A stretch of 64,000 nt of DNA from NCBI RefSeq assembly GCF_004571075.1, contig NZ_SPQP01000001.1, positions 1 through 64,000 of the forward strand. The letters run 5' to 3'. The position numbers and the translations under genes were made by a program. The notes beneath the pieces were generated by a model. That model ran no database searches. It was given only the letters and a program-made list of their open reading frames with translations, and had not been told where the DNA came from. The DNA comes from Blastococcus sp. TF02A-35. GTDB lineage: Bacteria > Actinomycetota > Actinomycetes > Mycobacteriales > Geodermatophilaceae. Below, piece by piece: positions 1 to 64,000 of the stretch. Positions within the stretch are counted from its first letter, which is position 1. Every line of letters starts with the position of its first letter.

Positions 1-114
1 GTAGATGCCGACCGCGGTCTGGCCGTCGGCGAGCAGCCGCCGGGTCACCGGGAGGACGGGCGCGTCGAGGGCCGCGAACTCCTCGCGGCTCGGGGTGGTG
101 ACGCCGAACCTCAC
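1..114 (-). CDS. trpE: Anthranilate synthase component I, N-terminal fragment
   Basis: Only the first 38 codons lie in the window; the gene runs off the left edge. The readable N-terminus has TTPSREEFAAL followed by LPVTRRLLADGQTAVGIY, which matches how actinobacterial TrpE proteins begin (chorismate to anthranilate, tryptophan synthesis). The GTG start overlaps the stop of the upstream glycosyltransferase by 4 bp (GTGA), suggesting co-transcription. The identification rests on this short stretch alone. Confidence 0.7.
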   Translation of the reverse strand, partial: MRFGVTTPSREEFAALDAPVLPVTRRLLADGQTAVGIY

Positions 115-857
115 GACCGCACCCCCGTGACCGCCGTGTGCTGCGGACGGCGGCCGAGCGCGGCGTCGGCGCGGTCGCGCCAGCCCGGGCCGTGCAGCCG
201 TCGCATCAGGACGTCGTCGGCGTTGCCGGCCTGCACCCGCACGCTGACCCAGCGGTCGGCCGGACGCACCGGGTGGGTGATCCAGCGCTCGCCGCGGACC
301 AGGCGGGAGCCGGTGTCCATGACGCGCAGCGCGAGGTCGGAGTCCTCGCGGAAGGCGCGCGGGAAGCGCTCGTCGAAGCCGCCGACCGCGGCGAGGGCCG
401 CCCGCCGGTAGGCCAGGTCGGCGGTGATCCAGCTGGACGTGGCCAGGCCGGCGGTGCCGCGCTCCCAGTCCGTGGGGCGGCGGTCGGCGGGCAGCGGCAC
501 GCGGACGCGCCCCTGGCTGCCCGCGACGTCCGCCGGCAGCGCGGCGAGGTCGGCCGCGAGCCGCTCGTACCAGTCGGGGTCGGTCACCACGTCGTCGTCG
601 AGGAAGGCGATCCAGCCGGTCCGCGCCGTGCGCCAGCCGAGGTTGCGCGCGCGGGCCGGCCCGCCACCGCCGGTGCGGACGACCCGGACCGGTGGGAGGC
701 CGGGCCGCTCGGGCCGCAGCGGCTCCCCCACCGGGCGGTCGTCGACCAGGACCAGCTCGGCCGGGCGCGGCCCCGGAGCCGCGGCGAGCGCGTCGAGCAG
801 CACGTCGAGCGAGGGACGCCCGATCGTCGGCACGACGACGGTCACCTGCTCGAGCAT
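111..857 (-). CDS. Family 2 glycosyltransferase
   Basis: About 248 residues from the ATG at 857, the start that places the strand VTVVVPTIGRPS at the N-terminus as usual for GT-A folds. A GTG at 893 would add 12 residues. The nucleotide-sugar site is visible as ELVLVDDRP, GPARARNLGW and the metal-binding FLDDDVV (DxD type). FDERFPRAFREDSDLALRV is the acceptor/ED motif region. No membrane segment is seen, so it is probably cytoplasmic or peripheral. Donor and acceptor cannot be deduced. It shares a 4-bp overlap with trpE but has no obvious functional tie to it. Confidence 0.85.
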   Translation of the reverse strand: MLEQVTVVVPTIGRPSLDVLLDALAAAPGPRPAELVLVDDRPVGEPLRPERPGLPPVRVVRTGGGGPARARNLGWRTARTGWIAFLDDDVVTDPDWYERLAADLAALPADVAGSQGRVRVPLPADRRPTDWERGTAGLATSSWITADLAYRRAALAAVGGFDERFPRAFREDSDLALRVMDTGSRLVRGERWITHPVRPADRWVSVRVQAGNADDVLMRRLHGPGWRDRADAALGRRPQHTAVTGVRS

Positions 858-910
858 GATCACGTCCTGCCCGATCCCCGGGCGGCGAAACACTACGGGC
901 TTGAAGTGTT

Positions 911-935
911 CCCCGGGCGGCGTCGACCGCCGGGG
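911..935 (-). terminator. Hairpin terminator downstream of the MarR gene
   Basis: A GC-only stem of nine pairs (911-916 and 918-920 with 927-935, one bulged G at 917) encloses a 6-nt loop. It lies between the MarR stop and the start of the glycosyltransferase. There is no T-run. Confidence 0.45.
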
Positions 936-950
936 CCGGTCCCGGGGGCG

Positions 951-1451
951 TCAGCGGTGGTCGCGGGTGGCGACCGAGACCCGGGCCAGGGCGTCGGTCA
1001 CGACGCCCGCGTCGTCACCGAGCAGCCCGAGCAGGTGGGTCACCATCGCGTCGTGCGTGGCGGTCGCCGCCTCGACCCGCTGCCGGCCGGCGGGCGTCAG
1101 CCGTGCGTGCAGCAGCCGCCGGTCGCCCTCCCCGCGCTCGCGGACGACCAGCCCCTGGGCGACCAGCCGGTCGATCGTGCTGGTCATCCCCGGTCTGGAG
1201 AGCCCGACGGCCTCGGCGACGTCCCCCATGGACGCTCGCTCGCCCGGCGACTCGGCGATGCGCCGCAACGCCTCGAAACCGGTGAGCGAGAGGTCGTGGT
1301 GGCGGTGGAGCGCGGAGTCGACCCGCCGGGTGATCCGGTCGTGCACCTGGACGATGCGCAACCACGTCTCGGCGGGGCGGGGAGCGACTCCGGGAAGAGT
1401 GGCGGTGTCCCGGGGGACACCACGCGCGAGCGCGTCCTCGGACCGTGGCAC
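951..1451 (-). CDS. MarR family transcriptional regulator
   Basis: About 166 residues from the GTG at 1451, a normal MarR length. The frame stays open to 1619, but that would run into the upstream gene. The winged-helix region is clear: LTGFEALRRIAESPGERASMGDVAEAVGLSRPGMTSTIDRLVAQGLV (cut here around the recognition helix SRPGMTSTIDRL), then a wing with RGEGDRRLLHARLTPAGRQ. Such proteins are dimeric repressors or activators that respond to small phenolic ligands. A perfect palindrome lies just upstream (1457-1481) and may be its own operator. Its target beyond autoregulation is unknown. Confidence 0.88.
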   Translation of the reverse strand: MPRSEDALARGVPRDTATLPGVAPRPAETWLRIVQVHDRITRRVDSALHRHHDLSLTGFEALRRIAESPGERASMGDVAEAVGLSRPGMTSTIDRLVAQGLVVRERGEGDRRLLHARLTPAGRQRVEAATATHDAMVTHLLGLLGDDAGVVTDALARVSVATRDHR

Positions 1452-1456
1452 GAGGC

Positions 1457-1481
1457 GGGGGTCCCCTGATCGGGGGACCCC
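1457..1481. promoter_or_regulatory. Perfect inverted repeat ahead of marR
   Basis: GGGGTCCCC and GGGGACCCC are separated by 6 nt. The site lies between the surface-protein stop (1492) and the MarR start (1451). Palindromic sites at this position often bind MarR dimers. The same hairpin could instead terminate the upstream gene; no T-run is present. Confidence 0.45.
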
Positions 1482-1491
1482 GAAACCGCAC

Positions 1492-2571
1492 TCAGCCGGT
1501 GGGCACCGCGTGTCGGCCGCGCCGCTCGGCGCGTTGCCGTCCGGCGACCGAGACCAGACCGGCTGCGGCACCGACGAGCGCGACCGCGGCGGCGACGAGC
1601 GAGGCCAGCGAGAGCGCACCCCCGGAGGTGCTCACCGCCCCCTCGGCGGCGGCGACCTGCAGGTCCACCCCGGTCGTGACGGCGGAGTCGGCCCCCACCA
1701 GGTCGAGGGTGGCGGGGCCTGCCTCGGCGGCGTCCGGGATGCGCACGTCGACGCGCACCTCGCCGTCGGGGCCCGCCGTGGCCGTGGCGATCACGGCCTC
1801 GGTGCCCCGCAGCAGGATGTCCACCCGCTCACCGGGCTGGAAGCCGGCTCCGCGCAGCGTGACGGTCCCGCCCGGGGTGACCTGGCCGCCCCCGGTGCCG
1901 CTCCCGCCGTCGGGGCGTCCCGGCGTCGTCGCGCCCGTCGGGTCGGGGGTGCGGGAGGGGGCGTCCGTGGTCGGGCTGGGCGCCGGGCGCGAGGAGCTGG
2001 TGGGGGTGTTCGACCGCGAGCCGGTGCCGGTGGACCCCGTGCCGGGCGCGGAGGGGGCCGGGCTCGACGGCTCGACCGTGGCGGTGGGCGTCGACGGCGG
2101 GGTCACCGGCGGGTTCAGCGCCGCCTCGCAGTCCTCCGTCGTCGGGCGGGTGAGCGTGTAGTCCTCGAGCTCGTCGACGTAGGTGACGCCGGAGCCGTCG
2201 GCGGCGGCGAACTCCAGCCGGGGGTCGATGGTCTCGCCGGGGGCGACGTCGCGGGTCTGCAGGACCGCGGTGCCCTGGGCGACGAGGGTGACCTCGTCCT
2301 CACCGGCGGGCGTGCGGGTCGTGGCGAGACGGACGGTGTAGGGGACCGTGCCGCCGGCCAGCTCCACCACGATGCCGCCGGGCTGGCAGCTCGGTCCGCG
2401 GGTGACCTGCACGCCGGGACGGGAGGGGTCGTCGACCGCCGCGGCGGGGGTCGTGACGGACAGCAGGACCGCGAGCACACCGGTCACGACACCGGCGGAG
2501 AGGGCGGGGCGCACCGTCCGGGCCGACGTCGTCCGCGTCGGTCCGGCAGCTCGCTGGAACGTCGTGCTCAG
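1492..2571 (-). CDS. Secreted/anchored surface protein with Ser/Thr/Pro-rich linker
   Basis: About 359 residues if translation starts at the CTG at 2571, which has a good Shine-Dalgarno (GGAGG, 5-nt gap). A GTG near 2514 is the main alternative. Residues about 20-45 form a Sec signal (ALSAGVVTGVLAVLLS, then TTPAAA). Next comes a roughly 100-residue domain with two cysteines, a Ser/Thr/Pro/Gly linker of about 80 residues, an Ig-like bacterial domain (GTVTLRGAGFQPGERVDILL), and a C-terminal hydrophobic helix ending in basic residues. There is no clear LPXTG. The likely role is structural or adhesive at the envelope; the ligand is unknown. Confidence 0.7.
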   Translation of the reverse strand: MSTTFQRAAGPTRTTSARTVRPALSAGVVTGVLAVLLSVTTPAAAVDDPSRPGVQVTRGPSCQPGGIVVELAGGTVPYTVRLATTRTPAGEDEVTLVAQGTAVLQTRDVAPGETIDPRLEFAAADGSGVTYVDELEDYTLTRPTTEDCEAALNPPVTPPSTPTATVEPSSPAPSAPGTGSTGTGSRSNTPTSSSRPAPSPTTDAPSRTPDPTGATTPGRPDGGSGTGGGQVTPGGTVTLRGAGFQPGERVDILLRGTEAVIATATAGPDGEVRVDVRIPDAAEAGPATLDLVGADSAVTTGVDLQVAAAEGAVSTSGGALSLASLVAAAVALVGAAAGLVSVAGRQRAERRGRHAVPTG

Positions 2572-2641
2572 CCCGTCCTCCGTTTCAGTGCGCTGGAGTT
2601 TCAGATGATGCCGGAAGTGACGCTTCGTTGCTACGCCGTTA

Positions 2642-2669
2642 CGCGCGTGTCGCGCGTGTCGCGCGGTGT
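2642..2669. repeat. Short tandem repeat in divergent intergenic region
   Basis: Three near-identical units of CGCGCGTGT follow each other, the last with one extra G. They sit in the 188-bp gap between the surface protein and the oxidase gene, which holds the promoters of both. Function unknown. Confidence 0.5.
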
Positions 2670-2759
2670 GTCGCGATTTCGTTCCCCGGCACGTCGCCGC
2701 CGAACCACCCGCCGGCCACCCGCCGGTCGCGATGAGATCGCGGTCACTACGGTGGCCGC

Positions 2760-4040
2760 GTGGACGAAGCGGGCGCAGGGCGGCGGCGGCAGAACGAGGT
2801 GTACCGGGCCGGGGTGTTCGGCCACTCCCCCGCGGTGCCGGTCGGCATCCGCCGGCTGCAGGAGCGGGCCAAGCGCGTGCTGGACGCCCGCGCGTACGCC
2901 TACGTGGCCGGTGGCGCCGGCGACGAGACGACCCAGCGCGCCAACCGCTCGGCCTTCGACCGGTGGGCCGTCGTCCCCCGGGTGCTGCGCGACGCGAGCG
3001 TCCGCGACACCTCCGTCGAGCTCTTCGGGCGCCGGCTGCCGGCACCCCTCCTGCTCGGCCCGGTCGGCGCCCTCGAGCTGGTGCACGCCGAGGCCGACCT
3101 CGCCGTCGCCCGGGCGGCTGCGGCCACCGGCGTCCCGATGGTCTTCTCCAACCAGGGCTCGCGCTCGATGGAGGAGTGCGCCGCGGCCATGGGCGACTCC
3201 CCCCGCTGGTTCCAGCTGTACTGGTCGACCTCCGACGAGCTGGTCGAGAGCCTGATCGGCCGCGCCGAGGCCGCCGGGTGCGAGGCCCTCGTGGTCACCC
3301 TCGACACCACGATGCTCGGCTGGCGCCCGCGCGACCTGGACCTCGGCCACCTGCCCTTCGCCCTGGGCAAGGGGATCGCGCAGTACACCTCCGACCCGGT
3401 CTTCCGCCGCCTGGTCGAGGAGCGCGCGGCCGCCCCCGGCCCGCGCGCGCCGCAGCCGCGCCCCACGCCCGCGGCCGTCAAGGCGCTGGTCACCATGGCG
3501 AAGGCCTGGCCCGGCTCGTTCCGCGACAACCTGCGCTCCCCCCTGCCGCGGGCCGCCGTCGAGACCTTCCTGGCCATCTACTCGCGCCCGTCGATCAGCT
3601 GGGACGACCTGGCCTGGCTGCGCTCGCGGACGAAGCTGCCGATCCTGCTCAAGGGCGTGCTGCACCCCGACGACGCCCGCCGCGCCCTGGACGAGGGCAT
3701 GGACGGCCTGGTGGTGAGCACGCACGGCGGCCGGCAGGTCGACCGCTCGATCTCCGCGCTCGACGCGCTGCCCGAGGTCCTGGGCGCGGTCGCCGGCCGG
3801 GCGCCGGTCCTGCTCGACAGCGGCATCCGCAGCGGCGCCGACGTCTTCACCGCCGTGGCCCTCGGCGCGACCGCCGTCCTGCTCGGCCGGCCCTTCGCGT
3901 GGGGGCTGGCCCTGGCGGGCGAGCAGGGCGTCCGGCAGGTCGTCGAGGACGCCGTCGGCGAGTTCGACCTGACCCTCGGCCTCACCGGCCACACCGCCGT
4001 CGACCAGCTCTCCCCGGACGTCCTCCGCCGCGTCGGCTGA
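2760..4040 (+). CDS. FMN-dependent alpha-hydroxy-acid oxidase (lactate 2-monooxygenase-like)
   Basis: 426 residues from a GTG. This is a TIM-barrel flavoenzyme oxidising L-2-hydroxy acids, probably lactate. N-terminal AYAYVAGGAGDETTQRAN contains the family tyrosine and the flavin-binding loop. LLLGPVGALELVHAEADLA and FQLYWSTSDEL follow in usual order. The active-site signature is STHGGRQVD, with the catalytic His and substrate-binding Arg, and LLDSGIRSGADVFTAVALGA forms the FMN-phosphate site. The insertion around residues 190-265 and overall length fit lactate 2-monooxygenases better than short LldD enzymes. It stands alone upstream of a permease gene; the gap is 54 bp. Confidence 0.9.
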   Translation: MDEAGAGRRRQNEVYRAGVFGHSPAVPVGIRRLQERAKRVLDARAYAYVAGGAGDETTQRANRSAFDRWAVVPRVLRDASVRDTSVELFGRRLPAPLLLGPVGALELVHAEADLAVARAAAATGVPMVFSNQGSRSMEECAAAMGDSPRWFQLYWSTSDELVESLIGRAEAAGCEALVVTLDTTMLGWRPRDLDLGHLPFALGKGIAQYTSDPVFRRLVEERAAAPGPRAPQPRPTPAAVKALVTMAKAWPGSFRDNLRSPLPRAAVETFLAIYSRPSISWDDLAWLRSRTKLPILLKGVLHPDDARRALDEGMDGLVVSTHGGRQVDRSISALDALPEVLGAVAGRAPVLLDSGIRSGADVFTAVALGATAVLLGRPFAWGLALAGEQGVRQVVEDAVGEFDLTLGLTGHTAVDQLSPDVLRRVG

Positions 4041-4094
4041 CCCCGTCCCGCACCGCGGTCCGGCTCACACGGGGCCGGAGCGGATGATGACCCG

Positions 4095-5519
4095 GTGACC
4101 GAGCCGTCCCTGCGCACCCAGCTGTTCCGCCGCAAGCCCGTGGCGGCGCTCGTCGCGGAGAGCGAGCAGGACAGCGGCCTGGCCCGCCGCATGGGCCTGG
4201 TCCCGCTCATGTGCCTGGGCATCGGGTCGACCATCGGCACCGGCATCTTCTTCGTGCTGAGCACCGCGGTGCCCGAGGCCGGGCCCGCCGTCGTCGTCTC
4301 CTTCGTGCTCGCCGCGGTCACCGCGGCCCTGACCGCGCTCTGCTACGCGGAGCTGGCGTCGTCCATCCCGGCGTCGGGCTCCTCGTACTCCTACGCGTAC
4401 GCGACGCTCGGCGAGGTCGTCGCCTACGGCGTGGGGTGGTGCCTGGTGCTGGAGTACGGCGTCAGCTCCTCGGCGGCGCGGTCGGCTGGAGCGAGTACGT
4501 CAACCAGCTGCTGTCGGACACCGTCGGCCTGCAGGTTCCGGAGGCCCTGTCCGCGGCGCCGGGCGCCGGCGGCTGGGTGAACCTGCCGGCGGTGGTGCTC
4601 GTGCTGCTGTGCGCCCTGCTCCTGGTGCGCGGGGTGCGGGAGTCCGCGACGGCGAACGTGGTGATGGTGGTCGTGAAGATCGCCGTGCTGCTGTTCTTCG
4701 CCGTCGTCGCCTTCACCGCCTTCGACTCGGGCAACTTCACCCCCTTCGCCCCGATGGGCGTGGCCGGCGTGAGCATGGCGGCGTCGTCGATCTTCTTCTC
4801 CTTCATCGGCCTGGACGCCGTCTCCACCGCGGGCGAGGAGGTGCGGGACGCGCGCCGGAACCTGCCGCTGGCGATCATCGGGGCGCTCGTCGTCGTCACC
4901 GTCGTCTACCTGCTGGTGGCGTTCTCCGCGGTCGGCGCCCAGCCCGCGGAGGGCTTCGAGGGCCAGGAGGCCGGGCTCGCCGTGATCCTGGAGGACGTGA
5001 CCGGGTCGAGCTGGCCGGCCATCGTGCTCGCCGCCGGAGCCGTGGTGTCGATCTTCTCCGTCACGCTCGTGACAATGTACGGCCAGACGCGGATCCTGTA
5101 CTCGATGAGCCGGGACGGCATGGTGCCGCAGTTCTTCAGCCGGGTCGACGCCCGCCGCCGGACGCCGGTGCGGGGCACGGTGGCCGTCGCCGTCTTCGTG
5201 GGCGCCCTGGCCGGGCTCGTGCCGCTGGACTTCCTCATCGACCTGACCAGCATGGGCACGCTCGTGGCCTTCACCGTGGTGTCCGTCGGCGTGATCGTGC
5301 TGCGGCGCATCGCCCCCGACCTGCCGCGGGGGGTTCCGGGTGCCGGGCTACCCCGTCGTGCCGGTGCTGTCGATCGCCTTCTGCGCGTACCTGGTTTCCG
5401 GGCTGTCCGGCGTGACCTTCGCCCTGTTCGCCGGCTGGCTGGCGCTCGCGGCGGTGCTCTACGTGACCTACGCGCGCAAGTACTCGAGGCTGCGGCAGGA
5501 CACCTCGGCCGGCTCTTGA
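4095..5519 (+). pseudogene. APC family amino acid permease, two compensating frameshifts
   Basis: Homology begins at the GTG at 4095 (RMGLVPLMCLGIGSTIGTGIFF, the APC substrate-binding segment), shifts frame near 4471-4480, continues as AVGWSEYVNQLL, then shifts back at the run of six G at 5328-5333 and ends at TGA 5517-5519. One missing and one extra base restore the original frame, so the intended protein is about 474 residues with about twelve hydrophobic segments, typical of cationic amino acid permeases of the YfnA/CAT type. Conservation is good on both sides of each shift. This may be a genuine recent pseudogene or two base errors in GC-rich runs. Confidence 0.8.
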
Positions 5520-5558
5520 CGAACCTCTGTGGCGTAGGTCACAGTAGGACCCGGGCGG

Positions 5559-5596
5559 GGGTAGCCGGGAACGAGTGGCTACCCACTGCTGGGTAG
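5559..5596. promoter_or_regulatory. Two overlapping, mutually exclusive hairpins
   Basis: GGGTAGCC (5559-5566) pairs with GGCTACCC (5577-5584). The second arm overlaps CTACCCA (5579-5585), which can instead pair with TGGGTAG (5590-5596) over a 4-nt loop. Only one can form at a time. The site follows the permease stop and precedes the small membrane protein by about 150 bp. It could be a terminator or an attenuator-like switch. Confidence 0.45.
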
Positions 5597-5742
5597 ACCG
5601 ACCAACGCGGCCAGACCGTCAGAGCCGGCCCCCCGCCCCACATCCCTCGCCGCCGGCGTTCTCGCGCGCTCGGAGCCGGCCGCACCGGGGTCCCGCCGTG
5701 TGATCATCCGGCACGACCGGACGGACGACGGCGAGGAGCACC

Positions 5743-6168
5743 ATGACCAGCGGCATCGGGCAGACGGCGTCGCACGGTGCTCCGGCCCTCCGGCGAGGGT
5801 CGCCCTCGCTCGTGCTCGGCGCGACCATGGCCGTGGCCGCCCTGGCAGCCACCCTGGCGCCGGTCCGGGCCCGCGGGGCCGCGGCCGCGGCCTGCGACGT
5901 GCTGGAGCGCGGGGGCGCCGTCGGGCTGATGCTGGCGGCGGCCGTCCTCCTGGCCGTCAACGTCGCCGTGGCCATCGGGCTGTGGGCGGGGTTCCGGCGG
6001 CAGGGCTGGGCCGGCGTCGCCGCAGCGGTCGTGCTGGCGGTGGTGGCGCTCGCGCTGACGGCGGCAGCCTTCCTCCTGGTCACCGAGGTGCCGCCGGGCT
6101 ACCCCACCCCGGGCAGCGCCTGCCCCGGGGGCCGGCCCACGTGGTGGCCGGGCTACCTGCCGGGCTGA
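5743..6168 (+). CDS. Small membrane protein, unknown function
   Basis: 141 residues, ATG start preceded by GAGG at a suitable distance. Three to four hydrophobic segments are visible: ATMAVAALAATLAPV, GLMLAAAVLLAVNVAVAIGLW and a third from GVAAAVVLAVVALALTAAAFLL. The C-terminus is Pro/Gly/Trp-rich with a single cysteine. It resembles no family I can name. A strong bidirectional terminator follows. Confidence 0.65.
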   Translation: MTSGIGQTASHGAPALRRGSPSLVLGATMAVAALAATLAPVRARGAAAAACDVLERGGAVGLMLAAAVLLAVNVAVAIGLWAGFRRQGWAGVAAAVVLAVVALALTAAAFLLVTEVPPGYPTPGSACPGGRPTWWPGYLPG

Positions 6169-6188
6169 CGGGACGGCCCGGACGACGA

Positions 6189-6224
6189 AGCGGCCCCGCA
6201 CTTCCGTCGAAGTGCGGGGCCGCT
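6189..6224. terminator. Strong bidirectional terminator
   Basis: AGCGGCCCCGCACTTC pairs perfectly over 16 bp with 6209-6224 around a CGTC loop. It separates the rightward small membrane protein gene from the leftward tRNA genes. Confidence 0.85.
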
Positions 6225-6242
6225 CGGTGTCTCAACCAGACG

Positions 6243-6315
6243 TGCACCCGAAGGGATTCGAACCCCTAACCTTCTGATCCGTAGTCAGATGCTCTATCCG
6301 TTGAGCTACGGGTGC
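6243..6315 (-). tRNA. tRNA-Arg (anticodon ACG)
   Basis: A 73-nt cloverleaf read on the minus strand. The acceptor stem is GCACCCG paired with CGGGTGC and the discriminator is A. The anticodon stem TCTGA/TCAGA encloses CTACGGA, giving ACG. The T-arm is AGGGGTTCGAATCCCT. CCA is not encoded. Confidence 0.95.
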
Positions 6316-6335
6316 GTGTGTTCAGTTGTCGTGCG

Positions 6336-6424
6336 CGGAGGCTCCGGGATTTGAACCCGGGATGGGGATTAACCCAAACCGCATTAGCAGTGCGGCGCCA
6401 TAGACCGGACTAGGCGAAGCCTCC
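6336..6424 (-). tRNA. tRNA-Ser (anticodon GCT)
   Basis: An 89-nt type II tRNA on the minus strand. The acceptor stem is GGAGGCT/AGCCTCC with discriminator G. The anticodon stem CCGCA/TGCGG encloses CTGCTAA, so the anticodon is GCT. A long variable arm, as expected for serine, precedes the T-arm with GGTTCAAATCC. It lies 20 bp upstream of tRNA-Arg on the same strand and is probably co-transcribed. Confidence 0.95.
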
Positions 6425-6496
6425 CGGGGTCCGAGTCACCTCGTAACCGCCGAGAAGAGAGACTACCAGCGCCTCCGGACGCCTCCCAGCGGGGGT

Positions 6497-6523
6497 CCCG
6501 CCGGCCCGCGTCGGGCCGGCGGG
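6497..6523 (-). terminator. Hairpin terminator after the MFS gene
   Basis: CCCGCCGGCCCG (6497-6508) pairs perfectly with 6512-6523 over a 3-nt loop. It sits 10 bp beyond the MFS stop codon. Confidence 0.7.
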
Positions 6524-6533
6524 GCCAGGGAGC

Positions 6534-7733
6534 TCAGGCCGGCACCGACTCCCGCCGCTGCGCCGGGGCGGCCGTGCGCCGCCCCGGGACGAGCGTGACG
6601 ACGACGGCCGCGGCAGCGCCGACGCAGGCGAGGACCAGCGAGCCGGGCACGCCTGCCGAGCCCTCGATGAGCGCGCCGCCCAGCGCGGCCCCGATGGCCG
6701 AGGCCCCGACGGTGATGGTCGACAGCCAGGTGAAGGCCTCGGTGGTGGCGTGCACCGGGGCGATCGAGCCGACCAGCGAGTTCTGCACGGTGAGGGTCGG
6801 CGCGATCGCCGTCCCGCCGAGGAAGAGCAGCACTCCCAGCGCCCACGGGCTGGAGATCCAGGCCAGGGGCGCCAGACCGATGGTCACGCCGAAGAGCAGC
6901 CAGCGGTACTGGCGCGGCAGCGAGGCGCTCAGCACCCGGGCGCCGAACCACAGGCCGCCGGCGACCGAGCCCAGCGCCCACACCGCGAGGAGCAGCCCGG
7001 AGATGCCGGGCCGGCCCGCGGAGTCGGCGAAGGCCGGGATGGCCACCTCGAGCGCACCGAAGCCGAGCATGAGGGCGGCGCCGCTGACCAGGACCCGCGG
7101 CATCCCGGGCGAGCGGACGGTCGAGAACAGCCCCGCCGAGGGAGCCACCTGCGGCACCCATGAGCGGGCGGCGCCGGCGACACCGAAGGCCCCGATCGCG
7201 CCCAGGGTGCCGGCCACACCGACGGCCCAGGCGGGCGCGGCGAGGACGGCGAGGGCGGCCACGAGGGCGGGGCCGACGACGAAGACGAGCTCGGTGGCCG
7301 TGGCGTCGAGGGCGTAGGCGGTCCCGCGGACGCGCGGGTCCGTGCGCGACCACAGGGCGCGGACGGTCCCGGAGACCAGCGGCGTCGCGGCGCCGGCCAT
7401 GCCGGAGGCGGCGATGACGGCGGCGTCGGGCGCCCCACCGAGGACGACGACGAGCAGCGCGGCGAGCAGCAGCGGGTAGAGCGCGGCCTGGGTGAGCAGC
7501 AGGCGGCGCGGCCCGCGGCGGTCGGCGAGACGGCCGAGGACCGGCGCCATCACGGCCGACGCGACGCCCAGCGTCGCCGCCGCGAGACCCGCGACGGCGT
7601 AGGAACCGGTCTGCTGCTGCACCATGAGCAGCAACGCGAGCGGCACCATGGACGACGGGAGACGGCCGGCGAAGCCGGCGAGCAGGAGCACCGGGGCGGA
7701 GGGAAGCCGCCAGACGGTGAGGTAGGCACGCAC
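6534..7733 (-). CDS. MFS transporter
   Basis: About 399 residues from the GTG at 7733; the frame stays open to 7835, but that would cover the divergent promoter. Twelve hydrophobic segments are apparent. The loop 2-3 signature is APVLGRLADRRGPRRLLL, the major facilitator motif A (RLADRRGPR). The substrate cannot be told; the family includes drug exporters and small-molecule transporters. It is transcribed away from a CGNR regulator, with three similar sequence motifs between them, so the regulator probably controls this exporter. Confidence 0.85.
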   Translation of the reverse strand: MRAYLTVWRLPSAPVLLLAGFAGRLPSSMVPLALLLMVQQQTGSYAVAGLAAATLGVASAVMAPVLGRLADRRGPRRLLLTQAALYPLLLAALLVVVLGGAPDAAVIAASGMAGAATPLVSGTVRALWSRTDPRVRGTAYALDATATELVFVVGPALVAALAVLAAPAWAVGVAGTLGAIGAFGVAGAARSWVPQVAPSAGLFSTVRSPGMPRVLVSGAALMLGFGALEVAIPAFADSAGRPGISGLLLAVWALGSVAGGLWFGARVLSASLPRQYRWLLFGVTIGLAPLAWISSPWALGVLLFLGGTAIAPTLTVQNSLVGSIAPVHATTEAFTWLSTITVGASAIGAALGGALIEGSAGVPGSLVLACVGAAAAVVVTLVPGRRTAAPAQRRESVPA

Positions 7734-7765
7734 GCTGGAACTCGTTTCGCACTGCAGGGAAGGGA

Positions 7766-7841
7766 ACGGTAGGGGGTCAAATGACGTTGACCGCCTACGG
7801 AGTCCCACAGTAGGGACAGGACGGTAGGGAGTCAATTGGAC
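7766..7841. promoter_or_regulatory. Operator-like repeats between MFS and CGNR genes
   Basis: Two direct copies of ACGGTAGGGRGTCAAWTG start at 7766 and 7821, and an inverted variant (TTGACCGCCTAC, reverse complement GTAGGCGGTCAA) lies at 7787-7798. The right copy overlaps the TTG start of the regulator, a typical autorepression layout. Confidence 0.55.
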
Positions 7842-8366
7842 TACGACACCTACGGGTCAAGTGCCGTCGAACTGGCCATCGACCTGGCCAACGCCGACCT
7901 TGAGCCGGACGACGGCGTGTCGCGCTTCCTGGCGTCGCACGACGAGTGGTTCACGCCCGGGACGTCGCTGGACCTGACGCCGGCCGAGGCGGAGCGGACC
8001 CTGGCCACGGCCCTGCTGGTGCGCGCCGTCGCCCTGGCGGAGTCGCAGCCCGAGGTGCTCACCCGGCTGAACCAGCTGCTGGCGCTGGCCCGGCCGCGCC
8101 CGTACGCCACCGACCACGACGGCGAGCTGCACCTGCACTACGCGCGCCCGGACGCGCCGGCGCTGGAGCAGCTGACGACCACGGTGGCGATGGGCCTGTC
8201 GCAGGTCGTGGTCCAGCACGGCTGGCAGCGGCTCGGGGTGTGCTCGGCCGAGGGCTGCGACGACGTCTACGTCGACACCTCGCGCAACGCCAGCCGCCGC
8301 TACTGCTCCAACACCTGCGCCAGCCGCTCGACCGTCGCCGCCTACCGGGCCCGCCAGAAGTCCTGA
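7836..8366 (+). CDS. CGNR zinc-finger transcriptional regulator
   Basis: 176 residues from TTG at 7836, preceded by AGGGAG. The N-terminal part (about residues 8-125) is the helical ABATE-like ligand domain with the ANADLEPDDGVSRFL start. The C-terminus carries the CGNR zinc finger: GVCSAEGCDDVYVDTSRN, then RRYCSNTCASRSTVAAYR, with four zinc-ligand cysteines. The family regulates divergently encoded transporters. The operator-like repeats at its start support repression of itself and of the MFS gene. Confidence 0.88.
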   Translation: MDYDTYGSSAVELAIDLANADLEPDDGVSRFLASHDEWFTPGTSLDLTPAEAERTLATALLVRAVALAESQPEVLTRLNQLLALARPRPYATDHDGELHLHYARPDAPALEQLTTTVAMGLSQVVVQHGWQRLGVCSAEGCDDVYVDTSRNASRRYCSNTCASRSTVAAYRARQKS

Positions 8367-8420
8367 CGGCACCGGGGCGACACGCGATCGAGGAGCGACC
8401 GCGCCCCGGCAGGGAGCGGC

Positions 8421-8639
8421 ATGATCCGCGCCATGTCGGACGCACGCGCACGCCTGGGACTGGTCGGGGAGATCGCCTGGCTGGTCCTCTCGACCGCGCT
8501 GCTCGTCGCCGCCATCGCCGGGCCGCTGCGCGAGGAGTCGACGTGGGCCGTGGCGTTCGGCCTGCTCCTGGTCGTCAACACGGTCGTCGTCGGCCGGCGG
8601 GTGCGCGACAGGGCGAGAGCCATGTCGGCCGGGTCCTGA
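8421..8639 (+). CDS. Small two-helix membrane protein
   Basis: 72 residues from the ATG at 8421, or 68 from the ATG at 8433. GGGAG lies ahead of the first. Two hydrophobic helices (AWLVLSTALLVAAIAG and VAFGLLLVVNTVVVG) are joined by a short charged loop, with a basic C-terminal tail. Function unknown. Confidence 0.6.
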   Translation: MIRAMSDARARLGLVGEIAWLVLSTALLVAAIAGPLREESTWAVAFGLLLVVNTVVVGRRVRDRARAMSAGS

Positions 8640-8729
8640 CGACGCCACCCCTTGGCCATGGCCGGCGCGCATGCCCCGAACGGGTTCCAGGGGATCGGCG
8701 CCCCGACCCGGCTCCACTAGCGTCGGCCC

Positions 8730-10166
8730 GTGCGCTCACCCCGGGACCTCGATGCGCGGCTCCACTCCTACGTCGGGTCCCTGCCCACGACGCCGGCCGA
8801 CCGCTGGCTACGCCGCCTCTCCGCCTTCGCCGACCGCGGCAAGCTCTGGTTCCTGGTCGCGCTCGTGGTGGGCAGCCGCCGCGGGCCGCTGCGCCGCGGC
8901 GCCATCCGGGGCGTCGGCTCCATGCTCTTCTCCAGCGCGGTGGTCAACGTCGTCCTGAAGCGGGTGTTCGGCCGGGTGCGCCCGGACCTGGAGAACCTGC
9001 AGACCCACCGCCGGCTGCGGCGCGAGCCGGGCAGCCTGTCCTTCCCGAGCGGCCACTCGAGCTCGGCGGCGGCGTTCGTCACCGGGCTGGCGATGGAGAG
9101 CCCGGCCGCCGGCGCCGCGCTGGCCCCGCTGGCGCTGGGCGTCGGCTACTCCCGGGTGCACGTGGGGGTCCACTACCCCGGCGACGTGCTCGCGGGCCTC
9201 GCGGTCGGCGGCGCGGTGGCCGCGGCCAGCCAGCACTGGTGGGCGCGCCGGCCGATGCAGCCGGCCCGCGTCCGCCCCACCTCCGCCGCCCCCGCGCTGC
9301 CCGGCGGCGAAGGGCTCGTGGTGGCGGTCAACCCGCGCTCGGGCCCCGACGAGTACGACCCGGCCGAGGACATCCGCCGGCTCCTCCCCCGCGCCGAGGT
9401 GCTGGAGATGAGCGAGGAGCGGGGCGTCGCGGAGCTGCTCGGCGAGGCCGCCGCCTCCGGCCGGGCGTCGGCGCTGGGCGTGGCCGGCGGGGACGGCAGC
9501 GTCGCCGCGGCCGCCGCCGTGGCGCTGGAGCACGGCCTGCCGCTGGCCGTCATCCCCGCCGGCACGCTCAACCACTTCGCCCGCGACGTCGGCCTGCACA
9601 CCCCGCAGGACGCCGTCGACGCGGTGCTCGCCGGCCAGGCGGTGAAGGTGGACGTCGCCGAGGTGAACGGGACGCCGTTCCTCAACACCTCGAGCATCGG
9701 CGCGTACCCGGAGATGGTGCGGCGGCGGGACCGCATGGCCGCCAGGCTCGGCAAGTGGCTGGCGCTGAGCGTCGCCGCCGCGCAGGTGCTGCGCACCGGG
9801 ACGCCGGTCGAGCTGGAGGTCAACGGGGACCGGCTGCGCACCTGGATCCTGTTCATCGGCAACTGCACCTACACCCCGCGCGGGCTCGCCCCGGCGTACC
9901 GGCCGCGGCTGGAGGACGGGCTGCTCGACGTCCAGTACCTGCGGGCCGACCTGCGCTTCGGCCGCACCCGTGCGGTCCTCGCGACCCTGCTCGGGGTGAG
10001 CGAGCACGCCCGCAGCTACGGGCACTTCGCCGCCGCGGAGGTGCGGGTGGTCGCGCGCACCGGCCCGGAGCGGGTCGCCTACGACGGCGAGATGGGCGAG
10101 CCGGCGACGGAGTTCCTGTTCCGCAAGCGCGAGCCGCTCACCGTCTACTGCTGCCGCACCCGCTGA
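8730..10166 (+). CDS. PAP2 phosphatase fused to diacylglycerol kinase-type lipid kinase
   Basis: 478 residues. Residues about 1-175 form a PAP2/undecaprenyl-PP-phosphatase-like domain with all three motifs: KRVFGRVRP, SFPSGHSSS and SRVHVGVHYPGDV, including both catalytic histidines. Residues about 195-475 form a DAGK catalytic domain: VAVNPRSGPDEY, the nucleotide loop GVAGGDGSVAAAA and IPAGTLNHFARD. The two halves act in opposite directions on lipid phosphate groups, probably remodelling membrane lipids or polyprenol. Fusions of this kind are known in actinobacteria. The 3' end overlaps the convergent VanZ-like gene by 22 bp. Confidence 0.9.
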   Translation: MRSPRDLDARLHSYVGSLPTTPADRWLRRLSAFADRGKLWFLVALVVGSRRGPLRRGAIRGVGSMLFSSAVVNVVLKRVFGRVRPDLENLQTHRRLRREPGSLSFPSGHSSSAAAFVTGLAMESPAAGAALAPLALGVGYSRVHVGVHYPGDVLAGLAVGGAVAAASQHWWARRPMQPARVRPTSAAPALPGGEGLVVAVNPRSGPDEYDPAEDIRRLLPRAEVLEMSEERGVAELLGEAAASGRASALGVAGGDGSVAAAAAVALEHGLPLAVIPAGTLNHFARDVGLHTPQDAVDAVLAGQAVKVDVAEVNGTPFLNTSSIGAYPEMVRRRDRMAARLGKWLALSVAAAQVLRTGTPVELEVNGDRLRTWILFIGNCTYTPRGLAPAYRPRLEDGLLDVQYLRADLRFGRTRAVLATLLGVSEHARSYGHFAAAEVRVVARTGPERVAYDGEMGEPATEFLFRKREPLTVYCCRTR

Positions 10167-10600
10167 CGGCGGCGGGCCCACCAGCGGGCGGCCCATGTCA
10201 GGACGACGGCAGCGACCACCCCGACCGCCGCGCCGGTGGAGTTGGTGACGACGTCGACGGGCGTGGGCTGACGCCCGGGCAGGAACACCTGGGCCGCCTC
10301 CACAGCGGCCGACACCGCGACGCACAGCAGCCAGACCAGCAGCCGGGGTACCCGCGGCAGCGCGAAGCACAGCAGCAGGCCGACCGGCACGAAGACCAGC
10401 ACGTTGGCCGCCCGCTCGACGTCGCCGCTGTCCACCCACTGCAGGCCGTCGATGCGCCCCACCTCCCGGGCGCCGACCGCGAAGACGGCTCCCGGCGAGG
10501 CACCGAGGGTGAGCGAGGCGAGGAGCGCCAGGTAGGCGACCAGGGCGACGGCGGCCCCCCGACGGCCCATGACCAGCGGCGACCCGGGCTGCGCCGTCAC
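10145..10600 (-). CDS. VanZ-like membrane protein
   Basis: 151 residues, GTG start overlapping the upstream stop by 4 bp. Four hydrophobic segments are visible, with the family features ANVLVFVPVGLLLCF, then AAVEAAQVFLPGRQPTPVDVVTNSTGAAVG, where the acidic and Asn residues are conserved. VanZ proteins are poorly understood envelope proteins that can raise glycopeptide tolerance. It is probably co-transcribed with the membrane protein upstream. Confidence 0.82.
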   Translation of the reverse strand: MTAQPGSPLVMGRRGAAVALVAYLALLASLTLGASPGAVFAVGAREVGRIDGLQWVDSGDVERAANVLVFVPVGLLLCFALPRVPRLLVWLLCVAVSAAVEAAQVFLPGRQPTPVDVVTNSTGAAVGVVAAVVLTWAARWWARRRQRVRQQ

Positions 10601-10929
10601 CCCGAGCCGTAGACGACGGCGCCGGCGGCGAACAGGGGCAGCGACACGAAGAGGAAGACGCCGATGGACGTGAGCGCCTCGTCCTCCCCCGGCTCGTCCA
10701 TGCCGGGGCCGTCGCCCAGGAATGCCCGCGTCTCCATCATCGCCCCGCGCGAGAGCAGGGTCCCGCCGCCGAGGGCGAGCAGCCCCGCGACGACGAGCAT
10801 GCTCAGCCCGAACCGCGACCGGAAGGCGTCACCGCTCGCCGCGGCCCACACCCCCGCGGCGGCCGCCGCCAGCAGCGCGCCGACGGCGATCATCACGGCT
10901 GCCTGCCGGAGCCCCTGGACGATGTGCAC
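10597..10929 (-). CDS. Small membrane protein, unknown function
   Basis: 110 residues from a GTG. Three hydrophobic segments are seen, with an acidic loop between the second and third (GDGPGMDEPGEDE). It overlaps the VanZ-like gene by 4 bp, so the two are likely translated together. No family recognised. Confidence 0.65.
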   Translation of the reverse strand: MHIVQGLRQAAVMIAVGALLAAAAAGVWAAASGDAFRSRFGLSMLVVAGLLALGGGTLLSRGAMMETRAFLGDGPGMDEPGEDEALTSIGVFLFVSLPLFAAGAVVYGSG

Positions 10930-11055
10930 GGCGCCACGCTAGAGAACGGGCCGGCGTTCCGGAACGACCTCGCACCCAGGCCCGGGGATTGCGAGATGGA
11001 TCTTCCGGGCAGTGCACCCCGGACTCCCCCAGTGACATCGAGGAAAGAGGTCACC

Positions 11056-11604
11056 ATGCTGGTTCGCCGGATCGCCCGGCCCCTGCTCGCCGCTCCGTTC
11101 GTGTACGGAGGCATCAGCACCCTGCGCAAGCCGCAGGACCGCGTGCCGGGCGCCCGCCCCGTGGTGGAGAAGATCGCCGAGACCGCCGACAAGCAGCTGC
11201 CGGTCCAGGTGCCCCAGGACGTCGAGCAGTGGGTGAAGATCGACGCCGCCGTGAGGGTGGCCGCCGGCTCGCTGTTCGCGCTGAACAAGTTCCCGCGGCT
11301 GACCGCGCTGGTGCTCTCGGCGTCGATCGTGCCGACGACGCTGGCCGGTCACCGCTTCTGGGAGCACGACGACCCGACCGAGCGCTTCGGCCAGATCTCG
11401 AACTTCCTGAAGAACAGCGGCCTGCTGGGCGGTCTGCTGCTGGCCGCCGTCGACACCGAGGGCAAGCCGTCGGTGGGCTACCGCACGCGCCGCGCGGCGA
11501 AGAGGGCCGCCGACGCCACGGAGAAGAACTTCGAGAAGGCGCAGAAGCGCGCCGCCAAGGCCCAGAAGCAGGCGGAGAAGCGCCTGAAGAAGGCCTCCCG
11601 CTGA
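11056..11604 (+). CDS. DoxX-like membrane protein
   Basis: 182 residues from an ATG with a strong Shine-Dalgarno (GAGGAAAGAGG). The N-terminus RRIARPLLAAPFVYGGISTLRKP and the segment AAVRVAAGSLFALNKFPRL are typical of DoxX/SURF4-type quinone-associated membrane proteins. The C-terminal 45 residues are a Lys/Ala/Arg-rich cytoplasmic tail, probably helical. The stop overlaps the start of the PHP gene, so the two form an operon. Confidence 0.78.
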   Translation: MLVRRIARPLLAAPFVYGGISTLRKPQDRVPGARPVVEKIAETADKQLPVQVPQDVEQWVKIDAAVRVAAGSLFALNKFPRLTALVLSASIVPTTLAGHRFWEHDDPTERFGQISNFLKNSGLLGGLLLAAVDTEGKPSVGYRTRRAAKRAADATEKNFEKAQKRAAKAQKQAEKRLKKASR

Positions 11605-12650
11605 GCGCTCCGCTCCCGCCCGCGGCCGCGCTCCGGAGGATCGCCTTCCTCCTGGAGCGCGCCCGCGAGGCCAGCTACCGCGTCAGTGCCTACCGCACCG
11701 CCGCGGCGGTGGTCGACGGCCTCGGTGCCGAGCAGCTCGACCTGAAGATCCGCACGAACACGCTCAAGGACCTCAAGGGCGTCGGCCCGAAGACCGCGGC
11801 CGTGATCGTGCAGGCGCACAAGGGCCAGGTGCCCGAGTACCTCGCGTCGCTGGAGGAGGCCTACGCCGAGCAGCTGCCGGCGGCCGACGACGTCGCCGCG
11901 TTCCGGGCGGCGCTCAAGGGCGACCTGCACGCGCACTCGGACTGGTCCGACGGCGGCAGCCCGATCCGGGAGATGGCCGAGGCAGCGATCGCGCTGGGCC
12001 ACGAGTACCTCGCGCTCACCGACCACTCCCCACGCCTCACCGTGGCCAACGGGCTGAGCCCGGAACGGCTGGAGAAGCAGCTGGACGTGGTGGCGGCGCT
12101 GAACGAGGAGCTGGCGCCCTTCCGGATCCTCACCGGTATCGAGTGCGACATCAACCCCGACGGCAGCCTCGACCAGACCGACGAGCTGCTGGGCCGGCTC
12201 GACGTCGTCGTCGCAAGCGTGCACTCCGAGCTGCGCGCCCCGCGGGCCCAGATGACCGAGCGCATGCTGGCCGCCGTCGCCAACCCGCACACCGACGTGC
12301 TGGGCCACTGCACCGGGCGGCTGGTGATCGGCCGCAAGCAGCGCAACGGCGAGCAGAAGCCGCGCCCGGAGAGCGAGTTCGACGCCGAGGCCGTGTTCAC
12401 CGCCTGCGTGGAGAACGGCACCGCCGTCGAGATCAACTCCCGGCCCGAGCGGCTGGACCCGCCGCGGAGACTGCTGAGCCTGGCCGTCGAGCTCGGCTGC
12501 GAGTTCTCCATCGACACCGACGCGCACGCCCCCGGGCAGCTGGACTGGCAGTACAACGGCTGCGAGCGGGCGATCGAGTGCGGCGTCCCGGTGGAGCGCG
12601 TCATCAACACCCGCTCGGCCGACGACCTCCTGGCCTGGACCGAGGGCTGA
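11601..12650 (+). CDS. PHP-domain phosphoesterase with helix-hairpin-helix N-terminus
   Basis: About 349 residues if started at CTG 11601, which overlaps the DoxX TGA (CTGA) and has AAGAAGG upstream. No ATG or GTG lies in frame near the homology start ALRRIAFLLERAREASYR. Residues about 1-105 resemble the PolX N-terminal HhH region (LKDLKGVGPKTAAVI). The PHP metal site follows: DLHAHSDWSDG, ALTDHSP, GIECDI, a VHSE motif and IDTDAHAPGQLDW. There is no polymerase domain. The likely role is DNA repair or a phosphoesterase activity. Confidence 0.82.
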   Translation: MSAPLPPAAALRRIAFLLERAREASYRVSAYRTAAAVVDGLGAEQLDLKIRTNTLKDLKGVGPKTAAVIVQAHKGQVPEYLASLEEAYAEQLPAADDVAAFRAALKGDLHAHSDWSDGGSPIREMAEAAIALGHEYLALTDHSPRLTVANGLSPERLEKQLDVVAALNEELAPFRILTGIECDINPDGSLDQTDELLGRLDVVVASVHSELRAPRAQMTERMLAAVANPHTDVLGHCTGRLVIGRKQRNGEQKPRPESEFDAEAVFTACVENGTAVEINSRPERLDPPRRLLSLAVELGCEFSIDTDAHAPGQLDWQYNGCERAIECGVPVERVINTRSADDLLAWTEG

Positions 12651-12857
12651 CCGCAGCCGGCCGGGTCACACCCGCCACATGAGTCACAGCAGGCTCACGA
12701 GCGCTCACGAACGGTGATACACACCGAGGTGGTCCGGCTCGTCGTGCGCAATTCACGGCGCGTCCATCCGCTCGCGGCGAGCAGGGGGTACACCCGGACC
12801 TGAACCAATCGACACGCCCGCTCGGCCGGGCGGCGGACCGGGACGGGAGTGGTCGAC
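12651..12857. other. Gene-free stretch
   Basis: About 207 bp. A few scattered TCAC motifs and a GC-rich stretch before the small downstream gene are all I see. It probably holds the promoter of the gene at 12858. Confidence 0.4.
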
Positions 12858-13058
12858 ATGGCCCAGCCACTGTTCACCGAGCGTCCCGGCGACCCGCGTG
12901 CCCCGCGCCCGGCGCTGCGGTCCGTGCCGGCCCGGGCCGAGGAGCCGGGGCGGCCCTCGCCGCTGCACGTGCACTGGTTCCGCTGGAGCGGTGAGGACGC
13001 GTTCAGCGGCTCGTCGCTGTACACCTGCCGCTGCGGGCAGGTCCGACCCGGCCTCTGA
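12858..13058 (+). CDS. Small Cys-containing protein
   Basis: 66 residues from the ATG at 12858 (a GTG at 12849 is also in frame). The N-terminal half is Pro/Arg-rich. The C-terminal half, HVHWFRWSGEDAFSGSSLYTCRCGQVRPGL read in two parts, has His and a CRC pair that could bind metal. It converges on the acyltransferase gene with a 6-bp gap. Family unknown. Confidence 0.55.
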   Translation: MAQPLFTERPGDPRAPRPALRSVPARAEEPGRPSPLHVHWFRWSGEDAFSGSSLYTCRCGQVRPGL

Positions 13059-13064
13059 GCCGGC

Positions 13065-14207
13065 TCAGGCGCCGGCGCGCCTCGCCCGCCACTCGGCCGC
13101 GCGCCGCGCGAGCGCCGTCGCGGTACGTCCGCCCGGCCCGTAGGGGACGACGACGGTCGAGAGCGTGCGCCGGGCCGGCCACAGCTGGTTGAACAGCTCG
13201 TTGTCCGGCACGGTGAGCGAGTCGAACCAGGCCGCGTGGCTCTCGCCCATCGTCTCCGCCCAGTGCCGGACCAGCTGCGCGCCGGGACGGTAGTCGCCCA
13301 GGTCCTCGTCGTAGGCCGACCGCAGGTGGATGCGGCCGTCACCGGCGACGAGGTTGCAGGCGATGGCGGCGACCCGGTCGCCGACCGACAGCACGGGCAG
13401 CTCCAGGCGCCCGGCGGCGCGCAGCCCGTCGCAGACCTCCCGGAACCAGGCGGCGTGCGCCGCGCGGCTGGCCAGTGCCGTGCCGCGCGCACCCTTCCAC
13501 CCGGCGGCCTCCAGCCGCAGGAAGTCCTCGACGGCGGCGGGGTCGTCCGACCGGTCGACGAGCTGCACCGGCCCGAGGTCGGCAGCCATCGCGTCCATCG
13601 ACTCGCGGAGCTTGGTGTAGCGGCGCCGGCGGTTGGACTTGACCGCCGGCCCGCCCTCGCGCAGGAGGAGGGCGCGCTCGTAGGTCTTGAGCCGGACGGC
13701 CCGCTGGCCGCGCTGCGCGAGCGCCGCGTCCAGGGCAGCGGCCACCGGCCCGTTCTCCGGGAAGTAGCGCATGAGCAGCGCCGGGATCCCGGGCACGGTG
13801 CCGGGCCGGAGCAGCGCGGCCATGGCAGGGACGGCGGCGTCGCGGTCGAGGAGCGGCGCGCCGAGCTGCTGGAACGGCTCGACCCAGGTCTGCAGCACCG
13901 GCACCGGCACGCTGCGGCCCTCGCCCAGCGGGACCCGGACCGGCCAGGTCACCGGCAGCACCGCCTCGAGCCGCGCCCCGCGGGCCACGGTGAGCAGGCC
14001 CGCGTGCCCGCGGTCGGCGAGGTGCCGCATCGCGGGCAGCACCGTCTCCGGCTCGGCGAACGGGTTCGCCTCGGCCGCCCGGCCGGCGAGGTCACGCCAC
14101 GCCCCGACCACCTCGGGGGTCAGGTCGGGCAGTCGGAGGAGAGCGGTCCGCCGGTCGGTCGCGGCCCGGCCCTGCTCCGACGGCGAGGGGTTCAGGTCGG
14201 TGGCCAC
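13065..14207 (-). CDS. FemAB/BioF2-like GNAT acyltransferase
   Basis: About 380 residues from the GTG at 14207. An N-terminal GNAT-like half (LLTVARGARLEAVLPVTW) is followed by the BioF2/CelD-type C-terminal domain with KSNRRRRYTKLRESM, FLRLEAAGWKG, AWFREVC and the acyl-binding strand AAIACNLVAGDGRIHLRSAYD. Proteins of this family are found in exopolysaccharide loci and probably acylate sugars or lipid-linked intermediates. A second, diverged member lies at 15587-16717, on the other side of the flippase gene. Confidence 0.78.
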   Translation of the reverse strand: MATDLNPSPSEQGRAATDRRTALLRLPDLTPEVVGAWRDLAGRAAEANPFAEPETVLPAMRHLADRGHAGLLTVARGARLEAVLPVTWPVRVPLGEGRSVPVPVLQTWVEPFQQLGAPLLDRDAAVPAMAALLRPGTVPGIPALLMRYFPENGPVAAALDAALAQRGQRAVRLKTYERALLLREGGPAVKSNRRRRYTKLRESMDAMAADLGPVQLVDRSDDPAAVEDFLRLEAAGWKGARGTALASRAAHAAWFREVCDGLRAAGRLELPVLSVGDRVAAIACNLVAGDGRIHLRSAYDEDLGDYRPGAQLVRHWAETMGESHAAWFDSLTVPDNELFNQLWPARRTLSTVVVPYGPGGRTATALARRAAEWRARRAGA

Positions 14208-14329
14208 GAGGGCGACGCTAGAGATCCAGGCGCCCGAACGGGGCGTGGGAGGACCTCGTACTGCTCGAAGGGGTCGGGTTCGACGGTGGACCGGGTACAC
14301 CGGAACCGGCGGGTGTCAGGATCTGCGGC

Positions 14330-15583
14330 ATGTCCTCCGTCGCGGCGTCCGGCACCACGCCGCCGGACGAGCGCCAGGACACCCGGCGGAGCCGGCTCGC
14401 CGGCCTGAGCCGCCTCCGGTTCGTGGGCGTCGGGCTGGTCGGCCAGGTCCTGACCCTGGCGGCCATGGTGATCCCGATCCTGGCGCGCGAGGGCCGGATG
14501 GTGTTCGTCCTCGTCTTCGCCACCGCCGTGGCCGGGCTGGTCGTGGACGCCGCGATGCTGGCCTACCCCTACCTCTACCCCGTGGTCCGCGGCCCGCGGA
14601 TGGCGCGGGTGGCCACGGCCGTCTCGCTCGTGTCCCTCGCCGTCGTCTCCAGCGCCGTCGCGCTGGGCACGCCGCTGGAGGACCGGCTGGGCATGCCGGC
14701 GGGCACGTTCGCCGCGGCCGGGCTGCTCACCGCCACGTGGGGCAGCTACTCGATCGTGGTCACCCGGCTGGTGCGTGCCGGGGACACCGCAGGACTCGGG
14801 CTCAGCCGGGTCTTCTACGGCGTGGCCGTGCTCCTCACGGTGCTCGTCGTGGTGCTCGTCGACGTCGGGCCGCTCGGGCTCACCCTCGCCACGGCGCTGG
14901 CGTACGTGCTGGCCGGGGCGGCCCTCGCGCTGCGCCGGTCGCACTGGACGCCCCGCCCCGCACCCCTCAGCGCCGCCAGCCGGCGCCGCCTGCGTCGCGC
15001 CTACCTCCGCCGCACCGTGCGCCCGGCAGCGGCGCGGCTGGCCAACGGCTGGACGACGCTGCTGCCCGGCCTCGCACTGCCGGGCCTGGGGGCCGCCGCC
15101 GAGCCGTGGTCGGTCGTCACCCGGATCTGCGGCGGGTTCGCCACGGTGATGATGGCCGTCCTGTCCCCGCCGCTGGACGCGCGGCTGAGCCGGGCGGTCC
15201 GGGAGCGTGACCGGGCCGGCTTCACCGCCGCCCGTCGCGCCGCCGTCCTGCTCGGGCTGGTGATGGCTGCGCTGGGCGTCTTCCTCTCCCTGGAGCTGGC
15301 CGCCCACGCCACCTCCGGTGAGGTGGACGAGTGGCTGCTGCCGGTCGCGGTCGCCACCGTGCTGTTCTGGGGCTCGCTGCTGGCGACGACGTCGCTCAAC
15401 CGGCTGCCGAACTTCCTCCGGCGGGACTCCGCCCGCCTGGTGTGGGACGTCGTCCGCGCCGCGCTGCTCAGCGTGGCGTTCCTGGCCACCGAGGGCACGG
15501 ACCGGCTGATCGCCATGGGCGTCGTCCTCGCGGTGTCGGCCGTGGCCCTGGTGCCGCTGACCCGCTGGCCGACCCGCGCCTGA
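14330..15583 (+). CDS. Polysaccharide flippase-like membrane protein
   Basis: 417 residues with about twelve hydrophobic segments. The pattern is that of MATE/Wzx-type lipid-linked oligosaccharide exporters, for example VGVGLVGQVLTLAAMVIP at the N-terminus and GAAAEPWSVVTRICGG in the middle. No sequence signature makes this certain. The locus (two acyltransferases, Wzz-like proteins, a ligase) supports a role moving lipid-linked glycans across the membrane. It is the only rightward gene in this stretch. Confidence 0.65.
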   Translation: MSSVAASGTTPPDERQDTRRSRLAGLSRLRFVGVGLVGQVLTLAAMVIPILAREGRMVFVLVFATAVAGLVVDAAMLAYPYLYPVVRGPRMARVATAVSLVSLAVVSSAVALGTPLEDRLGMPAGTFAAAGLLTATWGSYSIVVTRLVRAGDTAGLGLSRVFYGVAVLLTVLVVVLVDVGPLGLTLATALAYVLAGAALALRRSHWTPRPAPLSAASRRRLRRAYLRRTVRPAAARLANGWTTLLPGLALPGLGAAAEPWSVVTRICGGFATVMMAVLSPPLDARLSRAVRERDRAGFTAARRAAVLLGLVMAALGVFLSLELAAHATSGEVDEWLLPVAVATVLFWGSLLATTSLNRLPNFLRRDSARLVWDVVRAALLSVAFLATEGTDRLIAMGVVLAVSAVALVPLTRWPTRA

Positions 15584-15586
15584 CGC

Positions 15587-16717
15587 TCAGCGCCGGGTGA
15601 GCCGCCGGGCCCGGTCGCGCACCTCGCGGACCCAGGGGGCGCGCTGCTTGGCCCACCGCACCGCACCGGCGCGGGCCAGCACCGCCCCGGCCACCGCGGC
15701 GCCGCCGGCGCTGCGCGGTCGCACGAGCAGCCGGCGGGTGTTGGCCACCGGCTCCGGGTGCCAGCGCAGCTTGTAGCTCTCCTCGCCGCGGAACATGGTG
15801 AGCACCGGGCGCTCCAGCGCGGTGGTGAGCTCCAGGTCGTGGCGCATCATCACGACGGCGACGTCGAACTGCGCCCGCGCCTCCGGGGAGATGCCGGCGA
15901 GGTAGGAGCCGACGAACTCGGTGCCGACCAGGTGGAGCTGGCTGGCCACGTGCTCGCCGTCCAGCGCGTACTCGAGCAGCGCGGCGTGGCCGGACGCGAC
16001 CATGGCCGGCACGGCGTCCGCCAGGTGCTGTCCGAAGCGGTCGCGCCCGTGCTCGGCGGTCATGCCGCGCCCGGCCCACTGGCGGGCGTGCAGGTCGAGC
16101 AGCCGGCGCACGGCGTCGTCGGCCTCGCCGGCGGTCAGCTGCCGGCAGGTCAGCCCCAGCTCGTCGGCCTTGCGCAGCTTCTTGCGCACCGCCTTGGCCG
16201 AGGACGACTTCAGCGCGCCCAGCAGCTCGTCGACCGGCCGGCCGGGCACCTGCAGCATCACCGAGGCGGCCGTGGTGCGGACCGGTCCGGGCCACGCGGC
16301 GGCGAGCAGCGGCGCGCCGGTGCCGGGCCGGACCTCCGGGAGGTCGAGGGCCTGCCAGCCGCGGAGGCCGAGCAGGCCCTGCACCAGCTGCGCTGCGGCT
16401 TCGGGGTCGCCGTCGGCGACGAGGACGTCGGAGACGTCGCTGATGCCGGCGCCGACCGGGGCGAGCACACCGATGCCGGCCCGCCGCACGAGGTGCAGCG
16501 GGGCCGCGGCGCGCAGCCGGCCGCCGGAGCGCACCAGCACCACCCGCAGCGCCCCCGGGCGGCCGTACCCGCGCCACCAGGAGCGCAGCCAGGCGTGCGA
16601 CTGGAAGGGGGTCGCGTGGGGCGACGCGGCGTGCAGCAGCGCCCACTCCTCGGCGAGGGCGTCGAAGGCGTCGGCGTCGCTGACGACCTCGGTCTGCCAG
16701 TCCTGGACGGCGGTCAC
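15587..16717 (-). CDS. FemAB/BioF2-like GNAT acyltransferase
   Basis: About 376 residues from the GTG at 16717, which overlaps the upstream stop (GTGA). The CelD/BioF2 pattern is clear: AEEWALLHAASPHATPFQSHAWLRSWW (cut: TPFQSHAWLRSWW is the core), KAVRKKLRKADEL, LLDLHARQWAGRG, and a C-terminal EYALDGEHVASQLHLVG, YLAGISPEARAQ and FRGEESYKLRW. The GEESYKLRW ending is typical of the family. It is predicted to transfer acyl groups in the cytoplasm to polysaccharide precursors. Confidence 0.82.
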   Translation of the reverse strand: MTAVQDWQTEVVSDADAFDALAEEWALLHAASPHATPFQSHAWLRSWWRGYGRPGALRVVLVRSGGRLRAAAPLHLVRRAGIGVLAPVGAGISDVSDVLVADGDPEAAAQLVQGLLGLRGWQALDLPEVRPGTGAPLLAAAWPGPVRTTAASVMLQVPGRPVDELLGALKSSSAKAVRKKLRKADELGLTCRQLTAGEADDAVRRLLDLHARQWAGRGMTAEHGRDRFGQHLADAVPAMVASGHAALLEYALDGEHVASQLHLVGTEFVGSYLAGISPEARAQFDVAVVMMRHDLELTTALERPVLTMFRGEESYKLRWHPEPVANTRRLLVRPRSAGGAAVAGAVLARAGAVRWAKQRAPWVREVRDRARRLTRR

Positions 16718-17340
16718 GCGGCTCCCCGCCGGCGGCCGAGGCGGAGGCGCGGGCGCGGACGGTCCCGGGTCCCGCCGTCGTGCGGCAGCGTCGCGGCCAG
16801 GACCAGGCCCAGCCCCGCGGCACCGGCGGCCCCGCCGAAGGGGACCACCCACCACGGCATCGTCGGGTCGTCCGGCACCGCCGGCTCGCCGACGACGACG
16901 GCGTCGAAGGGCTCCACCGCGTCCAGCCCGACCAGGGTGAAGCTGACGCTCTCGGCGATCCGCTGCGCGGCCTCGGCGTCGGAGGACCGCCCGGTCACGC
17001 TGATGACGGGGGCGTCCGGTGCGGCCTGGACGGTGATGAAACCGCGCGGGTCGGCGGCCGCGTCGGGCAGGCCGGCGACGCGCAGCGGCGCGCTGACGAT
17101 GCCGGGGGAGGTCGCCAGACGGGCGAGGGCCTGGGCGCTGCGCGCCATGGCGCCGGTGTCCTGGCTCCGCTCGGTGGTGACGGCGAGGTAGGCGGTGGAC
17201 TCGTACACCGGCGTGCGCACGAGGTCGAGCGTCGCGCCGGCGGCCAGGCCCAGGACGGCGGCGAGCACCACCCAGCGCGCCCGGCGCAGCAGCAGTCGGA
17301 CGCCCGGCAGGCCGGGCGCCTCGGTGCGGTCAGCGGACAC
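16714..17340 (-). CDS. Wzz/YveK-type chain-length determinant, no kinase domain
   Basis: About 208 residues from the GTG at 17340, which has GGGGAG upstream. A first membrane helix (WVVLAAVLGLAAGATL) is followed by an extracytoplasmic domain with YESTAYLAVTT and ISVTGRSSDAEAAQRIAES, then a second helix near the C-terminus after DDPTMPWWVVPFGGAAG. This is the two-helix layout of polysaccharide co-polymerases; the cytoplasmic tail is short and basic with no ATP site. It overlaps the ligase gene and starts the acyltransferase. Confidence 0.78.
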   Translation of the reverse strand: MSADRTEAPGLPGVRLLLRRARWVVLAAVLGLAAGATLDLVRTPVYESTAYLAVTTERSQDTGAMARSAQALARLATSPGIVSAPLRVAGLPDAAADPRGFITVQAAPDAPVISVTGRSSDAEAAQRIAESVSFTLVGLDAVEPFDAVVVGEPAVPDDPTMPWWVVPFGGAAGAAGLGLVLAATLPHDGGTRDRPRPRLRLGRRRGAA

Positions 17341-18685
17341 GACCACTCCCCACGAGTTCAGCGGACCCCGGCTCCGCGGGGAGCGGCCGGTCCGGGACGA
17401 CGGCGTCGTCGTCGACGAGTTCCTGGTCGGCGGCCGCCCAGCCGGCGAGGCCCAGGCAGACGCCGAGCAGCACCGACCACGGGCCGCCCAGGTCGCCGGT
17501 CAGCAGCGTGACCACGGCGAAGGCGAGGGTGCCGGTGCCGGCCAGCGCGACGGCCGTGGAGGCGTCCGAGCGCGGTCGCGCGGCGCGGACCAGCCCCCGG
17601 GACAGCAGCACCAGGAAGGCGACGACGAACAGCGCGGCGGCGACCAGCCCGAGCTCGCTGGCGACCAGCAGGTAGAAGTTGTGCGGCGACTCCAGGGCGA
17701 CCTGCTGGAAGTCCGAGCCCTGGCTGATGTCGCTGGACCCCAGCAGCCGCAGGCCGGCGTAGGCGTCGCGGTGGTCGAGGAAGGCGTGGGGCCCGACGCC
17801 GGTCCACGGGTGGTCGAGGGCCATCTGGCCCGCGGCGCGCCACAGCGCCAGCCGGTCGACGAAGGACTGGTCGGGGTCGCTGCCCACGTCGAGCAGGCTG
17901 GTCAGCCGCTCGCCGAGCTCGCCGCCGGACGCGGTCAGGACCGGCAGCGCCACGGCCCCGAGCGCCCCGGCGCCCCCGACGAGGGCCAGCAGCCGCACGG
18001 GGCGGCCGCGGCTGACCACCACCAGCGCGGCGGCGGCGGTGGCCACCCAGGCGCCGCGGCTGAGCGCGAAGGCCAGCGGCAGCGCGAGCGCGCCGGCCGC
18101 GGCGAGGGCCCACCAGCGACCGGTGCCGGGCAGCCCCACCGCCAGGGCCAGGGCGACGAGCAGCCCCACGCCGCAGAGCGCGGCGAGCGCGCCGATGTTG
18201 TAGGCGCCGAAGGTGCCGACGGCGCGCACGCTCTCCCCGCCGATCTCCGCGCCCGTGCCGGTCAGCGCCTGGAAGCAGCCGATCGCGCCCTGCACCAGGG
18301 CGAGGCCGACGACGCTGCCCAGCACCACCTGGGCGTCGCGCCGGGACCGCAGCGCGATCATGACGGCGATGGGGAGCAGGCAGAACAGCTGCACGAAGCG
18401 GACGCCGCCGATGACGTTCTCGGGGAAGTTCCGGGCGGCGAGCGCCAGCACGAGGCTGGCCGTGCCCAGGACCCAGAAGAGCAGGGCCGGAACCGACCGG
18501 GCGGCGGCAGCGTTCCTCCCCTGCACGAAGTCGCGGGCGGCCACGGCCACCAGGACGACGACGACCGCATCGCTGAGGGTGACCGCCGTCCCCTCATCGG
18601 CCGAGCTCGACGAGAGGGGGAGCATGAGGACGGTCAGGGCCACCCACGTGCTGGGCCGCAGAGCGGTCTCGCGCAGCCTCAGCAC
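17330..18685 (-). CDS. O-antigen ligase/polymerase family membrane protein
   Basis: About 451 residues from the GTG at 18685, preceded by GGGGAG. There are ten to twelve hydrophobic segments and a large periplasmic loop (about 260-350). The family signature is in that loop: FVDRLALWRAAGQMALDHPWTGVGPHAF (core RLALWRAA and HPWTGVGPHAF), then ESPHNFYLLVASELG, with the conserved His. These proteins either ligate or polymerise lipid-linked glycans (Wzy_C family). Two neighbouring Wzz-type proteins favour a polymerase role. Confidence 0.82.
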   Translation of the reverse strand: MLRLRETALRPSTWVALTVLMLPLSSSSADEGTAVTLSDAVVVVLVAVAARDFVQGRNAAAARSVPALLFWVLGTASLVLALAARNFPENVIGGVRFVQLFCLLPIAVMIALRSRRDAQVVLGSVVGLALVQGAIGCFQALTGTGAEIGGESVRAVGTFGAYNIGALAALCGVGLLVALALAVGLPGTGRWWALAAAGALALPLAFALSRGAWVATAAAALVVVSRGRPVRLLALVGGAGALGAVALPVLTASGGELGERLTSLLDVGSDPDQSFVDRLALWRAAGQMALDHPWTGVGPHAFLDHRDAYAGLRLLGSSDISQGSDFQQVALESPHNFYLLVASELGLVAAALFVVAFLVLLSRGLVRAARPRSDASTAVALAGTGTLAFAVVTLLTGDLGGPWSVLLGVCLGLAGWAAADQELVDDDAVVPDRPLPAEPGSAELVGSGRVR

Positions 18686-18757
18686 CCCGCTCCCCTCGTC
18701 CGTCCGTCCTCGCGCGGGCGTCGGCCTGCCGGCCACCCGTCCGTCCGGTGCCCTCGC

Positions 18758-19912
18758 ATGATGGCAGCCGGTGACCCGGGTCGTCTGTCTCCCGAGGGGC
18801 CCCGCTCCCTGCAAAGGGTGAGGTGGCGGCGCCTGTCGTGGGTCGTGGTCCCGCTGGCGCTCGTCGTGGCCGCCGGGGCCTACGCGGTCGGCCGGACGAC
18901 CGGCCCTGACCTCGCGACGGCGCCGCCCGGCGGCGTGCTGGTGCTCCCGGTGCTGCCGGTGGGCGCGGACCAGGGAGAGCGGAGGCAGACCCTGGAGACG
19001 GCGATGGACGACCTGTCCGACGCCGTCCGCTACGGCGCCGGCGGCATCCAGGTCACCGCCGACGTCCGCTGGCTGTGCCCCACCGAGACCTGCGACACCG
19101 CGCCGCTGGACCCGGTGGTCGCGCGCGCCGGCGAGCTGGGGCTGCGCGTCTACCTGCACGTGAACAGCACGCCGGAGTGGATGGACGGCCGGGGCCGCTG
19201 GTACGCCCCGGAGGGGGCCGACGCGCAGCGCTGGGCCGCGCTGTTCGGCCAGCTGGTCGACCGGTTCGGCACCGACGTCGCCGGCTACGAGGTGTGGAAC
19301 GAGCCGAACAACCCCGCCTTCTGGCGGCAGGGGCCCGACGCCGGCCGGTACGCCGACCTGCTCAAGGCCGTCTGGGAGGAGACCCAGCGCCGCGACCCCG
19401 ACGTGCGGCTGGTCGGCGGCGTGCTGAGCAACAACGACCTCGGCTACATGGCCGAGCTGAGCGCCGCCCTGGCCGCGCGCGGCGGCGACGCGGGGAACGG
19501 GTTCTTCTACGACGACCTCGGCGTGCACCCCTACAGCGGCGACGAGGACGAGGGGTTCGCCCCCGACGCGCCCGCCGGGTCGGCCGACCAGCAGGTGCCG
19601 ACCGGGGTCAAGGACATGACGTTCCTCGGCCTGGAGCGGCTGCGGGACCAGGTGGCGCGCGACGAGGGCATCGAGCGCGACGTCGTCATCGGCGAGTTCG
19701 GCTACGACACGACCCCGGGCAGCTGGTACCACGTGCCGGAGCCCCGGCGGGCGGAGTACATGGCCGCGGCGCTGCGCCGCGCGGCGGGCTGGGACTGGGT
19801 GCGCGCGTTCACCCCGTACACCTCCACCCCGGCCGACGGCGACGGCTTCGGCATCCCGGGCACGGAGTCCGAGGCGGCCCTGCGGCGGGTGGCCGCCGAC
19901 CTGCGCGACTGA
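18758..19912 (+). CDS. Secreted/anchored glycoside hydrolase (GH39/GH5-like clan A)
   Basis: About 384 residues from ATG 18758 (ATG 18761 also possible). An N-terminal helix (WVVVPLALVVAAGAYAVG) after basic residues is a signal anchor. The (beta/alpha)8 fold shows the acid/base in VAGYEVWNEPNNPAFW and a nucleophile candidate in VIGEFGYDTTPGSW. The Asn-Glu-Pro triplet is the clan A hallmark. It is encoded within the polysaccharide locus, so it likely trims the exported polymer, as hydrolases in other Wzy-type loci do. Exact substrate unknown. Confidence 0.75.
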   Translation: MMAAGDPGRLSPEGPRSLQRVRWRRLSWVVVPLALVVAAGAYAVGRTTGPDLATAPPGGVLVLPVLPVGADQGERRQTLETAMDDLSDAVRYGAGGIQVTADVRWLCPTETCDTAPLDPVVARAGELGLRVYLHVNSTPEWMDGRGRWYAPEGADAQRWAALFGQLVDRFGTDVAGYEVWNEPNNPAFWRQGPDAGRYADLLKAVWEETQRRDPDVRLVGGVLSNNDLGYMAELSAALAARGGDAGNGFFYDDLGVHPYSGDEDEGFAPDAPAGSADQQVPTGVKDMTFLGLERLRDQVARDEGIERDVVIGEFGYDTTPGSWYHVPEPRRAEYMAAALRRAAGWDWVRAFTPYTSTPADGDGFGIPGTESEAALRRVAADLRD

Positions 19913-19976
19913 GGGCCTCACCCCTTCGGGGCGCAGCCGGCAGCCGCCAGGGCCGGTGGACCCTACTGTCGTCGGC

Positions 19977-20759
19977 GTGACGAAGCGGGTGGCGACAGGA
20001 CAGCGGCCGCAGAACCGGGCGCGCAACGTGGCGGGCAGCACCGCCCGAGCCGGTGGCGAGCGCCCGCAGGACGCCCCGTCGGACGGCGCGGCCGCGACGG
20101 CCTCGTCCGCGGCGAAGGGCGCTGCCGCCATCGCCGTCGCCTCCTCGACCCCTGCCGAGGGCGCCGCCACGACGTCCGCCCCCGCGGCGCCGGCCCGGCG
20201 CCGGTCCCGGTGGCCGGCGGTGCTCCTGCCGCTGCTGGGTGCCGCGCTGCTGGTCAACGCCGCGCTGCTCTACGGCACGACCCGCGCCCCGACGTACACC
20301 TCGGAGGCGCTGGTCGCGGTGCTGCCCGACGACCCCGCGGTCTCGGTGTCCTCGCCGCTCACCTCGATCTGGGTGCAGATCGCCAACTCCGACGCCGTCC
20401 TCGACGGCGTGACCCGCGAGCTCGACGTCGAGCGGTCCGACCTCGACGACGCGCTGACCGTGTCGGAGTCGGCCGACGCGCCCCTCATCTCGATCCGCAC
20501 CCGCACCGGCGACGCGCAGCGCTCGGCGGAGTGGGCGAACACGGCCGCGGACCAGCTGCTGGACCAGGCCGCCGACGAGCGCGTGCCCGGCTGGTCGCTG
20601 GAGCAGGTCACCGAGGCCCGGCCGGCGCAGACCTCCGACCCCAAGGCCACGGTCCCGCTGGTGGGTGGCGCGGCCGTGCTGGGCGCGCTGGTCGGGGCGG
20701 CCGCCGCGCAGCTGCTCGCCGCCCGCGCCCGCCGCCGTCAGCGGGCGCAGGAGCTGTAG
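19977..20759 (+). CDS. Wzz/YveK-like polysaccharide co-polymerase
   Basis: About 260 residues from GTG 19977. The first 75 residues are an Ala/Thr/Arg-rich cytoplasmic extension. Helix one is WPAVLLPLLGAALLVNAALL, followed by TYTSEALVAVLPDDPAVSVSS and SESADAPLISIRTRTGDAQRS, and a second helix (VPLVGGAAVLGALVGAAAA) ends in a basic tail. No kinase domain is present. It ends in TAG and overlaps the convergent GT4 gene by 22 bp. Confidence 0.72.
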   Translation: MTKRVATGQRPQNRARNVAGSTARAGGERPQDAPSDGAAATASSAAKGAAAIAVASSTPAEGAATTSAPAAPARRRSRWPAVLLPLLGAALLVNAALLYGTTRAPTYTSEALVAVLPDDPAVSVSSPLTSIWVQIANSDAVLDGVTRELDVERSDLDDALTVSESADAPLISIRTRTGDAQRSAEWANTAADQLLDQAADERVPGWSLEQVTEARPAQTSDPKATVPLVGGAAVLGALVGAAAAQLLAARARRRQRAQEL

Positions 20760-21820
20760 ACCTCGTCCACGGCCGTCGCGACGGCGCGGATGTCCATGCT
20801 CCGCAGCTCGTCCGGGCACCTCCGGTCACCGGCCGGGCGGGCGAGGGCCTCGTCGACGGCCGCCGGCAGCCCGGTCTCGTCGTCGGGGAGGCGGACCGCG
20901 CCGGGCACGGGCACCCCGAGCTCCTCCAGCGCCGGGCACCGGCGGTAGAGGACGGGCAGGCCGCTGGCCAGCGCCTCGGGGACGACCAGGCCGAAGGTCT
21001 CGTAGCGCGAGAGGGACACGAGCACGTCCATCGCCGACAGGTACGGGGCGACCGCCTGCTCGCCGGCGAGGTGCACCCAGGCGCCGACGCCCAGCCGCCC
21101 GGCGAGGGCGGTGAGGTGCTCGCGCTCGGTCCCCTCCCCCACGACCAGCAGCCGCCGGCCGGGCCCGAGGGTGGGCGCCAGCGTCTCCACCAGCACGTCG
21201 AAGCGCTTGCCGGGGTGCAGCCGGCCGATCGCGCCGACCACCTGCGCGTCGTCGGGGATGCCGTGGGCGCGGCGCACCTCGGCGCGGGCGAAGGGGTCGA
21301 AGGCCAGGGCGTCGAGGTCCAGGCCGTTGGGCACGACGCGGACCCGCTCGGGCGCGATGCCCCAGGCCAGGAGGTTGTCCCGCACGGCGTCGGAGACGGC
21401 CAGGGTGACCCGGCCGAGCCGCTCGGCGCCCAGGTAGAGCGCACGGACACCGCGGGTGGCCGGCCGGCCCTCGAGCTGGTCGTCGAGCAGGGAGTGCTCG
21501 GTGGCGACGACGCACCGCACGCCGCCGAGCCGGGCGGCCAGCCGCCCGTAGAGGAAGGCGCGGAAGAGGTGCACGTGGACGACGTCGTAGCGGCCGACGC
21601 GCACCAGGCGGGCCAGCCGGAGCACCGCACCGAGCTGGGTGTTGCTGCGCATGCCGAGGTCGGTCACCGGGACGCCGTCGGCGCGGAGCTGGTCGGCGAC
21701 CGAGGCGGCGTTGTAGAGCGCCACCACCTCCGCGTCGTGGCCGCTGTGCTGCAGGAGCAGCCGCAGCTGGGTCTCCGCGCCACCGGCCGCGAGCCCGGTG
21801 ATGACGTGCAGGACCCTCAT
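20738..21820 (-). CDS. Family 4 glycosyltransferase
   Basis: 360 residues, ATG overlapping the deacetylase stop (ATGA). The GT-B fold is visible: N-terminal RVLHVITGLAAGGAETQL, the linker VVPNGLDLDAL, donor domain VVGAIGRLHPGKRFDVLV and the ribose/phosphate site SLSRYETFGLVVPEALASGLPV with the EX7E-type pair. It probably adds a hexose in the cytoplasm to the lipid-linked repeat of the first locus. Confidence 0.88.
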   Translation of the reverse strand: MRVLHVITGLAAGGAETQLRLLLQHSGHDAEVVALYNAASVADQLRADGVPVTDLGMRSNTQLGAVLRLARLVRVGRYDVVHVHLFRAFLYGRLAARLGGVRCVVATEHSLLDDQLEGRPATRGVRALYLGAERLGRVTLAVSDAVRDNLLAWGIAPERVRVVPNGLDLDALAFDPFARAEVRRAHGIPDDAQVVGAIGRLHPGKRFDVLVETLAPTLGPGRRLLVVGEGTEREHLTALAGRLGVGAWVHLAGEQAVAPYLSAMDVLVSLSRYETFGLVVPEALASGLPVLYRRCPALEELGVPVPGAVRLPDDETGLPAAVDEALARPAGDRRCPDELRSMDIRAVATAVDEVYSSCAR

Positions 21821-22566
21821 GCCGCGCTGCCGCCGGTCCGCCGCTGGACGAGGTGGTGCCGGACGAGCTTGGCCACCAGGCGCAGCCCGCTGTCCTCCTG
21901 GCCGACGTAGAAGCGGGGCAGGGTGAACCGGTCGCTGACCGAGTAGTCGCGGGTGACGCAGGCGTGGTCGTAGCCGGCCGCGCGGGCGGCGTCGGCCGCT
22001 GCACGGTCGAAGCTGCCGTACGGGTAGCAGAAGCCGCGCACCGGGGCGCCCAGGAGCTGCTCGAGGACCTCGCGGCTCCCGCGCAGCTCCACCTCGAGCG
22101 AGGCGGGGTCCAGCCCGGCCAGCGCGGCGTGGGTCATGGTGTGGCTGCCCACCTCGTGCCCGGCCGCGGCGACGGCGCGCAGCTCGTCGGCGTCCATGAG
22201 CGGGAGCTGGGGCGCCTCGTCCCAGTCGTTGGTGCCGGCGAGGCGGTCGGCGACCATGTAGACGGTTGCGGTCATCCGGTGCCGGGCCAGCACGGGCACG
22301 GCGTGGTGGAGGAAGTCGGCGTAGCCGTCGTCGAAGGTGAGCCCGACCAGGCCGCGCGCGTCCCCGCGGTCCACGGCGTCGACGAGCTCGGCGAGGGAGA
22401 CACCGCGCAGGCCCAGCCGGCGCAGGGTGCGCAGCTGCTGGTCGAGCCGGTCGGGGTGGACGCGCAGCAGGTGCGGGTCCGGCGCCGTCGACGGGCTGAC
22501 CGAGTGGTACATCAGGACCGGCGGGGTGCGCACGACCGCCAGTGAGCCGGCCGATGCCGTGGTCAT
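21817..22566 (-). CDS. Polysaccharide deacetylase (NodB family)
   Basis: About 249 residues from ATG 22566. The catalytic motifs are present: VLMYHSVS, GLTFDDGYADF (two Asp), HEVGSHTMTHAAL (metal His pair) and RGFCYPYGSFD. No signal peptide is apparent, so it may act in the cytoplasm on a lipid-linked intermediate, or be exported by another route. It forms an operon with the downstream GT4. Confidence 0.88.
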   Translation of the reverse strand: MTTASAGSLAVVRTPPVLMYHSVSPSTAPDPHLLRVHPDRLDQQLRTLRRLGLRGVSLAELVDAVDRGDARGLVGLTFDDGYADFLHHAVPVLARHRMTATVYMVADRLAGTNDWDEAPQLPLMDADELRAVAAAGHEVGSHTMTHAALAGLDPASLEVELRGSREVLEQLLGAPVRGFCYPYGSFDRAAADAARAAGYDHACVTRDYSVSDRFTLPRFYVGQEDSGLRLVAKLVRHHLVQRRTGGSAA

Positions 22567-22669
22567 GGTCCCCCCGTCCGCTCGCGTGCTGGTCCTTACC
22601 TGACCGTAGGAGATGGCGGCGGTCGGCGTCGCGCTCCCCGGGCCGGGCTGACCCCTCGGGGTCATGCCC

Positions 22670-23758
22670 TCAGCGCCGCGCGTAGGCCTCGGCCAGCCGG
22701 CGAGCCTGCACCTCGACCGTGTTCTCCGCCAGCACCCCTGCCCACAGCGCCAGGTTCTCGTCTGCGCGGACCGGGTCGCGCAGGCAGGCGAGGGCCTCGG
22801 CCACCGCGTCGGCGGGGCGCACCCGGGCCGGGACGGTGGCGAAGGAGGAGACCGGCCGCACGAGCGTGGGCACCCCCAGCGCGGTCGCCTCGGCGACCAT
22901 GAGCGGGAAGCCCTCCCAGCGGGCCGAGTGCAGGTACAGGTCGGCGTCGGCGAGCCGCTCGAGCACCAGCGAGCGCGGCAGCCAGCCGGTCACCTCGACC
23001 CCGGCGTCCTCCAGGGCCGCTCGGCCGTCGCCGGTCCCGTCCCCCAGCCACACGGCCCGCAGGTCCGGCTCCTCCCGGCGCACCGCGGTGACGACGTCGG
23101 CGAAGAAGCCCGGGTCCTTCTGCGGGGAGATGCGGCCACCACCGGCGAGCAGCGGCGGCGTGCCTCGCACGCGGCCGGCGGGGCCCGCGGCGACCGGCGC
23201 CACGTTGGGCACCACGACCCGGCGGGCCCGGCTCCAGCGCCAGCGCGACAGCTCCTCCTCGCGGTCGGAGCAGGCGGCGAGGACGGAGGTGTTGGGCGCG
23301 AGCAGGGCCTCGGCGAGCCAGAACGCGGCCCGCGCCGGCCGGCCGACGTCGCGACGCTCGAAGCCGTAGCAGTGCGGGGTGTAGACGAGGTGGTGCCGGC
23401 CCGAGCGCACGGCGAGGCGGGCGAAGGCACCGCCGTGGCTGGAGTGGGCGTGCACGACGTCCGGGTGCACCTCGGCGACCACCTGCCGGACGCGGCGCAC
23501 CTTCGCCGGCACGGACCCACCCATCCGGAAGACGCCGGCGAACGAAGCCTGGTCGGCGAGGTCGCCCTCGGCGTCGACGGCCGTGGTGGAGAGGAGGTAG
23601 TGGTCGGCGTGCGGCAGCGACCGGGTGTACTGCGCGATCGCCGACCCCACCCCGCTGCTGAACTTCTCCACCACGTGGAGCACGCGCAGCACCGTGGGCT
23701 CGGGCCCACCGGCGCCGGCCGAGGTCGGTGCCGGAGTCGTCACGACCGCATGATGCAT
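22670..23758 (-). CDS. Family 4 glycosyltransferase
   Basis: 362 residues. The N-terminus RVLHVVEKFSSGVGSAIAQYTR is the acceptor-domain start. VVVPNVAPV, LLAGGGRISPQKDPGFFADVV and LHSARWEGFPLMVAEATALGVPT follow, as in GT4 enzymes. The start may be internal, since the first 20 residues are low-complexity. It lies 103 bp upstream of the deacetylase and belongs to the same polysaccharide locus. Confidence 0.86.
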   Translation of the reverse strand: MHHAVVTTPAPTSAGAGGPEPTVLRVLHVVEKFSSGVGSAIAQYTRSLPHADHYLLSTTAVDAEGDLADQASFAGVFRMGGSVPAKVRRVRQVVAEVHPDVVHAHSSHGGAFARLAVRSGRHHLVYTPHCYGFERRDVGRPARAAFWLAEALLAPNTSVLAACSDREEELSRWRWSRARRVVVPNVAPVAAGPAGRVRGTPPLLAGGGRISPQKDPGFFADVVTAVRREEPDLRAVWLGDGTGDGRAALEDAGVEVTGWLPRSLVLERLADADLYLHSARWEGFPLMVAEATALGVPTLVRPVSSFATVPARVRPADAVAEALACLRDPVRADENLALWAGVLAENTVEVQARRLAEAYARR

Positions 23759-23927
23759 CGCTCAGCTCGCACCGACGAACACGGTCTGTCACTTAAGGGT
23801 GGAATCTGCCCAGTCGGAGCAGACCGGGCTTGCACTCCGTGACCATCCGCATCGATGATCTTGGCTCCGGCAGTGCAGATCCGACGGCCTCGCCGGAACA
23901 GGCAGCGCAGCCTGGAAGGGGGAAAGC

Positions 23928-24860
23928 GTGAGCACTTGTGCTGCGGTCACGACGCCGCGTGCCGTCCCCTCGCGCCCCCTGCCGACCGCCGGCGCTCTGC
24001 CCTGGCCCGTGCGCCTGCTGCTGGGCGCCGTCCTCCTGCTCGCCTCCTGCGCCCTGCTGACCGTGCTGGCCGGCACCGCCCGGGCCGACGCCGCTGACGC
24101 GCCCCGCGCCGCTGCCGCCGAGCCCGCCGCGGGCCACGGCCCCCCGCCGTCGGTCCCCGCTGCACCGCCTTCGGGTGGTCCGGGCGAGCCCGGGCCGCCC
24201 GCCGCTCCTCCGGCCGCCCCGCCTGCCGCCGCGCCGGCCGCGCCGCCCTCCTCCCTGCCCTCGCTGCCCTCGCTGCCGGAGCTGCCCGACCGGGCCGCGG
24301 CTCCCGACCGCGGCGCTCCCGCCCCGGTCGACCTGCCCGTCACGCCACCCCAGGCCTCCGCGCCCCCGGTGACCACGCCGAGCGCACCCGACGTCCCGGC
24401 CGTCCCGGACGCGACCCCGGCGCCGGTCGCCGCCGCGCCCGCTGCGCCCGCCGCGCCCGCCGCGCCGCTGGCTCCCGCACCGGAGCCGGAGCCGGAGCCG
24501 GTGAGCACCCCGGCGCCGTCGGCGCCGCCGGTGGCGGAACCGGCGGCCGCCTCCCCCGTCCCGGCACCGGCCACGGCCGAAATCACCGTCCAGCCGCTGG
24601 CCCACCCGATCGGCGGTCCGCCGCCGGCGCCGCGCCCCGAGCCGGTCCCCCCGTCGGCGCCCCCGTCCTGCCCGTCCGCACCGGTCGCCGCGAGCTCCTC
24701 GTGCACCGGCGGTGGCCACGGCGACGGCCACCAGCTCCAGCCCGCCGTTCTCGGTGAAGCCGACAGCGCCTCGGTCGCCGCGGCCAGCGCACTGGCCGCG
24801 ACAGCCGACAGCCCGCACGTCTCCGGAAGCGCCGGGGAACCGGGAGACCGCCCCGACTGA
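23928..24860 (+). CDS. Secreted Pro/Ala-rich protein
   Basis: 310 residues, GTG start with AAGGGGGAAAG upstream. The N-terminus is a signal peptide (VRLLLGAVLLLASCALLTVLAG, then ARADA), possibly with a lipobox-like Cys. The rest is roughly 200 residues of Pro/Ala/Pro-Glu low complexity, ending with a short less biased region with two Cys (PPSCPSAP and SSSCTGGGHGDGH). It is probably a wall-spanning or surface spacer. No domain recognised; the extreme composition makes the exact reading less certain. Confidence 0.65.
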   Translation: MSTCAAVTTPRAVPSRPLPTAGALPWPVRLLLGAVLLLASCALLTVLAGTARADAADAPRAAAAEPAAGHGPPPSVPAAPPSGGPGEPGPPAAPPAAPPAAAPAAPPSSLPSLPSLPELPDRAAAPDRGAPAPVDLPVTPPQASAPPVTTPSAPDVPAVPDATPAPVAAAPAAPAAPAAPLAPAPEPEPEPVSTPAPSAPPVAEPAAASPVPAPATAEITVQPLAHPIGGPPPAPRPEPVPPSAPPSCPSAPVAASSSCTGGGHGDGHQLQPAVLGEADSASVAAASALAATADSPHVSGSAGEPGDRPD

Positions 24861-25009
24861 CGCCAGGCCTCAGGCGCCGTGGCCGCTCGCCCGCCACCGC
24901 GCCGTCGCCTCTGCGTCCGACCGCACGGCACCGCCGTGCTCTTCTCCCGGGACTCTGCGTCCCGCCCTCGTCACTCCGTGCACGGCGCGCTCTCGAAGGG
25001 CCTCTTCCG

Positions 25010-26575
25010 ATGACGCAAGACCTCCGACTCGACCCCGGTGACCGGGGGGTGCTGCCGCGGACCGACACCGGCCCCTCGATACCGAGGCAGCCGCACGGTC
25101 CGATCCGTTTCGACGACGTCGAGCCCGACCACGGGACGCCGCCCCGCCGGCGCCGGCTGGTCGCGCTCCCCACGCCGAGCCTCGTGGGCGCCGGCTGGCG
25201 GCGGCTGACCCGCTTCGGCGTCCGGCCGCTGCTGCTCGGCCTCGACGTGCTCTCCCTGCTGGTCGTCCTCGCCGGCATGTCCTGGGCCAGCGACCGGCTG
25301 GGGATCGCCGCGCCCACGCGGGAGATCCTCACCTTCGGCGCCCTCCTGGTCGGCCTGCTGCTGCTGGCCGGGATGTACCGCTCCCGGCTGTCCCTGTCGG
25401 TGCTCGACGACTTCCCGGTGCTGTCCGGGCGGTGCCTGACCGCGGCGGGCTTCACCGTCGTGGCGGAGACGCTGCGCGACACGACCAGCTCGCAGGGCGT
25501 CGTCATCGAGTGGCGGTTCCTGTGGGGCGCTGCCGCGACGGGCGTGGTGCTGGTCGTGCTGCGCGCCGTCGGCTACGCGGTGGTGCGGCGCCTGCGGGCG
25601 CGCGGCCGGGTGGCCTACCGGACGCTGATCCTGGGCGCCGGGCGGGTCGGCGTGCAGGTGGCCGACGTGCTGCAGGAGCACCCGGAGTACGGGCTGCGGC
25701 CGGTCGGCTTCCTCGACCCGGACCCGTCCGAGCTGGACGTGCCCCGCACGCTGCCCGTGCTCGGCGGCCCGGAGCGGCTGCGCCGGATGCTGGAGACCGG
25801 TGGTGTGCGCACGGTGGTGGTGGCCTTCTCCTCCATGAAGGAGTCGGAGATGGTCAGCCTGATCCGCACCTGCGACCGGTACAGCTGCGAGCTGTTCGTC
25901 GTCCCCCGGCTGTTCGAGCTGCACCAGGTCGAGTCGTCGATGGACACCGTCTGGGGCTTCCCGCTGGTCCGGCTGCGCCGCGCGACGTACCGCAGCCGCG
26001 CCTGGCGGGCCAAGCGGCTCGCCGACGTGCTCGTCGCCGGTCTGGCGCTGCTCCTGCTGGCGCCGGTGCTGGCGCTCATCGCGGTCGCCGTCCGCCTGGA
26101 CAGCGGCCCGGGGATCCTCTTCGGCCAGAAGCGGGTGGGCGTGGACGGCCACCACTTCGAGGTGCTCAAGTTCCGCTCGCTGCGCCCCGCGACGGAGGCC
26201 GAGTCGGCCACCACCTGGAACATCGGCGACGACCCGCGGCTGACCCGGGTGGGCCGGTTCCTGCGGGCGACGTCGCTGGACGAGCTGCCGCAGCTCTACA
26301 ACATCCTGCGCGGCGACATGAGCCTGGTCGGGCCGCGGCCGGAGCGGCCGCACTTCGTCGACCAGTTCCGCAGCCTGTACCCCAGCTACGAGGCGCGGCA
26401 CCGCGTGCCGTCCGGCCTCACCGGCTGGGCCCAGGTGCACGGGCTGCGCGGCGACACCTCGATCGCCGACCGGGCGCGGTTCGACAACTACTACATCGAG
26501 AACTGGTCGCTGTGGCTCGACGTGAAGATCGTGCTGCGGACGTTCAGCTCGGTGCTGCGGGCCGCGGGCCGCTGA
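25010..26575 (+). CDS. Polyprenyl-phosphate sugar-1-phosphate transferase (WcaJ/CpsE-like)
   Basis: 521 residues, initiating enzyme that transfers sugar-1-P to undecaprenyl phosphate. Four N-terminal membrane segments (about 75-195) are followed by a CoA-binding-like Rossmann region (TLILGAGRVGVQVADVL), a further membrane segment (LADVLVAGLALLLLAPVLAL) and the catalytic bacterial sugar transferase domain: VLKFRSLRP, TSLDELPQLYNILRGDMSLVGPRPE (core DELPQLYNILRGDMSLVGPR) and NYYIENWSLWLDVKIV. It probably starts synthesis of the first-locus polymer. A second homologue occurs at 34482-35984. Confidence 0.92.
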   Translation: MTQDLRLDPGDRGVLPRTDTGPSIPRQPHGPIRFDDVEPDHGTPPRRRRLVALPTPSLVGAGWRRLTRFGVRPLLLGLDVLSLLVVLAGMSWASDRLGIAAPTREILTFGALLVGLLLLAGMYRSRLSLSVLDDFPVLSGRCLTAAGFTVVAETLRDTTSSQGVVIEWRFLWGAAATGVVLVVLRAVGYAVVRRLRARGRVAYRTLILGAGRVGVQVADVLQEHPEYGLRPVGFLDPDPSELDVPRTLPVLGGPERLRRMLETGGVRTVVVAFSSMKESEMVSLIRTCDRYSCELFVVPRLFELHQVESSMDTVWGFPLVRLRRATYRSRAWRAKRLADVLVAGLALLLLAPVLALIAVAVRLDSGPGILFGQKRVGVDGHHFEVLKFRSLRPATEAESATTWNIGDDPRLTRVGRFLRATSLDELPQLYNILRGDMSLVGPRPERPHFVDQFRSLYPSYEARHRVPSGLTGWAQVHGLRGDTSIADRARFDNYYIENWSLWLDVKIVLRTFSSVLRAAGR

Positions 26576-26586
26576 CCCGTACGGCG

Positions 26587-26602
26587 CTCAGGAGCGGGTG
26601 AG
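26587..26602. repeat. Left copy of 16-bp flanking direct repeat
   Basis: CTCAGGAGCGGGTGAG, identical to 27170-27185. It immediately precedes the left inverted repeat of the inserted element and is read as target-site duplication. Confidence 0.8.
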
Positions 26603-27169
26603 TTCGGCAGCAAGGGCTGATTGTGGTCGGGAGAGTCGCAGCCCGTCCATGACACCGGGGTCACCTGCGTGAGGCGGGCGACCTAGCGGTAGTCGCTCAA
26701 CAGCGTGCGCACCACACGGGTGACGTCGGCCAGGACGCTGTCGAGGTCGGTGAGGTCACGCCACTCGTGCCAGTTGGAACGGCGGCGCCGGCGCCACCAC
26801 GGGCCGCCGCTGTCCTGCCACACCGCGATGTCCTCATCGAGCCCGTCGAACCACACCTCGATGGGGTCGCCTGCTGCCTGGGGCACGATCGTTGTGCCCC
26901 AGCCGTAGACGGCCTCCCGGCGGTTGTCGGACTCCCCGAACCGGTCGTTGTGGCTGTACGACGCGGTGCCTTCGTAGTCGCGGAGGACTGCCTCCACGGT
27001 CGCCCGTAGGGCGACCTGTTCGGCGGGCGGCTCCGGGGCGGGGAGGTCAGGCACGGCGTGACGCTAGCTCGGCGACCGCCCGGGCTGGACCCGATGGCTC
27101 AGAGGGCGAAGCGGCCGGCGCGCGACGCAGGCGGGACTTCTCCCACCCATTTCACCCCTTGCTGCCGAA
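26603..27169. mobile_element. 567-bp inserted element with terminal inverted repeats
   Basis: The left end TTCGGCAGCAAGGGCTGA (26603-26620) and the reverse complement of the right end (27152-27169) match in 17 of 18 bases. Weaker similarity continues inward for about 15 bp. Both ends are flanked by the same 16-bp direct repeat. If GAG/CTC are counted in the inverted repeat it becomes 21 bp and the duplication 10 bp. There is no transposase; one 123-codon ORF lies inside. It separates two convergent genes that would otherwise end about 12 bp apart. Confidence 0.75.
26683..27054 (-). CDS. Unknown protein carried by the inserted element
   Basis: 123 residues, GTG start, TAG stop. Acidic and Trp-rich, with EVWFDGLDEDIAVWQDSGG, then WWRRRRRSNWHEWRDL and a C-terminal helix LDSVLADVTRVVRTLL. 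No membrane segment, signal or known motif. It fills most of the 567-bp mobile element, so it is the cargo, and may also be needed for the element's upkeep. Function unknown. Confidence 0.6.
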   Translation of the reverse strand: MPDLPAPEPPAEQVALRATVEAVLRDYEGTASYSHNDRFGESDNRREAVYGWGTTIVPQAAGDPIEVWFDGLDEDIAVWQDSGGPWWRRRRRSNWHEWRDLTDLDSVLADVTRVVRTLLSDYR

Positions 27170-27185
27170 CTCAGGAGCGGGTGAG
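27170..27185. repeat. Right copy of 16-bp flanking direct repeat
   Basis: Identical to 26587-26602. It contains the last codons and the stop of the membrane protein gene at 27171, so the duplication arose from the end of that gene. Confidence 0.8.
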
Positions 27186-28055
27186 GCCCTCGGCCGGACG
27201 GCCGGGCAGCACCTCGGCGATGTCGAGGGTCTCGGCGTCGGCGGAGCGGCGCATCGCCCAGTCGGCAGGCAGCACCAGGCGCGGCGCGACACCGATGAGC
27301 ACGGCCATGAGGAACGAGACGCCGGCGAGCGCCTCGCCGGACTCCTCGATGAACGTGGTGGTCGTGGCGAGGTTGGCCGGGACGACGTAGGTCAGCGCGG
27401 AGAGGCCGACGGCGGCGACGGCGTAGCCACCGAGGCTGCCGAGCACGCGGCGGCGGTCGCGGCGCTCGTGCCGGCTCAGGACCCAGAGCGCGGCGACGAC
27501 GGCGAGGGCGAGGGCGCCGCTGACCGCGACGGCCGCGGCCGAGCCGACGGCGTCGGCGAGGCTGGTCATGCCGTCGACGTGGATGCTGCCGCCGGCCTTC
27601 ACGGTGGCGATGCCCGCGGCGACGACGGCGACCGCCGTCCACCAGGTCCGGCGACCGGACATGCGCGACGCGCCGGCGAGGGCGGCCAGGGCGGCGACGG
27701 CGAAGAGCAGGGCGACGAACATGCGGGGCAGGGAGAGCTCGGCATCCATCGACAGCAGCTGTGCGACGGGGCCGGTCGTGCCGTTCAGCCGCAGGACGAA
27801 GCCGGTGCCCATGAGGGCGACGGCGGCGGCGGCGAGCGCGACGCCGACGGGCGGGAGCGGCACGGCGCGGCGGCGGGTGCGTGCGGGGGCCGGGGCCGGG
27901 GTCAGCTCGGCGGTGCTCAGCAGCCCGGCCGAGGCCGGGGAGCGCTCGTCGGCCAGGCGGATGCCACGGCCGATGACCACAGCAGCCAGCGTTGCCACGA
28001 CCAGCCAGACGGCCAGCACACCCGCGATCCAGAGCCACCACACAAACTGGGTCAT
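27171..28055 (-). CDS. Polytopic membrane protein with VIGRGIRLAD motif
   Basis: About 294 residues from ATG 28055; a GTG at 28091 would add 12. An N-terminal helix ends in VVIGRGIRLAD, followed by a Pro/Ala/Arg linker and about seven further hydrophobic segments. The same motif closes the helix of the small divergent protein at 28249, implying common ancestry of the N-termini. Its 3' end is duplicated by the mobile element. Function unknown. Confidence 0.7.
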   Translation of the reverse strand: MTQFVWWLWIAGVLAVWLVVATLAAVVIGRGIRLADERSPASAGLLSTAELTPAPAPARTRRRAVPLPPVGVALAAAAVALMGTGFVLRLNGTTGPVAQLLSMDAELSLPRMFVALLFAVAALAALAGASRMSGRRTWWTAVAVVAAGIATVKAGGSIHVDGMTSLADAVGSAAAVAVSGALALAVVAALWVLSRHERRDRRRVLGSLGGYAVAAVGLSALTYVVPANLATTTTFIEESGEALAGVSFLMAVLIGVAPRLVLPADWAMRRSADAETLDIAEVLPGRPAEGLTRS

Positions 28056-28248
28056 CGGCAGAAGCGAGGAAGAACCTGACCGCTCCGTCACAGGTTGTCA
28101 GCCGCTGTTTCCCACGTGTCACACAACGATGACTGAACACCACCTGACACGGGTATGACGCGCACCTACCGAAGCGGTCGTCCGGTTTGGCAAGCCACGC
28201 CTGACCGAACGGCTCTTCCCGGGCCTGGTCCTCCCGTAGGAAGAACTC

Positions 28249-28449
28249 ATGAGCGCAGTGTGGATGGTCGCAGCGGGGTGGATGATGCTCGCGCTGCTGC
28301 TGGCGACGGTCATCGGCCGCGGGATCCGGCTGGCCGACGCCACCGAAGGTCACACCGAGCTGAACTTCGTCGTCGACGGCAACCCGCTCGAGGCCCCGCT
28401 CCCCGAGGCCGTATTCGCCGCCGCGGGCCGGCCGGGCACGTTCCGCTGA
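28249..28449 (+). CDS. Small membrane protein with VIGRGIRLAD motif
   Basis: 66 residues, ATG start with AGGAAG upstream. One helix (AVWMVAAGWMMLALLLATVIG) is followed by GRGIRLADATEGH and a short soluble tail. The helix-end motif is shared with the divergent membrane protein at 27171-28055. The 193-bp gap between the two starts holds both promoters. Confidence 0.65.
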   Translation: MSAVWMVAAGWMMLALLLATVIGRGIRLADATEGHTELNFVVDGNPLEAPLPEAVFAAAGRPGTFR

Positions 28450-28577
28450 CCCCTCGGCTCACTCCCTGAAGTTCCCGCACACCGGTCCCACACGTCTGAC
28501 CCCTAGGGGTCACAGGCCTCCCTCGCGCCGTCCTCCTGCGCCTACCCTTCTGCGCAGCGACAGCAGACGGGGGACCC

Positions 28578-29717
28578 ATGAGCACCGACGATCCGGGCAG
28601 GCCGCCGCGCACCGATGCTGCCGGGGGCTCCCCTGCGGCCGTGGACGCGGACGAGCGCGCGCCCCTGGGTCTCGACGACCTCGCCGACGACGAGGAGGCG
28701 GCTCCCGCACCGCGGCACCGGGTGCGCCGGACGCTGATCGTCGTCGGCTCGCTGGTGCTGGTGCTTGTGCTGGTCGTGGGCGGCATCGGGCTGTTCCTGG
28801 TCGACCGTTACGCCGGCAACGTAGACCGGGTAGGCGACGTGTTCGCCGGCCTCGAGGAGGAGACCCGGCCCGCGCCGGCCACCCCCGCCGAGGCGGCCGG
28901 TGCCGAGCCGCTCACCTTCCTGCTGGTCGGCTCCGACGACCGCATCTCACCGGAGGACGGCGAGCTGCCCGGCGGGCGCTCGGACGCGATCATGCTGGTG
29001 CGGTTCACCGCGGACCGGCAGAACGCCCAGCTCATCTCCATCCCCCGCGACAGCTGGGTCAACATCCCCGGACGCGGCATGAACAAGATCAATGCCTCGT
29101 ACGCGTTCGGCGGGCCGAGCCTGCTCATCCAGACGGTCGAGGAGCTCACCCAGCTGCGCATCGACCACTACGTGGCGATCGACTTCGAGGGCCTGATCCA
29201 GGTGACCGACGACCTGGGGGGCGTGGACGTGGTCGTGGCGGAGACGACCAGCAACGGCCCGTACACGTTCCAGGCCGGCACGAACCACCTGAACGGCGAG
29301 CAGGCTCGCTGGTACCTCGCCGAGCGCAAGACCCTGCCGGGCGGGGACTTCGACCGGGTGCGGCGGCAGCAGCAGTACCTGCAGTCGATGTTCGGAAAGC
29401 TGTTCAGCTCCGACACCTTCAGCAGCCCCAGCCGCCTGGACGGCGCGCTGCGCGCGGTCACCAGCGCGGTCGCGGTCGATGACGGCCTGGGCAACGCCGA
29501 CATGGTGTCGCTGGCTCTGTCACTGCGCGGCGTGACGCCGGAGAGCATCGACTTCTTCACCGCGCCGGTGCTCGGCACGGGCATGGAGGGGCCGGCCAGC
29601 GTCGTCTACCTCGACTCCACGGCCGGCGAGCGGATGTGGGGCTACCTGCGCAACGACACGTTGGGCAAGAACGCCGCGGAGTTCGCGAACGAAGCCCTGC
29701 CCGAGGTGCCCCGCTAG
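28578..29717 (+). CDS. LytR-CpsA-Psr (LCP) family glycopolymer ligase
   Basis: 379 residues. A 50-residue acidic cytoplasmic N-terminus precedes one membrane helix (TLIVVGSLVLVLVLVVGG). The external LCP domain has FLLVGSDDR, RSDAIMLVRFTADRQNAQLISIPRDSWV (core SIPRDSWV), INASYAFGG, the YVAIDFEGL strand and FDRVRRQQQYL, carrying the conserved Asp and Arg that bind the polyprenyl pyrophosphate. LCP enzymes attach capsule or wall glycopolymers to peptidoglycan. Its position at the edge of the second polysaccharide locus fits that role. It ends in TAG. Confidence 0.92.
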   Translation: MSTDDPGRPPRTDAAGGSPAAVDADERAPLGLDDLADDEEAAPAPRHRVRRTLIVVGSLVLVLVLVVGGIGLFLVDRYAGNVDRVGDVFAGLEEETRPAPATPAEAAGAEPLTFLLVGSDDRISPEDGELPGGRSDAIMLVRFTADRQNAQLISIPRDSWVNIPGRGMNKINASYAFGGPSLLIQTVEELTQLRIDHYVAIDFEGLIQVTDDLGGVDVVVAETTSNGPYTFQAGTNHLNGEQARWYLAERKTLPGGDFDRVRRQQQYLQSMFGKLFSSDTFSSPSRLDGALRAVTSAVAVDDGLGNADMVSLALSLRGVTPESIDFFTAPVLGTGMEGPASVVYLDSTAGERMWGYLRNDTLGKNAAEFANEALPEVPR

Positions 29718-29762
29718 CCGCTCGTTCCGCCCCCTAGAGCCCAGTCACCACTCCGCACGCGG

Positions 29763-29951
29763 TCACTGCGTCAACACCTGGCGAGCGCCGCAACCGTCGC
29801 ACAGTTCGTAGGTGCGCCGGTCAGCGCGCCACGCAGGGTTGAGCCAAGCTGTGCCGCGGCGAACGGCCCGCGACTCGACCACCGTGGTGGGACCGCCGCA
29901 GATCCCGCAGGGCTGACCCGGCCCAATCGAGCGTCTGCGCCGCTTCTCCAT
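29763..29951 (-). CDS. Small zinc-ribbon protein (paralogue A)
   Basis: 62 residues from ATG 29951. Two CxxC pairs, PCGICGG and LCDGCGAR, flank AWLNPAWRADRRTY, predicting a zinc ribbon. The spacing and the AW-NP-W core are shared with the protein at 49461-49670, at the other end of the polysaccharide island. Function unknown; single-domain ribbons of this kind may bind nucleic acid or partner proteins. Confidence 0.65.
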   Translation of the reverse strand: MEKRRRRSIGPGQPCGICGGPTTVVESRAVRRGTAWLNPAWRADRRTYELCDGCGARQVLTQ

Positions 29952-30084
29952 GGCCCCGCACCCTGGCACAGCCACCTGCCGCTGTGGGTGAATTCCGCCT
30001 TCCGGCGACATGGCCCGAGTGCGCCGCTCAGCGCCTCCCGCACCCGTAGCGGCCTGCCTCGTCGAACCTGCGGCGTTCGAACAG

Positions 30085-32069
<1,985 letters not shown>

Positions 32070-32309
32070 TCAGCCACCGCGGGCCGGTGGGTCTGCCGTG
32101 AGCGCTCCGTAGCGGCCGGCGAAGTCCCAGGCCCCTGCCACCCACTTCTCCAGCCGGTACTCCCCTGGCACGGCGCCCTCGGCACGGACCTGCTTCCGGT
32201 GCTCGCCCTGCATCGGGATGCCCGCCTCGAAAGCGGCCAGGTCGTCATCGGGAGCCTGGAACTGCCTCACCACCTGGCCGTTCTCAGCCACCACCCGGTA
32301 CCTCGCCAC
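32070..32309 (-). CDS. Small protein, unknown function
   Basis: 79 residues from a GTG with GGAGG eight bases ahead. The N-terminus ARYRVVAENGQVVRQFQAPDDD and the Trp/Tyr-rich YRLEKWVAGAWDFAGRYG look like a small folded beta protein. It sits between rfbB and ugd and may be unrelated to the sugar genes. Confidence 0.55.
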   Translation of the reverse strand: MARYRVVAENGQVVRQFQAPDDDLAAFEAGIPMQGEHRKQVRAEGAVPGEYRLEKWVAGAWDFAGRYGALTADPPARGG

Positions 32310-32351
32310 AGCGCCAGCCTCCTTCGCCGTGCCGGCCTCGTAACCGAGGCG

Positions 32352-33671
32352 TCAGCCTGCCCGTCGCCCCAGGGCGCGGTAAGACCAACCGGCCTCGGTC
32401 CAGGCGGTCCGGCTCAGGGCGTTACGACCGTCGAGCACTCGCTTCTGGCGGACGACCTCACCGAAGGCGACCGGGTCCAGCTCCCGGTACTGCTTCCATT
32501 CCGTCAGCACGAGCACCGCGTCGGCCCGCTCGGCCGCCTCCTCCGGGGTGGCGGCGTAGTCGAGGTGCGGCCACTCGCGACGGCTGTTCTCGATCGCGGC
32601 CGGGTCGGTCACGCGGACGACGGCACCCTGGAGCTGCAGCTGCTGGGCGACGTTGAGGGCAGGCGAGTCGCGGATGTCGTCGCTGTCGGGCTTGAACGCC
32701 GCGCCCAGCACCGCCACGCGCTTGCCGAGCAGCGATCCGTCCAGCACCTCGCGGGCCAGCTCGACCATGCGGATGCGGCGGCGCATGTTGATGTTGTCGA
32801 CCTCGCGCAGGAAGGTCAGCGCCTGGTCGGCCCCCAGCTCCCCGGCGCGGGCCATGAAGGCGCGGATGTCCTTGGGCAGGCATCCGCCGCCGAAGCCGAG
32901 CCCGGCGTTGAGGAACTTGCGCCCGATCCGGTCGTCGTACCCGATGGCGTCGGCCAGCAGCTTCACGTCCGCGCCTGTCGCTTCGCAGAGCTCCGCCATC
33001 GCATTGATGAAGCTGATCTTGGTGGCGAGGAAGGAGTTCGCCGCGGTCTTCACCATCTCCGCGGTGGCGTAGTCGCTCTCCACCTTGGGCGTGCCTCGCT
33101 CGACGATCGTCGCGTAGACCTCGTCGAGCAAAGCCCGGGCGGTGACGGCGTCCGGTCCGGCCGGCAGCCCGTAGACCAGCCGGTCGGGGTGCAGGGTGTC
33201 CTGGACGGCGAACCCCTCGCGCAGGAACTCGGGGTTCCAGGCCAGCAGGGCGCCGGGCACCTTCGAGGCGACGAGGTCGGCCAGCGCGGCTGCGGTGCCG
33301 ACGGGCACGGTGGACTTCCCCACGACCAGCTCGCCCGGGGCCAGCACGTCGATCAGCGACTCGACGGCGCCCTGCACGTAGCGCATGTCGGCGGCGTACT
33401 CACCGCGCTTCTGCGGGGTCCCCACGCAGACGAAGTGCACGGATGAGCCTGCGGCCTGGGCGAAGTCGGTGGTGAAGCGGAGGCGCCCGGTGGCGAGCGT
33501 GCGGGCCAGCAACTCCTCGAAGCCCGGCTCGTAGAACGGGGCCTTCGCCATCGCGAGGGCCTCGATCTTGGGCACGTCGACGTCGATGCCCACGACGTCG
33601 TGGCCGAGCTCGGCCATCGAGGCAGCGTGGACCGCCCCGAGGTAACCACAGCCGATGACCGAGATTCGCAT
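32352..33671 (-). CDS. ugd: UDP-glucose 6-dehydrogenase
   Basis: 439 residues, ATG. It oxidises UDP-glucose to UDP-glucuronate with two NAD+. The NAD site VIGCGYLGAVHAASMA, KSTVPVGTAA, NPEFLREGFA, and the catalytic cysteine in GFGGGCLPKDIRAF are all visible, as is the third domain with GAAFKPDSDDIRDSPA. It supplies glucuronate to the second-locus polymer or to other wall glycans. Confidence 0.95.
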   Translation of the reverse strand: MRISVIGCGYLGAVHAASMAELGHDVVGIDVDVPKIEALAMAKAPFYEPGFEELLARTLATGRLRFTTDFAQAAGSSVHFVCVGTPQKRGEYAADMRYVQGAVESLIDVLAPGELVVGKSTVPVGTAAALADLVASKVPGALLAWNPEFLREGFAVQDTLHPDRLVYGLPAGPDAVTARALLDEVYATIVERGTPKVESDYATAEMVKTAANSFLATKISFINAMAELCEATGADVKLLADAIGYDDRIGRKFLNAGLGFGGGCLPKDIRAFMARAGELGADQALTFLREVDNINMRRRIRMVELAREVLDGSLLGKRVAVLGAAFKPDSDDIRDSPALNVAQQLQLQGAVVRVTDPAAIENSRREWPHLDYAATPEEAAERADAVLVLTEWKQYRELDPVAFGEVVRQKRVLDGRNALSRTAWTEAGWSYRALGRRAG

Positions 33672-33842
33672 GCCTTGCTCCTGTTCGAAGAAGACAGCAG
33701 GACGGCGCGCTCGACCGCCCCGCTGATCACTCCGGACGGTAAGGCGTCAGCATCCTCCGTTGCCACCCCGGCGAGGTCGGACCAACCCCATCGGGAGAGT
33801 TCAAACTCTTGAGCCCACGGGCCATGCCGGCCGGTCGACCGG

Positions 33843-34466
33843 CTACTCCGGTGAGGTGTGGTGCTCGTGCAGGTCCGCCAGCCGGCCGAGCAGCGGGAGG
33901 AGGGCTCCGGCGATCAGCTCCCCGACCTCCTCGTGCACCTCTGCCGACTTGCCGATCGGGTCCCGGACGTCGTCCTCCGCGCCGGCCCCACGCCGTGACC
34001 GGGCCGTCGCGAGTGCGGCGACCAGGTGTCGAGCGCGCTCGCGGAACGTGTCTCCCGCAAGGTCCGCGTCCGGCGGCACCAGGTCGAGAAGGCCTGCCGC
34101 CTCCCGTAGCGTGAAGGTCCGGCTCAGCCCGCGGGGAGCCATCGCCAGCACGTCCCGACGATGCGTCCGCGTCATCGTCAAGATTAGGTCCGCCTCCGCC
34201 GGATGCCTCTCAATCAGCTGCTGCGCTCGGAAGGCGCCGGGCTCCGCGCCGAAGCCGTTGAGGACGAGGGCGCTCAGCGGATGCATCTCGGATCCGACGA
34301 CGGCCTGCGTCCCGGCACTCGTCAGCCGGACGTCGGCGACCAGGTCGCCGAGGCGCTCGTGGAGATAGGCGCTGCCCAGCCGCTCGGCCAGCGCGGAGCG
34401 GCAGATGTTCCCGGTGCACACCAGCAGGACGGTGAAGGCCGGAGGCGGACCACCGGAGTTGCTCAT
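33843..34466 (-). CDS. Low-molecular-weight protein-tyrosine phosphatase (Wzb-like)
   Basis: About 207 residues from ATG 34466. The P-loop VCTGNICRSALAE (C-X5-R) is at the N-terminus, and VRDPIGKS carries the general-acid Asp. It also has SAGTQAVVGSEMHP and LILTMTRTHRRDVL, typical of the family. It lies one gene away from the tyrosine kinase at 36202 and probably dephosphorylates its tyrosine tail, as Wzb does for Wzc. The C-terminal 40 residues are longer than in classical LMW-PTPs. Confidence 0.9.
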   Translation of the reverse strand: MSNSGGPPPAFTVLLVCTGNICRSALAERLGSAYLHERLGDLVADVRLTSAGTQAVVGSEMHPLSALVLNGFGAEPGAFRAQQLIERHPAEADLILTMTRTHRRDVLAMAPRGLSRTFTLREAAGLLDLVPPDADLAGDTFRERARHLVAALATARSRRGAGAEDDVRDPIGKSAEVHEEVGELIAGALLPLLGRLADLHEHHTSPE

Positions 34467-34481
34467 TGGCACATTGTGCGG

Positions 34482-35984
34482 TCAGTACGCCCCTGAGCCG
34501 CGGAGAACTGCCCCGACCGTCTTCCACAGGATCATGAAGTCGAACATCAGTGACCAGTTCTCGACATACCGCACGTCGATGCGCACCGAGTCGTCCCAGG
34601 AGAGGTCCGAGCGGCCGCTGACCTGCCACAGGCCGGTGAGGCCCGGCTTGACCAGGAACCGGCGGTGCATGTCGAAGCCGTACCGCTCGACCTCGGTGGG
34701 CAGCGGCGGACGGGGCCCGACGAGGGACATGTCGCCGCGGATGACGTTGAGCAGCTGCGGCAGCTCGTCCAGCGAGTAGCGACGGAGGAACTTCCCGACC
34801 CTGGTTACGCGCGGGTCATCCTTCTTCTTGAACAGAACACCGTTGCCATCGCTGGCGGTGGCCAGCTCCTCGACCATGCGGTCGGCGCCGGTCACCATGC
34901 TGCGGAACTTCAGCATCGAGAAGGTCTGACCATCGCGGCCCACCCGCTGCTGCCGGAAGAACACCGGCCCAGCGCTGGTGACCTTGACCGAGCAGGCGAT
35001 TCCAAGGAGCACCGGCAACAGGAACAGCACGCCCAGCGTGGCCGCAGTCTTGTCGAAGAGATCCTTGGTGATGCGGCGGATACCGGTCAGCTCGGGGCGC
35101 TCCATGTGCATGAGCGGCAGCCCGCAGACAGGGCGGATACGCACTCGCGTCCCGACGATCTCGGTGATCGCCGGCGCCAGGAGGAGCTCGGAGCGGGTCT
35201 TCTCCAAGTCCCAGCCGAGCCGGCGCAGCGCCGGCCCGTCGAGCTCGGGGCACGGCAGAACGGCGACGGTGTCAACCTCGTAACGCTTCACCACACTGGC
35301 GACCTCATCCAGACCACCCAGTACGGGCAGGCCGTTGAAGGCGTCGGCGTTCGGACTCACCTGGTCGGCAGGGAGGCAGCAGCCGATGACCCGGTAGCCG
35401 TGGAAGGCCTCGCGGTTCAACTGTTCGTCGAGAGCTGCCACGGCGCCGCGGTGACCGACGAGGATCGTGGTCTGCAGGTGCTCGCCGCGGCCACGCGCCC
35501 GGTGCAACAGCTGCCGCTGCGTGTAGCGATGCGCCAAGGTCAGCGCCGCCGCGAGGGGAACCGCGACGACGACGAAGCCGCGGGCGACGTCGAGCTTGAA
35601 GGCCCACGAGACGGTCCCCAGCGTGGCGAGCAGCATCATCGCCGCGAAGAAGACGCGGCGGAACTCCTCGGCACCCACCCAGAGGAAGCGCTCCTCGTAG
35701 CTGCGGGCCACCAGCATGGAACCGACCCAGATGACGGGGAGCAGGAAAGCCGCCCACAGGGAAGCGGCGGCGGCTTCCTGATGGCCGAACCGCACGAGGT
35801 ACCCCGCCGCACCGGCCACCGCCGCGCAGGCCACGTCGCCGACGACGATGCGGCGGACGTAGGCGCCGCGCCATGCCCGGCGCGCCTCCGTGCCCTCGCC
35901 GCGGAACCGCGACGCGTAGGAGGACCAGCCGCGACCGATAGTGCGTGCGTCGGCCCGGTCTCGACCGTCATGGACGTCGAGCAT
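34482..35984 (-). CDS. Polyprenyl-phosphate sugar-1-phosphate transferase (second copy)
   Basis: About 500 residues from ATG 35984 (the frame stays open to 36638, but that would run into the kinase gene). Membrane segments lie at about 45-155, then a nucleotide-binding-like middle (TTILVGHRGAVAAL), and the catalytic domain: VFFRQQRVGRDGQTFSMLKFRSM, YSLDELPQLLNVIRGDMSLVGPRPP (core DELPQLLNVIRGDMSLVG) and KPGLTGLWQVSGRSDLSWDD. It starts the repeat unit for the second locus, most often with galactose-1-P or glucose-1-P; the exact sugar cannot be told. Confidence 0.92.
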   Translation of the reverse strand: MLDVHDGRDRADARTIGRGWSSYASRFRGEGTEARRAWRGAYVRRIVVGDVACAAVAGAAGYLVRFGHQEAAAASLWAAFLLPVIWVGSMLVARSYEERFLWVGAEEFRRVFFAAMMLLATLGTVSWAFKLDVARGFVVVAVPLAAALTLAHRYTQRQLLHRARGRGEHLQTTILVGHRGAVAALDEQLNREAFHGYRVIGCCLPADQVSPNADAFNGLPVLGGLDEVASVVKRYEVDTVAVLPCPELDGPALRRLGWDLEKTRSELLLAPAITEIVGTRVRIRPVCGLPLMHMERPELTGIRRITKDLFDKTAATLGVLFLLPVLLGIACSVKVTSAGPVFFRQQRVGRDGQTFSMLKFRSMVTGADRMVEELATASDGNGVLFKKKDDPRVTRVGKFLRRYSLDELPQLLNVIRGDMSLVGPRPPLPTEVERYGFDMHRRFLVKPGLTGLWQVSGRSDLSWDDSVRIDVRYVENWSLMFDFMILWKTVGAVLRGSGAY

Positions 35985-36201
35985 GGAAATAGCGGCACCC
36001 CCGTGCGCCTCGAAACCGCGAACGATCCCTGCCGCGTTGGCGGCGACGGGAACTTCATCGTTCAACTGCCGAGACGGTAGCGACGATTCCCGGTGATCGG
36101 TAGACCGTGGCCCCGCAGTGATGCGTCGCAACGCTCGATAGTCGCCCAAATCATGGCGAAATGCAGTCGACCGAGCGTCGGCTGGCCGCGAACCGGTGGG
36201 C

Positions 36202-37578
36202 TCACGAGCCCCGGGGCTTGTCGCCGCCTTCTTCGTAGCCGTAGCCGTAGCCGTACGCGCTGGCCAGTTCGGCCCGCGACGGCACGATGTTGAGAATGAC
36301 GCCCAGAGTTTTAGCGCCCACCTGGGCCAGTGAGGCTGCAGCCTGCTGGAGCTGCTCCTTGCGGGTGCTGCCGTAGCGGACGGAGAGCAGCACCCCGTCC
36401 ATGAAGACCGCCAGGCCGGTGGAGTCAGCAACGGGCAGGAGAGGTGGCGCGTCGACGAGCACGAAGTCGTTCCCGTCTCGGAGCTTTTCCAGCAAGGCGT
36501 ACATGTTGCTGGAGGCCAGGAGCTCGCCGGGATTGGGCGGCGTTGGCCCGGAGGCGATGATCGACAAGCCGGCGGGGCCGTACTGCTGGACGACTTCCTC
36601 CACCTCCGCCGTGCCGGCGAGGACGTTCGTGAGGCCAACGCCGGCCACGATACCCAGGTACCGGGTGACCTTGGGCTTGCGGAGGTCTGCTTCCACGATG
36701 GTCACAGTCCGGCCGGCGTCGGCGAGAGCCAGACCGAGATTCACCACGGCGGTGGTCTTACCCTCAGACGGAAGCGCGCTGGTCACCATGATGACCTTGG
36801 GCGGCTCGTCCACGTTGAGGAACTGGAGGTTCGTGCGCAGCTGTCGGTAATCCTCGGCCGTTCGGGTGTTGCTGTTCCGGTCGACGACGTGCCGCTTCTC
36901 CAAGGCATCGTCGCGCAGCACGGTGCCGATGACCGGCACACCCGTCAGCTGCACGACCTCATCCGGATCCTTGACCGTGCGGTCGAGCCTCGCGCGCAGG
37001 ACGGCCAGGCCCGCTCCCACCAACAGTCCGACGAGCAGTCCCAGCGCGACGTTGCGCGTCGTCTGCGGGGAACCGGGCGCACTCGCGGCTTCGGCCCCGT
37101 CGGTGACGGTGACCTTGATGGGGGAGATCTCCGCACCGTCCGGCGTCTCGAGTTCCGCCGCGAACTCGGTAAACTCCGCACCGACCGCATCGGCGATGCG
37201 CTGCGCCCGCTCGGGCGACTCATCCGTGACTGTCACGTCGATGAGCACGGTGCCGGTGACCGCGGTAGCGCTAATGCGGTCGCGCAGATGCTCGGCTGAA
37301 TCCTCAAGACCGAGCCGGTCGATGACCCGCTGGGCCAGCTCCTCCCCGGTGATCAGCCGCGCGTAGGAGGTGACGCGCTGCTGGGAGAACTGACTACCTT
37401 GGAACGCCTCGGACGTCGAGGCGGTGTCCCGGGTCGAGACGAAGAGTTGCGTGGACGACGTATAGAGCGGCGTCTGCAGAAGGCTGACGCCGAGCGCCGC
37501 CGCACCGCCGACGACTAACCCGACCAGGGGCAGCCACCACCCGGCGCGCAGTGCGGCCAGGACCTCTCTCAGTTCCAC
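36202..37578 (-). CDS. Wzc/CpsD-type bacterial tyrosine kinase with Wzz domain
   Basis: 458 residues. Residues 1-195 form the chain-length domain with two membrane helices (WWLPLVGLVVGGAAALGVSL and NVALGLLVGLLVGAGLAVL). Residues about 255-430 form the BY-kinase: Walker A SALPSEGKTT, Walker A' TIVEADLRKP and Walker B FVLVDAPP. The C-terminal tail AYGYGYGYEEGG is the tyrosine cluster that autophosphorylates. It is the usual fused form of actinobacterial and proteobacterial co-polymerases. The partner phosphatase is encoded at 33843-34466. Confidence 0.93.
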   Translation of the reverse strand: MELREVLAALRAGWWLPLVGLVVGGAAALGVSLLQTPLYTSSTQLFVSTRDTASTSEAFQGSQFSQQRVTSYARLITGEELAQRVIDRLGLEDSAEHLRDRISATAVTGTVLIDVTVTDESPERAQRIADAVGAEFTEFAAELETPDGAEISPIKVTVTDGAEAASAPGSPQTTRNVALGLLVGLLVGAGLAVLRARLDRTVKDPDEVVQLTGVPVIGTVLRDDALEKRHVVDRNSNTRTAEDYRQLRTNLQFLNVDEPPKVIMVTSALPSEGKTTAVVNLGLALADAGRTVTIVEADLRKPKVTRYLGIVAGVGLTNVLAGTAEVEEVVQQYGPAGLSIIASGPTPPNPGELLASSNMYALLEKLRDGNDFVLVDAPPLLPVADSTGLAVFMDGVLLSVRYGSTRKEQLQQAAASLAQVGAKTLGVILNIVPSRAELASAYGYGYGYEEGGDKPRGS

Positions 37579-37700
37579 GCCGTCCCCGTTTCCGTCGAGG
37601 GTTGCGCAGAGGCCCGACCCCGATGCCCTCGACTCCGCGAGACCTTAGAGGAGAAGTTCACCGTCGTGACGCGGCGGATAGCCACCGTGCCTCGATCGGG

Positions 37701-38255
37701 TCACGGGAACCGGGGGCGCAGTACGGCCCCCTCTGGCGTGCCGAAGACCATTGCAGCGGGCACGTCCCCGCTGACGACGGTTCCTGGCGTCACCAGTGCG
37801 GACACCCCGATGCGGCTACCGCCGAGCACGATGCAGCGCGCAGTCACCCAGGCGCCGTCCTCGATGACCACCGGCTTGGTGATGAGGGCCATGTCGCGTC
37901 GATGCGCGTGGGAGCCGGTCGTGACGAAGGTGCCCTGCGAGACGACGGCGTCCGATCCGATGCGCACCTGGTCCTGGTTGTGCAGCCAGACGTCCTCCCC
38001 GATCCAGCTGCGATCCCCGATGGTGAGTTTCCACGGGAAGCGCACGCGCAGGCGGGGCCGCAGAATGACACCTTGGCCGATGCGCGCACCGAACGCGACC
38101 AGGACAGCGCGGCGGAGCCGGGAACTTACCTGCCACGAGCTGCTGACGAACAGCAGCTCCGCCAAGCCCCAGACATAAACCTTCCAGGCCGGGGCGTCCC
38201 AGCTCTCCCCCGCACCGGGCGCGACTGAGAGGTCGATCACGGTGGGTTGTGACAC
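37701..38255 (-). CDS. Left-handed beta-helix acetyltransferase (WcaF-like)
   Basis: 184 residues. Hexapeptide repeats run from about 55 to 165: VLRRAVLVAFGARIGQGVILR (cut), IGDRSWIGEDVWLHNQDQVRIGSDAVV (cut at SWIGEDVWLHNQ), and VIEDGAWVTARCIVLGG, with the catalytic His in TTGSHAHRRDMAL. It resembles WcaF/WcaB colanic-acid acetyltransferases. It is predicted to acetylate a sugar in the repeat unit. It diverges from the GT4 at 38315 and the gap is 59 bp. Confidence 0.85.
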   Translation of the reverse strand: MSQPTVIDLSVAPGAGESWDAPAWKVYVWGLAELLFVSSSWQVSSRLRRAVLVAFGARIGQGVILRPRLRVRFPWKLTIGDRSWIGEDVWLHNQDQVRIGSDAVVSQGTFVTTGSHAHRRDMALITKPVVIEDGAWVTARCIVLGGSRIGVSALVTPGTVVSGDVPAAMVFGTPEGAVLRPRFP

Positions 38256-38314
38256 CGGCTGAGGATACGGTCTACGCGCCCTCCACCCGGAGCCGTACAG
38301 CCTGAGGAGTATGT

Positions 38315-39559
38315 ATGGCCACGTCGGCCGAATCGACCGGTGTCCCTTTGCGGGTCTCGATTATCGGGCTGAACTACGCACCAGAGACGACCGGTATCGC
38401 GCCGTACACGACCGGCCTCGCCCGACACCTGGCCATCTCCGGGCACGACGTGACGGTGATCACCGGTCACCCGCACTATCCGGAGTGGCGCCTGCACCCC
38501 GGCTACGAGCGGCCCCAGCCGCCGACCGATGACCACGGCGTGCGGCTAATCCGTGTGCCTCACCCAGTGCCGCGCAACCCGGGCGGCCTGTCCCGGGTGT
38601 GGATGGAGATCGTGTTCGCCATGCGCGCGGCAGCGAGGCTCGTCCGCCGGCGATCGGACGTCGTGGTCGTCGTCAGCCCGGCGCTCCTCAGCTTGCTGCC
38701 GGCGCTCCTCCTGCGTCCTTTCCGTGGTTTCCGGACGGGCGCAGTGGTGCAGGACCTCTACGGGGCTGCGCTGGCGGAGATAGGCCTGAGCGGGGGAAGA
38801 CTCGCCCTGGTTACCGGCTGGCTGGAGCGCCTTCTGCTGCGCCGGATGAACGGCGTCGCGGTCATCCACCAGGTGTTTCGCCAGCGGTTGATCGCCAGCG
38901 GCGTGGCCGAGGACCGGATCCGCGTCATCCCGAACTGGGCTCACGTGACGGTCGCTGGCGGCGCGGATCGTGATCAGCGGCGCCGCAAGCTGGGCTGGGA
39001 GCCCAATGACTTTGTCGCGCTGCACGCCGGGAACATGGGCGCCAAGCAAGGTCTCGAAGGGCTCGTGGACGTCGGGCGCCTAGCGGAGAAGCGCGGTAGC
39101 AACGTTCGAGTCGTCTTGATGGGCAACGGATCGCAGCGGGACGCACTACAGACCCGGTCCGCCGGTGCCTCCCGAATCTCGATGATGGATTCCCTACCCG
39201 AGGGCGACTTCGAAGCCGCGCTCGCCGCCGCCGACTGCCTGCTGCTGCACGAGAAGCCGGGCGTCGTGGAGATGTCGGTTCCGAGCAAGCTGACGACCTA
39301 CTTCACCGCCGGCCGCCCCGTGGTGGCCGCCACCCATGAGCGCAGCGGCGCCGCGGCGCTCATCGCCGCGTCGCAGGCCGGCGTGCGCGTCACGGCGGGC
39401 GACGCCGCGGGAATCCTCGACGCGATCGAGAAGCTCGCCGCCGACCCGGCGACCGCCGAGGCGATGTCGGCGAACGGCCAGGCATACGCAGCCGAGCACC
39501 TCACCGGGACGGCGTCATTGACGAGCTACGAGGCCTGGGTCCGCGTTACCGCTCGCTGA
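38315..39559 (+). CDS. WcaI-like family 4 glycosyltransferase
   Basis: 414 residues. The N-terminus RVSIIGLNYAPETTGIAPYTTGLARHLA (core NYAPETTGIAPYTTGL) is characteristic of WcaI enzymes of colanic acid synthesis. VIPNWAHVTV, FVALHAGNMGAKQGLEGLV and a donor site with DCLLLHEKPGVVEMSVPSKL follow. Probable fucosyl- or glycosyltransferase. It lies beside a WcaF-like acetyltransferase, fcl and gmd, the same partners as in colanic acid loci. Confidence 0.86.
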   Translation: MATSAESTGVPLRVSIIGLNYAPETTGIAPYTTGLARHLAISGHDVTVITGHPHYPEWRLHPGYERPQPPTDDHGVRLIRVPHPVPRNPGGLSRVWMEIVFAMRAAARLVRRRSDVVVVVSPALLSLLPALLLRPFRGFRTGAVVQDLYGAALAEIGLSGGRLALVTGWLERLLLRRMNGVAVIHQVFRQRLIASGVAEDRIRVIPNWAHVTVAGGADRDQRRRKLGWEPNDFVALHAGNMGAKQGLEGLVDVGRLAEKRGSNVRVVLMGNGSQRDALQTRSAGASRISMMDSLPEGDFEAALAAADCLLLHEKPGVVEMSVPSKLTTYFTAGRPVVAATHERSGAAALIAASQAGVRVTAGDAAGILDAIEKLAADPATAEAMSANGQAYAAEHLTGTASLTSYEAWVRVTAR

Positions 39560-39562
39560 GCC

Positions 39563-40528
39563 TCAGGTGCGCTGCAGGGATCCTGCATCCATCTGCGAGC
39601 GGTACCACTGGTAGGTGTCGGCGAGCCCCTCCCGCAGACCGATCTGCGGTTGCCACCCCAAGCCCTTGATCTTGCTGACGTCGAGCAGCTTCCGCGGCGT
39701 GCCATCGGGCTTGGTGGTGTCGAACTCGAGGTCACCTTGGAAGCCGACGGTCTCAGCGACCAGTTCGGCGATCTCCCGGATCGAAAGGTCCTCCCCGACG
39801 CCGATGTTGATCGGCTCCGGCTGGTCGTAGTGCTCCAGCAGGTGCACGCACGCCCGGGCCAGGTCATCGACATGCAGGAACTCCCGACGCGGGGTGCCTG
39901 TCCCCCACACCGTCACCGACGGAGCCCCCGACCGCGCTGCTTCGTCAAACCTGCGGATGAGTGCGGGGAGGACGTGCGATCCGGTCGCGTGAAAGTTGTC
40001 ACCCGGGCCGTAGAGGTTGGTCGGCATTGCGGAGATGTAGTGGACGCCGTGCTGGCGCCGGAGGGCCTGCACGTGGAGGACGCCGGCGATCTTGGCGATC
40101 GCATAGGCGTCGTTCGTCGGCTCCAGCAGCCCGGTCAGCAGCGAGTCCTCACGGATCGGCTGCGGGGCGAACTTCGGGTAGATGCAGCTTGAGCCGAGGA
40201 AGAGCAGTTTGGTGGCGCCGTGGTGGGCCGCGGCGTCGAGCACGTTGACCTGAATGCGCAGGTTGTGCGAGAGGAAGTCTGCCGGGTAGGTGCTGTTGGC
40301 GAGGATCCCGCCCACCTTCGCGGCCGCAACGACAACGGTGGCCGGCTTCTGCTCGGCGAAGAACGTCTCCACTGCGACCGCGTCACGGAGGTCTAGCTCC
40401 CGCGACGTCCGCGTGACCAAGTCGGTGAACCCGAGGTCCTGAAGATGCCGGAGGATCGCTCCACCGACGAGACCGCCGTGGCCGGCCACGTAGGTACGTG
40501 CACCCCTGTCGAGGGTCGTCACAGTCAC
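39563..40528 (-). CDS. fcl: GDP-L-fucose synthase
   Basis: 321 residues. NADPH-dependent epimerase/reductase making GDP-L-fucose from GDP-4-keto-6-deoxymannose. Signatures: VAGHGGLVGGAILRHL, LFLGSSCIYPKFAPQPI, the catalytic YAIAKIAG (YxxxK), MPTNLYGPGDNF and REFLHVDDLA. It diverges from gmd with 83 bp between the starts, so both may share a promoter region. Also called wcaG. Confidence 0.95.
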   Translation of the reverse strand: MTVTTLDRGARTYVAGHGGLVGGAILRHLQDLGFTDLVTRTSRELDLRDAVAVETFFAEQKPATVVVAAAKVGGILANSTYPADFLSHNLRIQVNVLDAAAHHGATKLLFLGSSCIYPKFAPQPIREDSLLTGLLEPTNDAYAIAKIAGVLHVQALRRQHGVHYISAMPTNLYGPGDNFHATGSHVLPALIRRFDEAARSGAPSVTVWGTGTPRREFLHVDDLARACVHLLEHYDQPEPINIGVGEDLSIREIAELVAETVGFQGDLEFDTTKPDGTPRKLLDVSKIKGLGWQPQIGLREGLADTYQWYRSQMDAGSLQRT

Positions 40529-40611
40529 AGTCGATCCTCCCCGTGTTGATTGGGCCCTAGGCTACGCGGAGCTTCTGCAGCGTACGGACCACATCGAACG
40601 GGGAACCGGTT

Positions 40612-41625
40612 ATGGCGAAGTCAGCACTCATCACGGGTATCACCGGCCAGGACGGCTCATACCTTGCCGAGCTCCTGCTGAGCAAGGGCTACGAGGTCCA
40701 CGGGATCGTGCGCCGCTCCTCGTCCTTCAATACCGAGCGCCTCGACGCGATCTATCAGGATCCGCACGTAGTCGACCGACGCCTGTTCCTGCACTTCGGC
40801 GATCTGAACGACGGTGTCACCCTGATCAACCTGCTCCGCGACGTCAACCCGGACGAGGTCTACAACCTCGGCGCGCAGTCGCACGTGCGCGTGTCGTTCG
40901 ACCAGCCCGTCTTCACCGGCGACGTTACGGGCCTCGCCGCGATGCGCCTGCTGGAGGCGGTACGAGCCGCCCGCGTGCGCACGAAGATTTACCAGGCTTC
41001 CTCCTCAGAAATGTTCGGTGCTACTCCCCCGCCACAGAACGAGGACACCCCCTTCTATCCGCGCAGCCCTTACGGCGCCGCGAAGGTCTACGCGTACTGG
41101 GTGACGCGCAACTACCGGGAGGCGTACGACCTCTTCGCCGTCAATGGAATCCTCTTCAACCACGAGTCGCCCCGCCGCGGCAACACCTTCGTCACTCGCA
41201 AGGTGACCCGCGCCGTGGCTCGAATCCAGGCCGGCCTTCAGGACAAGCTGTACATGGGCAACCTCGACGCCGTGCGCGACTGGGGCTACGCCCCGGAGTA
41301 CGTGGACGGCATGTGGCGCATGCTGCAGGCGCCAGAGCCCGCCGACTACGTACTCGCCACGAACACGGCGTATTCCGTCAAGGATTTCGTCCGCATGGCC
41401 TTCGAGCATGCCGGTCTCGAGTGGGAGAAGTACGTCGACTACGACGCGCGCTACGAACGCCCCACCGAGGTCGACGCTCTCATTGGTGACTACACCAAGG
41501 CCAAGCAAGAACTGGGCTGGGAGCCCAAGGTGCGGACGCCCGACCTCGTTCGCATTATGGTCGACGCCGACATTCAGCTTCTGGAAGACGAACGATCGGG
41601 CCGTCACGTGCGCATCGACAAATAG
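40612..41625 (+). CDS. gmd: GDP-mannose 4,6-dehydratase
   Basis: 337 residues, ATG with GGGGAA upstream. It makes GDP-4-keto-6-deoxymannose. Signatures: [56 protein letters not shown] (YxxxK) and NHESPRRG. With fcl it forms the complete GDP-fucose path. It ends in TAG. Confidence 0.96.
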
Positions 41626-41738
41626 TCGATCGCCTCGGGTGCCCGAGCCACCTTCCTACCTACTGCGGAGATTCACGCACGTCTAGCTGCTCACCCGTTC
41701 CGCTCCCGCAGTGGCCAGTCCAACAGTCTAACAACGAG

Positions 41739-42863
41739 CTACTCGTCTACAACTGTCCGATAAGTGCCCGCCAAGGTGCTCACCACCGTATCGATGCCAT
41801 ACTTTTCGCGAACCAGTTGAGCCGCGGCTCGATGCATGCGCATCCAAGTATTCTCGTCACCGCAGATGGCAGCGACTGCAGCAGCGACGTCACCCGCGGA
41901 CGCCTCATCCGCAAGAATAAGACCCGCACCGTACGCGGCAACGTCATCCGCTATACCACAAGATTCGCACAGCACAACCGGCGTACCGACGCTCAGCGCC
42001 TCCAGGGCGATCATCGGAAAGGGCTCATTGAGGGACGGGAGGACCAGCACTTTGCTCAGCGCGAGCAAATTCAAGACTCGCGGCCGCTCCTGACCACCGA
42101 CCAGCAGAGGACGACGCTCCCGCGGCACGTTCTCGAGTTCACGCCGCAACGCCGCCAGTTCGCCACCATCGGGCCCGCAGATAAGAAATCGAACGCCCCG
42201 CGGTCGCTCCGCTACCTGGGAAGCCTTGAGGAACAGGAGCGGTCGCTTACGGGCATTGAGACGAGAAGCGAACGTCGCATACGGGCGACGACTGGAAAGG
42301 GGTGGCGAATGCTGCACCACACCATTACTAAGCGGCACCAGATTACGGTCCGACAGCTCCCACTTTATCGGCGCTAGCTCCGTTCGCTCTCTTTCCGTTA
42401 GGTAGAACACTCGCCGAGCACCGCGCAGAACCGGACCTGTAAGGAGCGCGTCGTAGATGCGGGCCAGCAATCCACTCTTCGGAACAAGCATCCCGTGGGG
42501 CTGGACCACATACGGAACCCGACGTGCGCGACACGCAAGCGCCACGAGCATGCTGAATAGGTCCCGCGCCAGATGAACGTGGACAACGTCTTGCGCCGGC
42601 AACGAACGGATAGTTCTCATAAGGGTACGAGGCGCCAGCATCCCACTGAACCAGCCAGCCGATCCAGGGACTGGGCGCCCCATGATGACTGCTTCCGCCC
42701 CCCGCGCCACTGCAGGCGCCGACACAAGCCCATCCGACATGGCTGCCACCGTTAGGGTGAAGCCGCGATCGGAGAGTTTCGCGACTTGCTCCTCCATGAC
42801 CGCAACGGGTCCGCCGAAAGGATTGCCTCGGCCAACGAAGGTGACCACATGTAGTACTCGCAC
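41739..42863 (-). CDS. Family 4 glycosyltransferase
   Basis: 374 residues. RVLHVVTFVGRGNPFGGPVAVMEEQVAKL is the acceptor-side start (core GNPFGGPVAVMEEQ). VVQPHGMLVPKSG, VPLSNGVVQHS and LPSLNEPFPMIALEALSVGTPVV are the usual later motifs. Codon use is less GC-biased than in the genes before 41 kb. It ends in TAG. Cytoplasmic; donor unknown. Confidence 0.86.
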   Translation of the reverse strand: MRVLHVVTFVGRGNPFGGPVAVMEEQVAKLSDRGFTLTVAAMSDGLVSAPAVARGAEAVIMGRPVPGSAGWFSGMLAPRTLMRTIRSLPAQDVVHVHLARDLFSMLVALACRARRVPYVVQPHGMLVPKSGLLARIYDALLTGPVLRGARRVFYLTERERTELAPIKWELSDRNLVPLSNGVVQHSPPLSSRRPYATFASRLNARKRPLLFLKASQVAERPRGVRFLICGPDGGELAALRRELENVPRERRPLLVGGQERPRVLNLLALSKVLVLPSLNEPFPMIALEALSVGTPVVLCESCGIADDVAAYGAGLILADEASAGDVAAAVAAICGDENTWMRMHRAAAQLVREKYGIDTVVSTLAGTYRTVVDE

Positions 42864-42973
42864 TCGCTCAGGCTAACCTCCTCTTGCCTAGTCCCGGAAC
42901 CTATAGCGAAACCGGGCCGGGGCAACGCACGGTCTGGCATCGAGACTGGTGACGATAGGAATGGGGTCGAAAG

Positions 42974-44242
42974 ATGCACTGGGTGATCGCCAATCCCGGT
43001 TCCATACCGGAACTCCTGCGCCTCGCAGAGCACTTGGACTCATCTGGCGACCGAGTCACGTACATCACGCCGCTCGGGTGGACGGCACGCGCCGGTGAAC
43101 AAGGCCCAGGGGCCCGCATGCTGGGCAAAGGAATACGCGAAGGATTGAGGCGACGGACGCCAGCCCTCACTCGGCCGGGGCAACGAGTCCGCAGACGCGC
43201 CACCGCGCTGGAGCTTGGTTACCTGCTGGCACGCAGGCTAGGACTCACCTCTCTGCGGGAGGTCCTGCTGTCGAGGCGGAACGTGGCATTCGACAGAGCT
43301 GTCTCGCGATGCCTCAATCAAGACGTTGATGCGCTTGTCGTGCGAAGCACCGCTTGCATCCGCTCCTTGCGCAGGGCCAGAGCCCTAGGAGTGTTGACAG
43401 TCCTTGATGCCCCGATCATGCACCAGCGGTCCCTCAGTGACCTCTTAGCCCGCGAGGCCGCGGCTTTCCCTAGCCTCAGCGACTCCTTGGTGGACCTCAA
43501 GGCTGAGGCCGTCGCCGAATCCTTGGATCGCGAACTCGACCAGGCCGATATCATTATCGCGCTGTCCAATGCCCATGCTCACAGCTTCGTGGAAAACGGA
43601 GTCGATAGCACTCGACTACTACTCGCTCCGCTCGGCGTTGATACGGAGCTCTTCGCCTTCCGCCCTAGACCTAGTCGGGTAGCCGAGCACCCACCGCAGG
43701 TCCTGTTCGTTGGACAGATTACGCAACGCAAAGGCCTCGCCTACCTCATCAACGCGATGGACCTCGTTCGGCAAGCTCAACCGGATGTGATCTTGAAGCT
43801 AGTAGGGAGCGCTCACGGCGACATCCTCAGCCAGTTGCCCCCCTACGTTGTCTGGCATGACGCGGTCGCGCGCGAACATCTCGCCGCGCACTATCATCAG
43901 GCGGACGTTTTCGCCTTTTTGTCACTCGCTGAAGGGTTCGCTCAGACGCCCCTAGAGGCCATGGCGTGCGGACTGCCCGTAGTCATGTCGCGACAGGCAT
44001 ACGGGCCAGACGGCCCGGTCAGAGACGGCGTGGAGGGCTTTGTACTTGACGCTCGCGATGTTGGCGGAGTCGCAGCAAAGATTGTTCAGTTGTTGGCCGA
44101 CGAGGCGACGCGACAGGGCATGGGTGCGGCTGCCGCCTCCCGGGCGCGCGAGTTCACCTGGGAACGCTTTGCGGGGAAGGTTCGGCGAGATGTGTTAACG
44201 GTTCTCGCCAAACGACGCAGCACGAGCCATGGCACGCGCTAG
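42974..44242 (+). CDS. Family 4 glycosyltransferase
   Basis: 422 residues, ATG. The N-terminal domain is less standard (HWVIANPGSIPELLRLAEHL). The donor domain is clear: LLAPLGVDTELF, QVLFVGQITQRKGLAYLINAM and FLSLAEGFAQTPLEAMACGLPVVMSRQAYGPDG. Its TAG stop overlaps the flippase GTG by 1 bp, so the two are co-translated. AT-richer codons than the first 40 kb. Confidence 0.85.
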   Translation: MHWVIANPGSIPELLRLAEHLDSSGDRVTYITPLGWTARAGEQGPGARMLGKGIREGLRRRTPALTRPGQRVRRRATALELGYLLARRLGLTSLREVLLSRRNVAFDRAVSRCLNQDVDALVVRSTACIRSLRRARALGVLTVLDAPIMHQRSLSDLLAREAAAFPSLSDSLVDLKAEAVAESLDRELDQADIIIALSNAHAHSFVENGVDSTRLLLAPLGVDTELFAFRPRPSRVAEHPPQVLFVGQITQRKGLAYLINAMDLVRQAQPDVILKLVGSAHGDILSQLPPYVVWHDAVAREHLAAHYHQADVFAFLSLAEGFAQTPLEAMACGLPVVMSRQAYGPDGPVRDGVEGFVLDARDVGGVAAKIVQLLADEATRQGMGAAAASRAREFTWERFAGKVRRDVLTVLAKRRSTSHGTR

Positions 44243-45531
44243 TGGCTCGACGTTTGTTGTCCCTACGTAGTCGCGCCCCTGGCCAGAGTGGCGTTAGCGT
44301 GTGGAGGAGGGGGCGCGCACAGTTTATTGCTCTGCTAGGCAGCCGTGCACTCGCGGGACTTTGTCAGCTGCTAGTTCTCGGCATGCTGGCCCGTAGCCTG
44401 GAACCGGCCCTCTACGGTTCGTACGCAGCGTATTCAAGCGTCTTGTTGCTGTCCCTGAACCTCACCGACTTCGGTTTCGGTGTTCGGGCTATGAGATTAC
44501 AAGCCGAAGCTGAGGCCGCACGGGCTGCGGGATGGATTGTCGCGATACGCCTCGCAACGAGCATGACCACCTGCCTGCTGGGGTGGATCATCTGGTCACT
44601 TATCATCGACCTACCGTCTTGGTACGGAATTGCCATCGGACTGTACTTGGCCGGGGAGAATTTTGGCGACCTAACGGCAGGGCTGATCCTCGGACGAGGA
44701 GGCGTGTACGGCGCTGCGGTATCAATATTGGCACGCCGCGCGGGTACCGTGCTCGCCTTTGTCACGCTTGGCTTTGGGCCGGATGAAGCTATGTCCGTTC
44801 TCGCCCTAGCAGGCTTTCTTGGCTACGGCCTGGGATTCATGTTCTCGGTTCGCTACGTTGACATGCGTTTGCATTCGTGGCGCACCTTCTGGAGGGGCGG
44901 CATGCGATTGTGGGGCCTAGCTGGCGTTGCCAACCTTCAAGCTGCTGATGCGCTGCTTGTGAGCCTGGCTGGCGGCGTCCAAGTGGCTGGCTTATATAGC
45001 GCTCCGACTCGGTACGCGTCTCCCCTACAGCTCGTGACTAATGTCGCCTTGCAACTCATAACACCGCGGCTCGCAGCACGCGCTCTTGAGGATCAATTGC
45101 AGCTTTGGAACCGCGCACGGTTGGGGATGTACGCATACTTGGCCTTGCTAGCCGTCGGAGCCTTCGCCTCCCCTTGGTTGGTAGTTCTTCTCCTCGGCGA
45201 GGCTTACCAAGCCTCATGGCCAGCCCTCGCCGCGGTAATGCTCGTAGCTGGGGTGTCCGGCTTGACGCAGTTGAATAACTCCCTCGTTATCGTGAGCGTC
45301 GTGCCGCAGCGATTGATCTATGCGTCGCTAGCCGCCATCCTGCTTGGACTCGCGATCACGGCAGGAGGGGCAGCGACAGTCGGCGTGTGGGGTGCCGCCT
45401 GTGGCTACCTGACAACAGCCATGCTGCTCTTCCTTGCTTCAGAGGCGACTAGGCGTCACGTGCTCCGAGATCCCGTCAGTGTCCGGTCAGGCGACGAAGG
45501 ACAGCGTCCGCGTAAGCGGGCCAGTCCCTGA
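44242..45531 (+). CDS. Wzx-type polysaccharide flippase
   Basis: 429 residues with about twelve to fourteen hydrophobic segments. The N-terminus FIALLGSRALAGLCQLLVLGMLARSLEPALYGSYAAYSS (core MLARSLEPALYGSYA) is typical of MOP-superfamily exporters that flip lipid-linked repeats. The C-terminal tail is basic. It overlaps the convergent GT4 gene by 56 bp. It pairs with the polymerase at 47823. Confidence 0.85.
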   Translation: MARRLLSLRSRAPGQSGVSVWRRGRAQFIALLGSRALAGLCQLLVLGMLARSLEPALYGSYAAYSSVLLLSLNLTDFGFGVRAMRLQAEAEAARAAGWIVAIRLATSMTTCLLGWIIWSLIIDLPSWYGIAIGLYLAGENFGDLTAGLILGRGGVYGAAVSILARRAGTVLAFVTLGFGPDEAMSVLALAGFLGYGLGFMFSVRYVDMRLHSWRTFWRGGMRLWGLAGVANLQAADALLVSLAGGVQVAGLYSAPTRYASPLQLVTNVALQLITPRLAARALEDQLQLWNRARLGMYAYLALLAVGAFASPWLVVLLLGEAYQASWPALAAVMLVAGVSGLTQLNNSLVIVSVVPQRLIYASLAAILLGLAITAGGAATVGVWGAACGYLTTAMLLFLASEATRRHVLRDPVSVRSGDEGQRPRKRASP

Positions 45532-46663
45532 CCTGGGACTCCTGGCGTATGGCCCTCCCTCGGGCTTGGCGGAGGGCAATGTCCTCACGCCTGACTTCGC
45601 CGATAGCTGCTCGTAATGCGAGGACGTTGCCCGCTTCCACGCTCGTGAACGACCCGATCGGCATAATTTCGACGGCACCGTTGTTTTGAGTGGTGATGAC
45701 TGGCACACCGGCCGCAGCTGCCTCAAAGGTCACCAGTGCACAAGCGTCCTCGATTGTCGGAAGGACGAACACGTCCGCGCTTGACATGAGGCTGCGCACT
45801 TGACCTTGCGGGACAGTGCCAAGGTAACGAACGTTGTCAGGCAACTTCTTGATGAGATCTGGCGCCACAAGAGGGCCGGCTAGTTTCAGTTCGAGCTTCA
45901 ATCCCCTCACAGCCTCCAGAAGGAAGGGCAACCCCTTTCGACGGCTGATCTGGCCAACATACAGTGCAGTTAGAGGCCCGTCTGGCTTGCTAAGAGCATC
46001 GGGCCTCATAGTATGAAGCGCGACACCGTAGTGCTCGATCGCTATCGCAGCCTTGTGGTGGAGACTGAATTGGGCAGCTACTAGGCGGGATGGTGCGAGT
46101 ACGACTGAGCTGTACTCAACCTCCTCCAGGATGCGATCGACCACTCGGGTCGGGACAAGCTCTTGCTCAACCTCGCGCCTCTCATAGAACCGCAACAGCA
46201 GGTCATTCTGCGCGAGGGGATGAGCGTTCACAGCATGAAGGATTGTTCTTATTCCGCGCGATCGCGCCTCGCGGAACGTCTCTACGGAAGCAGCGGGCAT
46301 TCCCAGGTGCCACTTGGCCCGCTCCGGGATATGCACTCGGGCTTTGCGATCGAATCGTGCTGCCGATACGTACATGTACCGCGCACGAAGATGGGCGCTC
46401 GGAACCCGTCCCACGATCAGTCGGCCAATCTCAAGCTCTGGTGCGATGAGGTGAGCGGCTTCCAGTATTGGCCATCCGCGGGCAAGCCGATCAATAGCGC
46501 TCAGCCGACGCAACGGCCCCGCCGCCGATGCCAAGCGCTGTTGCGGGCGCGCCTGCAAGATCATGCGACTTAGATGTCCTTTAGCATGCCATTGGTTCGC
46601 GAGCGCCAGGAATGCGCCCTCTGGGTAGGGGCTCGACATAGAAATCTCCGCCGACCCGGTCAT
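45476..46663 (-). CDS. Family 4 glycosyltransferase
   Basis: 395 residues, ATG overlapping the upstream stop (ATGA). LVAAQFSLHHKAAIAIEHYGV, ALYVGQISRRKGLPFLLEAV, VRYLGTVPQGQVRSLMSSADVFVLP and CALVTFEAAAAGVPVI mark the donor domain. The N-terminus MSSPYPEGAFLALANQW is shorter in its first strand than usual. Lower GC than the housekeeping genes. Confidence 0.84.
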   Translation of the reverse strand: MTGSAEISMSSPYPEGAFLALANQWHAKGHLSRMILQARPQQRLASAAGPLRRLSAIDRLARGWPILEAAHLIAPELEIGRLIVGRVPSAHLRARYMYVSAARFDRKARVHIPERAKWHLGMPAASVETFREARSRGIRTILHAVNAHPLAQNDLLLRFYERREVEQELVPTRVVDRILEEVEYSSVVLAPSRLVAAQFSLHHKAAIAIEHYGVALHTMRPDALSKPDGPLTALYVGQISRRKGLPFLLEAVRGLKLELKLAGPLVAPDLIKKLPDNVRYLGTVPQGQVRSLMSSADVFVLPTIEDACALVTFEAAAAGVPVITTQNNGAVEIMPIGSFTSVEAGNVLALRAAIGEVRREDIALRQARGRAIRQESQVRDWPAYADAVLRRLTGH

Positions 46664-47754
46664 TGGACGTTACCCCTAGCAAGAGCTCGATGAATCGCGG
46701 CGGCGGCGTCGTTTGGACCCCAAGCAAAGATTTCCGGGAAGGCGATCGGTCCCGCCCAGGAATCCCGACTCTTCTGCATCGCAGTTTGAAGGGTGAGCAT
46801 GTGCTTCCCGACGCCATACACACCAGCCATGTTCGCGTACTCCGAATAGCAGCCCACGCGTTCATCAATCACTGCGTGCAGTCCGGCCGCGAGGGCCTCC
46901 GTCGCCACAAAGCCCCATACTTCCTCCCTAGAGGGCAAGACCAGCGTCTGACCCAATGCGTATAGGGAGGCAAGACGATGCTGAGGGACGTGTCCCAGCA
47001 TCTCCACGCGCCCTTTCAGACTGAGCGCTTCGATAGCTGCTTGTAAACTGCCAGACAATGGCCCGTCGCCCGCAATTACAAGTTTGTCGTCGGTGGAGGC
47101 GACTTCGCGAAAAGCGCGCAGTACTGACTGCGGCCTTTTCCGGTCGACGAGTTGTCCACAGAACAGGAACACATGACCCGCTGCACTGGCCGGGTGCGCG
47201 AGCTTCATTCGCTCCTGTTCCACGGACTCCCGCCAAGCCGCGTTATCAATGCAGTTCTTCACCTCGTGGATCCGGTCGTCCTCGATACCCTGAAAGCGCA
47301 TCGCCTCAGTCGAACGCTGGCCTACGGTGAAGACTCCATCAAGCGCCCTGAAGAAGCGGGCGCGAGCGGCCGACACCGGCCTGGCGTTATACTTTTGCGT
47401 CATCAATGTAGACTCATTGAAGCCATAGACGCGCGCACCGTTTCGCTTGGCTGCGCGCATCAGTGCCCAGGAGATCGGATGCTCCCAGCTGGGCAGAATG
47501 ACAGCATCGGCCCCTCGAAGGTGTGGCGCCATACTCGAAACCGGGAAGTAGTGCGTAGCCTCACCACGGCGCAAGCCGAGGGTGTGCAGGAAGTCCAATC
47601 GTACGCCCTGGAGCTCCTTCGAACTCTCCGCCCAATGTCGGTTGTGTTCGTTCTGGGCCAGAAGCGCAATGGTAAGATCTAGCCGCTCGCCGAGCGCTTG
47701 CCATAGCGGGAAGCGGTATGGAGCGGCGAGGTTCGTGAACCAGACCAGCCGCAA
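46660..47754 (-). CDS. Family 4 glycosyltransferase
   Basis: 364 residues from a TTG. RLVWFTNLAAPYRFPLWQALGERL resembles the acceptor domain of enzymes using fucose- or galactose-containing acceptors. VFLFCGQLVDRKRPQSVLRAF, VEMLGHVPQHRLASLYALGQTLVLPSREEVWGFVATEAL (core PSREEVWGFVATEAL) form the donor site. It overlaps the next GT4 by 4 bp. Confidence 0.84.
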   Translation of the reverse strand: MRLVWFTNLAAPYRFPLWQALGERLDLTIALLAQNEHNRHWAESSKELQGVRLDFLHTLGLRRGEATHYFPVSSMAPHLRGADAVILPSWEHPISWALMRAAKRNGARVYGFNESTLMTQKYNARPVSAARARFFRALDGVFTVGQRSTEAMRFQGIEDDRIHEVKNCIDNAAWRESVEQERMKLAHPASAAGHVFLFCGQLVDRKRPQSVLRAFREVASTDDKLVIAGDGPLSGSLQAAIEALSLKGRVEMLGHVPQHRLASLYALGQTLVLPSREEVWGFVATEALAAGLHAVIDERVGCYSEYANMAGVYGVGKHMLTLQTAMQKSRDSWAGPIAFPEIFAWGPNDAAAAIHRALARGNVQ

Positions 47755-47822
47755 TGCAACCCCCTCGATATGATCCTGCTAAACTGTCCTGCCCAGCCTA
47801 GCGGAGAGCGTTGGAGGAGCGT

Positions 47823-49268
47823 ATGGAACTCGGCGGCCGAAACGACTCTCCTGGCGCCCGGCCGCCGCGGCGCGTGCGTTTGTCAGGTTGCACTCTCCTC
47901 GCGACAAGCGCGGCTTGCTTAGCATTGGCCGCCGTTGGTTGGTCCGCAAATGCGACGATGGTGCTCTTGATCTTCGCAACTATCTCTGGTTTCTCCGGCA
48001 TGCATACTCTCACCGCCGAAGCTGACTTGACGGAACCGATCTGGTGGATCAATGGCGCTGCATTCATCCTTTTCGTGGCACACCCATGGGCTCTCATATA
48101 CACGGACAGCGTTGGCTACGCATTCTACGATCGATTTGATATCGCTGGAACGTACACCGAGGCACTGACATTAGGCTGGCTGTTTACACTGGCCGCAAAT
48201 TTCGGCGCGGTGATTGGTCGACGCAGGAAGCTCGGTCGAGCCGCTAACCGCGCAGCGCGCACGAGCAAGCAGACCTCTTCGTTCATATGGGCCGCTGGCA
48301 TTGCTAGCGTTGTTGCGTTCATCGTCCTACCAGGCACTCTGACTGGCGAGGGCGCAAGCAGCGGCTCAGCCGGAGCCGGTCGAACGGCGTATGTGTACTT
48401 GCTTCCGCTGATGCTCATCGGGTCCGCTTGTACGCTAATCGCTTTAGGTCAGTCTGCGAGCAGGGTGTGGCTCAGTCGTACGGGGTGGGCAATCGGGGCG
48501 GTCTACTCCGTCATTCTACTTGTCAGCGGACAGAGGAGTTCGCTGCTCTTGGCGCTACTGGCACCCGTCGTGACGTCGGCCCTGATGTCCCGGCGGCGGG
48601 CGCCCCGAATCACACTCCTCGTCGGCGGTTGCGCACTTGCCGCCGCTTTCGGGCTGATCCGAGATGCGAACGCGCCGGGAGAGACGTTCTGGTCGTCGGT
48701 TAGCTACGGCGTGCGGGAGCCCGGCAGCATCTTCGTGCGGACGGTCACCGGTAACGATACCGAGATGGTCGACGCCCTTGCCGTAGAGCTGTCGATTGTT
48801 CCCGAGGTCATACCTCACCGGCCGCTATCAACGGTAACTAGCACGTTGGGCGCCCCAGTACCGCGCTTAGTTTGGCCCGACAAGCCTGAGACCGTCGATG
48901 TTGTTCTTAACGGGTACCTGCTCGGGCTTGGGTCAAACTCCGCTGGTCCTGCGTACTCTTTGGTCGGAGAGGCATACTTTGACTCGGGGTGGCCGGGAGT
49001 CGGCGCAGCAGGCTTAGGGTTAGGGTATGTCTTCACGCGCCTCTGGCGTCACCAGAAGGCCTCGTCGGAGTGGCGCACCAAAGTAGTTTATGCCGTCCTT
49101 TTGGCTGGGCTACCCATCATCATTCGTGGCGTCGTGGCATACAGTCTCGCCATCTTTCTTGCGGTGCTTCTACCGGTAGTCCTCGGTTGGGTTCTACTGC
49201 TGCTGCGGGGCAGTCCGGGGTTGGTGGATGAAGGCCAGAACGCGCGAGCGGTCGTCTCGCTTCGGTGA
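47823..49268 (+). CDS. Wzy-type O-antigen/EPS polymerase
   Basis: About 481 residues from ATG 47823, which has GGAGG at a 5-nt gap (a TTG 12 bp upstream is less likely). About ten to twelve membrane segments; the large loop carries LLVSGQRSSLLLALLAPV, DANAPGETFWSSVSYGVREPGS and the segment AYFDSGWPGVGAAGLGLGY. Polymerases have little sequence conservation, so the call rests on topology, the GQR motif and the neighbouring flippase. A strong terminator follows. Confidence 0.75.
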   Translation: MELGGRNDSPGARPPRRVRLSGCTLLATSAACLALAAVGWSANATMVLLIFATISGFSGMHTLTAEADLTEPIWWINGAAFILFVAHPWALIYTDSVGYAFYDRFDIAGTYTEALTLGWLFTLAANFGAVIGRRRKLGRAANRAARTSKQTSSFIWAAGIASVVAFIVLPGTLTGEGASSGSAGAGRTAYVYLLPLMLIGSACTLIALGQSASRVWLSRTGWAIGAVYSVILLVSGQRSSLLLALLAPVVTSALMSRRRAPRITLLVGGCALAAAFGLIRDANAPGETFWSSVSYGVREPGSIFVRTVTGNDTEMVDALAVELSIVPEVIPHRPLSTVTSTLGAPVPRLVWPDKPETVDVVLNGYLLGLGSNSAGPAYSLVGEAYFDSGWPGVGAAGLGLGYVFTRLWRHQKASSEWRTKVVYAVLLAGLPIIIRGVVAYSLAIFLAVLLPVVLGWVLLLLRGSPGLVDEGQNARAVVSLR

Positions 49269-49460
49269 ACGCCTTCGAGAACCCCGAGGTCCTGGCGCAC
49301 CAGCCGAGCGGGGAGCACCACCTAGACATCGGCCTCAACGTCAGCCCGAGCCGGAGCCGGTTCGGCAGGCGTGACCAACGGCGATCCGCCGCCGCGCCAT
49401 TACGACCCAGGGCGCCTAGCCTCTCCTTCGGGAGAGGCGCCCTGCGTCGTCTGACGTGCG
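49269..49460. other. Gene-free stretch after the polymerase
   Basis: 192 bp. It contains the bidirectional terminator at 49409-49443. No other structure or ORF worth calling. Confidence 0.5.
49409..49443. terminator. Bidirectional terminator, UUCG loop
   Basis: CCTCTCC (49420-49426), loop TTCG, GGAGAGG (49431-49437), extended by an outer AGGGCG/CGCCCT pairing with a 5-nt bulge on the left. It lies between the convergent polymerase and zinc-ribbon genes. Confidence 0.8.
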
Positions 49461-49670
49461 CTAGCGGGTGGCGTCCGCGTGAATCTCCCGGCGGGCGCCG
49501 CAGGTCGAGCACACCTCGTGCACCTGCACGTCGGGGCTCCACAGCGGATTCACCCAGGCCGACCAGGTCCTGACCTTTCGGCTCGTCGTCAGCATCAGCT
49601 TGCTGCCGCAGAGAGTGCACCGGCCCTCACCTAGGACGGCGCTGGTCCGCTTGCGTCGAGCCGGCTTCAC
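49461..49670 (-). CDS. Small zinc-ribbon protein (paralogue B)
   Basis: 69 residues from GTG 49670. CTLCGS and VCSTCGARR surround SAWVNPLWSPDVQVHE, with CxxC pairs predicted to bind zinc. The pattern (CxxC, AW-NP-W, CxxCGAR) is shared with the protein at 29763-29951 at the other end of the locus. A basic N-terminus (ARRKR) could contact nucleic acid. Function unknown. Confidence 0.65.
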   Translation of the reverse strand: MKPARRKRTSAVLGEGRCTLCGSKLMLTTSRKVRTWSAWVNPLWSPDVQVHEVCSTCGARREIHADATR

Positions 49671-49847
49671 CGGCTCATCGTCCCAGCCGCCCCGGGCCGG
49701 TTCCGCCCGCCCGTCACGCAGCCGTCCTTCGGCTGGCTCGCAACTCGGCTGGCACTCCCGGGACGGCTGTGACGGACGAGCCGGATCGTGAGCGACACGT
49801 GCCGGACGCGGGGTTGGCGCGCCCCCGGCCACTCCTACCCTTCGGCC

Positions 49848-50642
49848 ATGCCTTGTCCCACCTGTGGGGCGACGGGCGAGCGCACGCAGATCCTTCCCGG
49901 TTACTGGCGCTGCGACGCCGTCGTCCGTGTCGGCGAACTCGTCGGCGGCCCGGCCGTTCCGGCGGCGGAGCCGGCGGAGACCAAGCGCTGCAGCACCATC
50001 TACATCCAGACGCGCGCGGACGACGAGGCGGCGCTCTGCCGCTGCGGCGACCCCGCCATCGGCGAGTGCACCGAGTGCACCCGCGCCGTCTGCGCTGACC
50101 ACTCGGCCCTCTGGCAGGGCTGGCGCGTCTGCGACCGCGACCTGGCCAACGCCCGCATGCGCTCCCGCGCGGCAGCCCTCGCCGAGGAGCGCCGCCGGGA
50201 AGAGGAGAAGGCCGCAGCCGAGGCCGAGCGCCAGCGGCAGCGCACCGAGCTGCTCGAGCTCGCCGACGAGGACGCCGTCTGGGTCCTCTACGCCCGCGAC
50301 GAGAAGCGCACGGAGCAGGAGATCCGCTCCGCCGTCCATGTCCTCCGCGGCCTGAACGCCGCCGAGTTCACCGATGTCTGCCTCTACCTCCTGCCCTACG
50401 CGCGCGACCCCGAGAAGCGCCGCACCGGCGTCACTCGCCTCTCCGGCTGGGCCTTCGAGGGCGCGGACTACCACGGCCGGTCCTGGTTCCTGACCCGCAA
50501 GGGCGAGTGGCACCGCAGCGGCGCCTACGGTGCATCAGCCTCGGAGGGCCGCTGGAAGAAGGTGCGCTTCGACGACGTCGAGAAGCGCGCTGTCATCGAC
50601 GAGCTCGCCTGGCAGCAGAGAGTCGACAGCGCACTCATCTGA
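49848..50642 (+). CDS. Zinc-ribbon/coiled-coil protein, unknown function
   Basis: 264 residues from ATG 49848. The N-terminus PCPTCGATGERTQ and a second cluster CRCGDPAIGECTECTRAVCADH give several metal-binding Cys/His. Residues about 110-145 are a charged coiled coil (AEERRREEEKAAAEAERQRQ). The C-terminal domain (GWAFEGADYHGRSWFLTRKGEWHRSG) is rich in aromatic residues and unassigned. A strong terminator follows. No family I can name. Confidence 0.65.
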   Translation: MPCPTCGATGERTQILPGYWRCDAVVRVGELVGGPAVPAAEPAETKRCSTIYIQTRADDEAALCRCGDPAIGECTECTRAVCADHSALWQGWRVCDRDLANARMRSRAAALAEERRREEEKAAAEAERQRQRTELLELADEDAVWVLYARDEKRTEQEIRSAVHVLRGLNAAEFTDVCLYLLPYARDPEKRRTGVTRLSGWAFEGADYHGRSWFLTRKGEWHRSGAYGASASEGRWKKVRFDDVEKRAVIDELAWQQRVDSALI

Positions 50643-50650
50643 CCGACCCG

Positions 50651-50680
50651 CCGGTCCGGCGCCCGCAGGCGCCGGACCGG
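50651..50680. terminator. Bidirectional terminator between convergent genes
   Basis: CCGGTCCGGCGCC (50651-50663) pairs perfectly with 50668-50680 over a CGCA loop. It lies between the zinc-ribbon gene and the formate dehydrogenase operon. Confidence 0.88.
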
Positions 50681-51724
50681 TCAGCGGGTGACCGTGGAGG
50701 CGTGCTCGTTCGTGCCGGCCTCGAGCCGCTCGCGCTGCGGGACGACGACGTACTTCGGGTCCTTCGTGCTGGCGATGCCGGCCTCGAAGACGCCGAACCG
50801 GGTGAGCAGCGACCCGGCCGCGAGAAGCGTCCCTGACGCAATGGCGCCCAGCCGGGTGCGCCCAGCGACCACGGTCAGCCCGGCGCCCACGGCGGTCGCC
50901 GTCTTGGCCGCCTGGATGAGCTTGCCCGGTCGCCCCTCGTGGAACGGCTCGCTGACGATGCCGTGGTCGGTCTCGACCTTGTGCATCGCGGCCAGCTCGA
51001 TCGCGGCCCCGGCGACCGCCATCTTGCGGGCCGGCCCTCCCTCGTCGACCGGCACGAAGACCATCGAGATCCCGCCGCCGGCAGCCATCGCCGAGCCACC
51101 GAAGACGTAGGGCAGCTGGGTGTGCGCCGCGTGCCACGACGGCACGGCGGTGTTGGCCAGCAGCACGCCGGTGTAGGTCGCCAGCGGGCCACCGAAGATC
51201 GCCGAGACCACGCCGCCGAACCGCTTGAGCCGCGGGAACCAGCCGAGGAGCTCGACGGCCGCGGTCGCCCCGGCCGCCGCGCTGAACGGCGAGAGGATGT
51301 AGGTGCCGACCGACAGCGGCGACGTCGGCTTGAGCACCCGCAGCATGTGCAGGAACCGCTCGGGGCGGCCCAGGTCGTGCACCAGCGCGACGACCGAGAG
51401 GATCGAGCCGGCGCCGGCGGTGTACCGGCCGACCCTGGTCAGGTTCGGCCGGTCGGTCAGGTCGGCGATGGCGGCGAGGATCGACGAGGACCCCGCCGCC
51501 CCGCCGAGGAACAGGTAGAGCGGCACGTCCGGCGACTTCCACACCGGCGTCTTGACGATCTGTCGGCCGTAGTACGAGGTGAACTCGACGTCGTCGACCA
51601 TGGCGATCTCGCCGCGGCTGCGGCCACCGCCGCGCTTCCGCCGCTTCTTGGTGGTGTGCTGCGTCGCCGGGCCGCGGTCGGCCTGGCGCCAGCCGGCGCC
51701 CGGGCTGGTGATGCCGCCGGTCAT
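50681..51724 (-). CDS. NrfD/PsrC-like membrane subunit of formate dehydrogenase
   Basis: 347 residues. About eight hydrophobic segments follow a 45-residue basic N-terminus. VPLYLFLGGAAGSSSILAAIADL and VHDLGRPERFLHMLRVLKPTSPLSVGTYIL (core HDLGRPERFLHMLRVLKPTSP) are diagnostic of the NrfD family, which passes electrons to the quinone pool. Its start lies 1 bp after the fdhB stop. It probably replaces the cytochrome b gamma subunit. Confidence 0.9.
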   Translation of the reverse strand: MTGGITSPGAGWRQADRGPATQHTTKKRRKRGGGRSRGEIAMVDDVEFTSYYGRQIVKTPVWKSPDVPLYLFLGGAAGSSSILAAIADLTDRPNLTRVGRYTAGAGSILSVVALVHDLGRPERFLHMLRVLKPTSPLSVGTYILSPFSAAAGATAAVELLGWFPRLKRFGGVVSAIFGGPLATYTGVLLANTAVPSWHAAHTQLPYVFGGSAMAAGGGISMVFVPVDEGGPARKMAVAGAAIELAAMHKVETDHGIVSEPFHEGRPGKLIQAAKTATAVGAGLTVVAGRTRLGAIASGTLLAAGSLLTRFGVFEAGIASTKDPKYVVVPQRERLEAGTNEHASTVTR

Positions 51725-51725
51725 G

Positions 51726-52793
51726 TCAGCGCCTCCGCGAGCCGAGCACGGCGGTGACCGCGACCCCGACCATCATCACCGCGGCCTTGCCGGCCGCCTT
51801 CCACATGGCCGGCAGGTCGCGGGTGGTGACGATCGGGTCCGGCGGCAGGCCGTAGACCTCCGGCTCGTCGAGCAGCAGGAAGAAGGCGCCGTCGCCGCCG
51901 ACGCCGTCGTTCTCGTCGCGCCCGTAGAGCCGCGCGGTCTCCACGCCCTGCGCCTTGAGCGTCGCCAGCCGTGCGTCGGCGCGCTCCTGCAGCTCGTCGA
52001 GGTCACCGAACTGGATCGACTGCGTCGGGCACGCCGTGGCGCACGCCGGCATCAGCCCGTCGGTCAGCCGGTCGTAGCACATCGTGCACTTGAAGACCCG
52101 GCCGTCGTCCTTGCGCTGGTCGATGACGCCGTAGGGGCAGGCCGCCACGCAGTAGCCGCAGCCGTTGCAGATGTCGCCCTGCACGACGACGGTGCCGAAC
52201 TCGGTGCGGAACAGCGCACCGGTCGGGCAGACGTCGAGGCAGCCGGCGTGCGTGCAGTGCTTGCACACGTCGGAGCTCATCAGCCAGCGGATCTGCTTGT
52301 CCGCGCCGGTCTGGCCGGTCTGCGGGTCGAACTCGCTCAGCGCCTCGGCGTTGAGCACGCTCTGCTGCGCGTTGGCCAGGCTGACGTCGTCGCCCGCCGT
52401 CGCGGGGGACGGCCCGTGGTCGTGCCGGTCGTCGCCGGGCCGGCCGAAGGTCGGCATCGGCAGGTCGACCGCACGGGACTGCTCGATGAAGGCCACGTGC
52501 CGCCACGAGTTCGCGCCGAGCTGCCCGGTGTTGTCGTAGGACATGCCGGACAGGCCGAGGGCGTCCCGCTTGCCGTGCGAGTCGTCCATCGGGAGCGTGT
52601 TCCACTCCTTGCACGCCACCTCGCAGGCCTTGCAGCCGATGCAGACCGAGGTGTCGGTGAAGAAGCCGACCCGCTTCGGGTGGTCGGGCTCATACCCGGC
52701 CTCCTCGGCGACGTCGGGCAGCGGCCCGAACAGCCGGTTCTTGACGTCTCGGATGCCGCTGAGGCCCGGACTGGCCGAGCTGACCGAGGTCAC
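51726..52793 (-). CDS. fdhB: Formate dehydrogenase iron-sulfur subunit
   Basis: About 355 residues from GTG 52793, the first start after the fdhA stop, with GGAGG upstream. Four [4Fe-4S] motifs are visible: CIGCKACEVACKEWN, CKHCTHAGCLDVCPTGAL, CNGCGYCVAACPYG and CTMCYDRLTDGLMPACATACP. A single C-terminal helix (AAVMMVGVAVTAVLG) could anchor it, as in FdnH/FdoH. It relays electrons from FdhA to the NrfD-like subunit. Confidence 0.95.
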   Translation of the reverse strand: MTSVSSASPGLSGIRDVKNRLFGPLPDVAEEAGYEPDHPKRVGFFTDTSVCIGCKACEVACKEWNTLPMDDSHGKRDALGLSGMSYDNTGQLGANSWRHVAFIEQSRAVDLPMPTFGRPGDDRHDHGPSPATAGDDVSLANAQQSVLNAEALSEFDPQTGQTGADKQIRWLMSSDVCKHCTHAGCLDVCPTGALFRTEFGTVVVQGDICNGCGYCVAACPYGVIDQRKDDGRVFKCTMCYDRLTDGLMPACATACPTQSIQFGDLDELQERADARLATLKAQGVETARLYGRDENDGVGGDGAFFLLLDEPEVYGLPPDPIVTTRDLPAMWKAAGKAAVMMVGVAVTAVLGSRRR

Positions 52794-52818
52794 GCGGCGG
52801 CCCTCCTCTTCTGGTGCG

Positions 52819-55800
52819 TCATGAGATGGTCGAGCCCTCTCCGGCCTCGGCGGCGACGGGGTCGCGGCCGTTGGTGCCGACCTTCCCGGACTGGACACCG
52901 GCCCGGCGGCGGAAGCCCTCGACGAACTCGAGCAGCTCCGACCCGCGCGGACGGCGTCCCGGCAGGATGTCGCAGGAGCTGACCTTCGACTCCTGGATGT
53001 GGGTGTTGGGGTCCATGACGATGCCCAGCAGGTCGTTGGCGGCGTCGCCGGTCGAGATGCCGCTGTAGGACCAGTGGTAGGGCATGCCGATCTGGTGCAC
53101 GACGGTGCCGTCGCGCAGCTTGATCGGCCGGACCCGCTCGGTGACCAGCACCTTCGCCTCGACGGCGGTGCGCGCGCTGACCAGCGTCGCGTACTCGCCG
53201 TTGGACAGGCCCCGCAGCTGGGCGAGCTCCGGGCTGACCTCCACGAAGAACTCCGGCTGGAGCTCGGCGAGGTAGGGCAGCGTGCGGCTCATGCCGCCCG
53301 CGGTGTGGTGCTCGGTGAGCCGGTAGGTGGTCACCTGGAACGGGTAGACCTCGCTGCGCGCGGGGTTCGCCCGGTTCCACGGGCCCTCGATCATCTCCAG
53401 CGTCGGGTTGGCCTGCTGCTTGTACAGACCGTTCTCGACGACGGACTCCGCCGGCTCGTAGTGCGTCGGCAGCGGACCGTCGACGACGCCGGCCGGCGCG
53501 AACAGCCACGCCTTGCCGTCGCCCTGCATGACGAACGGGTCGTTGCCGGCCAGCGCGTCCTGCGCCTTCGCCCCCTCCGGCGGCACGTAGTCCGGGCGCT
53601 TCTTCTTCTCGAAGTCGGGCACGTCGAGACCGGTCCACTCGCCGGCTTCCTCGTCCCAGTACACGTACTTCTTGCGCTCGCTCCACGGCTTGCCGTCGGG
53701 GTCGGCCGAGGCGCGGTTGTAGAGCATCCGGCGGTTGAGCGGCCACGCCCAGCCCCACTCGGAGGCCACCGGGCCCTGCTCCTTGCCGGGCTTGCGCCGG
53801 TCGGCCTGGTTCACACCGTCGGCGTAGACGCCGCAGTAGATCCAGCAGCCACCGCTGGTCGAGCCGTCCTCCTTCATCTGCATGTAGGAGTTCAGCAGCG
53901 CGCCGTCGGGGCCGAAGCCGTTGATCTCGCGCAGCACGGCGTCGGCGCTCGGGTCGGCCGTCTCGCCCTCCACCGGGTAGTCCCAGGTGAGGTCGAGCAG
54001 CGGGCGGTCCCGCGGGTCGGTGGAGCCGGCCAGGCGCTCGCGCAGGATGCGGCCCAGGTGGAAGTAGAACCACAGGTCGCTGCGGGCGTCGTTCGGCGGC
54101 TCGACCGCCTTGTGCCGCCACTGCAGCACCCGCTGGGTCTGCGTGAAGGTGCCTTCCTTCTCCACGTGCGTGGCGGCCGGCATGAAGAAGACCTCGGTGC
54201 CGATCGTGTCGGGGGACATCTCCCCCGTCTCGATCTCCGGGCCCTCCTTCCAGAAGGTCGCCGACTCGATCATCTGCAGGTCGCGCACGACCAGCCAGTC
54301 GAGGTTGGCCAGGCCGAACCGGTTCATCCGGCTGTTCGGGTGGCCGACCGTGGGGTTCTCGCCGACCAGGAAGTAGCCGGAGACCTTCCCCTTGATCATG
54401 TCGGCGATCGTCCGGTACGAGCTGTGGTCGCCGTTGATCTTGGGCAGGTAGTCGAAGCAGAAGTCGTTCTCCGCCGTCGCCTTCTCGCCCCACCAGGCCT
54501 TGAGCAGGCTGACCATGTACGACTTCTTGTTGCCCCAGAAGCCGGCCTTGCCCTCGGCGTCGGCGACGTACTCCTCCAGCGTCGTGTGCTGCATCGCGTG
54601 CGGCATCGGCAGGTAGCCGGGCAGCAGGTTGAACAGCGTGGGGACGTCGGTGGAGCCCTGGATGCTGGCGTGCCCGCGCAGCGCCATGATCCCGCCGCCG
54701 GGGCGGCCGATGTTGCCCAGCAGCGTCTGCAGGATCGAGCAGGTGCGGATGTACTGCGCGCCGACGCTGTGCTGCGTCCAGCCCACCGAGTAGACCCACG
54801 CCGTCGTCCGGTCGCGCTTGCTGTTCTCGGTCACCCACTTCGCGACCTGCTCGAACACCTCCGGCTCGACACCGCAGACCTCGGACACCATCTCCGGGGT
54901 GTAGCGGGCGAAGTGCCGCTTGAGGATCTGGAACACCGACCGCGGGTGCTGCAGCGTCTCGTCCCGCTTGGGCTTGGCCGCTATCGGCGGCCCGCCGCTG
55001 CCGGCGGCCTGCGCACGGTCGGACTTCTTGACGTCGGGGTGCTGGTCGGTCCGCTTCTGCTCCGCGGCCTCGCCGGGCTGGTCGGAACCGGAGTTCGGCG
55101 GCTCCTCCGGCTCGTACTGCCAGCTGGCCTCGTCGTACTGCCGGTTCTCGGCGTCGAAGCCGGAGAACAGGCCGTCGAGGTCCTCGGAGTCGACGTACTC
55201 CTCGCTGACGAGCGCGGCGGCGTTCGTGTAGGCCGCGACGTACTCCTTGAAGTACAGCTCGTTGCTCAGCACGTAGTTGATCAGCCCACCGAGGAACGCG
55301 ATGTCCGTGCCGATGCGCAGGGGCACGTGCAGGTCGGCGATCGCGCTGGTCCGCGTGAAACGCGGGTCGATGTGGATGATCTTGGCGCCGCGCGCCTTGG
55401 CCTCACCGACCCACTGGAAGCCCACGGGGTGGCACTCGGCCATGTTCGAACCCTCGATGACGATGCAGTCGGAGTTCGCGAGGTCTTCCAGGAAGTTCGT
55501 GGCACCGCCACGACCGAACGAGGCACCCAGACCGGGCACCGTCGCAGAGTGCTATATGCGGGCCTGGTTCTCGATCTGCACAGCGCCCAGGGCGCTGTAC
55601 AGCTTCTTCATCAGGTAGTTCTCCTCGTTGTCCAGCGTCGCGCCGCCGAGGCTGGCGAGGCCCATCGTGCGGTTGACCCGCTTGCCGCCGTCCTCCTCCT
55701 GCCAGCCCTTGCGCCGGGCCTCCAGGACGCGGTCGGCGATCATCTCCATCGCCGTGTCGAGGTCCAGGTCCTCCCAGTCCGTCCCGAAGGGACGGCGGTA

Positions 55801-56121
55801 CTTGACCGTGGTGACGCGCGTGGGGCTGGTGACCAGCTGCTTGCTGGCGCTGCCCTTGGGGCACAGGCGCCCGCGGCTGATCGGCGAGTCGGGGTCGCCC
55901 TCGATCTGCGTGATCTTCTCGTCCTGGACGTACACCTTCTGGCCGCATCCCACGGCGCAGTAGGGGCAGACGCTCTTGACGACGCGGTCAGCGGTGGCGG
56001 TGCGCGAGACGACGGACTCGGTGCCCTTGCTGCGGGCGGCCTTGCCACGCCCCAGCGGGTCCGAGCCGGTCAGCTGGCGGTACACCGGCCAGCTATCGAG
56101 CCAGGTCTTCACCCCTGGCAC
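52819..56121 (-). CDS. fdhA: Selenocysteine formate dehydrogenase alpha subunit, UAG-encoded Sec
   Basis: 1100 residues if TAG at 55552-55554 (codon 190) is read as selenocysteine. The enzyme oxidises formate to CO2 at a molybdenum/tungsten bis-MGD centre. N-terminal [4Fe-4S] site: Cys52, Cys55, Cys59 and Cys87 (CPYCAVGCG, RGRLCPKG). ALGAVQIENQARI-Sec-HSATVPGLGASFGRG is the active-site loop, where E. coli FdhF/FdnG have Sec and other homologues Cys. Downstream come GSNMAECHPVGFQWV, STDVPTLFNLLPGYLP, VGENPTVGHPNS and the C-terminal MGD domain (YRLTEHHTAGGMSR). A hydrophilic linker lies at about 337-386. No Tat signal is seen. It ends in TGA and precedes fdhB. Confidence 0.92.
55522..55540 (-). 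promoter_or_regulatory. SECIS-like hairpin in fdhA mRNA
   Basis: On the coding strand GGTGCCC, loop GGTCT, GGGTGCC forms a 7-bp stem (two G-U pairs) 11 nt after the in-frame TAG. The E. coli fdhF SECIS has the same 11-nt spacing from its UGA to the upper stem and the same GGUCU in its SelB-binding loop. Confidence 0.88.
55552..55554 (-). other. In-frame TAG read as selenocysteine
   Basis: The coding strand reads CGC ATA TAG CAC TCT. Both flanks are uninterrupted fdhA homology, and the position aligns with the Sec/Cys of the family. UAG as a Sec codon is documented in Geodermatophilus and Blastococcus. tRNA-Sec, selA, selB and selD are not in this window. Confidence 0.9.
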
Positions 56122-56194
56122 TCTGCCACTCGTTCGCCGCGGTGGCGCGCTGGCGGTCCCCTTGCGTGTCAGGACCGTCCGGAATTACCTGCCC

Positions 56195-57592
56195 TCAGAG
56201 GGGCAGGACCGGGAGGTGCGCCGGCGCCCCGGCCACACCGGGCAGCCGGTACACGTCGCGCCGGCCCTCGTCGGCGGCCCGGTAGGCGTAGCTCACCTGC
56301 TGCCCGCCGGGGAGCGTCACCCGTGCCGCGGTGCCCGCCGGGTCCATGCCCGGGGGCACCTCGGCACCGGCCAGCGCCAGCAGCTGGGGCAGCCTTCCGC
56401 GGGTGACGACCAGCGCGCCCGGCGGCAGCTCCTCGATGGCCGCCACCATGGCCGCGGTCTCCACCAGCGTCGCCCGCCGGTCGGCGCCCACCTCGACCAC
56501 CGACGGCACCAGCAGCCCGGGCAGGAGGCTGCCCGCCACCGCCGCTCCCACGAGCACCGCCAGCTCGGCGCGCACCAGCAGCAGCCCGCCCAGCAGCCAG
56601 GTCATCGCGACCGCGGGCATCAGGTAGCCGGCGTCCACGGGCAGCAGCAGGAAGGCGGCCAGCTGCGCGACGACCGACGTCACCAGGGCCAGGACCCACA
56701 CCCGCGCGTCCCCGGCCGGCACGGGCCGCCCGCGCCGGGCCCAGCGGACGGCGGCGGCCCCGGCGACGACGGCCAGCCCGACCGCGCCGGGCACCCCGGC
56801 AGGGCCGGCGACGAGCAGCCGCACCGTGCGCTCGAGCTGGAAGGGCTCGGTCGCCGCCGTGATAAGCCCCGGCCCGAACGTGGCGAGCGGGACGGCGAAG
56901 AGGGCCAGCGACACCGCCGCGGCGGCGGCGCCCAGGGCCAGGACCCGGCGCAGCGTCCACCACGGGACGAGGAGGACGACCACCAGCACAGCGGTGGCGG
57001 CCGCGGCGCTGCTGGGCCGGAACGCCACGGCCAGGCCGACGAGCACGCCCGCCGGCACCGGGCGCTGCCGCCGCACCGCCAGCAGCGCGCCCCCGAGCGC
57101 GGCCAGCGCCCAGGTGTAGTCCATGAAGGCGGTGCTGTTGACCCACACCACGTTGGTCAGGGCCAGGCCCGCGCCCACCAGCGGCCAGGCCCGCACGCCG
57201 AGGTCGCGGGCGAGGGCGGCGAAGGCCACGACGCCCGCGGCGGTCACCAGCGTGGTTAGGGTGGCGAACACCCACCACGGAAGGGCGTGCAGGGCGAGGG
57301 CGACCGCCTCCATGCCCGGGTAGCCCGGCGGGCGCGACGGCGTGTACGTGCCGCTGTCGGCGGTGATCCGCCCGGCCAGGTAGATCCGCCAGGCGTCGGG
57401 GTCGCGGCCGAGCCCCGCCCCCGGGACGAACGGCAGCCGGGTCAGCACGACGCCGACGGCCAACGCCAGGTAGCCGAGGCGGTGGCGTCGTGCGTCCGGC
57501 GTGCCGCGGGTCAGCTGCCCGGCGTCGCGCTCACGAAGGCGCAAGGCGCCCGGGCCACGCCCCGCCCAGCATCCGGCGCGGCTCCGGCGCAC
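56195..57592 (-). CDS. GT-C type membrane glycosyltransferase (dolichyl-P-mannose-mannosyltransferase-like)
   Basis: Up to 465 residues from GTG 57592. An in-frame TTG at codon 17 is possible, and the start is not certain because the small gene at 57531 overlaps. About ten membrane segments are seen. The first periplasmic loop has the acidic motif GLGRDPDAWRIYLAGRITAD with Pro-Gly-Tyr-Pro-Gly at its end, as in polyprenyl-phosphate-sugar-dependent GT-C enzymes. It probably adds sugars to wall glycans on the outer face. Confidence 0.72.
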   Translation of the reverse strand: MRRSRAGCWAGRGPGALRLRERDAGQLTRGTPDARRHRLGYLALAVGVVLTRLPFVPGAGLGRDPDAWRIYLAGRITADSGTYTPSRPPGYPGMEAVALALHALPWWVFATLTTLVTAAGVVAFAALARDLGVRAWPLVGAGLALTNVVWVNSTAFMDYTWALAALGGALLAVRRQRPVPAGVLVGLAVAFRPSSAAAATAVLVVVLLVPWWTLRRVLALGAAAAAVSLALFAVPLATFGPGLITAATEPFQLERTVRLLVAGPAGVPGAVGLAVVAGAAAVRWARRGRPVPAGDARVWVLALVTSVVAQLAAFLLLPVDAGYLMPAVAMTWLLGGLLLVRAELAVLVGAAVAGSLLPGLLVPSVVEVGADRRATLVETAAMVAAIEELPPGALVVTRGRLPQLLALAGAEVPPGMDPAGTAARVTLPGGQQVSYAYRAADEGRRDVYRLPGVAGAPAHLPVLPL

Positions 57593-57809
57593 GGCCGGAG
57601 GCGGCCAGCCGGACCGCCTGCGCCCGGCGCTCGGCCGACCTGCGCATCAGCACCTGCGCCTGGGCGGAGTCCTCCGTGCGGCGGGCCCGCTCGGCCAGGA
57701 CCTCCGCGGTCTCCAGCAGCAGGGCGACCCTCCGCCTGCGGTCGGGCACTCCCCCGCCGGCCTCGCTGCGGGGTACCGGGAGACGGTCGGACCTCTTGGC
57801 TGAGGGCAT
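57531..57809 (-). CDS. Small Arg/Glu-rich helical protein
   Basis: 92 residues, ATG. The central part (RRRRVALLLETAEVLAERARRTEDSAQAQVLMRRSAERRAQ) is a predicted amphipathic helix; core VALLLETAEVLAERARR. The 3' end overlaps the GT-C gene start by about 60 bp. It has no recognised family, and a weak ribosome site makes it the least certain protein call here. Confidence 0.45.
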   Translation of the reverse strand: MPSAKRSDRLPVPRSEAGGGVPDRRRRVALLLETAEVLAERARRTEDSAQAQVLMRRSAERRAQAVRLAASGRAPEPRRMLGGAWPGRLAPS

Positions 57810-57863
57810 GACGCGATGGTCCTGCGCTCAAGCACTGCGCGCGACTCGGCAGCCGGGGGCGGC

Positions 57864-58649
57864 TCAGAGCTGCGTGGACACCCCCGCCGCGACCAGCGCG
57901 CTGCCGATCCGCTGCGCCAGCGCGGCATGCCCCGCGTCGGTCGGGTACGTGCCGTCCGGCCCGACCAGCGCGGGGTCCGCGCCCTCGAGCCAGCCCTCGT
58001 TGAGCGCGTCGACGAAGGTGGCCCCGACCTCGGCCGAGGTCGTCTGCAGCGCCCGGTTGACGGCGAACACCCCTGCCGGCTTCCGGCCGGGCCAGAAGAC
58101 CCCCACGACCAGCACGCGGGCGTCGGGCAGGGCTGCCCGGAGCTCGCCGAGGGTGCGCCGGACGCCGTCCTGCACCTGCGCGACCGGCGCGTTCACGTCG
58201 TCGTGCCCCCCGGCCACGACCACCACCTCGGGACGGGCCGCGACGATCTCGGGCACCCGGTCGGCGAAGGACTGCGCCTGCTCCCGGCCGGCGGCGAAGC
58301 CCGTACCGCCGACGGCGTAGGAGGTCACGTCCCAGGGGAACTGCTCGGACAGCAGCGCCGGCCAGCGGCTCTCCTCACCCGAGTCCATGGCCGAGCCCGC
58401 GGTGTAGGCGTCCCCGAGCACGGCGATGCGGACGCGCTCCTCGTTCGTCTCCCCCGACTCCGCGGCGGTCCCGGGAGCCGAGGTGGTCGCCCGTGGCGAG
58501 GCCTCCGACGGCGACCCGGCCGCTGTCCGCTCGGCCGGGTCCACGCGTCCCCGGTCGATGGCGACCGGCAGGCCGATGGCGAGGAAGAGGGTGCACACGG
58601 CCATGAGAGCGACCGCCCACCACGGTGGCCGCTCGAAGCCCTGCAGCAT
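57864..58649 (-). CDS. SGNH/GDSL hydrolase-like protein, Ser replaced
   Basis: 261 residues. A membrane anchor (WWAVALMAVCTLFLAIGLPV) is followed by a Thr/Ala/Glu-rich stalk and an SGNH-type domain. Block I reads VLGDAYTAGSAM where GDS is expected (coding GAC GCC), so the nucleophile is Ala. The block III region is VVVAGGHDDVN and block V is DGTYPTDAGHAA, with the Asp/His dyad kept. It may be inactive or a binding protein. It diverges from the c-di-GMP gene at 58757. Confidence 0.72.
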   Translation of the reverse strand: MLQGFERPPWWAVALMAVCTLFLAIGLPVAIDRGRVDPAERTAAGSPSEASPRATTSAPGTAAESGETNEERVRIAVLGDAYTAGSAMDSGEESRWPALLSEQFPWDVTSYAVGGTGFAAGREQAQSFADRVPEIVAARPEVVVVAGGHDDVNAPVAQVQDGVRRTLGELRAALPDARVLVVGVFWPGRKPAGVFAVNRALQTTSAEVGATFVDALNEGWLEGADPALVGPDGTYPTDAGHAALAQRIGSALVAAGVSTQL

Positions 58650-58756
58650 GTGGACGAGATTACGCGACCGAACCGTTCCGACTGCCCGGTGGCCGGGGAC
58701 GACCAGGGTCCCCCGTCCGGGTGACGGATCCGTAACGAGGGCTGCAGCAACGGGCC

Positions 58757-60682
58757 TTGCCTCCCGACAACGATGACGTGACGACCGCCCCCGATCCGGG
58801 GCAGCCCGCGGCTGCAGGCCTGGTCGCGCCCCGCAGTGGGCGCACCGGGCTCCTCGTCGTGCTCTCCTTCGCCGTCGCGCTGGTCGCCGTCGTCCCCGCG
58901 TTCCTGCCCGGGCACCCGCTGCTCCAGGGCCTCAGCGCCCTGCTCGGCCTCGTGCCGATCACCGCGGCGCTCACCGCCGTGTGGCGCCGGTACCAGCGGC
59001 TCACCGGCGACCTGCGCGCCAGCCACGCCGCCTTCCGCACGATCGTGAAGAGCAGCGTCGACCCCGTCGTCATCGTCGGGGGCGACCTGCGCATCACCTT
59101 CGCCTCCCCCGCGATCGCCTCGCTGCTCGACGTCGACCCCGGCTCCCTCAGCGGCCTCCCGCTGGTCGACGCCATCCACCCCGACGACCGCGCCGGCCTG
59201 TTCGGCTCGCTGTCCGCGCCCCCCGGCGAGGGCGGCGAGTTCGCCGTCCGCACGGCTCGGGTGCGCACCCGCGACGGCCAGTGGCGGCTGGTCCAGGCCA
59301 CCGTGCGCGACCTGCGCGCGGACCCGGAGATCGCCGCGCTGGTCCTGTACTGCCGCGACGTCACCGCCCGCGGCCGCGGCGTCGACCCCGAGCTGCTCGA
59401 GCTCTCGCTCGCCGACCCGGTCACCGGGCTGCCCAACCGCACCGCGCTCAGCCGCCGGCTGGCCGCCGTCCAGCGGCAGGTCGCCACCCACCCGGTGGCC
59501 CTGGCCCTGCTCTCGATCGACGGCCTGGCCTCCGCCACCTCCCGCCCGGGGAGCGAGGAGACCGTGCTGCGCGTGCTCACCTCGCGGCTCACCCGCGAGC
59601 TGCGCGGCGAGGACTGGCTGGCCCGCGGCAAGGACGGCGACTTCGTCGTCCTCGTCGACGGCACCGTCTCCGACGCCGAGGTCGTCGCCACGCGGCTGAT
59701 CACCACCCTCGGCTACGTGGCCACCCCCGCCGGCCCGCTCACCGCCACCGCCGGCGTCACCGGCCTGGCCCCCGACATCGACCCCGGCGAGGCCCTGCGC
59801 CGCGCCGACCTCGCCCTCTCCAGCGCCCGCGCCGCCGGCGTCGGCTCCGTGCACCGCTACGACGACGCCCTGCGGATCGCGCAGGACCGGCGCAGCACCC
59901 TCGCCGTCGACCTGGCCGGGGCGCTGGCCCGCGGCGAGCTGCGGCTGGCCTTCCAGCCCGTGGTCGACGTCGTCATGCACCGCACCGTCTCGGTCGAGGC
60001 CCTGCTGCGCTGGCGGCACCCCGAGCTCGGCGACGTCTCCCCCCAGGAGTTCGTGCCGCTGGCCGAGGAGTCGCCCCTGATCACCGAGCTCGGCCGCTGG
60101 GTGCTGTTCGAGGCCTGCGAGACCGTCGCCCGGCGCACCGACGACGAGCTGTCGGTCGCGGTCAACGTCTCCGCGCGGCAGATCCGCAGCGGCGAGCTCG
60201 TCACCGACGTCGTCGCCGCGCTGGAGGCCAGCGGCCTGCCCGCCACGCGGCTGATCGTCGAGATCACCGAGTCAATGCTGCTCGACGCGCACGTCGCCGG
60301 TGACCTGGAGACCCTGCGCGAGCTCGGCGTCCGCGTCGCGCTCGACGACTTCGGCACCGGCTGGTCCTCGCTGGCCTACCTGGTCGGCATGCCGGTCGAC
60401 GTCCTCAAGATGGACCAGCACTTCCTGGCCGACGTCGAGACCGTCCCGCAGCGCCGCGCCCTGTGCCGCGCGGTCCTCCAGCTGGGCGCCAGCCTCGGCC
60501 TGCCCGTCATCGTCGAGGGCGTCACCACCCCCGGCGAGCTGCGGCTCATCCGCGACATGGGCCACCGCTACGTGCAGGGCTACGCGTTCTCCCGCCCGCT
60601 GGAGGTCGACCAGCTCGCCGCCGGTGCGTGGCGCACGGTCCCCGAGCTCGCGGTCGCCACCTCGCCCGAGGTGACGGCATGA
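58757..60682 (+). CDS. PAS-GGDEF-EAL protein, phosphodiesterase-type
   Basis: About 641 residues from TTG 58757 (a GTG at 58778 is possible). Two N-terminal helices (about 30-72) lead to a PAS domain (IVKSSVDPVVIVGGDLRITFAS). The GGDEF region is degenerate: ARGKDGDFVVL replaces GGDEF, though an RxxD-like RGED remains. The EAL domain is complete: VEALLRWRHP, VNVSARQ, IVEITES, ALDDFGTGWSSL, LKMD and VEGV. It should hydrolyse c-di-GMP. The stop overlaps the start of the next gene (ATGA). Confidence 0.88.
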   Translation: MPPDNDDVTTAPDPGQPAAAGLVAPRSGRTGLLVVLSFAVALVAVVPAFLPGHPLLQGLSALLGLVPITAALTAVWRRYQRLTGDLRASHAAFRTIVKSSVDPVVIVGGDLRITFASPAIASLLDVDPGSLSGLPLVDAIHPDDRAGLFGSLSAPPGEGGEFAVRTARVRTRDGQWRLVQATVRDLRADPEIAALVLYCRDVTARGRGVDPELLELSLADPVTGLPNRTALSRRLAAVQRQVATHPVALALLSIDGLASATSRPGSEETVLRVLTSRLTRELRGEDWLARGKDGDFVVLVDGTVSDAEVVATRLITTLGYVATPAGPLTATAGVTGLAPDIDPGEALRRADLALSSARAAGVGSVHRYDDALRIAQDRRSTLAVDLAGALARGELRLAFQPVVDVVMHRTVSVEALLRWRHPELGDVSPQEFVPLAEESPLITELGRWVLFEACETVARRTDDELSVAVNVSARQIRSGELVTDVVAALEASGLPATRLIVEITESMLLDAHVAGDLETLRELGVRVALDDFGTGWSSLAYLVGMPVDVLKMDQHFLADVETVPQRRALCRAVLQLGASLGLPVIVEGVTTPGELRLIRDMGHRYVQGYAFSRPLEVDQLAAGAWRTVPELAVATSPEVTA

Positions 60683-63264
60683 CCTGGCTGCGCGAGGTCC
60701 CCGTGCAGCTCCGCTGGACCGTCGTCCTGGGTGCGGTCGGGCTGGCCCTCGCCGTCCCGTTCAGCGCCCCGGACGGCACCGGCATGCAGTGGGACGAGCT
60801 CGTCCTGGGCTCGGTCGCCGCCAGCTGCGCCGTCATGGTCTTCCGCCGCCTGCGGGTCATGGAGCGGGCCGCGGCCCGCCCGTGGTGGCCGCCCGCGGTC
60901 GGCGCCGTCGGCTTCGCCGTCGCCCAGTTCCTGGCCGGCTCGTTCCCCGGGCCGGAGTTCGACGGCTTCGGCGTCGACGACGTCATCCTGCTGCTCGGCG
61001 CCACCTCACCGCTGGTCACCTGCGCGGTCCAGGCCTGGCGGGTCATCCGCACCCGCTGGAGCGCCCTCGCCGTCGACGGCGCGGTCGTCGTCGTCGCGAT
61101 CCTGGTCATCACCGAGGTGCTGCGCACCCCGCTGGTCAACCCGGCGAACGCCCCCGAGGACCTGCGCTCCCTCGTGCTCACCTACGGCGCCTACGCCGCG
61201 GTAATGCTCGGCGGCGCCGGCGTCATGTGCACCGTGTCGACGGCGGCGATGCGCCGCTCGGCGACCACGCTGCTCGTCGGCGTCGCGCTGCAGGCCTCCG
61301 CGGCCGGCGCCGAGGCGATGGCCATCGTCAGCCCCTCGTGGGTCTGGACGGCGGCCTCCGACAGCGCCGTCGCCGCGGCCCTGCTCTGCGCCACCCTGGC
61401 CGCCCACCGGGCACCGCTGCACTCCGTCGAGCGCACCGCGCGCGCCTCCGCCCCGCAGATCAGCCCCGCCGGCCTGGTCCTCGTCGTGGCCGCCGTGCTG
61501 GGCATGCCCCTGGCCCTCGGCGTCGGCGTGCTGCAGGGCGAGCCCCTCAGCACCGCCGCCGAGCTCGGCATCGCCGTCGTCCTCCTGCTCGTTGGGCTGC
61601 GGCTCGTGCTGCGCATCCGCGAGGACAGCCGCGTCACCGAGGACCTCGTGCGCAGCGAGGAGGACTTCCGCGAGCTCATCGAGTCCAGCTCCGACGGCAT
61701 CGCGATCATCGACGCGCAGTTCCGCCTGCTGTTCACCTCGCCCGCCGCCCGCGACCTGCTCGGCATCGACGGCGCCACCGCGCGCGACGTCTCGCTGCTC
61801 GACCTCGTCGTCCCCGAGGACCGCGACGCCGTGCGCGCCGGCACGCGCGCCCAGGCCGCCGGCGACGGCTCCGCCCTGCACTTCCGCGTGCCGGTCGACG
61901 GCGCCGAGCCCCGCGAGCTGGAGGTCACCTCCTCCGAGCGCCCCGGCGGCAGCCGCCGCGTGCTCTACCTGCGCGACGTCACCAGCCGCCGGCTCCGCGA
62001 GCGCGAGCTCGAGCGCATGGCCTACACCGACCACCTCACCGGGCTGCCCAACCGCGTCCTGCTCTTCCGCGAGCTCGGCGTCGTCTCCGACGACCCGCGC
62101 GCCCTGCTGGTGCTCGACCTCGACGGCTTCAAGGCCGTCAACGACGTCGCCGGCCACGAGGCCGGCGACCAGCTGCTGGTCGAGGTCGCCCGGCGGCTGC
62201 ACACCGTCGTCCGGGACGACGACCTGGTCGCCCGGCTCGGCGGCGACGAGTTCGCCGTCCTGCTCAGCGGCTCCGTCGCCGACGGCGAGGAGGTGGCCCA
62301 CCGCGTCGTCGACGTCATGGCGCGGCCGTTCCGCGCCGGCGGCCAGACCTTCGCCGTCGGCGCCAGCGTCGGCGTCTCCACCCTCGCCACCGTCGGCGGC
62401 CAGGCAGCGTTCCGCGCCGCCGACGCCGCCCTGCGCGAGGCCAAGCGCGCCGGCAAGGGCTGCGTCCGGCTCGCCGAGACCGACGCGCTGGTCGTCTCCG
62501 GCATGGAGGACCTGAGCTTCGCCGCGGCCCTCGCCCAGGGCACGCTGAGCCTGCGGATGGACACCGCGTGCAACGCCGAGGGCGGCATCGACCTGGTGCA
62601 CGCCACCCCCGTGTACGAGCACCCCGTGCGGGGCGTCGTCCGGGGCCTGGAGCTGTGGTCGGTCGCCGACCGGTTCGGCCGCATCCCCGACCTGCAGCGC
62701 TGGCTGCTGCGCCAGGCCTGCGCCGGCATCGCGCTCCTCGACGAGCCGTCGCTCGGCGTCGCCGTCAGCCTGCCCCCGGGTGCCGCCAACGCCGAGGGCC
62801 TGGCCAACGAGGTCGCGGCCGCCGTCGCCGACGCCGGCATCGAGCCCTCCCGGCTGGTGCTCTCCTTCACCGAGGAGACCCTGATGACCTCCTCGGCGGC
62901 CCTCGTGCCCGAGCTCGAGGCGGTCCGGCGCACCGGCGTCCGGCTCTGCCTCGACGGCTACGGCATGGGCCACAGCATCTGGGCGCTGCTCGCCCGCGTG
63001 CCGCTGGACCTGGTGCGGGTCGAGCTGTCGTCGCTGGCCACCCGGGACGACACCGACCGCGCCCTCACCGTCCTGGCCTCGATCGCCCGCACCACCGAGG
63101 CCCTCGGCCTGCGCTCCATCGCCGGCGGCATCGCCACCGCCGAGCAGCGCGACGGCGCCATCGCCGCCGGCATCCACCTGCTGCACGGCCGCGCGCTGCC
63201 GTACGACCTGACCGTCGAGGACCTCGCCTCCCAGCTCGCCGCCGGGCACGCCGTCCCCCGCTGA
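60679..63264 (+). CDS. PAS-GGDEF-degenerate EAL protein, cyclase-type
   Basis: 861 residues. About nine N-terminal hydrophobic segments (residues about 10-330) precede a PAS domain (LIESSSDGIAIIDAQFRLLF). The cyclase site is intact: DLDGFKAVND, RDDDLVARLGGDEFAVL, with an RxxD I-site. The EAL-like region lacks the catalytic residues: RGLELWSVAD for EALLRW, VAVSLPP for the Asn motif, LSFTEE for EITES, LDGYGMG for DDFGTG and VRVE for LK-D. It should make c-di-GMP and may use the EAL region only to bind it. Co-translated with the preceding gene. Confidence 0.9.
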   Translation: MTWLREVPVQLRWTVVLGAVGLALAVPFSAPDGTGMQWDELVLGSVAASCAVMVFRRLRVMERAAARPWWPPAVGAVGFAVAQFLAGSFPGPEFDGFGVDDVILLLGATSPLVTCAVQAWRVIRTRWSALAVDGAVVVVAILVITEVLRTPLVNPANAPEDLRSLVLTYGAYAAVMLGGAGVMCTVSTAAMRRSATTLLVGVALQASAAGAEAMAIVSPSWVWTAASDSAVAAALLCATLAAHRAPLHSVERTARASAPQISPAGLVLVVAAVLGMPLALGVGVLQGEPLSTAAELGIAVVLLLVGLRLVLRIREDSRVTEDLVRSEEDFRELIESSSDGIAIIDAQFRLLFTSPAARDLLGIDGATARDVSLLDLVVPEDRDAVRAGTRAQAAGDGSALHFRVPVDGAEPRELEVTSSERPGGSRRVLYLRDVTSRRLRERELERMAYTDHLTGLPNRVLLFRELGVVSDDPRALLVLDLDGFKAVNDVAGHEAGDQLLVEVARRLHTVVRDDDLVARLGGDEFAVLLSGSVADGEEVAHRVVDVMARPFRAGGQTFAVGASVGVSTLATVGGQAAFRAADAALREAKRAGKGCVRLAETDALVVSGMEDLSFAAALAQGTLSLRMDTACNAEGGIDLVHATPVYEHPVRGVVRGLELWSVADRFGRIPDLQRWLLRQACAGIALLDEPSLGVAVSLPPGAANAEGLANEVAAAVADAGIEPSRLVLSFTEETLMTSSAALVPELEAVRRTGVRLCLDGYGMGHSIWALLARVPLDLVRVELSSLATRDDTDRALTVLASIARTTEALGLRSIAGGIATAEQRDGAIAAGIHLLHGRALPYDLTVEDLASQLAAGHAVPR

Positions 63265-63356
63265 CGCCGGGCCGCGCGGGAACCCGCCGTGACGTTCGCG
63301 TGAACACCGGGGGGTCGCCCTGGTGGCGTCCCGACCCGGTGGACGACAGTGGACGC

Positions 63357-64000
63357 GTGAGACCCGACGCCCGAGCATGGTTCGAGGAGCGCACCAGCAC
63401 CGCGACCTCGCTGGCCGACCTCGACCCGGCCGCCCTGCTGCGCGCCAAGCGCCGCGGCGGCCACCGCGTCAGCGTCGTCCTCCCCGCGCGCAACGAGGAG
63501 GCCACGGTCGGCCGCCTCGTCGCCGACCTGCGGGAGCACTGGGTCCGCCGCGTCCCGCTGGTCGACGAGCTGGTCGTCATGGACTCCGACTCCACCGACG
63601 CGACCGCCGCCGTGGCCCGGGCCGCCGGCGCCGACGTCGTCGCCACCGCCGACGTGCTGCCCGCCCACGGCAGCCGCCCCGGCAAGGGCGAGGCGCTGTG
63701 GAAGTCACTGGCCGCCACCAGCGGCGACCTCGTCGTCTTCCTCGACGCCGACCTGCTGGGCGACGTCACCCACTACGTCCCCGGGCTGCTCGGCCCGCTG
63801 CTCACCGACCCGCAGGTCCGGTACGTGAAGGGCTGCTACACCCGGCCGCTGGAGGTCGACGGCGCGGTCGTCCCGGCCGGCGGCGGGCGGGTCACCGAGC
63901 TGACCGCGCGGCCGCTGCTCAACGCGCTGTGGCCCGAGCTCGCCGGCTTCGTCCAGCCGCTCGGCGGCGAGTACGCCGGCCGCCGCGACGCCCTGGAGCG
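63357..64000 (+). CDS. gpgS: Glucosyl-3-phosphoglycerate synthase, N-terminal part
   Basis: About 214 codons from GTG 63357; it runs off the right edge. SVVLPARNEEATVGRLVADL, ELVVMDSDSTDATAA, PGKGEALWKSL, VVFLDADLLG (DxD metal site), VKGCYTRPL and VQPLGGEYAGRR are the order and motifs of actinobacterial GpgS (GT2/GT81), which starts glucosylglycerate and methylglucose lipopolysaccharide synthesis. Confidence 0.85.
   Translation, partial: MRPDARAWFEERTSTATSLADLDPAALLRAKRRGGHRVSVVLPARNEEATVGRLVADLREHWVRRVPLVDELVVMDSDSTDATAAVARAAGADVVATADVLPAHGSRPGKGEALWKSLAATSGDLVVFLDADLLGDVTHYVPGLLGPLLTDPQVRYVKGCYTRPLEVDGAVVPAGGGRVTELTARPLLNALWPELAGFVQPLGGEYAGRRDALE

What the first reader, a model, noticed from the sequence alone, without database searches (positions are those of the whole stretch)
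26587..27185. Undescribed 567-bp insertion with 18-bp terminal inverted repeats and a 16-bp target duplication
TTCGGCAGCAAGGGCTGA at 26603 matches the reverse complement of 27152-27169 in 17 of 18 bases. CTCAGGAGCGGGTGAG flanks both sides. The element has no transposase and holds one unknown 123-codon gene. Removing it leaves two convergent genes about 12 bp apart, as expected for an insertion. A 16-bp duplication is long for common insertion sequences. Counting the flanking GAG/CTC in the inverted repeat gives a 21-bp repeat and a 10-bp duplication.
Basis: seen in the sequence. Interest (0 to 1): 0.62.

Follow-up and report, generated by a model that had tools for sequence, protein, structure and literature searches.

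The report
Cargo mini-transposon of unnamed transposon family
A small mobile DNA element carrying one gene of unknown function has inserted exactly at a gene's stop codon in an actinobacterium, and it belongs to an unnamed family of transposons that carry many different genes and pile up in integron-like rows.

Summary
The inverted repeat is the only inverted 17-mer pair 40-2000 bp apart in the window. The boundaries need correcting. Relatives indicate a 575-bp element (26599-27173), TGAGTTCGGCAGCAAGGG...CTCA, with an 8-bp target duplication, GGAGCGGG. The 16-bp repeat is that 8-mer inside a target (CTCA-N8-TGAG) that mimics the element's own ends.

It is a non-autonomous, cargo-carrying transposon. 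Related ends occur in 20 of 108 Geodermatophilaceae genomes. Similar copies sit at unrelated sites, some within one genome. Long members encode a divergent IS256/Mutator-like transposase (best fold match ISCth4, Z 15.6) whose stop overlaps the start of a DEDDh exonuclease gene in 7 of 7 loci. No Pfam or NCBIfam cut-off is reached by the transposase. The window genome has no copy of it.

Many insertions, this one included, lie at a host gene's TGA stop codon, which the element's end restores. Cassettes with different genes stack in tandem around one shared 8-mer. [quoted passage not shown] The 123-aa cargo protein remains unknown.

The parts
26599..27173 (.). non-autonomous transposon, 575 bp, ends TGAGTTCGGCAGCAAGGG ... 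CCCTTGCTGCCGAACTCA
   Evidence: related ends in 20 of 108 genomes
26591..26598 (.). left copy of 8-bp target duplication GGAGCGGG
27174..27181 (.). right copy of 8-bp target duplication GGAGCGGG
26599..26616 (+). left terminal inverted repeat, 18 bp exact (similarity continues to about 26638)
27156..27173 (-). right terminal inverted repeat, 18 bp exact (similarity continues to about 27134)
26683..27054 (-). cargo gene, 123 aa, unknown function, predicted alpha-beta5-alpha fold
27171..27173 (-). TGA stop codon of the neighbouring gene, now supplied by the element's end
26588..26590 (-). TGA (TCA on +) that was this gene's stop codon before insertion
   Evidence: inferred from the joined flanks
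27171..28091 (-). neighbour: protein of 306 aa, present in 23 of 23 genus genomes
25010..26575 (+). neighbour: sugar transferase (PF02397), 521 aa

Best explanation
The 575-bp element is a non-autonomous, cargo-carrying transposon of an unnamed group of IS256/Mutator-like transposons of Geodermatophilaceae. Shown by sequence: the ends, the 8-bp duplication, a family of related elements, copies at unrelated sites, long relatives with a transposase-exonuclease gene pair, and restoration of the neighbour's TGA stop by the element's end. Inferred: a transposase supplied in trans recognised both ends (about 40 bp), moved the cassette, probably by copy-out/paste-in through a circle as in IS256, and inserted it with an 8-bp stagger at a palindromic site TCA-N8-TGA formed at the 3' end of a host gene. 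Because the ends read TGAG/CTCA, insertion makes new sites of this kind at both edges, which would explain why cassettes with different genes stack around one 8-mer. The exonuclease probably trims or removes intermediates. The cargo protein is a passenger of unknown function.
For: Ends in 20 of 108 genomes, control pattern in 1; double-ended junctions in 20 of 108, control 1. 31 end pairs with 8-mers differing by at most one base, 23 identical (the 8-mer was a search criterion). L202/L253: 95.5% over 359 bp, two sites of one genome; L252/L254: 88.9% over 926 bp with the same cargo, different 8-mers; no flank similarity reported. A 277-279-bp copy family at three sites in G075 and one in G118, 84.6-92.8%. 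L238 and L250 elements carry transposase and DEDDh exonuclease; D268, D354, E482 invariant in 5; ISCth4 is the best fold match; exonuclease (PF00929) start overlaps transposase stop in 7 of 7 loci. Uninserted gene pair in G012.
Against: No second copy of this very cassette is known; no transposase in G000 and none found with the window's inner end type, so trans-mobilisation is assumed. Only one uninserted arrangement was informative, and it is a different species. Two p-MULT traits are not met (Membership tests). Movement was not observed. The stop-codon preference is weak (11 of 16 versus 5 of 17, p 0.027 one-sided, post hoc) and selection against gene disruption could produce it.
Confidence: 0.85

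Rival explanations
1. A site-specific (tyrosine recombinase) cassette system: inverted arms around an 8-bp spacer, as in loxP-like sites, with cassettes recombining at a shared spacer.
For: Geometry of the junctions and identical 8-mers within rows at 5 of 7 loci.
Against: The 8-mer differs between loci, whereas strand exchange of this kind usually needs matching spacers (general knowledge). The two autonomous elements read in full encode a DDE-like transposase and an exonuclease. I did not search for tyrosine recombinases.
Confidence: 0.08
2. Same element family, but this copy is a decayed relic that can no longer move.
For: Single copy in the genome, left inner repeat diverged (30 of 40), no transposase in the genome.
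Against: Outer 18 bp and the 8-mer are perfect; it is absent from the 22 other genus genomes, so it need not be old.
Confidence: 0.3
3. Rows of cassettes arise by homologous recombination or dimer integration, not by insertion into existing element edges.
For: Hybrid elements: L112 and L210 share 428 bp (85%) and then differ; some elements have ends of two types.
Against: Does not by itself explain single elements with their own 8-mer, or neighbours of different end type around one 8-mer.
Confidence: 0.3

Closest known systems
IS256 family and prokaryotic Mutator-like transposons (p-MULT; PMC3942029, abstract and sections 11 and 13 read; ISCth4, PMC7780238, passages read)
   Same: DDE triad with long insert between second D and E, RNase H-type predicted core, 8-9-bp duplications, best fold match ISCth4
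   Different: Transposase 476-670 aa, below curated cut-offs; coupled DEDDh exonuclease; ends begin with TGAG in the main group; palindromic TCA-N8-TGA target; cargo cassettes in rows
Mobile insertion cassettes (IS231/MIC231, recalled; the term seen in a search listing only) and MITEs
   Same: No transposase, ends shared with longer relatives, one or more passenger genes
   Different: Different transposase family; tandem rows around one 8-mer; trans-mobilisation untested
Eukaryotic Dada and KolobokD transposons (PMC3706591, PMC9587614; passages read)
   Same: DDE transposase associated with a DnaQ-like 3'-5' exonuclease; Dada has tandem insertions separated by one target copy and short repeats shared with its target
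   Different: Eukaryotic; Dada exonuclease is DEDDy and lies inside the transposase; targets are small RNA genes
IS1272/TnSha1 (IS1182 family; PMC4923244, passages read)
   Same: Insertion at hairpins near gene ends and a cargo gene
   Different: Reported without target duplication and with deletion of the stem-loop
Integron gene cassettes (recalled)
   Same: Rows of unrelated accessory genes separated by palindromic sites
   Different: Target duplications and inverted ends at both sides of each unit; integrase dependence not tested

Membership tests
IS256/p-MULT transposons (tested on the long relatives, not on the window element) | DDE triad in an RNase H-like core with a 99-138-aa insert between second D and E (PMC3942029) | tested here: met
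   D268, D354, E482 invariant in 5 sequences, second D to E 128 residues; predicted model, pLDDT 71.9, best match ISCth4 Z 15.6 over 274 residues, rmsd 4.7
IS256/p-MULT transposons (tested on the long relatives, not on the window element) | C/D(2)H motif 11-19 residues after the second D (PMC3942029) | tested here: not met
   An invariant H380 has S three residues before it in 4 of 5 and C in 1 of 5 (L266), about 23 residues after the second D
IS256/p-MULT transposons (tested on the long relatives, not on the window element) | target duplication of 8 or 9 bp (PMC3942029) | tested here: met
   8 bp in the window, L238 and L250; 9 bp in L265 and L266
IS256/p-MULT transposons (tested on the long relatives, not on the window element) | inverted repeats of 18-39 bp with a conserved terminal cytosine (PMC3942029) | tested here: not met
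   Length fits, but window, L238 and L250 begin with T and end with A; L265 and L266 begin with C
IS256/p-MULT transposons (tested on the long relatives, not on the window element) | transposase reaches a curated family cut-off (NF033543, NF033544, Pfam) | tested here: not met
   L266: NF033544 37.3 bits of 300 and NF033543 23.4 of 150; L250: NF033544 14.8 bits; no Pfam cut-off reached
IS256/p-MULT transposons (tested on the long relatives, not on the window element) | circular intermediate | not testable with these tools
   needs an experiment
Mobile insertion cassette / MITE with cargo | no transposase inside; ends like those of transposase-bearing elements | tested here: met
   only a 123-aa gene called; outer TGAGTTCGGCAGCAAG shared with L238, inner parts differ
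Mobile insertion cassette / MITE with cargo | mobilised in trans by a relative's transposase | not testable with these tools
   needs an experiment
Integron cassette | integron integrase in the genome and attC structure | not tested
   no integrase or attC search was run

The most novel reading that the evidence does not exclude
A transposon-built counterpart of the integron: DDE-transposase cassettes whose ends imitate their own target (TCA-N8-TGA), so that each insertion creates new landing sites and cassettes with different genes stack in rows around one 8-mer, entering at stop codons without changing the host protein, with a coupled DEDDh exonuclease as part of the machinery.
Probability: 0.4. 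Interest if true: 0.8.

Novelty: new variant of a known kind. Interest (0 to 1): 0.62.

Why it matters
It leads to an unnamed group of bacterial transposons with a transposase-exonuclease gene pair, a target that imitates the element's own ends, and cargo cassettes that accumulate in tandem. If right, gene cassettes can be collected in rows by a DDE transposase without an integron integrase. The bacterial exonuclease pairing parallels eukaryotic Dada and KolobokD transposons and would make the role of such nucleases testable in a simple system.

Tried and rejected
Among the 175 loci held then, inverted partners within 3 mismatches were seen in 12, five of them the window itself; L072, L099 and L112 were useful, while L060, L096, L100 and L146 were not followed. 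Viral contigs: 7 stretches with one match each, none with a paired end. The 17-mer with one mismatch hits 33 of 112 genomes, but its backward control also hits many, so that tally was not used. L011 in the own genome is a match inside a gene. The cargo protein model has no informative fold match: best Foldseek E 0.37; VIA Z 9.0 to a Mediator chain with CyaY and CapZ close behind. The cargo homologue in G587 shows no recognisable ends. Transposase L238: no match in plasmids; not searched in phages. Cargo protein: none in phages or plasmids.

Rows set aside. Of 31 rows: L210 68-4214, L239 8561-14875 and L252 1688-5856 look like chance, L242 379-980 is a nested alternative, L244 5157-6072 is doubtful. 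For the stop-codon count L112, L210 and L211 were dropped because they sit in older palindromes or rows, and elements inside rows were not counted separately; the choice was made after seeing the data and with a home-made gene caller. The first control gave 16 stop, 38 intergenic, 4 in-gene; after removing duplicates and 37 element junctions it was 5, 12 and 4. In one search, L326 has 8-mers differing at two positions and L325 at one. L250 has a further junction whose 8-mer differs at two positions (8019). Several double-ended junctions (L212, L243, L245, L248, L249) have no partner with the same 8-mer in the stretch held.

Literature: no description of this group was seen in searches (open-access PubMed Central only). 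ISfinder could not be consulted.

Full report
What is there. Between two convergent genes of the window lies a segment with perfect 18-bp inverted ends, TGAGTTCGGCAGCAAGGG (26599-26616; 27156-27173), the only inverted 17-mer pair 40-2000 bp apart in 64 kb. GGAGCGGG flanks it on both sides (26591-26598; 27174-27181). In L206, L207, L238 and L252 the bases to the right of the 8-mer are CGAG, CGAC, CGAG and GGAC while the element begins TGAG or TGCG, and in L112 the base left of the 8-mer (A) differs from that of the other end (G). I therefore take 8 bp as the duplication; the limit on the CTCA side rests on L112 and on symmetry.

Absence elsewhere. In 40 genomes (own included) the 599-bp query matches only G000 and, at 67% over the gene region, G011. 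The right-hand gene is found in 23 of 23 genus genomes, the left-hand gene in 12 of 23 at E<=1e-100. In G012 the two are convergent with 3 bp between their stop codons and no insertion. It is the only informative uninserted arrangement; G012's sequence there is not TCA-N8-TGA.

A family. The 22-bp end with up to 3 mismatches occurs in 20 of 108 Geodermatophilaceae genomes, control pattern in 1. The double-ended junction GCCGWACTCA-N8-TGAGTWCGGC with up to 2 mismatches occurs in 20 of 108, control 1; G000 has none. A scan of the fetched loci for end pairs with 8-mers differing by at most one base gives 31 rows, 23 identical (rows set aside are listed in Tried and rejected). Several inner end types share the outer TGAGT(T/A)CGGC. 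These elements are 242 bp to 4.6 kb long. All 10 cargo proteins sent to Pfam, chosen from more, matched families: MDMPI_N (2), RibD_C, methyltransferase, mycothiol-S-transferase, GNAT, WYL/HTH, DUF6841, NmrA, TPR. Some elements have no called gene.

Movement. L202 and L253, 320 kb apart in G108, are 95.5% identical over 359 bp with different 8-mers. L252 (G072) and L254 (G080) are 88.9% identical over 926 bp with different 8-mers and the same cargo. No flank similarity was reported between members of these pairs. Copies of 277-279 bp lie at three loci of G075 and one of G118, 84.6-92.8% identical, flanks unlike.

Autonomous members. The 4377-bp element of L238 (G017) and the 4583-bp element of L250 (G044) carry a large protein and a DEDDh exonuclease. 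The large protein was found in 5 of 108 family genomes, not in G000, and in 3 of 396 phylum genomes with a profile at E<=1e-15, where only 3 candidates per genome were scored. D268, D354 and E482 are invariant in 5 aligned sequences. The predicted model (pLDDT 71.9, 5 sequences) matches ISCth4, an IS256-family transposase, best: Foldseek E 2e-4, the only match at E<=0.001; VIA Z 15.6, Hermes next at 13.5. L266 matches IS1249 and IS256 models weakly (1.8e-9, 2.5e-5), far below cut-off. In 7 of 7 loci (L238, L250, L265, L266, L267, L273, L274) the transposase stop overlaps the start of an exonuclease gene as GTGA or ATGA, and all 7 match PF00929. The exonuclease of L265 runs on in another frame and may be broken. 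L265 and L266 have 9-bp duplications and other ends; L265's flanks form a long inverted repeat around the duplicated 9-mer. I place the group as a distant IS256/Mutator-like one: it works like one, but traits named for p-MULT were tested and not met.

Targets. In the window the minus-strand gene ends CTC ACC CGC TCC TGA. The element lies between TCC and the old TGA, and its own TGA now ends the frame, so the protein is unchanged. By one home-made gene caller 11 of 16 insertions lie at such a stop, against 5 of 17 control sites outside gene interiors, 4 more being inside genes; one-sided p 0.027. This is suggestive only.

Rows. At 7 loci (L210, L211, L239, L240, L241, L242, L250) neighbouring elements are separated by single 8-mers. 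At five all 8-mers at element junctions are identical; in L242 two and in L250 one differ by one base, and L250 has a further one differing by two. Neighbours carry different genes and sometimes different end types. My reading is that an inserted element offers good copies of its own target at its edges. A circle junction of an IS256-type intermediate would look similar (PMC3942029, section 11). Both are inference.

The cargo gene. It is found in 4 of 394 class genomes including G000, one of them a weak match; model alpha-beta5-alpha (pLDDT 82.4, 3 sequences); no useful fold match. Its G011 homologue (64% identity) lies between two copies of an unrelated palindromic repeat that forms rows of its own, so the gene may travel in more than one kind of cassette.

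Verdict. The insertion is real and was read correctly apart from the duplication length. It opens the way to an unnamed transposon group, a variant of a known kind. The self-targeting, integron-like reading is the bold part and is not proven.

Noticed in passing
L335 (G079:C11:416000-431000) 3661-8990; also L334 7337-7998, L337 7552-8790, L214 10722-12251, L336 5123-6199: A second palindromic repeat, about GTCCCTGAGTGGGCCGCTCAGGGAC, with a conserved asymmetric centre, in rows of 2 to 8 copies of one orientation, 122-1471 bp apart; strict form in 6 of 108 genomes, control 0; 0 hits in 88.9 kb of reversed sequence. The G011 homologue of the window's cargo gene lies between two copies. No integrase was recognised among called genes, which were read only in part.
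   Followed up: partly
L265 5398-9614 (G063): A transposase-exonuclease element with other ends (CCTGTTCGGC...) inserted in the centre of a hairpin-like inverted repeat, duplicating a 9-mer.
   Followed up: partly
L266 2591-7644 (G043): A 5054-bp element with perfect inverted ends CAGTACGGCAACACGTGGGGGG and a 9-bp duplication; its transposase is the closest of the set to IS1249/IS256 models.
   Followed up: partly
L112 759-1186 and L210 169-596: Two cassettes share their first 428 bp (85%) and then carry different genes, which suggests exchange between cassettes.
   Followed up: no
L239 8637-8750 (G070): The target beside a row of two elements is repeated 82 bp further on, leaving an apparently empty copy of the same 8-mer site.
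   Followed up: no
L250 3208-4854: The element's DEDDh exonuclease matches PADLOC candidate models PDC-S48 (1.2e-25) as well as the CRISPR-associated DEDDh model; probably through the shared exonuclease domain.
   Followed up: no
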